Shown here piece after piece: positions 1 through 64,000 of a DNA stretch of 64,000 nt (within the stretch, counting starts at the first letter, position 1; each line of letters starts with the position of its first letter). Source of the stretch: Paragorgia papillata (Eukaryota > Cnidaria > Anthozoa > Scleralcyonacea > Coralliidae); the NCBI GenBank assembly GCA_035771165.1, contig JAWNZC010000234.1, forward strand, positions 3,297,501-3,361,500. Direction: 5' to 3'. Position numbers and translations under genes: made by a program. Below the pieces are notes generated by a model. That model did no database searches. It had not been told where the DNA came from and saw nothing but the letters and a program-made list of their open reading frames with translations.

Positions 1-430
1 CTACTCTACAACTCTACAGCTGTACAACTCTACAGCTATACTAAACTCTACTGTAGCAGTATAGATGTAGAGTTGTAGAGCTGTAGAATCGTAGAACTGT
101 AGAGTTGTAGAGCTGTATAAGAGCTGTAGATCTGTAGAGCTGTAAAGGTGTGGAGTTCAGTAGAATTGTAGAGTTGTAGAATTGTAGAGCTGTAGAGTTG
201 TAGAGCTGTAGAGTTGTAGAGCTGTAGAGCTGTAGAGTTGTAGAGTTGTAGAGTTGTAGAGTTGTAGAGTTGTAGAGTTGTAGAGTTCTAGAGTTCTAGA
301 GCTGTAGAGTTGTAGAGTTATAGAGCTGTAGAGTTGTAGAGTTTTGTAGAGCTGTATAAGAGTTGTAGAGTTCTAGAGCTGTAGAGTTGTAGAGCGCTGT
401 AGAGCTGTAGTTGTAGAGCTGTAGATTTGT
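1..430. repeat. Minisatellite of 8-mer TGTAGAGY, with a strand switch
   Basis: A long array alternates TGTAGAGT and TGTAGAGC. The first ~50 bases read as the reverse complement (CTCTACAACTCTACAGCT) and the array then flips to the TGTAGAG sense, so the left end is an inverted junction that can fold into a cruciform. The array is cut by the window edge, so its true length is unknown. A short relic (GTTGTAGAGCTCTACAAC) recurs near 822-840. No coding capacity is seen. Confidence 0.9.
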
Positions 431-1225
431 AAACTATTGTACGTACATTATATCTGCATGGATACACAGGTGCAAATGGTATGAACGTGTAGATATTGAA
501 GTGTGGTTGAAAGCAATACTTATTTAGCTCTTGAGTTTCACACGATGTTGTGTTTCATCCAATATGGTTGCCAAACCTAAATTTTCAGTAATAAGTTAAA
601 GCCATTAATTGCATCCCAAGAATTGTTAGGATTCCAAAATTAGAATTTCTTTGGCTACTGTTCCAGGCCCATAAAATGTTGTTTCCATGACAACAAAATT
701 TTGATATCAGTCATGCAACCGTGAATTTTTTCACAAGTTTGTTCACAAGCCTCGAAAGCAACTACACTATATAGCATGTACAACAGTGTATATAGCATGA
801 ACGATTCCTGATCGTAGTGTTGTAGAGCTCTACAACAAACTCTACACCGATTAGCACATCTTAAAACGTGACAGGTCTACTGATTTTTAAACTGAGCCAA
901 CCTTATTTAATAATATTTATCATAAAAGGAGCCACAAGCTCATGTTGTCAACTGTTAATTGCTAGCCTCAATTTCACTAAAGTTGTCTACCTATCAGTAT
1001 CACGTTTTACTTACTATTGTTAACATCTTACAGTATTATTATATCGCACGCTGAACGTTGTTGCTTGTTCAATGTTTTTCTTGTCACTGTATTTACAGAA
1101 TTACACGGCCAAAACGCACCACTGAACCAGCGCGAATGTTATACCGTTCTATGCCGTTTCCTAAATTATGGAAAATACTTCGTTATAAACGTTAAATTTC
1201 GAAAGATCCAAATTATTCCATGACA
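431..1225. other. AT-rich intergenic stretch, nothing recognised
   Basis: No ORF with family features, no convincing splice-bounded exon and no RNA motif is visible here. Positions 1193-1223 hold a ~31-bp segment (AAATTTCGAAAGATCC...) that recurs directly at 1819-1849. The two copies bracket the repeats lying between them. Confidence 0.6.
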
Positions 1226-1313
1226 AAGGTTAATTAAGGAAACTGGCGTCTCCTTCTGTCCACTAGCCTGGGAGGCCACCTTGGGCAAGTGGTAGTACAA
1301 CCTCGTACCCAAG

Positions 1314-1816
1314 ACGCCAGAATTAACCTTTCTCCATGTGAACGCTTTCACCTGAGTTATCTTGGGGGTTAGGGTCAACTTTTGTATAATTACGCATGAA
1401 TACATTGTAAAAAACATTCTAGTTTATATACACTATTCTTGTTCATGTGCCATTTGTGTGTGTTTAATTGTTGACATTACCAGCGTGTTATTTTGTTTAT
1501 ACTGACAATGTCAGTGTCCTTTTTTTTTTTATAGCGTTATCTCCAGGGCCAGGGACAACTTGGTAGTTACATTTTATCATGTGAAACAGGGTCAACTTCG
1601 ACCCTAGCACTCGAGTTATCCCTATCCCCTGAGATAAACCAGTCTCATGTGAACAGGCCTTATTATGCACGAGTCAATATTAACCCCCACCCCATCCCAC
1701 CCCCACCCCGGTGAAAGGTGGGGATGCCAGGGGGAATAGCATGGGATTTGATGGGAATGTGTTCCCGAGGCTCTGGGGCATTTGCAGGAGTTTGATCATT
1801 GGGGATCCCCAGGGAT
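1314..1816 (+). repeat. Dispersed ~500-bp repeat, copy 1 (family C right half)
   Basis: Nearly identical to 4116-4618, starting at GCCAGAATTAACC and ending at GGGGATCCCCAGGGAT. It carries the right part of a TIR element of the same family as 29447-29872 (ends CTCATGTGAACAGGCC), then a C-rich segment (1681-1715) and a GGGGATCC palindrome. The two copies differ at only a few positions, so duplication is recent. Confidence 0.85.
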
Positions 1817-2020
1817 TAAATTTCGAAAGATCCAAATTATTCCATGACCACCGTTCAAACTTCAATATATTTTAATAAATATGTTTACTTCGCCGTTCAG
1901 CCAAGGTATATATTTATATTTTCGTTCTTGAGACTCCTTAAACAACTCAGGCACATTTGTATTACCTTGATCATGTATTCTAAATGTTCATAGTTTACTG
2001 ATATTGTCTTTGTTTTTCAG

Positions 2021-2179
2021 GCAACCGTTTCGTATAAACGCAAAAAGTCAGACGCGCGCAACGAAACGCTTGAAAACATTGACAGTTGGCACATAAAAAA
2101 CAACAAAGGCAAAGCGGCGGGACACAAAGCGACTAACGAAAAATTGGCGGTGTATTCGGGTAGACTCATCGACAAATAA
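2021..2179 (+). CDS. Probable terminal coding exon of an unknown gene
   Basis: A pyrimidine tract and CAG acceptor (2018-2020) precede 52 sense codons in phase 0 and a TAA at 2177-2179. The peptide starts ATVSYKRKKSDARNETLENI and ends AVYSGRLIDK. It is basic, hydrophilic and not low complexity, unlike random ORFs nearby. An AATAAA signal follows at 2408. No family is recognised. Upstream exons were not found; the sequence between 1314 and 1816 is repeat, so earlier exons may lie outside the window or be lost. It sits inside the inverted-repeat pair 1231/2651 and may therefore belong to a transposon. The reading is inferred from splice signals and composition only. Confidence 0.4.
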   Translation, partial: ATVSYKRKKSDARNETLENIDSWHIKNNKGKAAGHKATNEKLAVYSGRLIDK

Positions 2180-2407
2180 AGCCCAAGCTGAAGACGCAAA
2201 TCAACCGGAGAGATTTACACGTATTCTACTATTTCAAAAACCCAATCGAGACATAGAGGCCTTCAACTTCAGGACGGCGACTTCTGTTTCTACGTTTTAC
2301 AACATCGCACAACACTGAGGAAACTGACGTAAATAAACATCGATTTGGGCATGCAGTCTGACTCTGGCTTTCTTGACAGTTATAAAACGTACACCTTGTC
2401 TTGTCAG

Positions 2408-2413
2408 AATAAA
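2408..2413 (+). promoter_or_regulatory. Polyadenylation signal AATAAA
   Basis: Canonical hexamer 229 bp after the stop of the putative terminal exon on the same strand. It is followed by a second AAATAA-like run. Confidence 0.4.
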
Positions 2414-2864
2414 ATAAATCACATTATAAAAACATTGTCTTTGCGTGTTCAGTTTAGCCTTTTTAAATAACCCACCCCCAGTAAGTTATATTTGTGCCCT
2501 CGAAACACGTGACCAGCCCCAACCAGGGTCTTTTCGCAGCGGTGGGCGGGGGCGGGGGAGCGGAGATAAGACCTTGGGTACGAGGTTGTACTACCACTTG
2601 CCCAAGGTGGCCTCCCAGGCTAGTGGACAGAAGGAGACGCCAGTTTCCTCTCCATTGTGATCAGCCATATTACCTAATGGAGTGACCACCTGCTGCCCAG
2701 TTCTGTTGGATTTCACAAACAAGTGCTCAGTTGTTTCAAAATTTTACTCATTGGTAATGTTTGAAAAAATATATATAAAAGAAGATATAATATTTTCTGT
2801 ACAAATCATTCCTTTCTACACCATGAGACACCAGTCTCAACCTTGAGAAACGTGTTATGCCACT

Positions 2865-3476
2865 GTGGTGGTCCGAGATTGTCATCATGCTGAGATTGTA
2901 TATCGATTTGTATAATCGAATGTTTATTGTCCAGAACTGTCAAACTTTTTGCCTTCAAATGCTTACCAGTAATTAATGAAAACTCCCAGTATAAACTTGT
3001 GATATTGGAGTGGACTTTGCTGATACATGTAGTTGTCTTTTGCCAACAACATATTACCACACTGGCGCAGTAGGGGGCTTTTCGAATGTTGTGATCAACA
3101 AATGCACCAAACTGAAACAAATCGATGAGTTACTACTGTTTGTCATCACAGATGATCCCGTATTCTCGCTGTATATATCAACCAAAATCACAACTAATCT
3201 TCTTCTAGACTGGATATATTTAATCAAATGGAATGGTCAATATAAACATCTTAATTTGGTACGTCCAAACAGGTCATCATGCATTCTGATTCACGAACAA
3301 TTCCATATGATATTTTGAAGTAAAATTACAATTATTCAACGCCAAGTAATGGATTTTATCCTAACAGTTTCATAAATCAGCCACAATTTTCAAAAAATTT
3401 CATTATTCAACTGGTCATAAGTCAATTACACAAATCGATATACAATCTCAGCACGGTGACAATCTCAGACCACCAC
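2865..3476. mobile_element. MITE-like element with ~53-bp imperfect TIRs
   Basis: GTGGTGGTCCGAGATTGTCA at the left (from 2865), continuing through CTGAGATTGTATATCGATTT, is matched in inverse at 3423-3476, ending GACCACCAC. The interior has no family-like ORF. The weak matching of the outermost bases leaves the ends uncertain by about 20 bp. Confidence 0.65.
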
Positions 3477-3561
3477 ACCACGTACACCAGTTACTGGCAA
3501 CTAAAATTTAATTGACTCCTCTCAGTACACCACACCATATGTACTTTCAGCAAATCTGCTC

Positions 3562-3587
3562 ATATATATATATATATATATATATAT
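3562..3587. repeat. (TA)n microsatellite
   Basis: Thirteen TA units between unrelated AT-rich flanks. Confidence 0.9.
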
Positions 3588-3976
3588 TAACATACATCGA
3601 TTCCACTATGACTGGGTTGCCCATGTCACCCCTCTCAGTGGGTAAAATTTTGATAGGGAAAAATATTGTCTGAAAATGACAACTTCTTAAATTTTCAATA
3701 TAAAAACACAATTTTTTTGCTTTTTAACATTCCTAAAGATCTACGGTTCAATAAAAAAGTCCCCATCTCTGCTCCCCATTAACCCCTCAATGGGGAAGGC
3801 ATCACTGGACCAGTCTCTGCAGAGTTCCTACCCAGACCAGTACCACCTGCATGCATGTATTCCACATGCATGTGGGAGTGTATTTGTATGATTTTTTAGC
3901 AGACTGTGCACAATTGCCAGGTCCAAATTGTTGGGTTTTTTTGTGCCGTTATGTTAAATTCATAATTTTCAGCCAA

Positions 3977-4462
3977 TAAGGGCTTGTTTATATGAGTTGA
4001 GTTATCTCGGGGGGTAGGGTTACCCCTATCCCCTGAGATATCTTGGTGTTAGTTTATTTCTAAGATAACTCGGGTAGGTACTGTATAACTTGGTCTGAGT
4101 GGTGGTGTAGCACTAGGGCCAGAATTAACCTTTCTCCATGTGAACGCTTTTACCTGAGTTATCTTGGGGGTTAGGGTCAACTTTTGTATAATTACGCATG
4201 AATACATTGTAAAAAACATTCTAGTTTATATACACTATTCTTGTTCATGTGCCATTTGTGTGTGTTTAATTGTTGACATTACCAGCGTGTTATTTTGTTT
4301 ATACTGACAATGTCAGTGTCCTTTTTTTTTTATAGCGTTATCTCCAGGGCCAGGGACAACTTGGTAGTTACATTTTATCATGTGAAACAGGGTCAACTTC
4401 GACCCTAGCACTCGAGTTATCCCTATCCCCTGAGATAAACCAGTCTCATGTGAACAGGCCTT
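3977..4462. mobile_element. Family C TIR element (GGGCYTGTTCACATGAG type)
   Basis: The left end resembles AGGGCTTGTTTATATGAG and the right end is CTCATGTGAACAGGCCTTA. Interior repeats of GTTATCTCGGGGG and TAGGGTTACCCCTATCCC are shared with 29447-29872. The interior is partly palindromic. From 4116 on it is the same sequence as 1314-1816. No ORF is coding-like. Confidence 0.75.
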
Positions 4463-4618
4463 ATTATGCATGAGTCAATATTAACCCCCACCCCATCCCA
4501 CCCCCACCCCGGGGAAAGGTGGGGATGCCAGGGGGAATAGCATGGGATTTGATGGGAATGTGTTCCCGAGGCTCTGGGGCATTTGCAGGAGTTTGATCAT
4601 TGGGGATCCCCAGGGATA
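4116..4618 (+). repeat. Dispersed ~500-bp repeat, copy 2
   Basis: Near-identical to 1314-1816 over its whole length. A related fragment in inverse orientation lies at about 5025-5085 (CCCCACCTTTCCCCGGGG ... GGGGTTAATATTGACTC), so three pieces of this family occur in 4 kb. Confidence 0.85.
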
Positions 4619-5304
4619 GGGGCTTCATATAGTATCTGCAGTCTTTATAGTCAGCAGCCGTATACAAGAAAGCTTAAAAGAAGCCACGAGGAAGCAACGA
4701 AGCATCAGATATTTTCATCCTTTTGGATCACTTTGGCCATTTGGCAGTTTGAAATTCTATTTTCGCGAGTATAAAGTTGTCTTTTACATATCTATTTATA
4801 GTATTTAAATATTGTTCAGATATACTCTAGGTACAATATCTCAAAGTTTGTGTAGATAGTGTGTTGTCTGTACTCTGTATGTTTATTTAAAGGACATTAT
4901 GTTATCTGCTTTTATAATCAGGGTGACCGGTGACGGCCCCAGGTAGAGGCCTATTTGTTGAGTTTTGTTTCCAAAATCATTCCCCAGGTACGGGGGCTTT
5001 GGTGTGTATATGGGTGGTGGCAAAAACAAATCCCCACCTTTCCCCGGGGTGGGGGGAGTGGGGGTTAATATTGACTCGCGCATCAAAGGTACAGCCGTAC
5101 AGGTAGTACTAGCAGTAGCTGGATTAAAAGTCAACATTAATATACTCGGGTCCATAGACACCAACTCTTACATATCTACTTATGCAGTGCTCCATGTAAT
5201 AGTTATGAACTTGATAAGTACGCAGAAAAGCCATAGAAAACTGTTGTACAGTTGTATCTCCAAATGGAGTATCTTTTAAATGCAAATTTATAAAGTGTAG
5301 TTAC

Positions 5305-5391
5305 CTGAGATTGTGTTCCACATTGGATACAAAAGTACAAACCATCAAGTATATCAAATGCTTGGCTATCACACAGTACACATTTCGGCAT
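5305..5391 (-). CDS. First exon of a TAF1B/RRN7-type zinc-ribbon protein (orphan exon)
   Basis: The minus-strand ATG at 5391-5389 opens MPKCVLCDSQAFDILDGLYF followed by CIQCGTQSQ, then a clean donor CAG|GTAACT at 5304. The CxxC-x13-CxxC arrangement with an aromatic-Cys and 'CGTQSQ' is the N-terminal zinc ribbon of TAF1B/Rrn7, a TFIIB-like factor that loads RNA polymerase I at rDNA promoters (family knowledge). Only 29 residues are visible. No continuation was found in the repeat-filled 2-5 kb to its left, where later exons would lie. It could be an orphaned exon left after transposon insertion, or introns may carry the repeats and the rest of the gene may lie beyond the left edge. Confidence 0.5.
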
Positions 5392-5474
5392 TTTTCAAAA
5401 TTTTAAAACGACAGAAATCTTACTTTAAAGACATATAGCAGACTACATTTAACATTTTCTTTCCACCGACCACC

Positions 5475-6680
5475 CAATCTCGTTCCCAGAGCCTTCTCAC
5501 GCGAGCCGCGCAAACGTAGGCTCTGGGATAATCCGTCGCCGGAAAACCGAAAAACAGGTTGCCGATTGAAAAGAGCATGCGCCGCCAGTTATTGTTCTGT
5601 GATCGAAGGAACTAGTATTTTTCGAGGGGTTTTAAATTTTATCTGGCGGATAAACTTGTCAAGAACTAAACAGCATTTTAAACAGCAAGTAATCGACGGC
5701 TTTTGAATGGTTCCAAGAGTGAAAGCGGTGAGTAACAAACTTGTCGTAGCCAAGGTGGCACGGCGGCAATACGGCATATGGCATATTGTCAGTGGAACAA
5801 GATGACTAGTAATTTAAGAACTACGTTGAACTATATTGTGTGCGTATGTTTGTTAGATGTTGAATGAGCTTTCATTTGATGTATAGTTCAAGATTCTGCG
5901 TTTTATGAAACTTGTTATACTGTCCAAAATGTGCGAAACCACTGTTTGTAATAATATTATATTACAAATAAACAGGAAACCGACGCAGTTGAACCAAAAC
6001 GACAGACGTTTTTCGATTTTTAAAATATTTCCCGTTTAACTACATGTACAAGCTTAAAATTTCCACCACGAATATAATTTTCCAATAGCTTCTGTACGAT
6101 ATATATCTCAATGTTGTGCGTTAAGTATATTTCAAAAGAAATCTAAAATTCTGTAACACTTGTGAGAAGTCAATTTCCTGTTTATTTGTAATATTATTTC
6201 AAACAGCGGTTCGCACATTTTGGACATTTTAACAAGTTTAATAAAACGCAGAATCTTGAGCTATACATCAAATGAAAGCTCATTCAACATCTAACAACAT
6301 ATGTACACAATATACTTCAACGATATGTAGTTCTGAATTTACTAGCCATCTTGTTCCACAACTGACAAGATACCGCACCGCGGGCAACACGCCACTTCAG
6401 TACTCACCGCTTTCCCTTTCGAAACCATTCATAAGCCACCGAATACTTGCTGTTCAACTGCTGTTTAATTCCAGAGGTTTGGTTCTTGACAACTTTCAGT
6501 CGCCAGATAAAATTTAAAACACCTCAAGGCTTTCGAAAGAACAAAGGAATACAGATTTTCAAATGTTCCTTGATATAAACCACTGTCGATTATCCAACCA
6601 ATGGAATGTCGATTTGAAACGGATTATCCCAGAGCCTACGTTTGCGCGGCCCGCGTGAGAAGGCTCTGGGAACGAGATTG
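5475..6680. mobile_element. 1.2-kb foldback element, ~500-bp arms
   Basis: It starts CAATCTCGTTCCCAGAGCC and ends with the inverse GGCTCTGGGAACGAGATTG. The arms keep matching inwards for several hundred bases (for example TTTATCTGGCGGATAAACTT with its inverse near 6500, and the CTTTCATTTGATGTATAG block). A 6-bp direct repeat ACCACC flanks it (5469-5474 and 6681-6686). A second copy of the left arm, about 490 bp, begins at 63413. The arms are diverged from each other, so the element is not newly inserted. No transposase. Confidence 0.85.
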
Positions 6681-6686
6681 ACCACC

Positions 6687-8085
6687 ATGTTGAAAAGCAC
6701 GTTATCGCCTTTTCGTTCCCAGGCCCTTTTGTCCGTGGTACCCATCCCCACCCCTCCCTGGGCGGGGACAGCATAGCAATCTCGTTCCCAGAGCCAAATA
6801 TGCCCGACATATATATTAAAAATTATAAACCAACATCAATGTCAGGCCTTTTTATTTACGAAGGACGAATCCCTCCCGAAAAATCGTACAGATATTTTGA
6901 TATTTTTGCGGATTTTTTGAGATTTTCGGATTTTTACAGTTGTACGAGTAGCTCCCTAAAACAGACGTTGTGAAGCGCTTCAGACGACGAGCTAGCGATA
7001 AATTCTTTTCTCGATTGTTGACCAATTAGCGCGAGGCTTTTAAAACCGTGGGTGGAACATCTAAGGCATCTTGGTTCTGATTCATTGGGTTGGTCCGTTA
7101 CGGCTAGCCTCGCTGAACTTCTTGACACTTGCCTCTACTATAGTCCGTTTCAAACTTGAGCGCCGGCTTACCGCTACTCCTTAGCTGGAATCGGAGCCTA
7201 GGTCATTTTGCGCTCTCTTTTACTTCTTTGCGGTAAGGTAAATGCTTCTTTTAGTCTTCAAATTATTTTCAACGTACTGGAAAATCGTTTCACTTTAAGA
7301 AAACTGTTTTATAGACATCGTTTATGTATTTTAAAGATTTTATGTAAATTACAAGAGACGCAAGATTATAGGTCGAGAGTAGATCAAAGGATTCAGGTAA
7401 GAATTCACCAATATATATGATTATGCCGTGCTGTGCTTCCTTGCTTGGAGTATGGCTGGAGCAATGTACTTATACCCACGTTTACACGCTAATTATTACC
7501 AGTCTCCAGTCCCTTCAATCGCAACCTTCTTGGGAAACGTCAATTAATATCTGTGCAGATCTTCACATGTACAAATATCATGCATGGGAATCATTCAAAC
7601 TACGAAAACCAGTTTGATTAAAGGTGATATCCAGCGCGTTCTGCGCAAGTACGAAACTAATGTTTACTTCTTTATTTACAAATTTATATACTCGGATACC
7701 TTATTCAAGATTGTAAGCTTTTCTTGTTTCCTATTCATTACTTGTACCTGAAAGTAAACATTTTTAGAAGAAATCCGAAGAGATATCCTCATTGAATCGC
7801 TTAATTTTCTGCCTATGTTGCTTCGAACGGTTTACCCTGAGTTGAGTACTTCATGATTATCTACGAATGTCATGTTTTGAAATCCTCAAAACAAAGATGG
7901 CGGATCTCAACATCACGGTATGACTTATGGTTTTGCGAAATGTTTTGCGATAAAACTGGTATTCTGACTTTGTTCAGTTGTGCTCTGACTTTGTTGGTGC
8001 TCACTTCAGTTTATTAATTGGTAAGTGCTTTGATGATTACTTACCACAAATTATGATTTACCACAGTTTTCAAAAGCTATTGGTA
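6687..8085. other. No gene recognised
   Basis: A C-rich patch (6740-6770) and a further CTCGTTCCCAGAGCC motif at 6781-6796 suggest another relic of the foldback family. The rest shows only short ORFs without family features. Confidence 0.5.
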
Positions 8086-8118
8086 TTAAATAGTAAGCCT
8101 CTTTGGGGGGAAATTGAG

Positions 8119-8307
8119 CCTCTTCGGAGGAGAACAAATTGTATTAAGCCTCGTTGTAAGCTTCTTCGGAGGAGAACAAATGGGCCTCTTCGGAGGAGAA
8201 CACTAGAGCCTCTTCGGAGGAAAACAATTTGTAAGCCTTGTTGTAAGCCTCTTCGTAAGCCTTGTTGTAAGCCTCTTCGGAAGAGAACACAAGAGCCTCT
8301 TCGGAGG
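8119..8307 (+). repeat. Minisatellite of C(UUCG)G tetraloop hairpins
   Basis: Six units of CCTCTTCGGAGG or one-base variants start at 8119, 8161, 8185, 8209, 8272 and 8296. They are separated by GAGAACAAAT- or GTAAGCCTTGTT-type spacers. Each unit is a 4-bp stem closed by the UUCG loop in the C(UUCG)G context, an unusually stable RNA tetraloop (established knowledge). The array opens into a (GTTT)n tract. Long ORFs cross it on both strands, but they follow from the repeat and do not look like proteins. Confidence 0.85.
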
Positions 8308-8347
8308 AAAACGATTTGTAAGCCTTGTTGTAAGCCTCTCCGTAAGC

Positions 8348-8455
8348 TTTGTTTGTTTGTTTGTTTGTTTGTTTGTTTGTTTGTTTGTTTGTTTGTGTTT
8401 GTTTGTTTGTTTGTTCGTTCGTTCGTTCGTTCGTTTGTTGGCTTGTTTGTCTGTC
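8348..8455. repeat. (GTTT)n / (CGTT)n microsatellite
   Basis: About ten GTTT units, one interruption, then GTTT, CGTT and TGTC runs. The following GCCAGGATATCTCAAAACG ... GATTTTCATAAACG resembles a dispersed invertebrate repeat that commonly follows such (TTTG)n tracts; this is family recollection, not a search result. Confidence 0.85.
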
Positions 8456-8620
8456 TGTCGCCAGGATATCTCAAAACGTATTGCACCGATTTTCATAAAC
8501 GTTTGCAGAGGGGTTGGCCCCATAGACTAACGACCAATCCGTTAAATTGTGGTTGAATTTAGTCAAAATTTGGATGAGAAATTAATAAAAGTCTGACTGC
8601 AAGATTCTCCGTGTAGAAGA

Positions 8621-8696
8621 AATGCTTGATTGCGCTCATTACCCTTATTTTATGCAAAATGTTTGCATAATTTTGGTACAAGTGCAATCAAGCATT
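8621..8696. repeat. 76-bp palindromic repeat
   Basis: AATGCTTGATTGC at 8621 is inverted at 8684-8696 (GCAATCAAGCATT), with a second nested inverted pair (ATGCAAAATGTTTGCAT) in the loop. It may be a solo MITE core. Confidence 0.55.
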
Positions 8697-8832
8697 TTAT
8701 TCATACATGCATGTGTTGGTATCGTGAGCTAGACTGGTTAGCGGGATGGCTCGTTTTATTTTTAAACCTCTATAATAACCCGCTGGCGGAGGTACATGCA
8801 GTCTCTGACTGCCCTCTAGTTACAAATGTTAC

Positions 8833-9170
8833 ATAAAGAGCTAGCTAGATAGCGTATAGCTGCGCTTATTTTAAGTAACTTGGTCGGAATGTTGTTTAAT
8901 CCTGTAGCTTTGTCTAGTTTCTAAGAATTTAATAAATTGAAAATTTCCTCTACAGTAGCTTTCTCAATAGAAAAGGTAGAGCCGACTGGAGGAACATATA
9001 GCCTTCAAATGAGGGCAAGTCTTCATCCGAAGGAATCAGTTGACTTGCTAAATTAGGCCTAACGCTGGTAGTTTGTTTATTTAAGAACTCCGGAATTTAA
9101 TCGGGTTTAGACAACACTGAATTGCCAGATGTTGGTCTAATACTTAATTTGAATAGAATAATTTTTCTCT
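8833..9170 (-). pseudogene. Fragment of a jockey-like LINE reverse transcriptase
   Basis: On the minus strand one frame reads FSIEKATVEEIFNLLNS, an in-frame stop, then KLDKATGLNNIPTKLLK and SAAIRYLASSLCNI. This is the N-terminal edge of a non-LTR reverse transcriptase, where 'xKATGxDxIPxxLLK' precedes the fingers domain. Upstream, in a different frame, SQLIPSDEDLPSFEGY is the usual spacer between endonuclease and RT. Stops, frameshifts and loss of the catalytic FADD region show a dead fragment. Confidence 0.65.
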
Positions 9171-10670
9171 TGTCATGACATTGTTTATTGTTTTCCATAT
9201 TAGCTTACTATTGCCTATATTACCTTCAATTTGTTTCTGTATCTACTGCGCATGCGAGTACATACCACGTCGGCATGCAAGGTTTTCCGATGTTAGTTAA
9301 GTAACAATAGAATATTCTTCGGGACCAATCAAATTTCAGAAGGTTTTTCCAATCACATCCCGAGTCAGTCTGAGCAGTCTGACGCAACGCAGTAGATACA
9401 TGTACGTGTAAACGTACCTATTTTCTTAATTTGCAGTAATAACTGTAGTGTATGAATTAAACTCAAGTTGTTGAACTGATGAACTCAAGCCCATTAAATA
9501 ACCATAGTCACATAGACGTTAATACATGTAGCCTCAAATAAAACAAATCTCTTAAAAATTGACATTGTGATTTAATACTATACCACAGACTATACTGTAT
9601 AGCTAATAGCTTGGATTGATGTTCATGTAATAATCAGTACTAATCACTCAAGATTTTGAGCCTTAGACACTGGGGTTGTCCACATTATGACAGATTACAG
9701 GCGAGTGTTTATGCTGAGTTAAAGCTTGCAACTAAATTGTCATCGGACATCTTTCAGATCAAGCCTTAACTCATAACCATTTTGGTAGTGCATATATCAA
9801 GAAAGACCCCTAGGCAGCTCATTTTAAAAACAACTTCCAGACATGCAAGGCCTCAGTCCAGTATATCCAGTTCTACAACTAATGGTACAAGTCTTAATGC
9901 TTCAGTGTCAGCTGCCTCCTCTATCTACTGTCATTTATTAATCCATTTTACTTATCTTTATGCTAATCATAATGGAACCTGGTATAAATTATGAAAACGT
10001 CACCAATATTCACATTACATCATTGCCATTTCGACTGCACATGACTGACACGCTGTTGAAGTTTTGAGTTGGACAACATATTAAACCGTCAACCATTAAT
10101 TTACTACTCTGCTATTAAATGACATTGAACATTCACATAACTGCTATTAATGAAGGAGCAGACAAATTAACAGTGAAGTCTTGGACTAAAAACATTTACT
10201 CATCAATACAGTCTAAAACGTCAAAGACAAAACGTATTGGCATAATTCACTGGCATGTTTATTTTATGGCCATTATCAATAGTCTATAAATAAATAGACA
10301 ATCGTGATTACAAATTTAGTGGACTTTCAAGTCACCACTCAGCCAAAGAAATTACTGTTATCCCAATGTTCACCATAATAACTTTACTTTAACCACATGC
10401 TTGAATTAATTTGAAGCTAGTGTAATTGTCGTTGTGTCAACAAAACCAAGGCAAAACAGCGAAGTTGATTACTGCGTATGCGTCTCTTTTATAAGGAATG
10501 TTCATGTGGAGTGGTTAATCATTGACTTGCCATCAATGGTCTGAATTATATCCATACATTAACGCTGTGAGATAGAATGAGCGTGCTATGATGCCATGGC
10601 AATCATCTGATTTATGTCATAAATAAATCATCATATATATCTTGATCATAGTGGTCTAATATATATATAG
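9171..10670. other. AT-rich stretch without recognised genes
   Basis: Positions 9385-9420 share a short TAGATACATGTACG ... CGTACCTATTTT motif with 23714-23740. Otherwise I see no family-like ORF, exon or RNA. Confidence 0.5.
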
Positions 10671-10676
10671 TTCAAT

Positions 10677-10719
10677 CTACAGACACGGTGTTTCGCTGTA
10701 CAACAGCTCATCAGTGTAG
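10677..10719 (-). ncRNA. Type I hammerhead ribozyme
   Basis: Read 5'->3' on the minus strand, all parts of a minimal type I hammerhead are present in order. They are stem I strand CTACA; the invariant core CTGATGA; stem II GCTGT, loop TGT, ACAGC; the invariant GAA plus the closing A; stem III ACA, loop CCG, TGT; cleavage-site C; and stem I closing strand TGTAG, fully complementary to CTACA. Self-cleavage would fall after C10682. Such short-stem-III type I hammerheads are known in Penelope-like elements and in small retrotransposons of animals (established knowledge). No Penelope reverse transcriptase is seen nearby, so this may be a solo terminal repeat. Flanks are AT-rich (TATATATATA to its 3' side). 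Folding was done by eye. Confidence 0.82.
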
Positions 10720-11690
10720 CTTGGAACAATCTGAATGAATTTCATCAATTACTTATACACATGGTTAGTCACGAGTCTAGGTTTTGGCTCCGTTTTGTCT
10801 ATGTTTCGAATTGGCAATCATTACGTCATCCCATCAGGCCTTGCGCGGCTGATGCGTCGCTTCCCTGAATCTGATGTCCGATCAAGTTGTTTGGAGTCAA
10901 GTGTTCTTTCTTGGACGTGTTTAGTGTGTTCACAAACATAGTTATTGTTCAGTAATGTCGCTGGCAGGTATCTTGATCTTATACACGCTTACAATCGCTG
11001 ACTAAACATGATCATGCTGTGTTGATCTTTAACACCCGAAGGGACACGACATATGAACGATGTACTGTGGAAATACCTTAAATACAGGCAATCGTGTTTT
11101 GTGTATTGCGAATTGTGTTTTCTATCGGAGAATTAGATTGTGTTTTGACTATTTTCGGTGACGAATGACGTTTAGACTTTTATAGATTTTAGCACTGCAT
11201 GCGATGTGATTGCAGCTGCGAGTTTGCATGAAAACTATTGGAAACAAAATCCAAGATATGAGAACACAAGGAACATACATGAAGATGACAAACTTTAAGG
11301 AGACAGTTTGTTGACAGTAACAGTATCTTTATATTTTTGCATTATTATTTATGTGCTTTATTACTAAACGAGTTGTATATTTGTTATGCTGAGTATATAG
11401 GAAGCTTGTATACACATGTATGTTGTAAAGTATGTATACCATTTGTGTTTTTGCCGACTGTTGCTTGTCTTTGAGTTTGAGAACGGCAATGGACCATAGT
11501 AATTATTGATCCATTGGGATTTATAATCAAAGTGCTTTGAACCTTTGAGTATGTAATTTTGTGACAAGTATGTTATCCATATCTTGATGTTCATTTTGAT
11601 ACTGTATGAATTTTGATGCATAGATTGAGTAAAAAGATATTCATCATAGAAACAACTTTAAACCAGTCATGTTCCTCAAAAATATATATA
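10720..11690. other. AT-rich stretch without recognised genes
   Basis: No coding or RNA features are convincing. If the hammerhead belongs to a longer retroelement, its body is not recognisable here. Confidence 0.45.
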
Positions 11691-12133
11691 TGTTATTTAC
11701 CGGCTGGGAGGTCCGTATAGAAAAATATTTGCCCGAGGTCTTAAAAAAGGCCCGAGGCCGCAGGCCGAGGGACATTTTTGAGACCGAGGGCAAATATTTT
11801 TCTATACGGACCGACCAAAACGGTAAATAACGTATTTTTTTACATAATTAGATAAATTAACATAACTGAATTAAGTTGCGTAATCGAGATGACATTCACA
11901 TGATACTCAAAAGTCCAAAGTTTATCGTTCGACAGTCGTAAACAAACTGCCGACATGTAATCTGACAAGGAAGCTTGGAACCTTTTTTTGGGATAAAAAA
12001 AAACATTCAAAACTTGAAGATCTAGTAACGAAGGGAAATCAAAATGCAGTCAGTGTTTTTGTATCTGTCGTGCGTGAAAGTTTGTTAGGTTTGTTGACAA
12101 TAATGACGTAATGCTTAGGCGAGCAAAAGCAAG

Positions 12134-12168
12134 ATGGCGTCGGCGAAGGAGTGGAGTATGTTTACTTG
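12134..12168 (+). pseudogene. Interrupted 5' coding start (MASAKEWSMFT)
   Basis: ATG at 12134 in an AAGATGGCG context reads MASAKEWSMFT before the sequence is cut by the element inserted at 12170. A second copy of the same start lies at about 17764 inside a ~100-bp tandem duplicate (unit 17748-17850), where it runs into TGA after MFT. By analogy with the N-termini of RecQ-like helicases carried by cnidarian transposons it may be that gene's first codons, but 11 residues cannot prove it. Confidence 0.35.
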
Positions 12169-12605
12169 TGGAAAGCGCTAATGGCCATACCGTGAATCAC
12201 CTTGAGCCAGCGATCGCATGATATTGTCAGCGGATTTATTACTAGTATCTGTGTTAGCATCACGCGAATACAGTCGACGAAGCATGGACGATGTCAGTAT
12301 AAAAACGGACACACGTCCGAAATGGAAACGTCTCCTACCTATATAAACTCTATTAGACTCTACAGCTAAGTACTAAACAAACGTTTTGACATAAATTTGG
12401 GTAAGTTACTTTAAATCGTGGCTTATGTGGGTTTCTTTATAATTTCTTTGTATTTGCGGTAATTTGCCTAGTTGGGAGTCCTTGGGACCTCGTGTCCGTC
12501 CGTTCACCTTTATCAAACTCATCTTTTTCTGTTTGTAATGTATTATGTATTGTGATCTGCTGTTATTATTGTAGTACTGTATTACTTAGTGAGTTTCATT
12601 AAAGC

Positions 12606-13326
12606 TTCTGTTATTATTATTATTACTATTATTATTATTTATATTATTATCATTACTATTATTATTATTTATACTATTATTATTATTACTATTTATATTA
12701 TTATTATTATTATTATTATTTATATTATTATTATTATTATTTATATTATTATTATTATTACTATTATTATTATTATTATTACTATTATTATTTATATTAT
12801 TATTATTATTACTATTATTATTATTATTATTACTATTATTATTATTATTACTATTATTATTTATATTATTATTATTATTACTATTATTATTATTTATATT
12901 ATTTTTAGTATTACTATTATTATTATTTATATTATTATTATTATTACTATTATTATTTATATTATTATTATTATTACTATTATTATTATTTGTATTATTT
13001 TTAGTATTACTATTATTATTATTTATATTATTATTATTATTACTATTATTATTTATATTATTATTATTATTACTATTATTATTATTTATATTATTTTTAG
13101 TATTACTATTATTATTATTTATATTATTATTATTATTACAATTATTATTATTATTACTACTATTATTATTATTATTATTATTATTACCATTATTATTATT
13201 TATATTATTATTATTATTACTACTATTATTATTATTATTATTATTACCATTATTATTATTTATATTATTATTATTACTATTATTATTATTATTATTTATA
13301 TTATTATTATTATTGTTATTAACTTA
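12606..13326. repeat. (ATT)n microsatellite, 720 bp, with internal higher-order repeats
   Basis: Almost pure ATT/ATTT/ACT triplets. A ~60-bp higher-order unit containing ATTTTTAGTATTACTATT recurs at about 12900, 13000 and 13095, so the array has grown by segment duplication as well as by slippage. Its 247-codon Ile/Tyr/Thr ORF follows from the repeat and is not a gene. Confidence 0.95.
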
Positions 13327-13582
13327 TTATGATAGAAAATATGTATAATAAAATAAAATAAGTGAGAAATACTAAAAATTAAATACTAATTTATGGAAGC
13401 TGCAGTGTGCAGTCTTTCTACCAAAAATTAGAAACATTTTGTGATGAGGATAGTGATAGTAAATACAAGTTCACAGTCCCATATACACATCTGCTATTTG
13501 CTTAGTCACTTTCTCCTCTTTAATTAATGAGAATTGACAATATAATGGATTTATGTAATAAAAATAATTAACACCAGGCAAA

Positions 13583-14010
13583 GTGTTTGTGTTGATTTCC
13601 GTACCTTACTTCCGGGGTTCGGGCATTTCCGGTTACCCTCTAGCCTGTGGCCTGTCCCTGACCGACTTAGCCTTGAGTTTAGTTGAGTTTAAGCTCTCTT
13701 ACGGGTCGCTTCCCTCCCTCCCTTTCCCTCTCTCGGCCTCCTCGCTGCTCGGAATTCTGGCGGTGGGCGGCCCTGGCAGCACGTCCTGCCGTGAGACGTT
13801 GCTGGTCCGCAGGTGCTGCTTGTGCGGGTCCTTGCACTGTTGCCTGCTTGCTAACTGCTGTTGCTTGTGCGGGTCTGTACTGTGCAACTGTGCCATACAG
13901 ACGTTGGGGGTCTGTATTTGTGCCCCCTGCTGTTGCACAGTCGTGTGGGGGGTCTGCTAGTTCAGCTGCTGCCTGTTGGCCGGCTGCTAGGGCCTGCGTG
14001 GGTCCGTACT
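13583..14010. other. GC-rich patch inside the Mutator-like element
   Basis: Composition shifts sharply from the AT-rich flanks to CT/GC-rich DNA with repeated GCTTGTGCGGGTC motifs. Overlapping ORFs on both strands are Cys-rich or Gln-rich and low in complexity. It could be a CpG-rich promoter-like island, or an exon of the neighbouring gene read on the minus strand (QQQ/DPHKQ repeats). I see no splice-supported reading. Confidence 0.4.
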
Positions 14011-14418
14011 AATTTTCTGCACTATTCTCTCGTCGACTGGTTGGGATATTCCTGTTGCCTGTAAGAAATTAGATTTTTGTTATAACTTCACTGCTTTGCA
14101 GTAAAAGAGTGTTACTAGCAGGTGTCTCGCTACTCGAGTGTGGAGGTGATACCCCCAAAATATTTGAGAAATCATAAAATTCGGGCATTATTTACACTAG
14201 GCTACAGTACATTATATATCTCCTGTTCTTTGACGCCTGAATACGTAAAATATCATTCTGGCAATTTAGACAGAATTAATTGAAAACGAAATTGGGCAAA
14301 CCTCTTTCACGACCCCACCCATCTAATAATTAAACCAATGCGTCTCTTTTTTCTGCTCTTAAAAGGTTGTTTGGAATTTGCAAATAACGCAATAAAGTAA
14401 ACATACGTAAACCTTTAC

Positions 14419-16127
14419 CTCGCCAAGTGAGTGGGTATGTTCTGTGACACTAGGCAAATGTATGTAAATCCTCCGTTCTCCAACATTTGTATTTTCTTCC
14501 AAAGCTTTTTTCAGCTTCAGTGCAGCAACGTCGCGTCTTTTTCTGGAATCGCTATCAATCTGAGAATTAAGCAAAGGCCTTGTTAGCTATAGCTGTCGTA
14601 CACATGTGTTTCTTTCTGTAACGTGTGAACCTACCGGAATAGAAAATTCTTGGAACTTTATAACCTCGCGGAGTTTGATTTTTGCGCCACAGCAGCCAAA
14701 TTTCTTCGTTCCTTGAACACGGAATCGCCTTTTCTTGAAGTCAAAGTCACTGTGCTACATAAAAATGCATACAGAATCGTTGCTACATGTAAAGTTTAAT
14801 GACAACACCTTTTCATCAGTTTTAAATAGTAGATTTAGGAGGACGTCGCGGAGTTTTATCAAACTGGTACCTATAATTACGTTTTAGTGCTGAGCCTTTC
14901 AGGTTTGGAGAGACGTACGTACTTTATCGAAGTCTACATCCACCTCAACCTGCATTAAATCAGACATGTTTTCAGCCCTGATGACGATAAGTGTAGTCCG
15001 ATCTCTATATGTGTAGGGTGAGGGTAGAGGGCTGGTATTAAAATATGAAAAGGTGTATAGAGGCCTTCCCGGCATGTTCAATTCTGGAACAGGGAGACTT
15101 GTGTCTCTTTAAATGACCCTGTCGGCTAACGGACGGTTATTTTTTGTTGTTGGGAGGGTTGGGCAAATAGCGGTGGGAAAAAATTCAAGCACAGGTTTGG
15201 CAGAGAAAAAACTGAACAGCCAAGAATATTGTAAACACGTCGTAAATATATTTTTGCAGAGGTTTAATTAATAGCCGACAAATTGCGGACCCCCATCCAA
15301 TGATCCGTCGTCCCTTAGTGAGGGCTTTTTTTTTTGGGGGGGGGGGGGGGGGAGGCAGGGGCGTGCTATTTTGGTGTACAATTGGAGGGAATTTTTCGTT
15401 TCAAAATAAGTATATTATATGTGCTTTACACATGCATATATACATAAACCTGTGGGTTTTTCTAATAGGATTTAATTTTGTGTCTGAGATGCGAGGGTTT
15501 GCTTACTTTAGGGGGGCTTATTATTTTTTTGGGGGGGGGCTTCTCGGAAGTCTACGGAGAGTTAATACAATAAACAGAAGATACGAACACAAAAAAATCG
15601 GCAATAAAACGTCTAGTAAAGTGTTCACAGAACTGTACTCACTGTTTTATTCGGCGTCTTTTTCTTCCTGTAATTGTGTCTGTCTACACCGTGTTGGCAG
15701 TCAAGCCACTTTGTATCCAATATAATGAAAGGGACGCCATCAAATCTCAGTCCTGCATTGCCATTGGTAGTTTTGCCATCTTCCCAGTGGATGCGATGTT
15801 GTTGTTTTTTTTAATCTGCACGAGTAAGTTTTTTTGAAGTAAAGTTGGTATTAAAGTGTTAATAATTCATAAATTAGCCAGTGCCACAGCGTGAGCCCTA
15901 ACAACTCGCTCGAGCGCTGTGGTGGCTATCTTACCTGTTTTGCCAAAGGATGATCTGGACTTGTAGCAAGAATACTTGCAAGTGGTGTGTGTCTCGAACT
16001 CTCTGAGAACTTGCTCAGCTCGTTCACAAGATAAAACATAGCCGGAATTTGGTGTGATTTGAACGTCAAAATAATTGAAATGATCGCATTTTAAATCACC
16101 CGCCATTTTACTTTTCCCGCAAAACAT
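14419..16127 (-). CDS. Spliced CARF (ALS2CR8)-like DNA-binding protein, 3' end not found
   Basis: Four minus-strand exons. Exon 1 runs from the ATG at 16127 or 16106 to the donor ACAG|GTAAGA at 15934 (MAGDLKCDHFNYFDVQITP ... SFGKTG). An uncertain exon around 15081-14930 ends DVDFDK at a GTACGT donor. Exon 14754-14635 (TAG acceptor, GTAGGT donor, exactly 40 codons) includes FKKRRFRVQGTKKFGCCGAK and IKLREVIKFQEFSI. Exon 14559-14419 (CAG acceptor, GAG|GTAAAG donor, 47 codons) includes NVGERRIYIHLPSVTEHTHS. The 'RRxRVQGTKKxGCxAxIxIREVIxFxxF' and 'RRIYIHLPS...HxLGE' motifs match the calcium-responsive transcription-factor-like domain common in cnidarian and transposon-borne proteins (family recollection). 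Phases agree for the last two exons. All exons lie in the TIR element 12170-16271, so this is probably a transposon gene. Downstream exons beyond 14419 were not identified. Confidence 0.6.
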
Positions 16128-16280
16128 GATTTGGTTCTAGGCCTAATTTACATGATGTGCGCAACCAAGGATCCCCAAGCGATCTTAAGTAAGATCAAAT
16201 ACCAAAACCGCTAACATTACCTTAATATCGCGGGCTCAAGGTGATTCGCGGTATGGCCATTAGCGCTTTCCGTTTACTTG

Positions 16281-17684
16281 TAACCTGAATGACAGGCCTT
16301 TATTTGTTCCCGCCTTCCGCTAAACCCGGCAGCGCGGGCAGAGGTGCGGGCGAGTGAGAAGGCGAGAAAAATAAAGGTCTGAGGAAACTCTTAACAAAAC
16401 TGTCTTCCGCCCACTTTGCTATTTTTAAACATGAACGAGTTGATTGATATGAGTTGTCAAAAGAACAAAGCGTATGTTTTGATTTCATCCCACAGAAATA
16501 TATAGTCTTTCTCCGCGTCTGGTTTTAGTCCAGACTAGTCTAGGTAGACTTGCAATAAATACACGAGCTCGAATTGAAGGCGTTTGTCCATGGTATCTAG
16601 ACCCGATCTAGAGAAGAAGTTGAAGAAATATTGATTCAAAATTCCACCATAATAAAAGATAAACACGATTTGATAGCCGCCTTGATATAGTTTCGACTAA
16701 ATTAGTAAAATATATAATTTTGTAGCACAGGCTAGAACGTTGGAGAAAAGGATCGACTGGATATTGATATTTTATATTAAAAACAAACGCAATAGTTTGG
16801 AATTATTTTATACAGTTTTAGAATTAAAATTTTAGAATGCAGGTAGGCCATTTAATATTAATATTGATACATATTAAATTATAAACACGTCTCAACCGTA
16901 TAAACTCAGTCATCCACAACTAAGACTAACTGCTCCGAGATTCCCATTTCGCAACTTACGGGTCCACTTTTCTGACAACTATTGTTCAGCACTGCCATAA
17001 ACAACTTGGACTTTCGCATCGGCTTCGCGTTCACTGAGTAGCCATCGTCCCTGATCATCGAACGAAGGACCCAAGTAGACTGCTTTTCGCAAGCTAGATC
17101 TCCACCTGCTACAACGAAATTCCTCACTGTGCCATGTTGAAGTCGATGAAGTTCAGAGAACACAAATGGCAATATCTGATATATCAGACTTTCACCAAAA
17201 CCAGTGGGCAAAACAGCAAAGATATCTTGGCTGTCAACAGGCAACAGCGAGCTTTCGAATGCACGCCGTTTTTTTCTGGTTTCAAAGACTCATTGCCGAA
17301 ATGTGTCAATGAATTTAACAAAGCGGTTTCGAAAAGTCCTTCTATGGTTTGATTTCCGACATAATAAATTATTAAATGAATGAATTGGTCACAGAATCGT
17401 ACACGATAAACACATTCGAGAAATGGCGATCATGACCTTGTCACGGTGCAACTTCACGGTGCACCTTTGGGCAAGTTGTTTATCTGAATGAACCAATCAA
17501 AATCCTAACTTCAATTAGTCAGCCAATCAGAGCTCCCGTCCATGAGATGGACGGAGTCCCCACAGTTTTGTTAAGAGTTTCCTCAGGCCTTTGTTTTTCT
17601 CGCCTTCTCGCTCGCCCGCACCTCTGCCCGCGCTGCCGGGTTTAGCGGAAGGCGGGAACAAATAAAGGCCTGACATTCAGGTTA
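16281..17684 (-). mobile_element. 1.4-kb TIR element with RecQ-like helicase relic, 9-bp TSD
   Basis: TIRs of ~120 bp (16281-16401 and 17564-17684) start TAACCTGAATG and continue CAGGCCTTTATTTGTTCCCG with very high identity. The target duplication GTTTACTTG flanks it (16272-16280 and 17685-17693); the left copy is also the right duplication of the preceding element. It carries a broken RecQ-like helicase start on the minus strand. It is a Mutator-like size and duplication length, but the superfamily is not proven. Confidence 0.85.
16906..17340 (-). pseudogene. RecQ-like DNA helicase, N-terminal fragment
   Basis: On the minus strand SLTHFGNESLKPE, then after one frameshift in an A-run (about 17265-17275), SQDIFAVLPTGFGESLIYQ and ILPFVF. 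This is the pre-motif I/motif I region of RecQ-family helicases, which use ATP to unwind DNA. The Walker A lysine is replaced by glutamate (TGFGES where the family has GKS), which would abolish ATP binding. Motifs II-VI are missing and the frame then leaves the family. It sits between the 120-bp TIRs, so it is a transposon passenger or relic of an autonomous parent. Confidence 0.7.
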
Positions 17685-17693
17685 GTTTACTTG

Positions 17694-17852
17694 ATGCAGC
17701 GATATTTTCTATCGTTTCTTTAGCCTTCGAAGCATATGTTTTAACATGGCGAGCAAAAGCAAGATGGCGTCGGCGAAGGAGTGGAGTATGTTTACTTGAT
17801 GTAGCGATATTTTCTATCGTTTCATTAGCCTTCGAAGCATATGTTTTAACAT
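17694..17852 (+). repeat. ~100-bp tandem duplication split by two transposons
   Basis: The unit begins GGCGAGCAAAAGCAAGATGG, includes GTTTACTTG, and ends in the block GCATATGTTTTAACAT. The second unit is intact at 17748-17850. The first is split, with its front at 12118-12168 and its back at 17685-17747, by the two elements inserted at GTTTACTTG. Confidence 0.8.
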
Positions 17853-17859
17853 TTTTAAT

Positions 17860-18352
17860 GATAAGACTTTCAGAGGCACTCAGGCATGACTGAATATTAT
17901 ATAATCATCGGAACCAAATGTGCTAAGGTAAGAGATTTTACTGTAATAACTGTATGACTGAATATTATATAATGCTCTGAACCAAATGTACAAAGGTAAG
18001 AGATTTTAAAACAAATATATTACAGTATATAAGCAAGTGTTTCCCGCTGCATAATAGTCAACAACTGTAATCCCAGCAGAAACTTGGGCCGTGTGGTGGC
18101 AATATTGGGCCATTGAAATAATAGACTTATTTCTATGTATTGGGCCCATAGCACCTGGTGTTATAATCACATGGATTCCCGTTATTTCATAACTTTGACA
18201 ATATCAAAGTTCACAGGGAGTACCAAATTACCAACTGCATGTAATACATTACACAGTTTAAAAACAAACTTTTATTTGAACATTAACATTAACTACCCCT
18301 AACAGAAACTTAAGTGTAGGTTCATGATCAACATTCTGATCAGACGCTGCTA

Positions 18353-18355
<3 letters not shown>
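17860..18355. other. No gene; short direct repeats
   Basis: GACTGAATATTATATAAT and AACCAAATGT ... AAGGTAAGAGATTTTA occur twice (about 17888-17940 and 17957-18008), a ~70-bp imperfect direct repeat. Nothing else is recognised. Confidence 0.55.
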
Positions 18356-18391
<36 letters not shown>

Positions 18392-18411
18392 GTGCGTGTG
18401 TGTGTGTGTTT
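18356..18411. repeat. (TG)n microsatellite
   Basis: About 28 TG units with a few TGCG interruptions. Confidence 0.95.
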
Positions 18412-18449
18412 TGACTTATACAAATTCTGCAAAATAATCTGATGGGCTC

Positions 18450-18588
18450 TATAATATACTCCGATGGTATCACTGTATTATTAATAGTTTCTTTATTCAG
18501 TGTCTCTGGTCAACTGTTATTCTCCATCACTCTCGCCTCATGCTTATATCTCTCTCGCCCCACTCCTTTTGCTCGGTCATACACTACA
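18450..18588 (-). repeat. 3' LTR of the gypsy element
   Basis: Reads TGTAGTGTATGACCGAGC ... GTATATTATA on the minus strand. It matches 22918-23057 except for two substitutions and one indel. Confidence 0.95.
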
Positions 18589-18752
18589 TCCCTTCTTTTC
18601 TATTTACAATAAAACTCATAACTGTAATAAGAACTTAAACTAAACTTAAGTAATAACCAGATACTGTCCGACTGTTTATGTCGCGATAAGTTACTACCCC
18701 AAAATTAACAACAGTTACTTTCTGACTGATTATGTCGTCAATTTAATCTGTA

Positions 18753-19989
18753 TTATCTTTCTTTTTCCACTAAGTATTCTGGTCTGTTTTTTCTGTTAGT
18801 TCGTACTGGGTATCTTCTGATCTCCTCCCCATCTTCTCTTGTTTCAGGTTTCTTTCTGTGCAAATCCTGGTCGTTTCTTTCGGTCGATTCTTGCTGTTCT
18901 GGCTGTTGTAGGGGATCTACTATCTTCTTAAAATGGGACGAATTCCGGGTAATCATATGTCCGGGTCTTACGGCTGTGATCATAGAGCCTTTTATTCTTG
19001 TAACGCGATATGGTTTAATATCATAGGGCAATGAGAGCTTGTTCGTGCGTTCCTGCTTTACTAGCACTGTGTCCCCAATTTCAAACTGTGATGACTGTGC
19101 GTGATTGGTCCTGTCTGCGACATCTTTCATTTTCTGCTTCTTCTTCTCGTCTCGTTCTAAGGCCGCTCCGACTACACTGGAAGACGTTGTGGCGTTTGAA
19201 TCCTCAGGTACTCGTTTCACTTGTGCTTCAGGTTCCTTGCTCGCTTGGGGACCACTTTGTAAATGTGTTGTACCAACGCAGGAATCCGGTAACTTGTTTC
19301 GAACAGGTCGCTTAAGGAGAAGCTCTGCCGGGGACACGCCTGTGGTAGCATGAGGAGTGGTGCGATATAACAACAAGAATTGGTACATACTGTTTTTCCA
19401 GTTCTTTCCCTCTGCCTGGGCGATACGTAGAGCTCTTTGTAACGTACGCATAAAACGCTCCACCTCTCCATTAGCCTGGGGCCAGAGAGGTGTCACTTTG
19501 CCATGTTGAATGCCATTTTCTTGCAAGTAGTCGTGGAAATCCTGTCCTTTGTATGGCGGGCCATTATCACTAACAAACTGACGGGGGTATCCATGCACGG
19601 AGAAGATCTTCTGAAGATGAGAAATAGTTGTTGGTGTGTTAGTAGAGTGTACGATAGCCACTTCTGGAAACCGCGAATGTTCGTCGACGAGGACCAACAA
19701 ATACTCGGCAGTGGGAAAGGGCCCACAAAAATCTCCATGAACTACATCCCATGGTGCTTGCGGCATTTTGGTCATCTTGAGTGGTTCAGGAGGTCGTTGG
19801 TTATTCGTTGCTTGGCAGAAGATGCATCCTGCTATAAGTGATTCAACCTGTTTGTCCATTCCGGGCCACCAAACCTTCGTTCGCAGCAACATCTTTGTCT
19901 TTACAATACCTTGGTGGGTTTCGTGGGCAATGGATAGGGTACGTTGCCTGAGAGATTTCGGAATAACGATCTGTCGTCCTCGCAGAGGG
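18753..19989 (-). CDS. Gypsy integrase (C-terminal part of pol)
   Basis: Inserts the reverse-transcribed DNA copy into the genome. A zinc-binding HHCC module is largely present (AHETHQG upstream, CIFCQATNNQ). The catalytic triad is visible as Asp in DVVHGDFCGPF, Asp in QFVSDNGPPYKG and Glu in QANGEVERFMR. The C-terminal part has the beta-barrel-like KPYRVTRIKGSMI stretch, followed by a charged tail and no recognisable chromodomain. The open frame starts at a methionine at 19892, but homology extends upstream to ~19989 and is separated from RNase H by a frameshift near 20.04 kb. Confidence 0.93.
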
Positions 19990-20008
19990 ATTCCATTTTC
20001 GGTGACAC

Positions 20009-21322
20009 TTAGCTCATGACGTAGTTGAAACAGAGCTCGTATTTCTGGTTCGCGCTGACCTTTGGAGTTTTTATTCCACGTCCCTCAACTGCAGCAATGA
20101 CTTCTTGTATGACTTTGTCCTTCCGTGACTCCTCTTCAATTTCCGATCTTTCCATTGACTTTGGTACAGCGTTAGTTACTACAAAGTTAATATAGGCTTC
20201 ACCAGGGTTTTCTTTAGGTTTCCCTTCCAAAGGGTGACGAGATAGAACATCCGCCGGGTTCGTCTTGCCAGGACGATGCTTGAGCTTAAATTGGTACCGC
20301 TGAAGACGCAGAGCCCAACGTTCAATGCGGGCAGGTGGTTTTGATTTTGGGTGGTAGATAACCTCTAATGGCGTGTGGTCTGTATCCAGTTGAAATTCTG
20401 CACCCACGAGATAAATGTGAAACTTCTCACATCCATAAACCACAGCTAAAGCCTCCTTCTCAGTTTGAGAATATCTTCGTTCCACTTGGGTCAAGGTGCG
20501 ACTAGCGTAGGCAACAATTATTTCATTGCCATCCTTGTCGAACTGTGACAGTATGGCTCCAAGGCCAACAGGACTGGCATCAACGGTAACCAAGGACTTA
20601 TGCTCGGGATTGTAAAATGCCATTGTACAGTCTTTGGCAAGTCCCTGCTTCACTGCCTCAAAAGCAACTTGCTGTCGCTGTGTCCAGGCCCAGGGTGCAC
20701 CTTTCATGGTCAATTCTCGCAATGGAGCGGTGATGGTAGCCAGATCCTTAATAAATCTTTCGCAGTAATTCGCCAAACCCAGAAAGCTCCGCAGCTGATT
20801 CACATCGTTAGGGGCTTGCATATTGCTAATGGCCTCAATTTTCTTTCGATCAACTGAAATACCACTCTTGGATAGTTCGTATCCATAAAAACACAGAGAT
20901 TCTTTGTCAAATGAGCACTTTGCTTGGTTTAAAGTCAAATTCTTAGTGACTAGACGTTCCAGCAAGGCTTCTAAGCATTGATCATGCTCAGCTTCTGTAC
21001 GACCCCAGATAATAATATCATCCGCTATGTTGCGCACTCCTGGAAGGCCCTCGATAGCTTGTTGAATTGCATGCTGGAACTGCTCAGGAGCTGACTTAAC
21101 TCCAAAACAAAGTCTCTTGTATCGCATCAAACCACAATGGGTATGAAAGGTTCTAAGCGGTCTGGATTCTTCGTCAAGAATGAGTTGATGGAATCCCGAG
21201 TTAAGATCAACTTTAGAAAATCTAACAGCACCAGACATATCTTGTAATAAATCTTCCATGGTGAGAATGACATGTCGCTCTCGTTCGATCACATCATTAA
21301 CTTGACGCATATATCCACGCAT
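20009..21322 (-). CDS. Gypsy reverse transcriptase-RNase H
   Basis: The RT copies element RNA into DNA; RNase H removes the RNA strand. Visible RT motifs are VRFSKVDLNSGFHQ (domain A), LCFGVKSAPEQFQ (domain B) and NIADDIIIWG, the YxDD-box position with Ala-Asp-Asp. RNase H shows LVTVDASPVGLGAIL, YSQTEKEALAVVYGCEKF and LDTDHTPLE. RT N-terminal sequence continues to the right in another frame. A 2-nt shift in an ATATAT run near 21310 and another shift near 21540 separate it from the protease part. The stop at 20009 is caused by the shift near 20.04 kb. Confidence 0.93.
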   Translation of the reverse strand: MRGYMRQVNDVIERERHVILTMEDLLQDMSGAVRFSKVDLNSGFHQLILDEESRPLRTFHTHCGLMRYKRLCFGVKSAPEQFQHAIQQAIEGLPGVRNIADDIIIWGRTEAEHDQCLEALLERLVTKNLTLNQAKCSFDKESLCFYGYELSKSGISVDRKKIEAISNMQAPNDVNQLRSFLGLANYCERFIKDLATITAPLRELTMKGAPWAWTQRQQVAFEAVKQGLAKDCTMAFYNPEHKSLVTVDASPVGLGAILSQFDKDGNEIIVAYASRTLTQVERRYSQTEKEALAVVYGCEKFHIYLVGAEFQLDTDHTPLEVIYHPKSKPPARIERWALRLQRYQFKLKHRPGKTNPADVLSRHPLEGKPKENPGEAYINFVVTNAVPKSMERSEIEEESRKDKVIQEVIAAVEGRGIKTPKVSANQKYELCFNYVMS

Positions 21323-21622
21323 ACACGTATTTCTCCGGGTTGATGGGGTTTAGGAGCAACCACAAGATTTGAAACAAATGGAGTAGGTGTACCTGCTTCC
21401 ACTCGTTCAATAATATCTTGGGTTTCAAGTTCCTTAAGTTTCTCTTCCGTTTTCTTACGAAGCCGAAATGGAATCTTGCGTGGCTTTTGTACAACTGATG
21501 GAGCATTAGGAACAGCGTGAAGATGAACTTGACTCGTAAAGCTCCAATGCCTTGAAATACAGCGCTGTATTTGTCAAGGATGTGCTGAACAGCTGGACGG
21601 TGAGGTGAATGGATTGCAGCGG

Positions 21623-22423
21623 TCACTGAATCGGGTTTTCATCTCCAAATAACAGAGGATCCTCAATAGTTGCATGAACAGTGGGTTTGGGAACGTTCGC
21701 CTGGTTGGGTGGTTTAACCTGCCCATTGGCTGTCACAACATTGACATTAATTTGTAGTAAACCCAGCTCTGTAGCGGTGGCATGTCCTAACAAGGACCCA
21801 TGGCTCCCAGCTAACACACATAATTTTGCTGTGATGTAACGGTGTTTGGTTTCAATAACAGTGTCTACAGTTCCTAATAATGGGAGAGGTTTTGCTTGCA
21901 TGTAGGCATATAATCGCATCTTGGATGGCTGTAGAGTAAGAGTAGGGTGTTGTGCCTTGAGCTTTTCAAAATCGCTACTGTCAAGGATATTGGTGGAAGC
22001 ACCAGAATCAACAAGCAATTTTATTGGTACCTCCAGAATTTTAACAGAAATCACCGTCCCTTTCTTTTGGTTTTCAATCTGACTGATATTGGCCACTGAC
22101 TGTGGTGGAGAAGAGTATACCCCAAAGGTATAATCATCATCAGAGGAGGACTGGTCACAGTCCACAGTTTTTACATTTGCACTATTACTAGGATTGCTTT
22201 TCCTACTACGGCAGACAACAGCAAAGTGATTAAGTTTACCACATTCCGCACATACCTTGCCTTTGGCTTTGCAATTTCGCATATGTCCTGCATGGAATGG
22301 ATCTCCACAATGAAAACAGGTGTTCTTGGTCGGTGTTTGGGAATTCAGCTTGTTTTTGGCGCTATAATTATCCGGTTTACGCGGACGAAGAGCGTTGACT
22401 GAGTTGTCAAAATCATGCTCCAA
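21623..22423 (-). CDS. Gypsy zinc knuckles and aspartic protease
   Basis: Two CCHC-type knuckles (CFHCGDPFHAGHMRNC, slightly non-canonical, and CAECGKLNHFAVVC) are followed ~100 residues later by the protease active site LLVDSGASTNIL. It overlaps the gag frame by 79 nt. A single-base loss near 22.40 kb would explain this, but a programmed frameshift between gag and pol, as in many Ty3 elements, cannot be excluded. Confidence 0.9.
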   Translation of the reverse strand: MEHDFDNSVNALRPRKPDNYSAKNKLNSQTPTKNTCFHCGDPFHAGHMRNCKAKGKVCAECGKLNHFAVVCRSRKSNPSNSANVKTVDCDQSSSDDDYTFGVYSSPPQSVANISQIENQKKGTVISVKILEVPIKLLVDSGASTNILDSSDFEKLKAQHPTLTLQPSKMRLYAYMQAKPLPLLGTVDTVIETKHRYITAKLCVLAGSHGSLLGHATATELGLLQINVNVVTANGQVKPPNQANVPKPTVHATIEDPLLFGDENPIQ

Positions 22424-22902
22424 TCCTCCAATTTCATATCTTTTCTTAATGCTTTTCGACGAAGGCGCGAAGAAGAACAGTGCTCGATGAGTTGAATTGT
22501 GATCTCTCGGTTAGTGTTTTCAAAATCACACGTTGAAGCAAGGTGTCGTAATCGAGTCGTAAACTGATCCACTGATTCACTAGGCATTTGTTTAGCTTGT
22601 CGAAATTTATGAATTTCGTACACCAGGTTCTTCTTCGGCGTAAAATATGAATTAAGTCGTTCCATGGCAGTCTTAAAATCTTTCTCTTCCCCTGTATTTT
22701 CCAAAGTGGCGAAAATCTTCTCGACTTTACTTCCTGCTGCGTAAAGAAGAAGAGCTCGTTTGCGTGTTTCATCTTTTATGTTCATGGCTACGACAAATCG
22801 CTCAAAGCGTTTCCTCCAATCTTTCCAGCGTGTTGATATTGATGTAGGATCGGAGTAAGGGTCGAACTGACCTAAACCAGAAAGGTCCAATCCTGTAGCC
22901 AT
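22345..22902 (-). CDS. Gypsy gag (capsid part)
   Basis: Starts at the ATG at 22902 (MATGLDLSGLGQFDPYSDP), just after the 5' LTR. The WKDWRKRFERFVVAMNI and YFTPKKNLVYEIHKFRQAKQ segments are the conserved capsid fold of retrotransposon gag proteins. It runs into non-homologous sequence after MKLEDW, where the other frame takes over with the knuckles. Confidence 0.88.
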   Translation of the reverse strand: MATGLDLSGLGQFDPYSDPTSISTRWKDWRKRFERFVVAMNIKDETRKRALLLYAAGSKVEKIFATLENTGEEKDFKTAMERLNSYFTPKKNLVYEIHKFRQAKQMPSESVDQFTTRLRHLASTCDFENTNREITIQLIEHCSSSRLRRKALRKDMKLEDWSMILTTQSTLFVRVNRIIIAPKTS

Positions 22903-22917
22903 TATCCTCATCGCCAA

Positions 22918-23057
22918 TATAATATACTCCGATGGTATCACTGTATTATTAATAGTTTCTTTATTCAGCGTCTCTGGTCAACTGTTATTTTCCATGCACT
23001 CTCGCCTCATGCTTATATCTCTCTCGCCCCACTCCTTTTGCTCGGTCATACACTACA
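22918..23057 (-). repeat. 5' LTR of the gypsy element
   Basis: Its outer edge abuts the target duplication GGCTC at 23058-23062 and its inner edge abuts the putative primer site. TATAAGCATGAG inside it may hold the promoter's TATA box. Confidence 0.95.
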
Positions 23058-23062
23058 GGCTC

Positions 23063-23738
23063 AATGGTACATTGCTGTAAAATGTTCTTAAAGCTCTAGA
23101 TTTGTCAAAACATATTAAGCACTTGGAATTGCATTGATGATTATTTAATATTTGTATATTATAAATTATGTGTACATCCTGTCAAAACCCTTGCCATATC
23201 ATGTCAAGCGATAAGTTATACTAACATGTACTTCTCAATTTTATAATTAAAAAATATAGAAGAAATGTGTACATACTCTGTCTATTGTAATTAATATTAA
23301 ATTTTTGGACTTTCCAACCTCCTTCGCAAGCAACGCTGTGGGCTCTTATGGTGTAGAGGTGGGAAAACCTTGGGTAGAGTGGGCAATCTCGGGTGGAGTG
23401 GGCAAGGGGGTGTCACATTAGCCACAAAGTGTACAGAGTTGCCTGTGGAGTAGGCTAAAGGTTGTTGTCCCATTTGAGGCAGCACTTCACTTGCGATAGT
23501 AACTTCTAGTTTATGTATATAAAGTTACATATGATTTCTAAACATAACTAGTCTTAAAACTGGTTGAAATATTTGTATATTGTCTGCATGAAGTAGGTAC
23601 GGTCCTATAGCTCAATATAGCTCCTCTCTTCTCCGCAGAGGTTTCTACTGAGCGAAGGAGAGAGGTACAGTGCAATCATCCATATAATTCTTCAAATGCT
23701 ACAAGCATGCGCAGATACATGTACGCATAGCGTACCTA
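23063..23738. other. Residual interior of the 14-kb element, no gene
   Basis: AT-rich, with an inverted GAGAGAGG/CCTCTCTTCTCC pair at about 23626-23666. No ORF with family features. Confidence 0.5.
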
Positions 23739-25416
<1,678 letters not shown>

Positions 25417-25834
25417 CACTGACTGCATTTTGACTTCCCTTCGTAAATAGATCTTCAAGTTTTGAATGTTTTTTATCACAAAAAAAAGGTTCCAGGCTTC
25501 CTTGTCAGATTACATGTCGGCAGTTGTTTACGACTGTCGAACGATAAACTTTGGACTTTTGAGTATGATGTGAATGTCATCTCGATTAATTCAATTATGT
25601 TAATTTATCAAATTATGTAACAAAAAAATAAATACGTTATTTACCGTTTTGGTCGGTCCGTATATGACCTCTATACCTTCCTCCCAGCCGGTAAATAACA
25701 TATATATATTTTAAGTTTTTGAACTGGCAGGATGATTTATTATACAACATGAATGATCATCTGAAAACAGTTAATCTACTACTATACCATTGATGTCCAG
25801 AAATATGCCCTTTTTTATGCGGACATACCCTCGT

Positions 25835-26013
25835 GCTGAAGTCGTTGCTGCAGTGAGCTGTGTACAGTATATATTTTATCACCTTGCCTAAACCCGATAG
25901 TTTACGTAGCCTATAATACAAACTACAGAGAAGGTGTGCAGAGCTTGCTGCGAAGTTGTTTCTGCCAGAGAAGATGGATAATCAAAATAAGAGCCAGAGC
26001 CGTGTCGGATTAA
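25835..26013 (+). pseudogene. GPCR C-terminal (TM7) fragment, paralogue of the 32.3-kb receptor
   Basis: YILSPCLNPIVYVAYNTNYR then EGVQSLLRSCFC is almost residue-for-residue the C-terminus of the receptor at 32285-33247 (DLSPCLNPIVYVAYNTNYRE). It keeps the TM7 NPxxY motif and the cysteines behind helix 8, then gains a different basic tail before TAA at 26011. Upstream the frame shifts within AGTATATATTTT and homology fades, so TM1-TM6 are gone. It lies 136 bp outside the right end of the 14-kb element, whose arrival may have removed the rest (inference). Confidence 0.85.
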
Positions 26014-26715
26014 CCTAGTGCAACAGGGGCACGTGAAGGAATTACAAATGTAACGAAATATAATATTCAATTCAGGGAAGACAAGAAACCATCAATTTAG
26101 AAAATTAGAAATCTTGAAATATTTTACAAAATATTATACATCACATTACATTACTATGCCCATATGTACAACAATCTCGATTTAAATTCACAAAATAAAC
26201 AACATAATTTTTTGTTAAAATATACCCTATAGGGCAGCAAGTCGACATCTATAATAGTAACTGATCATAATAAGTGATAACGATCCCCCGTGCTTCGAAG
26301 AAATGGCCTAGAATTCAGAATAATCCTGAACCCTCCACCCCTAATTGAAACCCCACCTCTCATCCTCACCCTAAACCTAACTAACCCCCCCCCCCCCCAA
26401 AAAAAAAAAAAAACCCAAAAAAACCCCAACCTAACCACAACCACTTTTTTTTACGACCCTAAACCTAATCATAACCCCTTGGAGAGAAAGTATAGGAAAA
26501 CCTCTTCTGCGTTGAAATTAGGTTTAGAGTTAATGTTGGGCAGCTGCCAGCATCCCAAGATACGTCAATCTCGGCCCTGCAAGTGTGTTTGGTTTTTATC
26601 CCATACCAGCTACATGTTAACCTACAAGCGTCATTTTGATTAAAATAATGCTCCTTTGATATTAATTTCAAAACTCTCCGAATGCACATAAGTGCTGAAG
26701 GAGATGGTTTTTGAA
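26014..26715. other. No gene; C/A-rich degenerate telomere-like patch
   Basis: At 26320-26480, degenerate CCTAAACCTAACTAACC-type motifs surround a poly-C/poly-A run (26384-26413). It resembles eroded telomere-type repeats but is too irregular for that call. Confidence 0.4.
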
Positions 26716-27383
26716 AGCCAATTTACATATATTCCTTAGAGGATGGCGTACCATTTTGAACAGCAAATATATAAGGTGAATATATTAAAGTGAGAATTCT
26801 GCTTATTGAGTAGCTCGCCAACTATTTGCCGACCTACTGATCTAAACAACAACCATTATCCAATCATTCAGTCACCTATTTATTTGCATCAGGTATATAT
26901 ACGATCTGCCAAATTGTGTTGAAATATAGTAAACAAATAAGCAGGTCATGCACCACTGGATTGCGGTGGTATATTGTTTGATACTTTCAAAATCAATCGA
27001 CTTCGGTCAAATATTCGAGAGTTGATTGAGGAACCTTTATCTTGCATGTAATAAATTACATATTGACCAAATTGGCTGAAATTGTATACCTCCAATTCAA
27101 TAACTACCCAACTTGTTCTGACAACAAGACAATATGCATTTTGAAATCCCCATGATTGATGGAGGAGGCTCAAACATCGACAAACGATATTTGGCAGATC
27201 GTAGGTATACTATAAGGAAGTGAATAATTTGAAAATCGCTGTTGCATAGATAGCGAGGTCGGCAAATATAGTAGGCGAGATACTCAATTAGAACAATTTT
27301 CATTTTAATATTTCCCCTCTATATATTTACTGTTCAAAATTGGATGTCATTTTATAAAGGCTATATGTAAATTAGCCCTTTAG
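26716..27383. mobile_element. ~670-bp MITE/foldback with imperfect long TIRs
   Basis: Three nested inverted pairs share one centre: AAAGCCAATTTACATATA with TATATGTAAATTAGCCCTTT (ends), GCTCGCCAACTATTTGCCGACC with its diverged inverse near 27255, and ACGATCTGCCAAAT with ATTTGGCAGATCGT. No coding potential. Confidence 0.65.
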
Positions 27384-27582
27384 CGGCGACCATTTTGTCA
27401 TCAATTTCTGGTAATGTATATTAAAGCAATGTGAAACATGACAGCAAAAGTGCTGATAAAACTGTGGCCCTCCTGATATTACGCTATTATTTAATTGTGA
27501 TATTACACTATTGTTTCAGCAATGGTTGATCCTGGCCATATCACTCGTTAGGTGCATTAGCTGCTTATAAGTGTACTATAGA

Positions 27583-28450
27583 AATACATGAATGCAACAA
27601 CCCCTCACCCGCTTTTATTAAATGCTTTTTTGAAACACCCCCCACCCACCCACCCACCCACCCTGATTAAAAATAAGCACACCTGACATACAGCCAATAT
27701 ATAAAAACAAACAGATATAAAAACAAATGATAATCCTCAAGATAATTCTATAATTTATGGATAAGATGACTAAACTTATTTAACATATCAAAGCAAAATT
27801 TACATTTCATTATTAAATTCTGGTTGTACAAAATATGTTTTTAGGAGGTTTCAAAAGGGATTAAGCTTATTTTTAACAAGCTTTAAATGGCTTCCCTATG
27901 CATACATGTTTTGCAAAGGCAGAATTAAAAGTCAAGAGCTCAAAAATTATTTTTACAATAGAGTCCGAGATAAAAACAATTCGGTAGAATCGGATTCTAG
28001 AAAGAAGTATTAAAAAGACAACGTTTCAGTCGAAAATTTGGAAATACAGCCAAAAAAAATCGCAAAAGCCCATGCATTAGTATTTAATAATAAAAGGTGC
28101 ATGCAATGCCAATGAAAAACATCACGTCTACATAAGCTTACAAAGGTATGTTTTAAGTTAGCTTTAGTTAAGCTGATTGATGGTTTGGACGAGCAAAAGG
28201 AAAGCACGAAAACGTGAAGCTGTATATTGTTTAGGTTAAGCGAAAACTTGAAAACAACAAGAATCCTACCATTAACTTTAAAATAATTTGACCACGGAGT
28301 GACTACAAACACTGCAGATCGAGTTTTTGTTTACCATACGGCGTTTGGTTTCTTCAAGTTCTCTGGTTTCTCTTCAAGATATGTTAAACGAGTTGTTTGT
28401 ATCCATTTCTTCGTGTCCCATTTCCTTTCGTTTAAATAAACGAAAGCAAA
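27583..28450 (+). repeat. Dispersed ~870-bp block, copy 1 (zinc-finger 5' region)
   Basis: From AATACATGAATGCAACAACC onward it matches 36092-36960 with small indels (for example TTTAGGAGGTTTCAAAAGGG and CGAAAACGTGAAGCTGTATA). In both places it is followed, in the same direction, by the zinc-finger start module. A fragment in inverse orientation lies at 57757-57790. Confidence 0.8.
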
Positions 28451-28512
28451 ATACTATTTGTTTGAGAGTTTATAGTTTTCTTCGTCGCTAGTCACCAGTG
28501 TCCAACTATTCT

Positions 28513-28703
28513 TAACAAACAAACAAACAAACAAACAAACAAACAAACAAACAAACAAACAAACAAACAAACAAACAAACAAACAAACAAACAAACAAAC
28601 AAACAAACAAACAAACAAACAAACAAACAAACAAACAAACAAACAAACAAACAAACAAACAAACAAACAAACAAACAAACAAACAAACAAACAAACAAAC
28701 AAA
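28513..28703. repeat. (AAAC)n microsatellite, ~47 units
   Basis: Uninterrupted AAAC tetramers over ~190 bp. The FVCL repeat ORFs on the other strand come from the repeat. Confidence 0.98.
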
Positions 28704-28838
28704 GTGTTGTTCGCGAAATGTCGAAAGGTGCTCAATACCGTAAAGATAGAGCGAATATACTATAAGGCATGGGCTTACCTCAAATGTTGATCTTCAGCCG
28801 CCTGAAGATCGCCCAGCGTGAAACTGACAGTAGCGACC

Positions 28839-28859
<21 letters not shown>

Positions 28860-28873
<14 letters not shown>

Positions 28874-28975
28874 CCCAGATTTCGTCTCCCTCGCTTTTTC
28901 TACACGCGTGTAAAGTGGACTACACGCATGTCGAGATTAGCACCTTCACCGGTTTCATCGTTTCCGGTTTCGTAA
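28860..28975 (+). pseudogene. Orphan zinc-finger start module (MSRLAPSP), copy 1
   Basis: The short inverted pair CGCGTGTAAAGTGGACTACACG leads directly into ATG at 28928, reading MSRLAPSPVSSFPVS and stop. The first eight codons equal the N-terminus of the nine-finger gene at 55.6-56.8 kb, but no fingers follow. It is a detached copy of the 5' end. Confidence 0.7.
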
Positions 28976-29446
28976 CATCGTTTTAAGTTTCCTACCCAGT
29001 TCCCCTTCCATTAGCTATGGTATAGTTCGATCTAGTTTTCTAGGCGGTCTTGTGACTGGGAATCAGGAATCAGGAACTATACGTACTTCAGACGTACATG
29101 CTTGCCTATTGTCCGCTATGTTTACCCGCTTCAATCGACGAGGCAAAGATGCACTCTAGTTATAATAGAACTCACTGGTTCAAACTCACCGCCATTCCAT
29201 GACAATCACACTTCTAGGTAGTCTCACACGTGGGACGCTGCCAAGAGCTTTAATAGAAATCTTAATACCTACGACTCAGCTAGTTCAACGACGCGGCCTT
29301 TAAAACATTAAAATGCAATGTCAATTGAAGCATTTATACGCGTGTATAAAAAAAAACGGAACCCTATTCTGTTCAAACAACCTATTGTAGTAGTTTGAAA
29401 GCCCTAAACACCTCTGAGCCACGGATGCGTAAAAAATATGGTCTCA

Positions 29447-29872
29447 GGGCCTGTTCACATGAGGCGAGTTATCTCGGGGGGTAGGGTTATCCCTATCCCC
29501 CGAGATAACTCGGTGTTAGTTTATTTCCATGTTAAAAAAGTAAACCGTTCACATGAGACCGAGATAACTCGGGGGATAGGGATAACTCGGTCGGAGCGAT
29601 AGGGTAACCCTAGCCCCCGAGTTCAGTATCCCTACCTCCATGTGAACGCTTTCACCCGAGTTATCTTGGGGGGTAGGGTCAACTTAGGCATGCGTATTTA
29701 TGCTGTTGCTTGGGATAACTCGGGGTGAAGCGTTCACATGAAGCTAGGGTTATCTCGGGGGCCAGGGATAACTCGGTAGTTGCGTTTTGTCATGTGAACC
29801 ATGGCCAACTTTGACCCTAGCCCCCGAGTTATCCCTACCCCTGAGATAACCCGCTCTCATGTGAACAGGCCC
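29447..29872. mobile_element. Family C MITE
   Basis: TIR GGGCCTGTTCACATGAG with its inverse CTCATGTGAACAGGCCC. The interior is built from repeated GAGTTATCTCGGGGG and TAGGGATAACTCGG modules in both orientations. Relatives are at 1318-1660 and 3977-4462. No clear target duplication. Confidence 0.85.
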
Positions 29873-29875
29873 TAA

Positions 29876-30500
29876 GGCTACGTCCACACGTATACGTTTT
29901 CGTAGCGTTTTCATATTGTTTCAGGTAAGTAGAACATTGTTTTCTATTCCCTTGAGGACGGACAACAATATGAAAACGCTACGAAAACGTATATATACAG
30001 TGTGTATCAAAAAAATTCGAACCCTTAGGAAATGAATTAGCATTCTTTTCAAACAACCTATTGTAGTAGTTTGAAAGCCCTAAAAGCGCTGCGTTATAAA
30101 TTAATCAGCACATAAGTTAAACGAAGCGAAAAAGCTTTTAAATACTTTCACCATGCATACACTTCAAGTTATCTTAATTTTCCAGGTGTATAAGACCGTG
30201 TGTTTTACGATCTGTGGGTTCAGCGAAGTGCTTAGGGCTTTCAAACTACTACAGTAGGTTGTTTGAAAAGAATGCTAATTCATTTTCTAAGGGTTCGAAT
30301 TTTTTTGATACACACTGTAGAGCGTTTTCACTCGCGTGATCGGTGGCCCCATTGGGGTGGTGAAACAATACGAAATATTTGAATAAGAAAGAGCTAATTC
30401 CCATACCGTACACCAATATGGCCGCCATTTCATTGTTTTGGTACACCAATATGGCCGCCGTGACGTCAGATGAAAACGCTCCATACGTGTGGACGTAGCC
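29876..30500. mobile_element. Family B MITE, copy 1, split by a mariner MITE
   Basis: TIR GGCTACGTCCACACGTATAC (inverse GTGTGGACGTAGCC) next to TAA on the left and TTA on the right. Its body (CGTTTTCGTAGCGTTTTCAT ... ) is interrupted at 29998-30317. Two ATATGGCCGCC repeats lie in its right half. Confidence 0.8.
29998..30317. mobile_element. Complete mariner-type MITE with ~90-bp TIRs, TA target
   Basis: It starts CAGTGTGTATCAAAAAAATT and ends with the inverse ATTTTTTTGATACACACTG, between TA dinucleotides (29996-29997 and 30318-30319). The TIRs extend through AACAACCTATTGTAGTAG. TA duplication and CAGTGTG ends fit the Tc1/mariner superfamily. No transposase: it is a 320-bp nonautonomous copy. 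Confidence 0.9.
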
Positions 30501-30520
30501 TTATACACCTGGGAAATTAA

Positions 30521-30657
30521 GACCCCATCCACACGTATACGTTTTCCTAGCGTTTTCATATTGTTTCAGGTAATGAGACCATTGTTTTCTGCTCCCCTGA
30601 GGACCAAGAACAATATAAAAACGCTATGAAAACGCATACGTGTGGACATGCATGGCC
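30521..30657. mobile_element. Family B MITE, copy 2, TAA target duplication
   Basis: 137 bp, CCATCCACACGTATACG with inverse CGCATACGTGTGGACATG, flanked by TAA (30518-30520 and 30658-30660). This is a PIF/Harbinger-like target. It interrupts the outer mariner MITE. Confidence 0.8.
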
Positions 30658-30796
30658 TAAGATAACTTGAAGTGTATGCATGGTGAAAGTAATTTATAAC
30701 GAGCGCTTTTAGGGCTTTCAAAGTACTACAATAGGTTGTTTTAAAAGAATACTAATTCATTTTCTAAGGGTTCCGTTTTTTTTTATACACACTGTA

Positions 30797-32170
30797 GAAG
30801 CCACAGTATATGTGGCCATGTGGGATCACTCGTTAGGTGCATTAGCTGCTTATAAGTGTATAATAACCATAGCAAGTTGTGCAAACATCGTTTCCGGTTT
30901 CGTAAGATCGTTTTAAGTTTCCTATCCAGTTCCCCTTAAATTATCTATGGTTTAACAAAACATCAGTTCTGTATCACATTTACAGACACTGATATCAGTT
31001 TTGTAGCGGGGTAAACAGACGTTGATTAAACCTCAATTTCACACAAATTATTAATGAGTTTTAGAAATACACGTAATAAACCTCCCAACCATATAATTAT
31101 AATAAAACCTTCCAACCTCTTATATAAACCTCGCAATAACAATATAATGTTGTCACACAAGCTCTTTTCCTATTGAATTCTTTAGAAAACCTCCTTTATC
31201 ATGTTATAAATATATCACTAATAAACTTGCATGGGTGACTGAATAGAATAAATTATCTTCTTAATGAGTTTGAAGATTATAATATAGATATCGTCATTTA
31301 CAGTCTCATGGGCTGAAATTAAAACATATAATTTATTAGATTACTGTTTAAGAAATATCATCGATAAATAAAAGATTCATGGCAATATTAAGAAACGCAA
31401 GTTACCGATATTTATGCAGCTGCGAATCTATATATAGAGCACTAAAGTGAAAAGTGCTCTGACGTTTAGAGCAGAGCCCTTCATCAGAATAAAAATTAAA
31501 GCGATGAAGGTCAGCGCTCAAAACTTCAGTATTTTGTTATCAAAACGAATCCGTTTACGCGGTTTACTACCTTTTCAGTTTTCACGTTGCTCTATCCAAA
31601 AACTGCCTACACAGCTTTTACAGAATGTCATTTTTATAGCAAGACGTTCTATTAGTAAAATATGTATATATGACCGTATATAATTATATTGCTTTTCACA
31701 AAATACCACATGCAATATAAGCCAAAAGTTTAACATTAATAAATAACTCTGTCTGTCAGTCAGCACGTGTTTATCCAGCTGCTAGTTTATAAACAGAGTC
31801 GCGTCTCAGTGAGCTGGTAAAAACAATACTTTTTGATTACTTTCAGTTGAATTTTAATGCTTTCCAAACTACCCCGTTTTCAATCTTCATTCAACTATTT
31901 TCGCATTAAAAATTTCATTTAACGATCCTTAGGGGGAAGGCTAAACTAATGACAATGAATCACTCCATTTTCTTAAAACGGCGGCGCGGTACAAGATATT
32001 AGTTGAACTATTAGTGTACCGAGACAACCGGGGTGCTCTGTAAATAGTATACAAGAATATAGAACATCATTATATTATAGCTAAACTATTATTTGTACAT
32101 GTTATATATAGACAAGCTTACCGCCTTGCCGGATATAATATTATATTGAATTTGCTGCCTGTGTTGTGTA
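30797..32170. other. AT-rich region upstream of the GPCR, no gene
   Basis: 30825-30950 repeats two pieces found at 27540-27570 (TTAGGTGCATTAGCTGCTTA) and 28960-29020 (CATCGTTTCCGGTTTCGTAA). The MITE nest therefore lies between copies of a local duplication. 31425-31495 holds a decayed hammerhead-like motif (listed separately). Confidence 0.5.
31425..31495 (-). ncRNA. Degenerate hammerhead-like motif
   Basis: On the minus strand CTGATGA is followed by a possible stem II (AGGGCTCTGCTCT) and AAACGTC, then a hairpin AGAGCAC/GTGCTCT. The invariant GAAA is TAAA here and no stem I pairing is evident. It looks like an inactive relative of Penelope-type hammerhead terminal repeats. Weak call. Confidence 0.3.
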
Positions 32171-32179
32171 AATATTTCT

Positions 32180-32188
32180 TATATATAA
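32180..32188 (+). promoter_or_regulatory. Possible TATA box of the GPCR
   Basis: TATATATAAACC lies about 100 bp upstream of the GPCR's start codon in an AT-rich region. The only support is position and sequence. Confidence 0.25.
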
Positions 32189-32284
32189 ACCAGACTATTG
32201 TCTCGCAACTTTTTATTATATCTCATATTCAGCTAAAAGAGTTTTTAAAAACAGCAATCAAGAAAGTCATTGGCGTATACGGCC

Positions 32285-33247
32285 ATGAACATCGTGGCCA
32301 GTCTTAACACAACGCTGATTACTACAACGACAGTAAACAGCGAGAAAAATGAACCTTTTTACCTTAAGATAAATGATCCACTGAACTTCACATTGGTAGC
32401 AATTTACGCACTCTTTGGTGTACTTGGTGCAGTCGGTAATCTACTTGTCATTCTGGTCGTTTGGAAGAACAAACCAATGCGAAATCCAACCAACTTACTT
32501 CTGTCCAGCGTTGCCCTATCTGACTTTATGTTCGTCGTTTTAAATACACCTTGTAGTATCGTTTCGGCAACAGAAAACTTTACAATACAGGAACTTAGTT
32601 TTCTCAAGTTAGCAACATATGCTTTTTTCTCGGCTAATTCGTCGATTACACTGACTCTGTTAGCAAATCAACGCTACAATGCTTTGGTTAACCCGATGAA
32701 AATGCAGCGAAGATTGAGCAAACGGTGCGCAAAGATTGCGATCTGCGTAATTTGGCTAGCTGCGCTCATTCTAACGTGCCCTGCTCTTGCAGCAATGGGA
32801 GTATCGGGGGGAGCTAGTCGTCCGGCACTTGGTTACGTGATATACATTCTTACTTGGTACTTTCTAACTTTTATCTTTCCTATGATTGTCACAGCGTTTT
32901 GCTACGGTAAGATAGTGATTGGTGTGTATGTAACGAAGAACATTTGCAGCCAAACAACAGGACAGCCGCGAGATATATCAAACAGGAAGAAGCTTACTAA
33001 TATGTTGTTGTTAATCACACTGGTTTTCATGGCTGCACGGATTCCTATGATTGTTGTCCAGATGTGCGTCGACTGCGCAACTATTAGGACTAACGTTCAT
33101 GCCGTAGCCCAATGTGTATATGATTTATCACCTTGCCTAAACCCGATAGTTTACGTAGCCTATAATACGAACTACAGAGAAGGTGCGAAAAAGTTGCTGA
33201 GAAGTTGTTTCTGCAAAAATAGGAGCAACCGTAATTTGAGCCCGTGA
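32285..33247 (+). CDS. Rhodopsin-class G protein-coupled receptor, intact single exon
   Basis: About 320 residues from the ATG at 32285 (MNIVASLNTTLITTTTVNSE) to TGA at 33245. It is a plasma-membrane receptor passing an extracellular signal to G proteins; ligand unknown. The extracellular N-terminus has N-glycosylation sequons (NTT, NFT). Seven hydrophobic segments are visible: TM1 with GNLLVILVV, TM2 with LLLSSVALSDFMF, TM3 ending NQRYNALVNP where the family has (D/E)RY, TM4 around ICVIWLAALILTCP, TM5 with YFLTFIFPMIVTAFCY, TM6 with LLLITLVFMAARIP (no CWxP) and TM7 with SPCLNPIVYVAYNTNYRE (NPxxY), then a short Cys-rich basic tail. The absent Trp in TM6 and the NQRY box suggest atypical activation. 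Intronless genes are common among cnidarian class A receptors. A TM7 paralogue fragment lies at 25.9 kb. Confidence 0.93.
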   Translation: MNIVASLNTTLITTTTVNSEKNEPFYLKINDPLNFTLVAIYALFGVLGAVGNLLVILVVWKNKPMRNPTNLLLSSVALSDFMFVVLNTPCSIVSATENFTIQELSFLKLATYAFFSANSSITLTLLANQRYNALVNPMKMQRRLSKRCAKIAICVIWLAALILTCPALAAMGVSGGASRPALGYVIYILTWYFLTFIFPMIVTAFCYGKIVIGVYVTKNICSQTTGQPRDISNRKKLTNMLLLITLVFMAARIPMIVVQMCVDCATIRTNVHAVAQCVYDLSPCLNPIVYVAYNTNYREGAKKLLRSCFCKNRSNRNLSP

Positions 33248-33309
33248 CTAGAAACACTACTTGATAAACAAATTGATGTATTTTTAACAAAGGGAAACTA
33301 ATATAAAAT

Positions 33310-33315
33310 AATAAA
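33310..33315 (+). promoter_or_regulatory. Polyadenylation signal of the GPCR
   Basis: AATAAA 63 bp after the stop codon, followed by another AAATAAAT. Confidence 0.55.
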
Positions 33316-33589
33316 GTAAATAAATAGATGAACAACTTCTACGCGCTGTTTACCTCGATAATCCAAGGGTATAAAACATCTCACCATACAGCCATTCAGG
33401 TTATAAATAGACATTTGTATAATATAACTCAATTCTTAGAACTTTAGCTGGTTGTCAGAAGTTGAATTCTTTTGTAACATCTGAGTCATGTCTTTCAATA
33501 TTCGATCAAAATGTTGTTACCTTAAACACAAAAATGTAGCTATGTAGCCATAACTTATGTAAGAAGAAATTTATTTAAGCAGAAATTTA

Positions 33590-33776
33590 GGACTATTGTT
33601 ACTGCTATTGCTGTTACGGTTGCTATTCTTATTGCTATTGCTATTGCCATTGCTGCTGTTATTGCTATTGTTGTTGCTATTGTTAAGTTGTTGCTATTGT
33701 TGTTGCTATTGCTATCGCTATTGCTGTTACTCTTGCTATTGCTGTTGCTATTGCTGTTGTTATTGTTGTAGTTGTT

Positions 33777-33812
<36 letters not shown>

Positions 33813-33838
33813 GCTGCTGTTTCTGTTGTTGTTGCTAC

Positions 33839-33870
<32 letters not shown>

Positions 33871-33960
33871 CTGTTGTTGTTGTTGTCGTTGCTGTTTTTG
33901 CTCCTGTTTTTGCTGCTGTTCATGGCTGCTTTTGTGGCTGTTGTTGCCGATGCTCTTGTT
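33590..33960. repeat. Imperfect trinucleotide repeat (TTG/CTA/CTG)
   Basis: Mostly TTG and GCTATT units over ~370 bp. Poly-Asn, poly-Gln, poly-Leu and poly-Cys ORFs in every frame come from the repeat. Confidence 0.9.
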
Positions 33961-34671
33961 GTGGTTCCACTTTGTTGTCTTTCCCTTCCATTTCTCTCTC
34001 TCCTTTCTCTTTCTTTTCTTCTTATTTTTCATATTTATATAGTAAGACTTCAATATAAAGCAAAATAAGATATCTTACAAGTATTTAAAGACCAGCAGCC
34101 ACCCTGGGAAACATCTAGCTTGAAAACACAAAACACAAATCCAAAGTAAAACAAAAATAAAATTACGACATTTTAATCTACTTTCATTTATTTATAAGAG
34201 CGCGTGTTTATTCAGGAAATGGTATCAGTTTTGATTGAAACATGCATTTCAGTATCTGCACCTGTTTCTATCCTCCTTTCATCACATCTTTCTTTGTTAA
34301 AACTTTGTAATATAAGAAGTCTCGCGTCATTTAAACAAGCCATGTTTATCAATTAAGCCAAGATGTGTTGTAATACTTCGTTTATTATATATTACTGAGG
34401 TAGTCTTATTTTGTTCAGCCTTCATGCACTAGGTAGGTTAACCGTTCGTGTCACGAAATTGTTTTCTCGGTCACAAGTTAGAGGAGTTTCGAATCATCGT
34501 TTCATTTACATTTAAACTAAACCATTCTTCTTTGCCAATTTAGTTTATGTGAGTTTAAAACCACCGAACGTTCCTAATCAGACGAGTCAGCCGTGCTAAC
34601 GCAGTCAACTCACCTCTCGTAATCGGCCTTTAACTTAACTCCTTTTACTACAGAGGGCTCTCCACTTGAAG

Positions 34672-35000
34672 TAAAATTCTCTGGCGTTACTAGACAGAGA
34701 ATACTCTAGTATTTTACGACCAAATCAGACTAATATTTTACTCTGTCTCATGCCAAAGTCTGATTTGGTCGAAAACGAACGATACTGTAGTCAAATAGTT
34801 AAGGAGATAGTATTCTAAAATCTAAATCATCCTTAAACTCCTTCCTTACTGAGAGCTCTCCCCATGACGAGTAAAATTGTCTGATGTTAGACAGAGTAAA
34901 ATAAAGCCTGCTTTGTTCGAGAACGAACGATATATGGTAGGTTTTCCGAGACGTATCCATTTGAAGAGTGAAATTGTCTGGTGTTCAACAGAGCAAAATG
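34672..35000. repeat. Degenerate direct repeats GTAAAATTGTCTG...AGACAGAGTAAAAT
   Basis: Three diverged units at about 34672, 34871 and 34967, each GTRAAATTSTCTG followed by RCAGAG. Two also share GAGAACGAACGATA-like segments (34775 and 34920). The unit recurs at ~100-200-bp spacing. No coding role is apparent. Confidence 0.6.
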
Positions 35001-35194
35001 ATAAAGATGTTCTACAAGAACAATGGCAAGGCGAATGAAACTTAACTTCACAAGTCCAAAGCTTAGCAAGAAATAAACGTGGTGTTTCCACAAATTCTCG
35101 CTTATGAAAATTAATTATTTTCTTAATATTACTATTTTTAAAATAATTAAAAATAAAAAGTTGCACCCAAATTATTATAGTAAGTGACTTGACT

Positions 35195-36085
<891 letters not shown>

Positions 36086-36091
36086 GTTACT

Positions 36092-36960
36092 AAAAATACA
36101 TGAATGCAACAACCCCTCACCCGCTTTTACACCCCCTGATTAAAATAAGCACTCCTGATATACAGCCAATATAAAAACAAACAGATATAAAAACAAATGA
36201 TAATCCTCAATATAATTATATAATTTATGGATAAGATGACTAATAAAACTGATTTAATGATGAATACCCCAATTTCATTAATAAATTCTGGTTGTAAAAA
36301 ATATATTGTTTTTAGGAGGTTTCAAAAGGGATTAGTTTTAGCAAGCCTTTAAATGGCTTCCCTATGCATACATGTTTTGCAAAGGCAGAATTAAAAAAAT
36401 TACATTTATAATAGAGTCTGAGATAAAACAATTCAGTAGAATCGGATTCCAGAAAGAAGTATTAAACAGACCACGTTTCAGTTGAAAATTTGGAAATACA
36501 GCCAAGAAATCGACAAAGATCATGAGTATTTTTAATAATAAAATGTGCATGCAAAGTCAATGAAAAACATCACGTCCACATAAAACTAAGGTAGTGTTTT
36601 AATAGCTTTAGTTAAGCTGACTTATGGTTTGAACGAGGAAAGGTAAAGCACGAAAACGTGAAGCTGTATATTGTTTTAGGTCAAGCGAAAACTTGAAAAC
36701 AACATAAGGTCAAGGTAGATCAAGGTATACTGAAACTGTATACCGTTCTTGGCGTTTACGTAATTATTTATAATACTAAATAAATACAAATCCCCTACCG
36801 TTAACTTTAAAATGATTTTGAGACCACTGAGTGGCCACAAACTATCAAACACTGCAATTCAGATCGGGTTTTTGTTTACCATACGGTGTTTGGTTTCTTC
36901 AGGTTATCTGGTTTCTCTTCAAGATATATTACAGTAAATCGCCTGTTTGTATCCTTTTGT
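36092..36960 (+). repeat. Dispersed ~870-bp block, copy 2
   Basis: Matches 27583-28450 in the same order and direction. It starts within 10 bp of the first codons of the decayed zinc-finger gene and points away from it. Confidence 0.8.
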
Positions 36961-36997
36961 TCGTTGTTCTCTTTTAATTTAAGTAGAGCTTGAATAG

Positions 36998-37254
36998 AGT
37001 CGTTGGCACCTATTAAAGCGTGTACACCGCCGGTCAAAACATGTTCTAAATTTAAGTCAAAGTTAACCGTTTTGAAATCAACACCGTGGGATTGGTGAGA
37101 CGTGATTGGCTAAGAGCACATGCATGTGACAATAATGCATTGGTTCGAATGTATCGAATGAAAACCTAATACGTTTCCCAGGTAAACATTTAACTTTGAC
37201 GTTGACTTGAAACATGTTTTGACGGGCGGTGTACACGCTTAGGTGCCAACGACT
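36998..37254. mobile_element. 257-bp MITE with ~45-bp TIRs
   Basis: AGTCGTTGGCACCTATTAAAG ... GTGTACACCGCCGGTC at the left is inverted at the right (GGCGGTGTACACGC ... AGGTGCCAACGACT). It lies inside the upstream region of the zinc-finger start module. Confidence 0.8.
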
Positions 37255-37259
37255 GTAAT

Positions 37260-37425
37260 TTAACAGGTTAGTTACCAGTACCCTGCTATCCGAACTGCGC
37301 AAGTTGTGGATTTGATAACATATACATAAACATGTTTCAGAATTACTTTCAGCTTTTCATCTCGCGTGTAAAGTGGACTCCACGCATGTCGAGATTAGCA
37401 CCCTCACCGGGCTCCGGGCTCGGGG
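37260..37425 (+). pseudogene. Orphan zinc-finger 5' region and start (MSRLAPSP), copy 2
   Basis: AACAGGTTAGTTACCAGTACC ... ATCCGAACTGCGCAAG ... CAGAATTACTTTCAG ... CTCGCGTGTAAAGTGGAC leads to ATG at 37387 reading MSRLAPSPGSGLGDYF. The same order occurs on the minus strand upstream of the gene at 56.8 kb (57240 down to 56836). No fingers follow here: a LINE starts ~300 bp further on. Confidence 0.75.
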
Positions 37426-37547
37426 ATTACTTCCTTGACAGGATTCCTATACTTGAGTTTGAACAAAACTTCGATACGAAATAGTCAGATTTTCAACCCC
37501 GTGAAGTTAGCTGCCAGTTCGCCCGCTGCCAATTCACTGCCAATTAA

Positions 37548-37716
37548 AGCCCGTTTTCCAATGGGCGACTTTTTTCGCGCGAAGCGAATCGAAAAAATAA
37601 ATTCAGCAACGTGATTGGTTAGCGACAAAATTCGCCGCGAAAAAGTAGAAACAGATTTTACTTTTTCTGGCGAATAATCGCTTCCGCCAAAAAAGTCGCC
37701 TAGTGGAAAACGGGCT
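37548..37716. mobile_element. 169-bp MITE, TAA target duplication
   Basis: TIR AGCCCGTTTTCCAATGGGCG with inverse CGCCTAGTGGAAAACGGGCT, flanked by TAA (37545-37547 and 37717-37719). The interior keeps AAAAAAGTCGCC/GGCGACTTTTTT pairing. PIF/Harbinger-like by target. Confidence 0.85.
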
Positions 37717-38252
37717 TAAGATAGCTGCCAATAGCTGATGATCTTCTGGGTATTCCCCAGAATGTCTTTGAAATATTTGATAATCCTAACGATTTGTTAG
37801 AAATTTGGCATTCTCATTTCATTAAAGTTCTTAATGATCATGCTCCATTAGTATAAAAGAGAGTTCGCTCCAACCGTTTACCCGAATGGTATAATTCTTC
37901 AATTCGTGAGGCTGGACATAAGAGAGATAAAACTCTTAAATTATATCTTAAGACTAAAAATCCCAATCACTGAGATCAGTATAAAAGTTGGAATCTCTTA
38001 ACTGATAACATTAATAATCCACGCCAGCTATGGAAAATTCTAAAAAATATCTTACCCTCCAGTTTTACTCGACCTCCGTCAACTTTAATTGTCGATGATG
38101 TAAAGATCACTGACCCTAAAGAGATCAGTGATCTTTTCAACGCATACTTTTCTTCTATTACTGAAAATCTTGGCATAATTATTCAAACAAATCAAAACAA
38201 CCCATATCTTAATAGTACAAGTACTTGTGAATCCAAGTTTTCTATTCCTTTA

Positions 38253-39126
38253 ATGAACATTGCTGATGTAATTAAACTATTAAATGACTTGGATTCGAAC
38301 AAGGCAACTGGTCTTGATGGCATTCCAGCTTACTTTGTCAAGATTTCGGTTAACTCTATAGCTCCTGTTATTCTTCGGATATGTAATTTTAGCATTGACT
38401 CTGGTATTTTCCCAGAAATGTGGAAAAAAGCTAAACTGATTCCTATTTACAAAACAGGAGAGCGGACAGAAAGAGGAAACCATAGACCCATTTCTCTTTT
38501 AGCAGTTATCTCAAAAGTACTTGAACGACATGTTTCAAATTCATATATGAATTATTTGCTATCTAATAATATTCTTTCGCCACATCAACATGGTTTTAGA
38601 GCCCAACACTCTTGCGAGTCTTCCCTTATAATGATTTACGGGTACCTTTTGGACAGTATTGAACAAGGTCAAATGAATGGTATGACTTTAATTGATTTCT
38701 CCAAAGCGTTTGATCTTGTTGACCATCAAATTATAATTTACAAACTAATAATGTACCGTATTTCTCCGTTGGCTCTTGAATGGTTTAAATCTTATTTAAC
38801 GGATCGTACTCATCAAGTGCAAATCAAATTTACTTTGTCAAATCCAGCTTCTCTCAAATTCGGTGTACCGCAGGGTTCGATTCTAGGACCCCTTTCATTT
38901 CTGATTTATATTAATGACCTCCCCTTGTGTTTGACTGACTCGAGTCCATTTCTGTTTGCGGACGATTCAACCTTAATTACTCGTGGCTCCAATGTTGACG
39001 AAATAAGTAATTTAGTAGAAAAAGATGTGTATTCCACGTCTCAGTGGGGTAATTTCAATAATATGGCTCTAAACGTTAAGAAAACCAAAACTATGCATGA
39101 TCTTATATTCCCACTGGGAGAACCAC
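38253..39126 (+). CDS. LINE reverse transcriptase
   Basis: Target-primed reverse transcription enzyme. Motifs in order: SNKATGLDGIPAYFVK (entry to the fingers), AKLIPIYKTGERTERGNHRPISLL, HGFRAQHSCESSL, TLIDFSKAFDLVDHQI (domain A), GVPQGSILGPLSFLIYINDL (domain B) and LFADDSTLI (catalytic FADD). The frame is open for ~290 residues to KKTKT, where the foreign insert begins. There is no endonuclease in frame upstream. Family placement (jockey/CR1/L2 side, not RLE type) is by overall resemblance. Confidence 0.9.
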
Positions 39127-39440
39127 CGCATTATGCCAAACAAAGGGTTAGTTTTAGAGACTCGAATAGCTGTTAATAAGGGAAACCACGTGATACCACC
39201 AAAATAGTTAAAAGGAGACGAGAAAAGCAATTTTCGATCATTCTACGTTGGAAAGCAGAAAAGGCAGAACCCGAGGAGTTGGAAAATATATGCGCCCACC
39301 CTCCTCCCCTCAGTCGCGACAACCTTGTCCTACTGCCCACTCTGTCCGAGCTGCAATTATTTTGTCCCCAATCTTAATTCCCCTTCAGCTTGCAATTGGC
39401 CTTTGTGTGGCGGGAGGAGCAGTGGGAATATGTTACTATT
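39127..39440 (+). other. ~310-bp foreign segment inside the LINE
   Basis: It is inserted between the RT thumb (KKTKT) and the RRKFPDASPLVIK region. Composition differs (GC-rich, pyrimidine runs CACCCTCCTCCCC) and one frame encodes a hydrophobic stretch (IILSPILIPLQLAIGLCVAG). No TIR or duplication is clear. It could be a captured exon or an SVA-like hitchhiker. Confidence 0.45.
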
Positions 39441-40308
39441 CAAGACGTAAATTTCCCGATGCTTCTCCGTTAGTCATTAAACTAAATGAAAAAATTATTG
39501 AGGAGGTGAAGACTGTTAAGTTGCTTGGAATCACTTTTGATCAGCACCTTAAATGAGATCACCTAATTACTAATATCTACAACATCGTTAACTCCAGACT
39601 ATATCTGTTGAAACGTATTCGTAATAATCTTACTCATCGCTGTCGTATTCAATTTTATTACGCTTTGATTCATCCTCATTTTTTGTATTGCTGCACTCTC
39701 TGAGGTAATGCCAGTAGTGAGCTTTTAAATGACTTATTAAAACTACAAAAAACGTGCCGCTACACTAACACTTGATAAAAAAACCTGATGCTCCTTCTAT
39801 TGAACTATTAATTCCGCCAATTGAGGTGGATTCCTATTCATAATCTTATTAAAATGAGAAAAATTCTTCTGGTATTTAATACTTTAAAAACGTCTTGGCC
39901 GCACGATTTATGTAAATTATTCTCCTTCCTGAGGGATTCTCATGATGTAAACACCAGGTCATCAATCCATCACCGACAGAGATGGCAAAGTCTAAATTAT
40001 CATATTGTGGTGCAATGCTCTTCGATTCTTTACCTAATGAGTTGAAGGGTATTGATGATCATTCAATCAGCTCGTTTAAAACTAAACTAAAATAATTTTT
40101 CATTAATTTAAACTTTGCCGTAGACCATGTTAATAAATTTTCTTGTAACTCTTGCAAGCATGTTGTAAAATTAATGTCGTTGTTACTTATCTTAATTTTT
40201 TGTATTTATGTATTTTATATATCTTTAGAATTTACTTATATGAGGGCCATTAGGTAGAATACTTTCATAGTAATAATGTATATACACAATACCCTCTGGA
40301 AATAAAGC

Positions 40309-40424
<116 letters not shown>

Positions 40425-40820
40425 TTCGGCACCGCAATGTTTCGCAATGGCGCTTCCAGGGGGGCGCGGTCGAGCAGCAGTCTGCTTCGCAGACTAATGT
40501 TTCGCCGGTCTTTTAACTCGTTCAATCCAACTTTAACACGAAATAATCATTCACCGTCGATAATTTAGGACATTTACCTTCGTACAGACTACATTTCTTC
40601 AAGTAAAGTTATGTTTTAAGAACGCTAGACTTTAATATCATTCTCCCCATATTAAGACTTACAATACTTAATGACAAACAAGCCGGCGCTCCATCTAAAT
40701 AATTTTCTGCTCGGTAGATAGCGAATCCAAATATACCGTTCGATTCCTTATACAATTCTGCGTCTAGTGATATTAAATATGTGATTTAAATTATTTTTCT
40801 AAATTTTCTGACCCATCCTG

Positions 40821-41029
40821 TCCTTTCGCGGCTTTTCCAAAATATGTCGTCAAATTTGTTTTTTTCCAAATTTGTCGTCGAGTTTCAGCGAGTCTGAAGA
40901 GTTAATTTAGCAATCTTTTGAATATCCTAACCACAACATAAACCCTAACCCCAATCAGAAATCTGGTTTACCCCCTATCTTTTTGGGAAAACATATTTGT
41001 CGACATATTTTGGAAAAGCCACGAAAGGA
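40821..41029. mobile_element. ~210-bp MITE
   Basis: TCCTTTCGCGGCTTTTCCAA at the left, inverse TTGGAAAAGCCACGAAAGGA at the right, arms ~30 bp. The interior includes ACCCTAACCCC-like telomeric words. Confidence 0.7.
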
Positions 41030-41236
41030 CTGGACGCGTCCCTTTGGGTCATCCGTTTTAGCCGAAACCCTAGAATACTGGCAAAGCATTCTGGTAGTTG
41101 TTGTCACCCGGCTAACGCCATCCACGTCATCAGGCAAAATGCTTATTCTGTTCATTAACAAGCCGCTACAACCTCGTTAGCATCAACTTTTTTTGCGCAA
41201 AGCGACTTTTTTTCTTGTAGCTATAAACTCTGGCCT

Positions 41237-43593
41237 CTGGCTAGCCTGCGAGCAGGCTCTCTCAACGCGACGCTGGGTAAATCGATGAACGCCCACTTAA
41301 TTAATATGCAAATATCGCAAATCAAAGCAATCACATTCTTCCGGAAGTCTGTGAAAACCCTCATTCAAAGCACAATCCGAAGATGTAAATTTCACGCTAA
41401 CATCTATACACGTTACTGAAAACTCATAAAATCTGTTATAACAAAGCCAGAAGCAATGTGACGCATCTAAAGATTGTCGGGTATGTAGTTAGGAGTTCAA
41501 TATATTCAACTTTAGACTAAAAACCTGTAGCGAAACAGTTTAGCGATGCGTGTATGCTAACGTATCAGTTTGAATGTACCATGATTATTGGATCTTCGGA
41601 CAACCTCCGATCTTTATAGCTTTATAGTTTGCTATCTCTAATTTATGGAAGACAAACATAACTTTGATTTTACAAGAAACATTGATAAATCGTTATTCGA
41701 GATTATGTGTTTGTGATTAGCGGCATTCACTGATCCCGGTGATGGCGATAGAATATGAGTAGCGCTTCTCGTGTTCAAATCGCAAATGGTCAAAACGAAG
41801 ATTTTTACGAACAGCTGTATGCGAACGAACATGAAATGAATTACGCTCCTTCATAGCTAGGGAAGGTGCGAAAACATAACTTAAATGAACATATAGACAC
41901 TCTCAGACGCTTTCAAAGATAGCCGACATCACATATCCAGGTGCGTATCATTATAGTCTAATAAACGGCGACATATTAATAGTTAAGAAATTCAAGTGTT
42001 TTATCAAATTTAGCAAGACTTTCCTTCTGGCCGTCGAGTTGAAAAACTGGGTCATTCTGAACTGACTAACTGGTAGCCTGCGAGCCAGCCGGCACTCCTT
42101 TTCGACTTCGATAATACCAGACGCACTGGCGCACAAATTGAATAATATCAATTAAGGTGGTAGTCTACCCTAAATTTCGATCAAAAGTTGGAATTTTTAA
42201 AAAAAATATTTTTTGTATCTTACTGCACATTCTCCTTGAATACACAAATAACATTTTTGTAGAATTTGTATGCTGGACATGGTCGAGAGTTGCTACGAAA
42301 CATTAGTTCATCTTTAACCTCGATATTCTCAAAACGAAAGAGTTTTGATTTATCAAATTTGTGGAAAGTCTAAAATGAAAGGGATTTGATGTTTTGCCTT
42401 CATTTTTGGACTGTAGGTCTATCTTATAGTACTTTATGGATAAAATGGACAGTTTTCTAAAATTTGCAGTTTTGCCATGGTTACCATGGAAACAGTGCTT
42501 TTTCAGTGTTCGGACAGAAATATTTGGTCGAATGAAATTCTGTCTACTTAACCCATACTATAGGACATAAGAACTACCCACACAAAATTTGGAGTTAATA
42601 GTTATTTTTCTTCTTGAGATATTGTTTCCGCAAATTCCTGTTTGTGTCGTAGTTTTCTGTTGTTACCATGGCAACTATTTAGTGCAGTTCACTTTAAGTA
42701 GTCTTACAATTTGTATACTAATTAGATCTTGCTTTGTGCCAATTTTTGTGATGATTGATTAAATTGTTATGAAACTAGAGCAAAAATAGTGTTTTGGGGA
42801 ATTTAGGATAGACTACCACCTTAAGTCCCAGACACTTCATAGCACAGACATTTTAAGTAATAGATAAATCCCGAGAACGAGGGATAAATCTGACTTTAAT
42901 TTATTATTGAGGAGGTTTTCCAACAAAGTTTTGTCTATTTTTTCCACCTTGGACAAAGATATTCCTTGTTTTTTTCTTCATTTCGTATCTAATTATTATT
43001 CAAGAGCTTTATGCGATATAAAGACCTCGGAAGAACAAAGAAAACCGACTCAATAATAAATTAATGGCAGAAAGAAACTTCGTTTGAAAAAGAACTTACC
43101 TCATTTAGCAATAATCTTTATCACACGAATTAAGTGAATGTGTAATCTCCTCTTCTTAATATGTTTTGAAGTTTTGAACGGCACATTATCGCGTCAAGGC
43201 GATGGACGGGGCTCGATTTGTGATGAAAGTGATGACACTTGCTTCTGTATTATCAAGCGAGATCACAGACAGAGAGATTCATGGAGTTTCAACCCGAATC
43301 TATTTTGCTATTTCTTTTCTTTTGTTCCACAGCGATGTGTTTTAAAAATATTAAGAGCTACGGCGTCTTTAATAGCAAGTTGGAATTTGTCTCCACGCCA
43401 TGCATTGTTGAACTTCGTAAACAATAACTTTAAAATTAATTTATTCTGCATTAATTTTGTTCGACCAATAGAAACTCGCCAAATTCGACCAATAGAAATA
43501 CGCGGCCTCTGACGGCCGGGAGTGATGAAAAAAAACCATGCTTTGTTGCAAGCCCACATTTCACAGCAACAGGACGGGCTGCCCGCAGGCTAG
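41237..43593. mobile_element. 2.36-kb TIR element, ~10-bp target duplication
   Basis: The left end CTAGCCTGCGAGCAGGCT and right end GGGCTGCCCGCAGGCTAG are inverse. ACTCTGGCCT lies immediately outside both (41227-41236 and 43594-43603), a 10-bp duplication compatible with Mutator-like elements. A third TAGCCTGCGAGCC motif is at 42074. It contains a TTAA-flanked MITE. Short ORFs at 43.1-43.6 kb do not resemble a transposase. Confidence 0.65.
42156..42820. mobile_element. 665-bp MITE with TTAA target duplication
   Basis: TIR GGTGGTAGTCTACCCTAAAT with inverse ATTTAGGATAGACTACCACC, directly inside TTAA on both sides (42152-42155 and 42821-42824). TTAA duplications point to piggyBac or Kolobok families. 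ACCATGGCAAC/GTTACCATGG repeats inside. Noncoding. Confidence 0.85.
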
Positions 43594-43603
43594 ACTCTGG
43601 CCT

Positions 43604-44092
43604 AGGACTAAACCGATTAATTAGAAACCTACTCAATTCTAACAATAGAAAGTCGATTCGCGTGAAAAGGAATTCGTCTAGTGGAAAACCCGATTTAAGG
43701 TTACTCTAGACTTCAAACCATATTTTTTTTTATTTGCTGAAAGTGAAGCATTTTATGAGGGCTGTCAATAAAACTTCCATACATATGGGTTTCGCGACAA
43801 AATACATGTAATCCGCGGGTCGGGTGAGTTTGTTTACTTAACATGCGTGCATTTCAATACAAATTTTAGACTACAGAGAAACCGGGCTTGGAGCTGTCAT
43901 GGAGCATCACAAAATTTGCCATAAAAAAAACATGCATGAATCAAGTTAAGCACAGAGTGAAAATTCTGAATGATGCACGTACGCGTGCAGTGGTTGACAA
44001 ACGAATTTCTACCTTTTATCAAGTGCTGGAAGGAGTAGGACCGCAATGTTTCTCAATGTAGAATGTTTATCTCAACACAAACACAAGCAGTC
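43604..44092. other. No gene recognised
   Basis: Only short ORFs; CGTGAAAAGGAATTCGTCTAGTGGAAAAC at 43660-43690 resembles the right end of the 37.5-kb MITE family. Confidence 0.4.
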
Positions 44093-44095
44093 TAA

Positions 44096-44215
44096 GGCCT
44101 AGGTCAAACGTCGCTCTTCTCATGCGCCGAACCTAATGATAATAAGCTAAATCCTTTGTTTATACTGATTTGCATTTGGTTCGGCGCATGAGAAGAGCGA
44201 CGTTTGACCTAGGCC
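44096..44215. mobile_element. 120-bp near-perfect palindromic MITE, TAA duplication
   Basis: GGCCTAGGTCAAACGTCGCTC... continues as a 41-bp TIR; its inverse ends CGTTTGACCTAGGCC. TAA at 44093-44095 and 44216-44218. Near-identical arms imply recent activity or folding-driven correction. Confidence 0.9.
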
Positions 44216-44218
44216 TAA

Positions 44219-44906
44219 TAAGATTACAACCTACTTCTTTTCAATTCCTTCTTCAAGGATTAAAATATGTCCTGATGGCTGAAATCTGTCACGATGTGCA
44301 TGGTTAAAGAGTAATTTGATGGTTAGAGACCATCAAATGAGGATTGCAGGGAAACGCTCAGGCAACCCAAACTTGATCTGTATGAGTTCAGGTACATTAT
44401 AAATGCTAATGCCATTTCTATTCAAAGAAAAAAATGTTTGCCAGTGATACAAGGAAATGTTTCAGGATGTCATAAAAAAGGAAAAGCACTGATATCACTA
44501 ATTTGCCATTAAAAGCCAGAAAGCATACTGTAGTGAAGTCTGTGATCACTGCACAGGATAATTTATTATGTATTACTAGTAAAATAATAACAAAGATAAC
44601 AATTGCATGGTTTATAATCTTTAAATAGCCCTTAATTAATGAAAAAGTTAAGACCGCTCATTTATGTACAGAAAATAATGATAACAAGTTTAAAAACACA
44701 AAATAGTTACTAATTACAAAAAGACTATATGCTTTGACAAAACTAATAATTTAAATCTCAGCAGGTCACAGTCGACAACAAAAGTTTAATTAGAATTTTC
44801 CAACAACTTGGCTGAGCGCAAAATAAATAGCCATAGAATTGCTAATCGCTCGATTCCCCTTTTCGGTGCCTGTATATGTTTCTGATTTCGACAAGCCAGA
44901 AAGCGG
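44219..44906. other. AT-rich, no gene recognised
   Basis: No ORF or RNA signal supported. Confidence 0.4.
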
Positions 44907-45375
44907 TTAGTTATTGCGAATAAACACCCGACTGCAGAAAATTTTGTTTAGCCCCTTCGACAATGTTTGACAACACCGCACATGTAAGGATGACAGCTTG
45001 TGGTTGTCTTCTCCCGTTTCACAGCCTTTTACTAAGTTAACTGTGGTTCCTTCGAACATGTAAGGTCAAACCACCTTTCGATTTCATGTTTTGATGCACA
45101 TAACACACAAAAAACACTTGGGGATTCCTGAATCTGAAAATACAAAGCACCATTTCAGCCTTTGGTGTTCCTAATGTCCTGAGAGCAGCACTTATCGTAT
45201 TATAAACATCGATAAAACACTTACAGCGTTTACAATAGTCTCCATTTGAGCTTCAATCTCCGCCGCAGGCATCTCCAGTAAATCTAAATTTATCGCTAAG
45301 GTATCATCTCCAAAATCAAACTCATCATCGTCAATATTTCACTTGGAAAGCGCTCGCGCTTTGTTCTGTCGCCAT
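44907..45375 (-). pseudogene. Two-exon cysteine-domain (ZAD-like) protein, two frameshifts
   Basis: Minus strand. Exon 1 (45375-45225) starts ATGGCGACAGAAC (MATEQSASAF). After one extra base near 45338 it reads IDDDEFDFGDDTLAINLDLL and EMPAAEIEAQMETIVNA to a perfect donor GCT|GTAAGTG. Exon 2 (45133-44907) follows a TTTTCAG acceptor with SPSVFCVLCASKHEIERWFD, then after one shift NHKLSSLHVRCCQTLSKGLN to TAA. The acidic N-terminus followed by CxxC ... CC pairs resembles ZAD-like treble-clef domains, and in style the ORF at 58892-59402, but identity is unproven. Both shifts are single-base, so an assembly error is a live alternative and the gene could be intact. Confidence 0.5.
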
Positions 45376-45491
45376 ATTGTTAGCCTTGAACCATGCCCCT
45401 TCATGTCACGTGATACGCTTACCTCAATATGGGCAAAGCTTGCCGTGATTTTCCTTTGAAGTACGCCGCGTTTCTAGGCTTTTCCAGCATA

Positions 45492-47250
45492 CCGTAAATC
45501 ATAGCCACTGTAAAGGGAGAGGGCTGTGAAAGTGGGCGTGACTGAGATTTATGTTATTGTTCGCCAAATTCAAGATCACGTGACGTTGAACCTGCATGAT
45601 TGAGCACTAAAAAGCAAGATTTTACATTAGAGCAGCGAGGCGCGTACCTACAAGTGCTACAACGAAGTTCTTCCGTGATGGTTTCGATATAAATTCCACT
45701 TCATTTGGACATTATATGCATAGATGGTCCCTCATGAAAACTCCCTTTGCAAAGAATATTTAATAAAGTGCAGTAAATTCGAATAAACGATCAATGGTCG
45801 GACCGAACACGGTGAGAGCCGAGGTAAAATAATGATACAATACTGTTTTGCCAACAGTACAACTAAAACTAAAATTCGCTTTTGTCTTAATATGAATGGT
45901 TGTGCTAAATTATATGTCGTAAGTTGAGTTGCCTTCATTGAATATTAAATGCACTAAATGTCTGGTGTATTGCGTTTCATAAACAACGGTGAGGACTGGC
46001 AATTGTCGTATGCGTATCAGTTTATTAGAATAACTAAAGTATTAAGAAACATTGCCATCTGACAACAAAAGTGCAAAACTCCAATTTAATAATGGCACGG
46101 AGATGACAAATGCTTTTCGACTGCGTTGTTCCTTGGTTTTCTTTTATTAATAATTTGTAGACATGCGGCGATTTATGATAATTTCAATTTATTCACACTA
46201 GTTTTAATACTTACAATGAAAAATACAAAGTTTACATAGTGATACATAAATAAATCAGAGTTAAATATAAAACAAAATATTTTATGAAAGAATATACATA
46301 TGTGAGAGTGTAATTAAAGTATAAAGCTTTCGAGTTTAATCACTGCCTTGACATATTAATAAGTTGGGGATCAGCAGAGGATGAAATATTAAGATCGTGT
46401 CGAAGTAAGAAAATAGACATTGTATAATACGAGAATGAAATTCAGATCAACCTTGGTGACTTAGTATTTTTTACATTGAAACAGAAAGGGGTTTTAAATC
46501 ACTGGGAATATTTTTCCAGATTTTTGTAGCTGAGAATCTTATAAATGTTTGTTTACAATAATTAGTTCGGAGGGGAGAAAATAGTTCGCGCTACGGCTAA
46601 TTTGCTCACAATGCATGAGTTAGCGCTTGATACGACTGTGTAATGTTCAAGGGATGATCATTTTAATGTCACGATAAAGTCCATCATGAAACCGAACGCC
46701 GATCATCTACACAACGATGCACCACCATATATATTTGTTTACGTCTTATTTGAGAAATGCGCGACTTAAAAACTCTCACGGTCCTGTTAAAACAATCCGA
46801 TCTTTTTGAGGTGATTTCTTTGTGCACACAATCATATTATTGAATAAACTAATATTTAAAATTAACGCAGAATCAATGTAAAATATAAAATTTGTCATAA
46901 AAATGACGGACTACAGTATACACTATACAGCACTGTCGCTGTCTTAAGTTCGTAGGTCGTCAAAAACCGAATTCCTACCGAATTTTGTTAACGAAATACA
47001 AGGGTACTCCTTTGGACTTGTAAATATCATGTTTCTTGTGGATTTTTAGAAGTCACCATAATCGACATCGTGCCATTTAACGAAGAACAAGGTTATAATC
47101 TAATGTAAGCCATATGAAAGAATACACTGGCCATGCCGGTTCAAGATCACGTGACGCTCAGGCGTGAAATTTTTAACATCAAACCGGAAGTTCTATTGTT
47201 TCAGAGCGGAGTTTCACAGCCCTCTCCCTTTCCAGTGGCTATGCGTAAAG
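45492..47250. mobile_element. 1.76-kb nonautonomous TIR element
   Basis: ATAGCCACTGTAAAGGGAGA then GGGCTGTGAAA (left arm 45492-45531) is inverted at 47211-47250. AAGATCACGTGACG occurs next to both arms in the same orientation. It contains a LINE 3' fragment at 46.2-46.6 kb. No transposase. Confidence 0.6.
46160..46640 (-). pseudogene. 3' end of a non-LTR retrotransposon
   Basis: Minus-strand text NYCKQTFIRFSATKIWKNIP then SDLKPLSVSM resembles the 'xxGxxIWNxIPxxLK' C-terminal signature of jockey/CR1-type LINE polyproteins, followed by stops and an AT-rich 3' UTR ending AATAAATTGAAATT. The catalytic RT is absent. Confidence 0.5.
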
Positions 47251-48300
47251 TCATTTTGCGATTAGAAAATGCTTGTTCGACGACAGCGCTAGCGACGGCA
47301 AAGAGGATGCTTCATGTAAAGAAAATCCTGATCCCACAGCTCTATATCCTACAGCTCTATACTTCGATCGAGGATGTTACTCCCTGCCTTGCGAGACGTT
47401 ATTGATTTATTCAAAATATGGCTTGAAAACGTGCAACGGGCGCTCGTATCTTAAAAGCAGTCGGTATATAATCATACTGGGATGGTTATAAAATGAAGAC
47501 TGGGTAACCAGATCTGTGATCTCGATCACAATATTTCTTCATGGCAGCAAACGTTTTGTAGCGTGATTGAGAAAGTTCTGACAGGCGACAGCGACATAAA
47601 GGTATATTTAAGAAAGCAAACGTATGTTCCAGTCTGTTTAATACATGTAGCGTGTTGTAGACTTGTAGTTTGGTTTATTTATTATGGGGAAAACTTTATT
47701 ATGTCGCTGAAAGAGCTCTCTCCATCACACCACAAAACGTTTGATCTCAGATACCCAGTCTGTAATATATAAAGCCGATAAACAATTTTTAGAATTTATT
47801 TTAGCAACTCCTTGCTGACTGTTCTACACACGACCGGATATTTGAATTGACAATAATAATTATGTAATCGACGTTGTAATTTTTGACCAATCACATTCTA
47901 CGTCTTGAATTCGACCGTAGAATAGGCTGAAAAGCGGGGTTTTACTGCAGGCCCTCTTTCAATCCCCTTTCCCTTTCCCGAGGGCCTGCCACGCAGGTTA
48001 ACACACACGCTGATAGTAGCGTCCGTCTGATCAGAATGTTGATCAGTGCAAACACAATGACGTTAACCCACGCCAATATTGGCATATACACCAAAAATAA
48101 CCCTGATGAATACTTCCACAGGCAAATAGAGACATTATATACATTAAAAACGAGTAAACTTACTCGTTGAAAGGCAAAGGCAACGTTGACCTTCGTGGCT
48201 AAATCGTTTATTTCATTCTTCAAGTTCTCGTTTTTCCTTTCAAAGATGAACCTTCACTGGCGTAGCTTTTTCACGTGGTGCTATTTCAGTGTTGTCCTGC
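47251..48300. other. No gene recognised
   Basis: 47945-48000 has an AGGCCCTC/GAGGGCCTG inverted pair. Several short ORFs have no family traits. Confidence 0.4.
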
Positions 48301-48305
48301 ATGGT

Positions 48306-48347
48306 CCCCCCCCCCCCCCCCCCCCCCTCCCCCCCCCCCCCCCCCCC
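48306..48347. repeat. Poly-C tract, 41 of 42 bases
   Basis: One T interrupts. Similar G/C homopolymers are at 15336-15352, 51734-51751 and 57927-57950. Confidence 0.98.
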
Positions 48348-48650
48348 GTGATGCCCCTGAATGCGAACAGAAAAATTCCAAAATCGAGATCTCGGCAGCT
48401 ATACATAGGTCCGCGGGGATCTGCATTCGAGTTAAAACACAGAGAACACAAGACACAAATCCAAGATTAGTGTACTGCCTCCGTTAGGGAGGCAGCAATC
48501 AAGAATTGGCTTGGCCAGTTTGAAAGTATGACATCAAAATACCCTTCTGCTGCCCAGTGCCCACGTAAACTCAAAATTTAATGACGTTGGTGAAATTTGT
48601 GAACAGACAACCTCGTACCCAGGGCATTTTGCCTCCACACCGGGAGGTCG

Positions 48651-49087
48651 GCGAAAATGGCCCTGGCATCGGCTGGTCGATTCTATAATCTGATTGGCCG
48701 GTTTAAGAACTCGACTAATTCAGATAGAGTATAATTTATTCATGAAAATTTGAATTGTGATAGATCCACTCTGCAAAGTTTACCCAAAGAATGGAAACGA
48801 TTAACGATAGCTTTGGTTAAAGTCAAGAACAACGTTAGATATATGTTTGTTCATGACATTTACATGTATCCTGGATAATCGTGGGAGTATGAAGAATAAC
48901 GCTAGCCAGTTGCTTTTATGATAAAGGTTCACATGAGTGAGTCGGCAGAGCGTTAAATATTTCTCATTTATTATTCATGTATACGTATTATACAAAAACA
49001 AAACACAAAGACAGCATACATTTTATTGCCATAACACCCCAAAATTCTGGGTGTCACGTGACCAGCCGATGCCAGGGCCATTTTCGC
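48651..49087. mobile_element. 437-bp MITE with 28-bp perfect TIRs
   Basis: GCGAAAATGGCCCTGGCATC then GGCTGGTC at 48651-48678, inverted at 49060-49087. Directly to its left is ACAACCTCGTACCCAGGGC, a motif shared with other TIR elements of the window. Confidence 0.8.
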
Positions 49088-49103
49088 AATGAAAATTATT
49101 GCT

Positions 49104-49213
49104 AACTTCCTGTTTTGAATTTGATTGGTTTCTGGTTTTTAAACAACCAATAAGAAACAGGATTATTTGCCAAACACCAATCAAATTCAAAAGGGAATTC
49201 AAAACAGGAAGTT
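49104..49213. mobile_element. ~110-bp palindromic repeat
   Basis: CTTCCTGTTTTGAATTTGAT then TGGT pairs with ACCAATCAAATTCAAAAGGG plus AATTCAAAACAGGAAG, one arm carrying a ~12-bp internal duplication. Confidence 0.7.
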
Positions 49214-49783
49214 GTCAATGAATCTTATGAAATGAATTGTTCAACTTGAGCAATGTATTGCAACAATATTTTAGGAACGCTTCTATTGCCATGACAGTAA
49301 TTAGTGAGTTTACTTGTTTGGTTCTTAAATTTAATTTTATGGAAAACATCCAATCAGACGTGGTGTATAAATTTGCTCGTTATATGTATGTGCATAAAAT
49401 TACAAATTTTGTTATAAACATCCAATCAGACGTACTGATATATAAATTTTCTCGTTCATCACTTTCTGACTGTATTTTCTTATTTTATTTTGAAAATATC
49501 AAGTTTAGTGAGTTGGTAAAGTAAGTCAAACTAGCCTGGTCTAAACAAATAGAATTGCTGAGTAAATACTTCAAAATATTTTTGGAATTTACTTACTGTT
49601 ACATATACCAAACTAGCCAGTAATAATAATAATAATAATGGAAACTTTATTGATTAAATTTAGTTCTTACATATACAATTGTAAATCTCACTTATTAAGG
49701 TAATTTACAACCGGCTACTTGAATCGATGGTACACTATAATATATAACTATAAAAACACATAACAAACTTATACAATACAACA

Positions 49784-50997
49784 TTAAAAAGTTAATAAAT
49801 CTGGGTTTGTCCATTCCTTATTTCGGCAACAGAATATATAATACGTGGTTCTGATGGCAATTGTCGTCATTCGTTTCACACAATAGTTTTGGTGAACTTT
49901 GTCAAAATGAAGATCATTTAGCATTTTTAGAAATATTGAACATTCTTTCGCAAAGACACCAAGAGAGCTAATTGATAAATTTATAAATTTTACGGATATA
50001 AATAATTTCCTTTGTTCTCTAATTAATTCTAAATATTTAGGTTTTTTTCGTTCCACATTCTTTTGAAGATTAGATTCAAAACCAGCAGTTAGTTCAACAA
50101 TGTATAAGCATCCACTAGTTGTTGTCAGGAGCAAGTCTGGACGGTATGAGTCGCCGGTTAATATGGATGGACTTTTGTATCCCGGAAGATCGACATAGAG
50201 ATTTGAACCGCTGACCGTCTTTAGGTTTGACGCAAGAAAGTTCAAAATTGAATCATGTCTCCACGTAAACCTTTCGAGATACGATTGGCAACCTGCTACG
50301 ACGTGGAGTAGAGTTTCTGGTCCTAGACAAAGGGAACAATCCGGTGTTGGTGATATACCCCATCTTGCAAGGTTTTGGCGTGTGGGTAGAGAGTTATTCA
50401 TGTAACGTATCGTAAAATTGAAGATATTCTTAGGTAGTTTAGATTGAGCCGCGCACCATAACTTCGTTAATTGAGAGAAGGAGAACTTTGTAATGTTAGT
50501 GAAAAACGAGCCTTGACGGATTAGATGGTTATGAAGTCTATCCTCGTGCTCAGAGCGAAAATCTTTAAGAACTTGCTTGGTAGAGGTATAGACGTCATAC
50601 TGGATGTTTGAGCTGTTGCTAGTTGACTTCCATAGTTCATTGATCTGTTTGTTGGGAGATGTTTTAAGAGCTGTTCGAAGTACTGTTTGGCATTGGGTGA
50701 ATTTGACTGATGGCGGACAGATACTAAGGCCGAATTTGTTTCGGGTTAAGAAAACGGTACTTAATGTTCCCGATATTGGTATTTCAAGCCACTTCCGAAT
50801 GTAACTGTTCACTACGGAGTCGATATTTTCTGATATCCAAGTTTTGGACAGAGAAGTAACGGTGAAATGCCAAGAGATTTTGGATAAAACAAAACGAGTG
50901 TACAGTAGGATTTTATTTTTTGGATGGAGTGGCTTCGAGTCAATATCAGTCATTAGTTCGTCAATGAGCGTGGTAAGTTCAGATTTATGTTGCTGAT
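49784..50997 (-). CDS. LINE C-terminal half: zinc knuckle and restriction-like endonuclease
   Basis: The LINE part begins QHKSELTTLIDELMTDIDSK just after the inserted element and is open for ~400 residues to the stop at 49784. It contains the CCHC knuckle CSLCLGPETLLHVVAGC (Cx2Cx7Hx4C) and a PD-(D/E)xK-like endonuclease: RHDSILNFLA, then TGDSYRPDLLLTT and CLYIVELTAGFE. These are the nick-making domains of R2/R4-type LINEs. Residues upstream in the same frame (to 51214) come from the inserted element and are not part of the protein. Confidence 0.85.
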
Positions 50998-51808
50998 CAG
51001 GGATGTAGCTACGCTGGGCGGCGCCGGGCGGCACCGCCCGGCACAAACTATAAGCGCCCGGCACTCGAAGTAGTTTTTCCAAAAGCGCCCGGCACATTAT
51101 GCAGTTTCTGTGGAGCAGCATCTTTGTTATGTAATTATGTAATTCATCAGGCTCCGTGATAAGTACGGAACTTTGCCTAAACAGATAAACGTTTGCACGA
51201 TTTTTATTTGGCATTGGTTACAAAAAGGCAGCTGTCACGGAGTACGTCGCAGTCTAGACCGGCGCCGCTGATAAGTTTATAAATAAAATTTGAGTGTGGA
51301 TTCAGAAATAATAAATACAAGATCTGATTAGGTCTTGTAAACAAAGCCTAGACAGTTTTAACTGAACTACTTTAACGACCTTGCTGCTTTGGTACACACG
51401 ACAACTCCACCACACAATGCTGCACATAACGCTTAATTCCTGTTGCTTCCTTACCTAGACATAAACTATATTTATGCCTGAGTAATCTCAAAGGCTTTTG
51501 TTTCTTGTGTTTTTCCGGACAATGACATACATTAAATGACATACATACAATTGTTTGTATATACAGTAAAACAAGAAAACATTTGAAGTATAGTATTAAA
51601 GTTTAGTTGCATTATTGTCTGATTAGTATATCCGTATATTTACAATGCTGACTCTCACTCACAGCGATTCTTAGTTTACCAAGTCTGTCCAAGTCTGTAT
51701 TTATTAGATTTCCGGAAAGTGTTTGAATTTATACCCCCCCCCCCCCCCCCCTAATCGTGTCATTTGATTATTTTACCCGGCACTCATTCTCTGCTGGCTA
51801 CATCCCTG
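50998..51808. mobile_element. 811-bp TIR element inserted in the LINE
   Basis: Ends CAGGGATGTAGC and GCTACATCCCTG are exact inverses. GCTGAT flanks both sides (50992-50997 and 51809-51814) and the LINE reading frame resumes across it. CAGGG ends suggest hAT, but the direct repeat is 6-7 bp where hAT makes 8. The left end has an unusual GC hairpin (GCCGGGCGGCACCGCCCGGC) and CGCCCGGCAC repeats; a poly-C tract (51734-51751) is near the right end. Confidence 0.85.
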
Positions 51809-52405
51809 GCTGATCTGTCATCTTAAAATCAAAATATCTCCCAAGATATCGAAAACATTCTCCAATTTTGGTAGCTGGAATTAGCTGGTTGCCAATAAGG
51901 AGTTTAGGTAGGTATTGGATAGATTTTGTTACAGCTTTTTTAATGCCAAAGGAACTACATTTATCAACCCGGATAATCATGCTGGACCATTGGCACCAAA
52001 TAGCGAAACGGTTCAAAAGATGTTGGTTTTCTTTTTCTTGACTAGTTATTACGGCAGCGTCATCGGCAAACTGAAACCAGTGGATGAGATTTATAAATTG
52101 GAAGGAGAAACCAAATTGACGATACTTCTCATCTTTGATATGTTGAATAAAGGTGTTAAAACACATATTAAATAGAAGAGGACTGAGACAATCGCCTTGC
52201 AATACACCACGGCCAACAGTTATGAACGGAGTACGGAATTCAGGTGTGATTATTGAGGTCTTAAAATCTTTATACAAACTTTCTATAACTAATTTTATGT
52301 GGTCAGGGATATGGTGGTACTCGAGAACGGATTGGATTAGGTTGTGGTGAACTTCGCCAAACGCATTCTTGAGGTCAAGTAGGGTGATGACAACAGAGCG
52401 TTGCT
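51809..52405 (-). CDS. LINE reverse transcriptase segment
   Basis: Minus strand: LLDLKNAFGEVHHNLIQSVL (domain A; usual 'LDLxxAFxxVxHxLI'), then VGRGVLQGDCLSPLLFNMCF (domain B), then HWFQFADDAAVITS (catalytic FADD), ending ECFRYLGRYFDFKMTDQ where the transposon is inserted. Its 5' part is lost at the junction with the second LINE's TAA tail. Confidence 0.9.
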
Positions 52406-52406
52406 T

Positions 52407-52434
<28 letters not shown>

Positions 52435-52437
<3 letters not shown>

Positions 52438-53838
52438 AAACTTTATTGAATTTTTTTTTATATACTTACAACTGCAAATCTCACTGTTAAAGGTAATTTA
52501 CAATTGGCTACTTGATATACTATAATGGTTATATATTACACTACACAATTACATAAATATATGATATAAAAAGTAAGATATTAGAAGTTCATTAAATCTG
52601 GATTCGTCCAATCCTTGTTTCTAGAACAGAAAACGTAGTATGTCGTCCTTATTGCAATATTAATGATTTTCCTAATGATATATTTAACATGAGCCTTGTC
52701 TGAGTTCAAACGATCCAACATTTCTATAAAAACCGAAGATTCTTTTTCAAAAACACCGAGTGCACTGATTGAGATATTTAAGAACTTTACCGACTGGAAT
52801 TTTTTCTTTTGTTCTATGATCATCTCTTTATATTTTGAGTGTTTGCGCTGTATATTTTTCTTAGGTTAGTCTCATATCCGACGGTTAGTTCGAGTACATA
52901 CAGAAAATTGTCTTTGGTCAAAATTAGTAGATCAGGACGATAGTCATCACCAGTAATAATAGAGGGATTAGAGAATGATGGCAAGTCAGCATAAATGGTT
53001 TGAATATATTCTGATGGGAGGTTATTAGCAATAAAATTTAGGATTGAGTCGTGTCTCCAAGTAAATCGATCAAGATAGGAACTGCAGCCAGCAACAACGT
53101 GCAACAAAGATTCAGGTTTAAGGCAGAATGAGCATTCAGAAGACGACGAGAGTCCCCACTTTTGAAGATTTTTACGGGTTGGTAGCGAATTGTTTATGTA
53201 ACGAATGGTGAAGTTGAAAATATTTTTGGGTAGTTTGGATTGACAGGTTGGCCAAATCGAATTTACTTGGGGTAGAGAGAATTTTGAAATGCTGGAGAAG
53301 AATGAACCTTGACATTTTAACTGATTTTCCAATTTTTCTTCTTGAATTTCACGGAATGACTTAATTACTTCTTTTGTCGATGTATATTGATCATATTGAA
53401 TGTTAGTATGGTTAGACGACGATTTCCATAGGTGGGTTATTGATTCATTAGGAGATGATTTCAAAACACTGCGGATGATTGTTTGACACTGTATGAATTT
53501 AGTTGATGGGGGGATGATATTAAGACCAAATTTGTTACTGGTTAGGTAAATGTTGCTAAGTGATCCAGAAATAGGTACCTCAAGCCATTTTCGAATATAT
53601 TGTTTGAAAACTGAATCCAGGTTTTCAGAAATCCAGGTCTTTTGAATTGTTGCTATAGTGAGATGCCATGAGAGTTTTGAAAGAACGTAACGACTGTATA
53701 GGAGAATCTTGTTTTTCGGATGTAACGGCTTCAGATCTATTTCTTTCATGAGGTCAGTCAGTTGGGAGACTAATTTCGATTTATGTTCATTATTTGTCAT
53801 TTCGTAATCAAAGTACCGTCCTAAATAGCAGAATGATT

Positions 53839-53841
<3 letters not shown>
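52435..53841 (-). mobile_element. Second RLE-type LINE copy, 5'-truncated within TAA repeats
   Basis: Minus strand, ~55-60% similar to the neighbouring LINE by eye: KSFCYLGRYFDYEM, KNKILLYSRYVLSK, knuckle CSFCLKPESLLHVVAGC and endonuclease TGDDYRPDLLILT with YVLELTVGYE. A frameshift near 52820-52860 splits off the last 80 residues (FLNISISALGVFEKE ...). It is bounded by (TAA)n on both sides (52406-52434 and 53842-53910), as expected for insertion into a TAA microsatellite. Confidence 0.88.
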
Positions 53842-53909
<68 letters not shown>

Positions 53910-53910
53910 T

Positions 53911-54290
53911 TAATCACTTCCTATGAACCTCAGCATATCGCAATAGCTACTGCCAAGTTTAAAATACATAGTAGTTTGTTAGCCTATACTAAAAAAACTA
54001 TCTCATCATCATTTACAACTTCATGATTTAAAGCAGTAGATCAGACGAATAACAACTTTTTAACCCTATGTCTCCAAATATAGTTAGCCATTATTACATT
54101 TGAAATCGAGCAACAACTAAGCAATAATTTTAAGGTATCTTTCTCAATGTTCAATCTTCTCAAGTCCTTGTAGACGCTGTGACGGATGCAGCCTAACGCA
54201 CCAAAACATAATACCACTAGACTAACATTCCATTCACGAGATCTTAAGAAGTCACATCGTACAGATCGAAACACACGGTTACTTCAACGA
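53911..54290 (-). pseudogene. C-terminal fragment of another retroelement polyprotein
   Basis: SREWNVSLVVLCFGALGCIR followed by KDLRRLNIEKDTLKLL resembles the 'VxxIxxGALGxxxKxxxxxLxxL' tail of RLE-type LINE polyproteins, of a family different from the two neighbours. Stops on both sides, no RT. Joined abruptly at 54290 to the third LINE copy. Confidence 0.45.
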
Positions 54291-54772
<482 letters not shown>

Positions 54773-55595
54773 AGTATTTATTTACACACAAGAAGCATTA
54801 GCTGATGTGGTTGTGTGTTTACATGTATAACTGAAAACTAAATACCTAACTAAAATATAAAATATACTACATCTTATTATAATAATTTTACCAGGCATAA
54901 AATGAAGAATTCTATCAGTTTTAACAGCTCTAAATCATTATTGGTTTGTTGTTTACAAAGTTGCATACTTTTCTTGTCAAGACTTTGGAGCAAAGATTGT
55001 TTTGATGACAAATGTTGCATTTTCTGCCAATTAGTTACATGTAAGTTATGAGTTATGTAAATATTTGTTGCAATGAAATACACATGGATGTGAAGGTGGC
55101 CCTGTTCAAGACACTGTTTACCGTATACTGTCTTTGATTTTTTCTAAATACCCTATAAAATTATTATAGTAGTAATACAGTTGATGTTCTTGGTCATATG
55201 TTTTTGGCCCTTCTCAGGCAAATTTTAACCCCCACCTTCGGCTCAGGCTAAAACGAGCCTGAGTTGGGCCAAAAACATATTTATGCCCTCAAACATCAAC
55301 TCTATTGTTATAATATAATATCCTATTCTACTAAATATCTTACAACTATAGCTAGTCTATAATTACAATTTCCTTATTACATGCTTATACACTGTTGGTG
55401 TTATATGTATAGTGATGCACATTGCATTGTCAATCGAATGATGCTACTTCATAGAACCTGAAGAAATGTAAGGCTGATAAAGCATGTGGACCAGATAAAA
55501 TTGCACCCAAACTATTAAAGTATGCAGGGGACACTTTAATTTTATTAGTTTGCATGTGACTTTATCCTTAGTCATGTATACAGTTCACTAGCTCT
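54773..55595. other. No gene; palindromic repeat at 55180-55301
   Basis: GTTGATGTTCTTGGTCATAT ... GGCCCTTCTCAGGC pairs with GCCTGAGTTGGGCCAAAAAC ... CAAACATCAAC, a ~122-bp hairpin MITE. Nothing else is recognised. Confidence 0.6.
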
Positions 55596-56785
55596 TTAAT
55601 GACCTTTGTTCACGTGACTTACCAAACCACGGGCTAAGTCAAATCTGGCATCACATTGTAAACATATGTATTCCATCCCAGTTGGTTCTGTGGCTTCCAG
55701 TTCATGGATTAACAAATGTCTATCAAATATTTCACTACAAAATGTTCCATTGCAGAAACCACATTTGAAGGTTTTTTCTTTTGTATGAGTTCTTTGGTGT
55801 GATAGTAAGTCACTTGATTGTCTAAATGTCTTGTCACAAACATCACATTTAAAAGGCTTTTCTCCAGTATGTGTTCTTTTATGACATATACTAAGTTACC
55901 TGAATGGAAAAATGTCTTGTCACATATATCACACTTGAATTATTTCTCCTTGGTACACGTATGTGTTCTTTTATGAACTAGTAAGTTACTTGATTGGGAA
56001 AATGTCTTGTGACAGATATCACATTTGAATGGTTTCTCTCCAGTATGTATTCTTTTATGAACTAGTAAGTGACTTGACCTAGAAAACGACTTGTCACAGA
56101 TGTCACATTTGAATGGTTTCTCTCCAGTATGTGTTCTTTTATGAACTACCACGTGACTTGAGTCAGAAAATGTCTTCTCACAGACATCACATTTGAATGG
56201 TTTCTCTCCAGTATGTGTTCTCTTATGAACTAGTAAGTGACTTGAGTTAGAAAATTTCTTGTCACAGATATCACACTTACATGGTTTCTCTCCAGTATGT
56301 GTTCTATTATGAACTAGTAAGTGACCTGACTGAGAAAATGTCTTGTCACAGACATCACATTTGAATGGTTTCTCCCCAGTATGTGTTCTTTTATGAACTA
56401 GTAAGTTTATACTTGAGTCAGAAAATGTCTTGTCACAGACATCACATTTGAATGGTTTCTCTCCAGTATGTGTTCTTTTATGAACTACCAAGTTACTTGC
56501 CTGAGAAAATGTCTTGTCACAGACATCACATTTGAACGGTTTCTCCCCAGTATGTGTTCTTTTATGAACTAGTAAGTTACTTGAGTCAGAAAATGTCTTG
56601 TCACAGATATCACACATAAATGGTTTCTCTTCGGGATGTGTTAACATATGACGTCTTAAACTTGATAAATAACCAAAAGTCTTGTTGCAGACAGAACAGC
56701 TACCGGACTTTTCATTCGTAATAAGATTTCCCTTAGCTTTGTCAGATTTTCCAGTCTTGGTCGAGATCAGTGTCTTGGTAGACAT
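55596..56785 (-). CDS. Nine-finger C2H2 zinc-finger protein with truncated C-terminus
   Basis: Probable nuclear DNA-binding regulator. From the ATG at 56785 (MSTKTLISTKTGKSDKAKGN) nine C2H2 fingers joined by TGEKPFKCD linkers run to TAA at ~55940. Finger 4 has one extra residue ([22 protein letters not shown] spacing x13, not x12). Beyond the stop the same strand still encodes [15 protein letters not shown], then, after a frameshift, [29 protein letters not shown]... and a final LQCDARFDLARGLVSHV ending in TAA at 55596. The ancestral protein therefore had two or three more fingers. Homology upstream gives RLAPSPGLGDKVKRS, but its first codon is GTG at 56836 where two relatives have ATG. Linker and finger uniformity suggests a recently expanded family; a decayed paralogue is at 35.2 kb. 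Confidence 0.85.
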
Positions 56786-57245
56786 CGATCTCTTCACTTT
56801 ATCCCCGAGCCCGGGCGAGGGTGCTAATCTCGACACGCGTGAAGTCCACTTACACGCAAAATTACACGCGAGATGAAAACCTGAAAGTAATTCTGAAAAA
56901 TGTTTATACAGCTAAATCAATTAAAAGGTTGTCCTGGCCAAAGCCAAAAGGTCAAAGCCAAGCGCGAAAATGCTCGTTAATAATCCCCAGAGAGGCAAGT
57001 TTGGTTTATTTGTATGATTTTGGCCTATAAATATAGTAAATGTGTGCTTCGCTATTTAAATAGTAATTCACATCGTACTTTTCACGCTTGGCTTTGACCT
57101 TTTGGCTTTAGCCTTTGGCCAGGACAACCTTAATTGATTTAGCTGTATATATATATTTATATATATATATATATATATGTTATCAAATCCAGAACTTGCG
57201 CAGTTCGGATAGCAGGGTACTGGTAACTCAGTAACCTGTTAAATT
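56786..57245 (-). promoter_or_regulatory. Zinc-finger 5' region, interrupted by a MITE
   Basis: Matches 37255-37420 in inverse: ACAGGTTACTGAGTTACCAG, ATCCGAACTGCGCAAG, GATAACATATA, CAGAATTACTTTCAGG, CATCTCGCGTGTAA and the MSRLAPSP codons. Conservation among copies marks it as the family's shared 5' UTR/promoter segment (inference). Confidence 0.6.
56909..57145. mobile_element. 237-bp mariner-like MITE, TA target
   Basis: TIR CAGCTAAATCAATTAA then AAGGTTGTCCTGGCCAAAGC with full inverse at the right end. TA flanks both sides. It is absent from the homologous 37.3-kb copy, which keeps the empty site, so the insertion postdates the duplication. Confidence 0.88.
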
Positions 57246-57900
57246 TTCAAATTATTTAAATTTACGTCAGCAAATTATAATCATTATAAGTTCGGTTGGA
57301 TTGCGAAATACAGTTTTTCAGCGATCACGATCGTGACGAAAGAAATATTTGCCAGAAGAAATGGTTTCAGCTAAAATGTACATTAACATTACTATGGAAA
57401 AAGACCAAAGAAAGAAGGCTAAGAAGAGATGTGACAGCAATAGAGACAGCAGAGAAGAGGCAACAATAAACATTGACTTAAAACCACTGAAAAAAGCCTA
57501 AAAATTTATACAATAAAGACCGAAAACGATGCCGACCGAAATGTATCTGAAAGAACAAGGATGTGTCCTGAAACTGTTCAAAGCCGTGGTAAAGAATTCT
57601 GCTCTGGTGAATTCTACTTAACTCGAGAGAGAACGATGAAGAAATTTTTAAACAAACATCTTTTTAGATCATGAGGAGAACTGAATGATGCCTTGTCATA
57701 TTTATTTGTCAACAACGAAGAAAGTAAAAAATGTGTTTGTGTTAAAAATGCATAAAAAGCGGGCGAGGGGTTGTTGCGTTTATGTATTTCTAGTTAACTG
57801 TTATTACTGGCTTCCTTGACAGGATTCCTACCTGAGTTTGAACAAAACTTCGACACGAAATAGTCAGAGTTCCAGTACATGAATTTTCCTGCAATCTGAT
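57246..57900. other. No gene; inverted fragment of the dispersed block
   Basis: 57757-57790 is the inverse of the start of the 27.6/36.1-kb block. 57819-57868 (GGATTCCTACCTGAGTTTGA...) repeats 37437-37487 in the same direction. Confidence 0.55.
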
Positions 57901-58180
57901 TCTTAGCCTGCGTAGCAGCGGGGAAGGGGGGGGGGGGGGGGGGGGGGGGGCGAGGAAGAGAAAAATTGGAAAGAGGAGGAGAGGGGAGGGCCTGCAACTA
58001 AATCCATGTATTTGGCCATTTAACGTTCAGATTCTGAACGCTAAATACTGATTGGCTAACAGTAAATTTCCACCGTTTCGTAAACATCCGGTTACCTGGC
58101 CAGCATCCGATTGACTTGCATGTTTCGTGTTGGCGCCACTGTATTACAGTAAGATTACAACACAGCAAATTAAAGACGCC

Positions 58181-58618
58181 ATGAGTCAACACGGAGGTAC
58201 TTTCGAGCGACGTTTGATAGCTGTTTTATACTCGCTAGAAGAGAAAGGGTTCAAGTTTGATTTAAGAGAGGAGCAGCGATTGGGGATCAAGCAGTTATTC
58301 ATTGGCAAAGATCTGCGGCTGTTCTTCCAACAGGATTCAGAAAAAGCTTAATTTTCCAGTTATTGGCTCTCCTATTACCAACGAAATCTGCGCTCGTTGT
58401 CACTCCTCTAGTGAGCATTATTAAAGACCAGATTATGGAAGTTGCCTCACTGGGACTGACAGCATGCAATCTGGCCGAAAAGCTAGACGATCTTGACGGT
58501 ATGGATCAAAACCTGACTTCAGCCGAAAGTGAGAAGGACGACTCCTTTTGCCGGCGCTTCTGTTCAGTGCCTGTGTTGTGGATGAATCCCACACGATAGA
58601 GACTTGGTGTGCACTACG
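58181..58618 (+). pseudogene. RecQ-like helicase, first exon with motifs I-II
   Basis: ATG at 58181 reads MSQHGGTFERRLIAVLYSLE, then GFKFDLREEQRLGIKQLFIGK (pre-motif I). After a one-base shift near 58312 come AAVLPTGFRKSLIFQLLALL (Walker A, with Arg for the second Gly) and LVVTPLVSIIKDQI (motif Ia). After another shift near 58560, ACVVDESHTIETWCALR (motif II, DESH for DEAH/DECH) ends at a good donor ACG|GTAAGA. Motifs III-VI would lie in later exons, but the TIR arrives within 1 kb and none are seen. The ATPase core is damaged. Confidence 0.8.
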
Positions 58619-58891
58619 GTAAGATATTTTGATAAAACATGTAATACGGATTAGGTTAATACGTATACACCACGCCAACAGTTGGCGATGCATAGAATTG
58701 GCAGCAAAGAATAGTCATTTTATCATTGTTTGAACTACTTCTTGCTAAATGTAACATATTATAGCCGTGTTTACACTGCAAGCCATGGCCTTGGCCTGGC
58801 CCGGGGTAAATGTGTCGTGTTTACAAGGCAATAACAACTTTCAGGCCGAATCCGGAAGAAGTGTCAACTGTCAATGTCGTCAATGTTCAGC

Positions 58892-59402
58892 CTAGAGTCT
58901 GCTAGCTTTTTGAGAGACCAGGTTGTTACTATCACGTTCTGAGAATGGCAAGGATTTGCGTCTTGCTTGTCCACGAAGCGGAGAGTGAACTCGTATAGAT
59001 TTTCGGTTGTCTTTTTTCCCGGGTGTAAACTGTAAAGGCTTCAGAAGATTTTCGTTTTGGAATCTCGTGCGTGCAGCTATTACGACTATCATCCACGTAT
59101 TGTTCGCAGAATACACCACTCGCGTATTTGTACAGCTGATATAAGTTCTTCAATTTTCTCGCACAACCATTACGAACCACTTGCGAATACTGTTGGAGTT
59201 GTTGGATATTAATTCCAACTTCGCATAGACAGTCAGCCAAGACAATTCCAAAACCTTCTCGTTCGGACTTTTTAAACAGATTTAAACAACTTTTTCCACA
59301 CAACGACCCGTAATACACCTTGAGACTTGCTCCACAAAGATTGCATATTTCATTTGAGTTGTTTTCCTTATGTTTTCTTCCTTTATGTTTTGACTTGTCC
59401 AT
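58892..59402 (-). pseudogene. ZAD-like cysteine-domain protein, frameshifted
   Basis: Minus-strand ATG at 59402: MDKSKHKGRKHKENNSNEIC, then CNLCGASL, SLCGKSCLNLFKKSE and VVRNGCARKLKNLYQLYKY. The CxxC ... CxxxC ... (C)xxCARK pattern is a treble-clef, ZAD-like N-terminal domain; the first Cys of the last pair is Arg here. After ~100 residues a frameshift (around 59080) moves the coherent text to the next frame: RFQNENLLKPLQFTPGKKDN, RKSIRVHSPL and ARRKSLPFSERD, a basic Ser-Pro linker, ending at TAG near 58892. It is probably the transposon's second protein. Function unknown. Confidence 0.6.
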
Positions 59403-60989
59403 CTTTTATATTCAAAAGACGTGGGAACGTACTCGCTCCACGGGAACCGGATGGAAACAGCACCCAGACGGAAAATACCGGAAATGATTTTGATTGGTCT
59501 ATTTTGACAAATCAAAATTGGGGATGGATGGCCAAATACACGGGTTTAGTTGCAGGCCCTCCCCTCTCCTCCTCTTTCCAATTTTTCTAAAAATACTCCG
59601 GGGTTTGCTATAACCTGGGCGATGATCGAGGATGAGCATGAAATATTTTTGGTCAGCGGTCGTCAAGATCTGAGTAATACTAAATTACACGGCGGACAAA
59701 AAGATCCGTTTCACCTTTAATAATCGTTTCGAAATACACTCTTTCACACTCTCGAATGCATTTCGTTTCGGCTCAGAACGCTATGTATCTATCGATTTTA
59801 TATGGTATACTCTGTAAACTTCTAATATCACGGATGGAAAATAAGATCCGATTCTCCCTATTAATAAATCTCAAACGAAAAAAATATCTTCGATATTAAT
59901 AATTAGCCCTGCAGCAGAAGCCGAATAATCGTATGAATATACATAGCCCGCAGGCTAATTAAAATATACACAAATTACCTATTTTAAAACGTACCCCGTC
60001 CCGAAAATTATCACTTCTGAATATAATCCCGAAGAAGGTTTTTAAAAAATAAGTTTAAAGCTGATTATCAAAGTTTTTCTATTTTTTTTTCTATCTAATA
60101 CTATGTCCGAATGTTTTGATTCCTTTTTGAGGCCACTACTTTTCTTGCACCTGCTCATGGGCGTATACGGTCACATTACGCACGCAGGAGTGGACCTAAA
60201 TTTACCCACTGAGCCCACAGTCTGACAAATTTTAATTTTTCAAGACTGACATTAATTTTCCAGTTACTTTGCCGTTAGGGCTGTATATCTCTTCCAGCCT
60301 GGTACACCTATAAACCTCCGTGCCAAACGTTTTTCTTACAAAGAATGTCCAAGGGTGCCGGAAATCTGGGCAGGGCTTAGCCGTGGGTAGGGGGAAAGTG
60401 CCAGCGGCTAATATCTCCAAAAGTATTTACTCTATTGAAATAAAACTTGGTAGGCTTATAGAACAATCACAAACATTCAAATTTTTATTAGTGTCACCTC
60501 ACATGTTACGCAATGGTTTACCATAAAAATGTTATTTTATAAAACAACATAAGACGACAATCAGCAGCTAAAAGCAAAGAATACAACGGGTAAGCAAAAA
60601 CATCCAACAAAAATAGCATTATAAACAATGACAGGATATAAACACGGAAACCTACTGGTTGCTACTAAATGTTTGTCATTACTGAGTCTGAAAGCGGCTG
60701 CTGTATGTTTTTACTTAACTTTTCGGTCTTTTACTTTGTCGGTTTTTCTTCAGTATTGTTTTCCCCCATTTCGAGTTGACGGTTTCCTTTAATTCAATAC
60801 ATTGTTGTTCTTCTTTTATATAAAAGTTGATTAGTACGTGTATGTTCTTTTGAAAACGATGTATTTTAACAGTTAATATCTATTCGCAATTCGTAAAAGC
60901 TGCTTTCCCAAGTCTTTTTCGACTTTGATTTTCTTCATCGCTACCAGTGCCAAACAATGCTAACCGCGCAAGTGGACCGAAGTCCACAC

Positions 60990-61105
60990 ACATATATATA
61001 TATAAACATTTTTGTTCAAAATGATTTCGCATGGCTTTTCAAACTCGCGTGTAAGTGGGTTCCACGCGTGTCGAGATTGGCACTGGCCTCACCGGGCGCC
61101 GGGTG
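60990..61105 (+). pseudogene. Orphan zinc-finger start module, copy 4
   Basis: ACTCGCGTGTAAGTGGGTTCC, then CACGCGTGTCGAGATTGGCA and CTCACCGGGCGCCGGG. It is the same module as at 28.9 and 37.4 kb, but with GTG in place of ATG and an insertion in the LAPSP codons. No fingers follow. Confidence 0.6.
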
Positions 61106-62980
61106 AAAACAAATTAAAGCAAAAATGTTAAGTTGTTGCTATACACGTCATCAAAAACGTGGTTACTATGGTAAGGTAGAATTGTATAATACGGAAAATG
61201 TTCCCAAGTAAATTTTAGGAAAGCCACGAAATTTCATGCATTTTTATTAAATACTCGAAAAGTGATGAGAGTTTAAATTCGCTGCGGGCACTCCCCTCCA
61301 CCCCACCCCCCACCCCCCCTCTCCCCAGTCTAGAAAGTTAAAAATGCAATTATCCGCGCAATGCAAGTTTCTCCAGGCACGTTAATCAATATTGTTCGAG
61401 ACAATATTACGCGAGATACCGTATAGCTGTAAACAACTCCAAATTAGGAGTGATTTTCCTTATTAAGAAATCCACATGGAAATAACTCTTGAGTCTTGTT
61501 CTGGATCTGTGTATTCTGTACGAATTGAAATCTCTCTCTTAATTTTGACGTTATAAATACCAAGGGAAAACGGAATTTGTCTTGGTTTTTACGAATAATA
61601 TTATTCAATCACACAAATATGGCTACCCCGTAATATAGACGTGTTTGTCAAAAATTGGCGCGCGCGCGTTTTTGACTTTTCGACGAATTCGGGATTGACC
61701 GAATTAATTAATTACACTTTTTGAAGGAAAATCTCGAAGAATTTCTGAAATTAAATTTCAACAGAAAAGCAGTTAAATAGTCTCTAGAAAAATTAAGCAA
61801 TCCTAGATTTGTGTAAAATTTCACTATATAAGGCCAATTAAAAAAATATTCTGTTTTTCATCGCCGCCCGCCCCCAAAAATTCGTCCGCCCCGATTTTTT
61901 TGATTTTTTTATCGTCAGTTATCTGTTAGAACGCCGTAATGCGCTATTGTTGTTAGAAAAGAGCGGTATATCATGTTTTTGCTTTTGCTTTTGTTTGTAC
62001 CGTCGCGCGTGAGCAAAGTACAGTAGCCTTCCGAAGAAACTGGACAAGCAGGTAAATCGTGCAAAGCTTTGAAAGTTAAAATTAGCTTTAAAAGTTAAAA
62101 TTAGCTTTAATAGATTTGGGCAGTAATCGTTACCTACGCAGGCAAAGCGTACGAAATAGAAAACATCTCAACTTTTAACCCGTTTTCTGTAAGAAAATAC
62201 GCTGCTAATAAAAATAAAAAATAAAAAATAAATCCACCCGCCCCCCCAATGTTTTCAAAAAAAGTGATGAAAAACAGAAATATTTTTTTAATTAGCGTAA
62301 TATCAAAAAATTATTTTTTTAATGACCAGCATAAATTAAAGTTTCAGGTTATTATAGTTCCACGTTTTTTGTGCAGAAAGTCATTCCAAGAAAAAATCCA
62401 CCGCCAATTTAATTTAATTTCAAGTGACCTATGAAATGTTCAATATATAACGCACATGCATGCAAACATATGCAATATGAGACTTGCCTAGTCAGGTATT
62501 GGTTCCGTTTCACTCATAAATATGTTTTTCTCACGCTCCCATTATGTAAAAGCACTCTTTTATATATTGCAGACAACAAACTTTTTTTATAATTTTACCT
62601 AAAACACACCCAGCCGTGCACAAAATTTGTTTTCCTGACCTTGTCAACTTTAAATTTGTCGTCTTGTCGACCTTATTTTTTTAAAATGTTATCATCTTTT
62701 TTCCCAGTTTGGGATAAAAAGATTTCTTTTGCGTGTTTGTAAATTTAAGGGGTTTTCCCCAGTACTCTTTAATAGATGAATTTAGTATTCTTTTTGTTTC
62801 TCGCGTGATTTTTTTTGCAGACGTCTCGAGAATATTTTTTGACATCTGTTCTAGAAAACAGACTTAACAGTAGCTTTTTTAAGGACGAATTATCTAGACG
62901 TGTCACACGAATCTTCATATAATCTTGTTCTCGACAGTGTTCGAACACTTTACGGTTTCCGTTGATGTTAGGTAGTTAAT
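61106..62980. other. No gene recognised
   Basis: AT-rich with a C-rich run (61290-61325) and T/A homopolymers. Confidence 0.4.
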
Positions 62981-63027
62981 ATGACTGCTGACCAAAAAGA
63001 TTTCATGATCACCCTCGATCATCGCCC

Positions 63028-63384
63028 GAACACCGCTGCCAAACGTTTTGCGCATGCGCGACGACCTCTCACCTTAAAAAAATGAGCAGGAAAACACTGA
63101 AATATTTGGACTGGTTAGAGAGTCCGACACAAAAGTTAAAATTATAAGCATACTACGAAAAAGATAACGTAGCTAATTTGTACATGGCTTCTTTGTCAAT
63201 ATTGTAACATATTCTGAAATGACCTTCGTAATTTTCATTACCCTTTTTTTAAAACACAAATGAATAGTCGAGACTTACTTAGTCTTCGCTGTCTGGTTGT
63301 TGTCGCCACGGCTAGTTCCCACTTCTTTTCCAATGTTTACTCTAGCGAATTCACGCATGCGCAAACGTTTTGGCAGCGGTGTTC
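63028..63384. mobile_element. 357-bp MITE with 33-bp TIRs
   Basis: GAACACCGCTGCCAAACGTT then TTGCGCATGCGCG, inverted at 63353-63384 (CGCATGCGCAAACGTTTTGG ... GGTGTTC). It directly abuts the right end of the 3.4-kb element. Confidence 0.85.
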
Positions 63385-63412
63385 TCTAGCCAAGCGATAG
63401 CCAAGCCACGGA

Positions 63413-63902
63413 CAATCTCGTACCCAGAGCCTTCGCCCGCGCGCAAACGAAGGCTCTGGGTTGCCGATTGAAAAGAGCATGCGCCGCCAGAACTAGATTA
63501 ATCTGTGATCGAGATCTTCGCAAATGGTAGGAACTAGTATTTTTTCGAGGGGTTTTAAATTTTATCTGGCGGATAAACTTGTCAAGAACTAAACAGCATT
63601 TTAAACAGCAAGTAATCGACGGCTTTTGAATGGTTCCAAGAAATTAAGAAAGCGGTGACTAACAAACTTGTCGTAGCCAAGGTGGCACAGCGGCAATATG
63701 CAATATTGTCAGGTGGAACAATATGACTAGTAATTTAAGAACTACGTATCGTTGAAATATATTGTGTACGTATGTTGTTAGAAGTTGAAGGAGCTTTCAT
63801 TTGATGTACAGTTCAAGATTCTGCGTTTTATGAAACTTGTTATACTGTCCAAAATATGCGAACTGCGAACAACTGTTCGTAATAATATTATATTACAAAC
63901 AA
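63413..63902 (+). mobile_element. Partial second copy of the 1.2-kb foldback (left arm)
   Basis: CAATCTCGTACCCAGAGCC, then GATTGAAAAGAGCATGCGCC through ATTATATTACAAA matches 5475-5970 with small indels. Homology stops at 63902, where unrelated GC-richer sequence starts (ACACCTGGGTCAGGTG hairpin) and continues to the window edge. It is truncated or rearranged. Confidence 0.88.
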
Positions 63903-64000
63903 GACACCTGGGTCAGGTGTTCACTCGGGCTACTGGAAAGTGCAGAGGTCTCTATAACGCGCGAGCAAAGAGGTGGGGTGTGGTGCAGGACTATCCTGAA

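What the first reader, a model, noticed from the sequence alone, without database searches (positions are those of the whole stretch)
10677..10719. A complete type I hammerhead ribozyme with no obvious host element
All invariant core bases (CTGATGA, GAA-A, cleavage C) and three pairing stems are present in 43 nt on the minus strand, including a 5/5-bp stem I. Known genomic hammerheads of this shape lie in Penelope-like or retrozyme-type elements, usually as tandem or terminal pairs. Here it is alone, 1 kb from a giant composite transposon. It may process an unknown small circular or retro-RNA.
Basis: partly seen in the sequence, partly recalled or inferred. Interest (0 to 1): 0.85.

Follow-up and report, generated by a model that had tools for sequence, protein, structure and literature searches.

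The report
Truncated copy of a ribozyme-bearing retroelement
The small self-cutting RNA motif is real, but it is not a loner: it is a shortened copy of a very abundant genomic parasite of a known kind, and the ends of its copies suggest how such parasites enter the genome at runs of TATATA.

Summary
Window 10677-10719 (minus) is a complete type I hammerhead. Core and three stems are present, predicted cleavage is after C10682, and it is beyond chance: 0 of 4000 simulated windows for the compact Watson-Crick form, and 38.4 bits with a model built only from viral hammerheads. No Rfam cut-off is reached.

The interpretation does not. The motif occurs 5887 times (up to 3 mismatches) in its own 618-Mb genome, reversed control 0, often in tandem at 277 bp. 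It belongs to a metazoan non-LTR retrozyme, a known kind (PMC7229834). The window copy is a 100-nt, 5'-truncated insertion (10664-10763).

Less expected: in 61 sampled loci plus the window, 61 of 68 copies align to unit position 14-19 at the 3' end. After unit base 12 come TATATA at 51 of 61 ends, but TATGTA at 50 of 51 internal repeats. 5' ends vary. This fits target-primed reverse transcription of circular or multimeric RNA from TATATA ends. A Penelope-like element with its own hammerhead also runs into (TA)n in 25 of 36 sampled copies and is the likely helper.

The parts
10664..10763 (-). 5'-truncated retrozyme copy, 100 nt; unit positions 196 to 277 then 1 to 18 (position 1 = first base after the cleavage site)
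   Evidence: 99 of 100 nt equal to a 277-nt tandem unit of the same genome (L245); the one difference (A for G) lies in the TATATA of the 3' junction
10677..10719 (-). type I hammerhead ribozyme (stems I, II, III and core)
   Evidence: 5887 copies with up to 3 mismatches in own genome
10682..10682 (-). C17, predicted cleavage 3' of this base (between 10682 and 10681)
   Evidence: GUC triplet in the hammerhead alignment; cleavage itself not tested
10724..10727 (-). outer stem I, 5' strand GTTC
   Evidence: complementary to GAAC 10670-10673 across a 4/3 internal loop; read, placed by string match
10670..10673 (-). outer stem I, 3' strand GAAC; last bases of the element that cannot come from a TA tract
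   Evidence: unit positions 9-12; junction counts
10683..10691 (-). helix III element ACACCGTGT, near-palindrome able to form a dimeric helix III
   Evidence: self-duplex -7.4 kcal/mol, no stable hairpin alone
10659..10669 (-). TATATATATAT at the 3' junction (target site or 3' tail)
   Evidence: stands where the unit has TATGTACGC; TATATA at 51 of 61 sampled standard 3' junctions

Best explanation
The feature is a probably recent, 5'-truncated insertion of a high-copy metazoan non-LTR retrozyme. Full units are 277 nt, occur in tandem and carry one type I hammerhead each. Proposed cycle: tandem loci are transcribed; hammerheads, perhaps paired as dimers through the nearly palindromic helix III, cut the RNA into 277-nt units; these are circularised; a reverse transcriptase, most likely of the Penelope-like element in the same genome, nicks a (TA)n tract and uses its 3' end, paired to UAUGUA 13-18 nt after the cleavage site, to prime copying through the ribozyme and round the circle. 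Copying stops at variable points, so inserts have a fixed 3' end and a variable 5' end. The ribozyme lies next to the fixed end, so even a 100-nt insert keeps a complete hammerhead; that is why it looks like a lone ribozyme. Shown by computation: family, unit, copy number, truncation, junction bias. Inferred: age, transcription, cleavage, circles, priming, helper.
For: Copies: 5887, reversed control 0; generic type I pattern 6409 against 8. Tandem spacing 277. The window copy equals the unit over positions 196-277 and 1-12, 94 of 94 nt. Junctions (61 loci plus window): 61 of 68 elements end at unit 14-19; after unit base 12 come TATATA in 51 of 61, against TATGTA in 50 of 51 internal places; (TA)4 at the 3' junction in 56 of 61 and in the 5' flank in 44 of 61, against 175 of 5398 control windows; lengths 47-1953 nt. 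40 elements with a TA 5' flank share on average 1.7 nt with it, null 0.34. All 61 read across the cleavage site, so the template was joined or uncut there. Unit RNA folds better than 200 of 200 shuffles, z -4.0. Penelope-like hammerhead motif: 3105 copies; 25 of 36 sampled copies go directly into (TA)n at one of two points. 6 of 40 retrozyme loci hold that motif. The fold predicted for a database relative of its product is most like telomerase RT.
Against: Sampling: 41 of the 61 loci were picked because they hold an exact hammerhead (contigs C1-C4), which partly forces reading across the cleavage site; the other 20 were picked for the Penelope-like motif. A sample chosen by an inner part of the unit could not be drawn. 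Segmental duplicates lower the independent counts (for example L276 and L277). 7 of 68 elements have other 3' ends by alignment. 5' position 82 recurs 10 times, which also weighs on the shared-base test. The window copy has no TA tract at its 5' side and no clear target duplication (longest word shared by the flanks 6 nt). (TA)n could be a tail made by the enzyme. The monomer's predicted best fold is not the hammerhead, whereas 36 of 39 viral ones, chosen for good stems, fold so. The dimer energy gain is no larger than for viral controls, and family 2 does not give the double hammerhead as best fold. RNAalifold does not recover the fold. No RNA data.
Confidence: 0.8

Rival explanations
1. Same retrozyme family, but the (TA)n at the 3' side is a tail added by the reverse transcriptase (slippage on the UAUGUA end), not the target; insertion sites are otherwise unspecific.
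For: Several copies, including the window copy, L249, L254 and L260, have a TA run only on the 3' side.
Against: 44 of 61 copies have (TA)4 also in the last 25 nt of the 5' flank, against 175 of 5398 control windows, and 5' junctions share bases with the tract above the null.
Confidence: 0.25
2. Solo remnant: the window copy arose by recombination between two hammerheads of a longer tandem array, or by microsatellite-mediated rearrangement, not by truncated reverse transcription.
For: TA tracts on both sides of many copies would favour such events.
Against: 5' ends of 68 elements lie at 42 different unit positions while 61 of 68 3' ends lie at unit 14-19; recombination between identical units would not scatter one end only.
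Confidence: 0.08
3. The motif belongs to a Penelope-like element itself (a pseudo-LTR remnant).
For: A Penelope-like element with its own minimal hammerhead is abundant in the genome and often runs into (TA)n too.
Against: The window has no copy of that motif with up to 3 mismatches; the two hammerheads differ in sequence; the 277-nt unit occurs in tandem with no long reading frame (longest stop-free run 89 and 64 codons round the circle).
Confidence: 0.05
4. Chance match to the hammerhead consensus.
For: Rfam scores are below the gathering cut-offs; the single-copy fold is not the hammerhead; the bare core spacing is not rare.
Against: 5887 copies, 38.4 bits with an independent model, 0 of 4000 simulated windows for the compact Watson-Crick form.
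Confidence: 0.01

Closest known systems
Metazoan non-LTR retrozymes (Cervera and de la Pena 2020, PMC7229834; parts 1-4 of 6 read)
   Same: Type I hammerhead, unit of 277 nt (published 170-400), 47% G+C, tandem copies, thousands of copies, self-paired unit RNA, Penelope-like elements in the same genome.
   Different: The paper proposes tandem cDNA and leaves priming open (DNA target or small RNA). Here a fixed 3' end with variable 5' truncation and a (TA)n junction is seen in the sample. No clear target duplication was found for the window copy.
Penelope-like elements with minimal hammerheads (described in PMC7761336 and PMC6155905, passages seen; the original 2014 paper is not held)
   Same: Type I hammerhead; many 3' junctions into (TA)n in this genome; said to be able to cleave as dimers.
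   Different: The window element codes for nothing, its unit is 277 nt, and its hammerhead has a three-pair helix III and an outer stem I with internal loop.
Amphibian satellite hammerheads (newt, axolotl; PMC7229834 part 3, PMC6155905 passages)
   Same: Very short helix III with self-complementary part; weak as monomer there, predicted weak here.
   Different: Sequence and unit length (330-350 bp there).
Plant LTR retrozymes (PMC4918200, passages seen)
   Same: Ribozyme-cut circular RNA as intermediate, non-autonomous.
   Different: Type III hammerhead in LTRs, about 700 bp, Gypsy helper proposed.

Membership tests
Type I hammerhead ribozyme | Unmutated core and closed pairs beside the core | tested here: met
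   rules from the methods of PMC3088659
Type I hammerhead ribozyme | Rfam gathering score | tested here: not met
   no family in the window; RF00008 16.1 of 48.5 bits; a search with RF00163 alone did not complete
Type I hammerhead ribozyme | Match to a covariance model of independent type I hammerheads | tested here: met
   38.4 bits, E 2.9e-9; 39 training sequences from IMG/VR, chosen for compact stems from 87 descriptor hits
Type I hammerhead ribozyme | Compensatory changes among copies | tested here: met
   4 of 14 pairs changed on both sides, 24 distinct rows of 117; 8 of 500 shuffles reach this, and 301 of 500 reach the number of further pair types; few events, mainly family 2 in L272; alignment fitted to the model
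Type I hammerhead ribozyme | Loop I - loop II tertiary contacts | tested here: inconclusive
   internal loop in stem I and small loop II are present in the sequence; contacts not modelled
Type I hammerhead ribozyme | Self-cleavage | not testable with these tools
   needs in vitro transcription
Metazoan non-LTR retrozyme | Unit of about 150-450 bp in tandem, dimers to large arrays | tested here: met
   277 bp; 25 of 46 spacings exactly 277, 30 of 46 at 275-281; arrays in L251, L266, L268. Not met by the window copy itself, which is a truncated monomer
Metazoan non-LTR retrozyme | G+C below 50% | tested here: met
   unit 47.3%
Metazoan non-LTR retrozyme | Highly self-paired unit RNA | tested here: met
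   -93.1 kcal/mol, z -4.0; 70% paired as circle
Metazoan non-LTR retrozyme | No LTR, PBS or PPT | not tested
   no search for PBS or PPT was made
Metazoan non-LTR retrozyme | Target site duplication longer than 4 bp, when present | tested here: inconclusive
   none clear for the window copy; TA tracts hide it elsewhere
Metazoan non-LTR retrozyme | Linear and circular unit-length RNA | not testable with these tools
   no transcriptome held
Penelope-like element | RT and GIY-YIG coding frame with pseudo-LTRs | tested here: not met
   the 100-nt copy and the 277-nt unit are too short to hold it; no Penelope-like hammerhead motif in the window. The Pfam scan of 10 nearby frames (none above cut-off) is weak evidence, since Pfam did not recognise the genome's Penelope-like frames either

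The most novel reading that the evidence does not exclude
Retrozyme circles are mobilised by a Penelope-like reverse transcriptase through direct base pairing of a nicked (TA)n tract with a fixed UAUGUA site next to the ribozyme, and the 5' end is closed by 1-2 nt of shared TA sequence. Both the parasite and its helper would be guided by the same target-template pairing, which would answer how metazoan retrozyme circles are primed.
Probability: 0.4. Interest if true: 0.65.

Novelty: new member of a known kind. Interest (0 to 1): 0.45.

Why it matters
The element type is known, but how its RNA is primed for insertion was left open in the paper that named it (PMC7229834, part 4). Thousands of copies, with a fixed 3' end in the sample and a sequence signature that separates target from template, make that question testable by computation and at the bench. 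It also warns that an isolated, perfect hammerhead in an animal genome can simply be the 3' stub of such an element.

Tried and rejected
Rejected or judged unlikely: chance; a novel stand-alone ribozyme; a gene-linked ribozyme (10 nearby frames without a Pfam family above its cut-off; weak evidence); a Penelope-like remnant; a solo made by recombination.

Led nowhere: Rfam at gathering level; minimum-energy folding of the single motif and RNAalifold; Pfam on two Penelope-like frames and four relatives; a profile search of solved structures by sequence (none); naming the host (searches gave only distant named relatives; that it is an animal is inferred from its zinc-finger and receptor genes). 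The energy comparison of dimer and monomer did not separate this family from viral controls. Papers: nothing on (TA)n-primed retrozyme insertion was seen in the listings or in the passages read; the library lacks most subscription journals, and two relevant papers were not held.

Not done: a sample of units chosen without the hammerhead, a count of family 2, and RF00163 over the genome, because the genome machine did not answer.

Dropped before counts: one search left out alignments under 90% identity, overlapping alignments, elements within 60 nt of a locus end and those beside N; one search left out motif hits with under 150 nt downstream and identical copies; the viral model used 39 of 87 descriptor hits.

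Full report
What is there. On the minus strand of the window, 10719 to 10677 read as a complete type I hammerhead with the base assignments given in the observation check. An outer stem (GTTC 10727-10724 with GAAC 10673-10670) extends stem I across a 4/3 internal loop. A descriptor search finds this one site in 64 kb. In 4000 order-3 Markov windows the compact Watson-Crick form was found 0 times and the form with any loop length 2 times; with G-U pairs allowed, 167 of 4000 windows hit at stems >=4/>=4/>=2 and 14 of 4000 at >=5/>=5/>=3. The core spacing alone is not rare. Rfam's cut-offs are not reached. A covariance model made from 39 type I hammerheads of IMG/VR contigs, picked for compact stems from 87 descriptor hits in 70 of 240 fetched loci, gives 38.4 bits and E 2.9e-9; the next match in the window has 10.2 bits.

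What it belongs to. The window lies in a 617.9-Mb assembly of 473 contigs. The 43-nt motif occurs there 5887 times with up to 3 mismatches, the reversed control 0 times. A generic type I pattern gives 6409 matches against 8 for its reversed control; in the listed rows nearly all look like this family or decayed copies of it (my reading), with a few clearly different sequences. Of the 100 places listed, 38 have no same-strand copy within 1 kb; of 46 adjacent same-strand spacings under 1 kb, 25 are exactly 277 and 30 lie at 275-281. These 100 are all exact matches on contigs C1 to C6, because the tool lists best matches first. One tandem unit (L245, 277 nt, 47% G+C) was used as reference. The window copy covers unit 196-277 and 1-18 (10763-10664) and is identical over the 94 nt up to unit base 12. 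A second, diverged family with a 188-nt spacing sits in L272; its stem I (CTGCA/TGCAG) and helix III (ACG/CGT) keep pairing through double changes, though not in every copy. The unit RNA is strongly self-paired (z -4.0; 70% paired as a circle). All this fits the metazoan non-LTR retrozymes of PMC7229834 (parts 1-4 of 6 read).

How copies end. The sample is 61 loci (L245 and L249-L288, picked for an exact hammerhead; L289-L308, picked for the Penelope-like motif) and the window. 68 elements of at least 90% identity had 60 nt of flank on both sides. By alignment, 61 of 68 have their 3' end at unit 14-19. What follows unit base 12 is TATATA in 51 of these 61, while inside tandem arrays it is TATGTA in 50 of 51. 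TA repeats lie at the 3' junction in 56 of 61 and in the 5' flank in 44 of 61, against 175 of 5398 control windows from the same loci and 0.9% of sampled places in the window. The 68 5' ends occupy 42 different unit positions, with one favoured position (82, 10 times). Lengths of the 61 run from 47 to 1953 nt. Of 40 elements whose 5' flank ends in a TA run, 35 share at least one base and 22 at least two with it; the mean is 1.7 nt, and random junctions would give 0.34. Recurrent 5' positions and segmental duplicates make these counts less than independent. Seven elements end elsewhere by alignment (unit 103, 146, 233, 267, 273, 276, 277); for the last of these, in L251, the printed sequence goes on to the usual end, so it is a limit of the search.

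Reading. A fixed 3' end, variable 5' truncation and target-like bases at the 3' junction are the marks of target-primed reverse transcription (established for LINE elements; recalled). Since all 61 standard copies run across the cleavage site, the template was circular or uncut multimeric RNA; several laps in one insert fit a circle. For 41 loci this crossing is partly a result of the choice by hammerhead. The TATATA end of a nicked TA tract can pair with UAUGUA at unit 13-18 with one G-T wobble, which would explain why the G is absent at most such ends (51 of 61 read TATATA). The ribozyme is the last thing before this site, so any insert longer than about 55 nt keeps a whole hammerhead. That accounts for the lone complete ribozyme without a special function.

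Helper. A Penelope-like hammerhead motif has 3105 copies in the genome. Two loci (L289, L290, near-duplicates) contain frames with YRDD and a YIG...R...H block. A database search with the L289 frame gives 3615 relatives among 7991 scored candidates; in 20 aligned relatives YRDDG is invariant, as are the Y and G of the YIG block, its I being kept in at least 90%. Pfam does not recognise them. The fold predicted for one relative, P0002 (mean pLDDT 83.7), is most like telomerase reverse transcriptase in the PDB (E 1.6e-8, TM 0.35 to 0.41; DRT and LINE-1 enzymes follow); telomerase is the known relative of Penelope-like enzymes (recalled). Of 36 sampled motif copies, 14 run into (TA)n at one point and 11 at a second; 11 were placed in neither class. 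The motif lies in 6 of 40 fetched retrozyme loci, 10 hits; 0.75 would be expected from the genome count, but that count allowed 3 mismatches and the local search 6, so the excess is overstated. Both prefer TA tracts, so nearness alone does not prove the helper role.

Dimer. The monomer's predicted best fold is not the hammerhead at 43, 65, 85 or 86 nt, unlike 36 of 39 viral ones, which had been chosen for good stems. Helix III (ACACCGTGT) is a near-palindrome, and two 65-nt copies cofold into the double hammerhead as best structure. The 43-nt form and family 2 do not, and the energy gain (-7.6 kcal/mol for the 65-nt form, -10.4 for family 2) is within the range of the viral controls (mean -6.2, lowest -13.6). 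So dimeric action, as known for newts, is possible but open; if so, the lone window copy would cleave little by itself.

Verdict. Real ribozyme, known element type, ordinary truncated copy; the junction pattern of its family is the interesting part.

Noticed in passing
L272:1-970 (own genome): A second retrozyme family with 188-nt spacing, stem I CTGCA/TGCAG, 3' end GATTGAATAT followed by (TA)n; genome-wide count not obtained.
   Followed up: partly
own genome, contigs C1-C11 (list): Penelope-like hammerhead motifs often occur as back-to-back inverted pairs starting about 45-60 bp apart.
   Followed up: no
own genome C1:111671, C1:722073, C1:745237, C1:3643807: Further type I hammerhead sequences unlike both families; fetching them failed.
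   Followed up: no
5618-5937 and 63541-63862: Direct repeats 57.9 kb apart, 100% and 95% identical in the two blocks listed; a 90% inverted copy of the last part at 6206-6359.
   Followed up: no
11688-11835: Palindromic element, 55-nt arms 3 nt apart, 84% complementary, with further 15-nt arms outside; MITE-like.
   Followed up: no
12611-13330: Long TTA-rich tandem array.
   Followed up: no
35178-35906 and 55753-56642: Two related tandem arrays with 84-89 bp units; the second codes for C2H2 zinc fingers.
   Followed up: partly
18753-22510: Gypsy-like pol frames (integrase, RT, RNase H, protease) on the minus strand.
   Followed up: partly
24209-25044: 287-nt inverted repeat (94%, 262 nt between arms) with TA tracts just outside both arms.
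   Followed up: no
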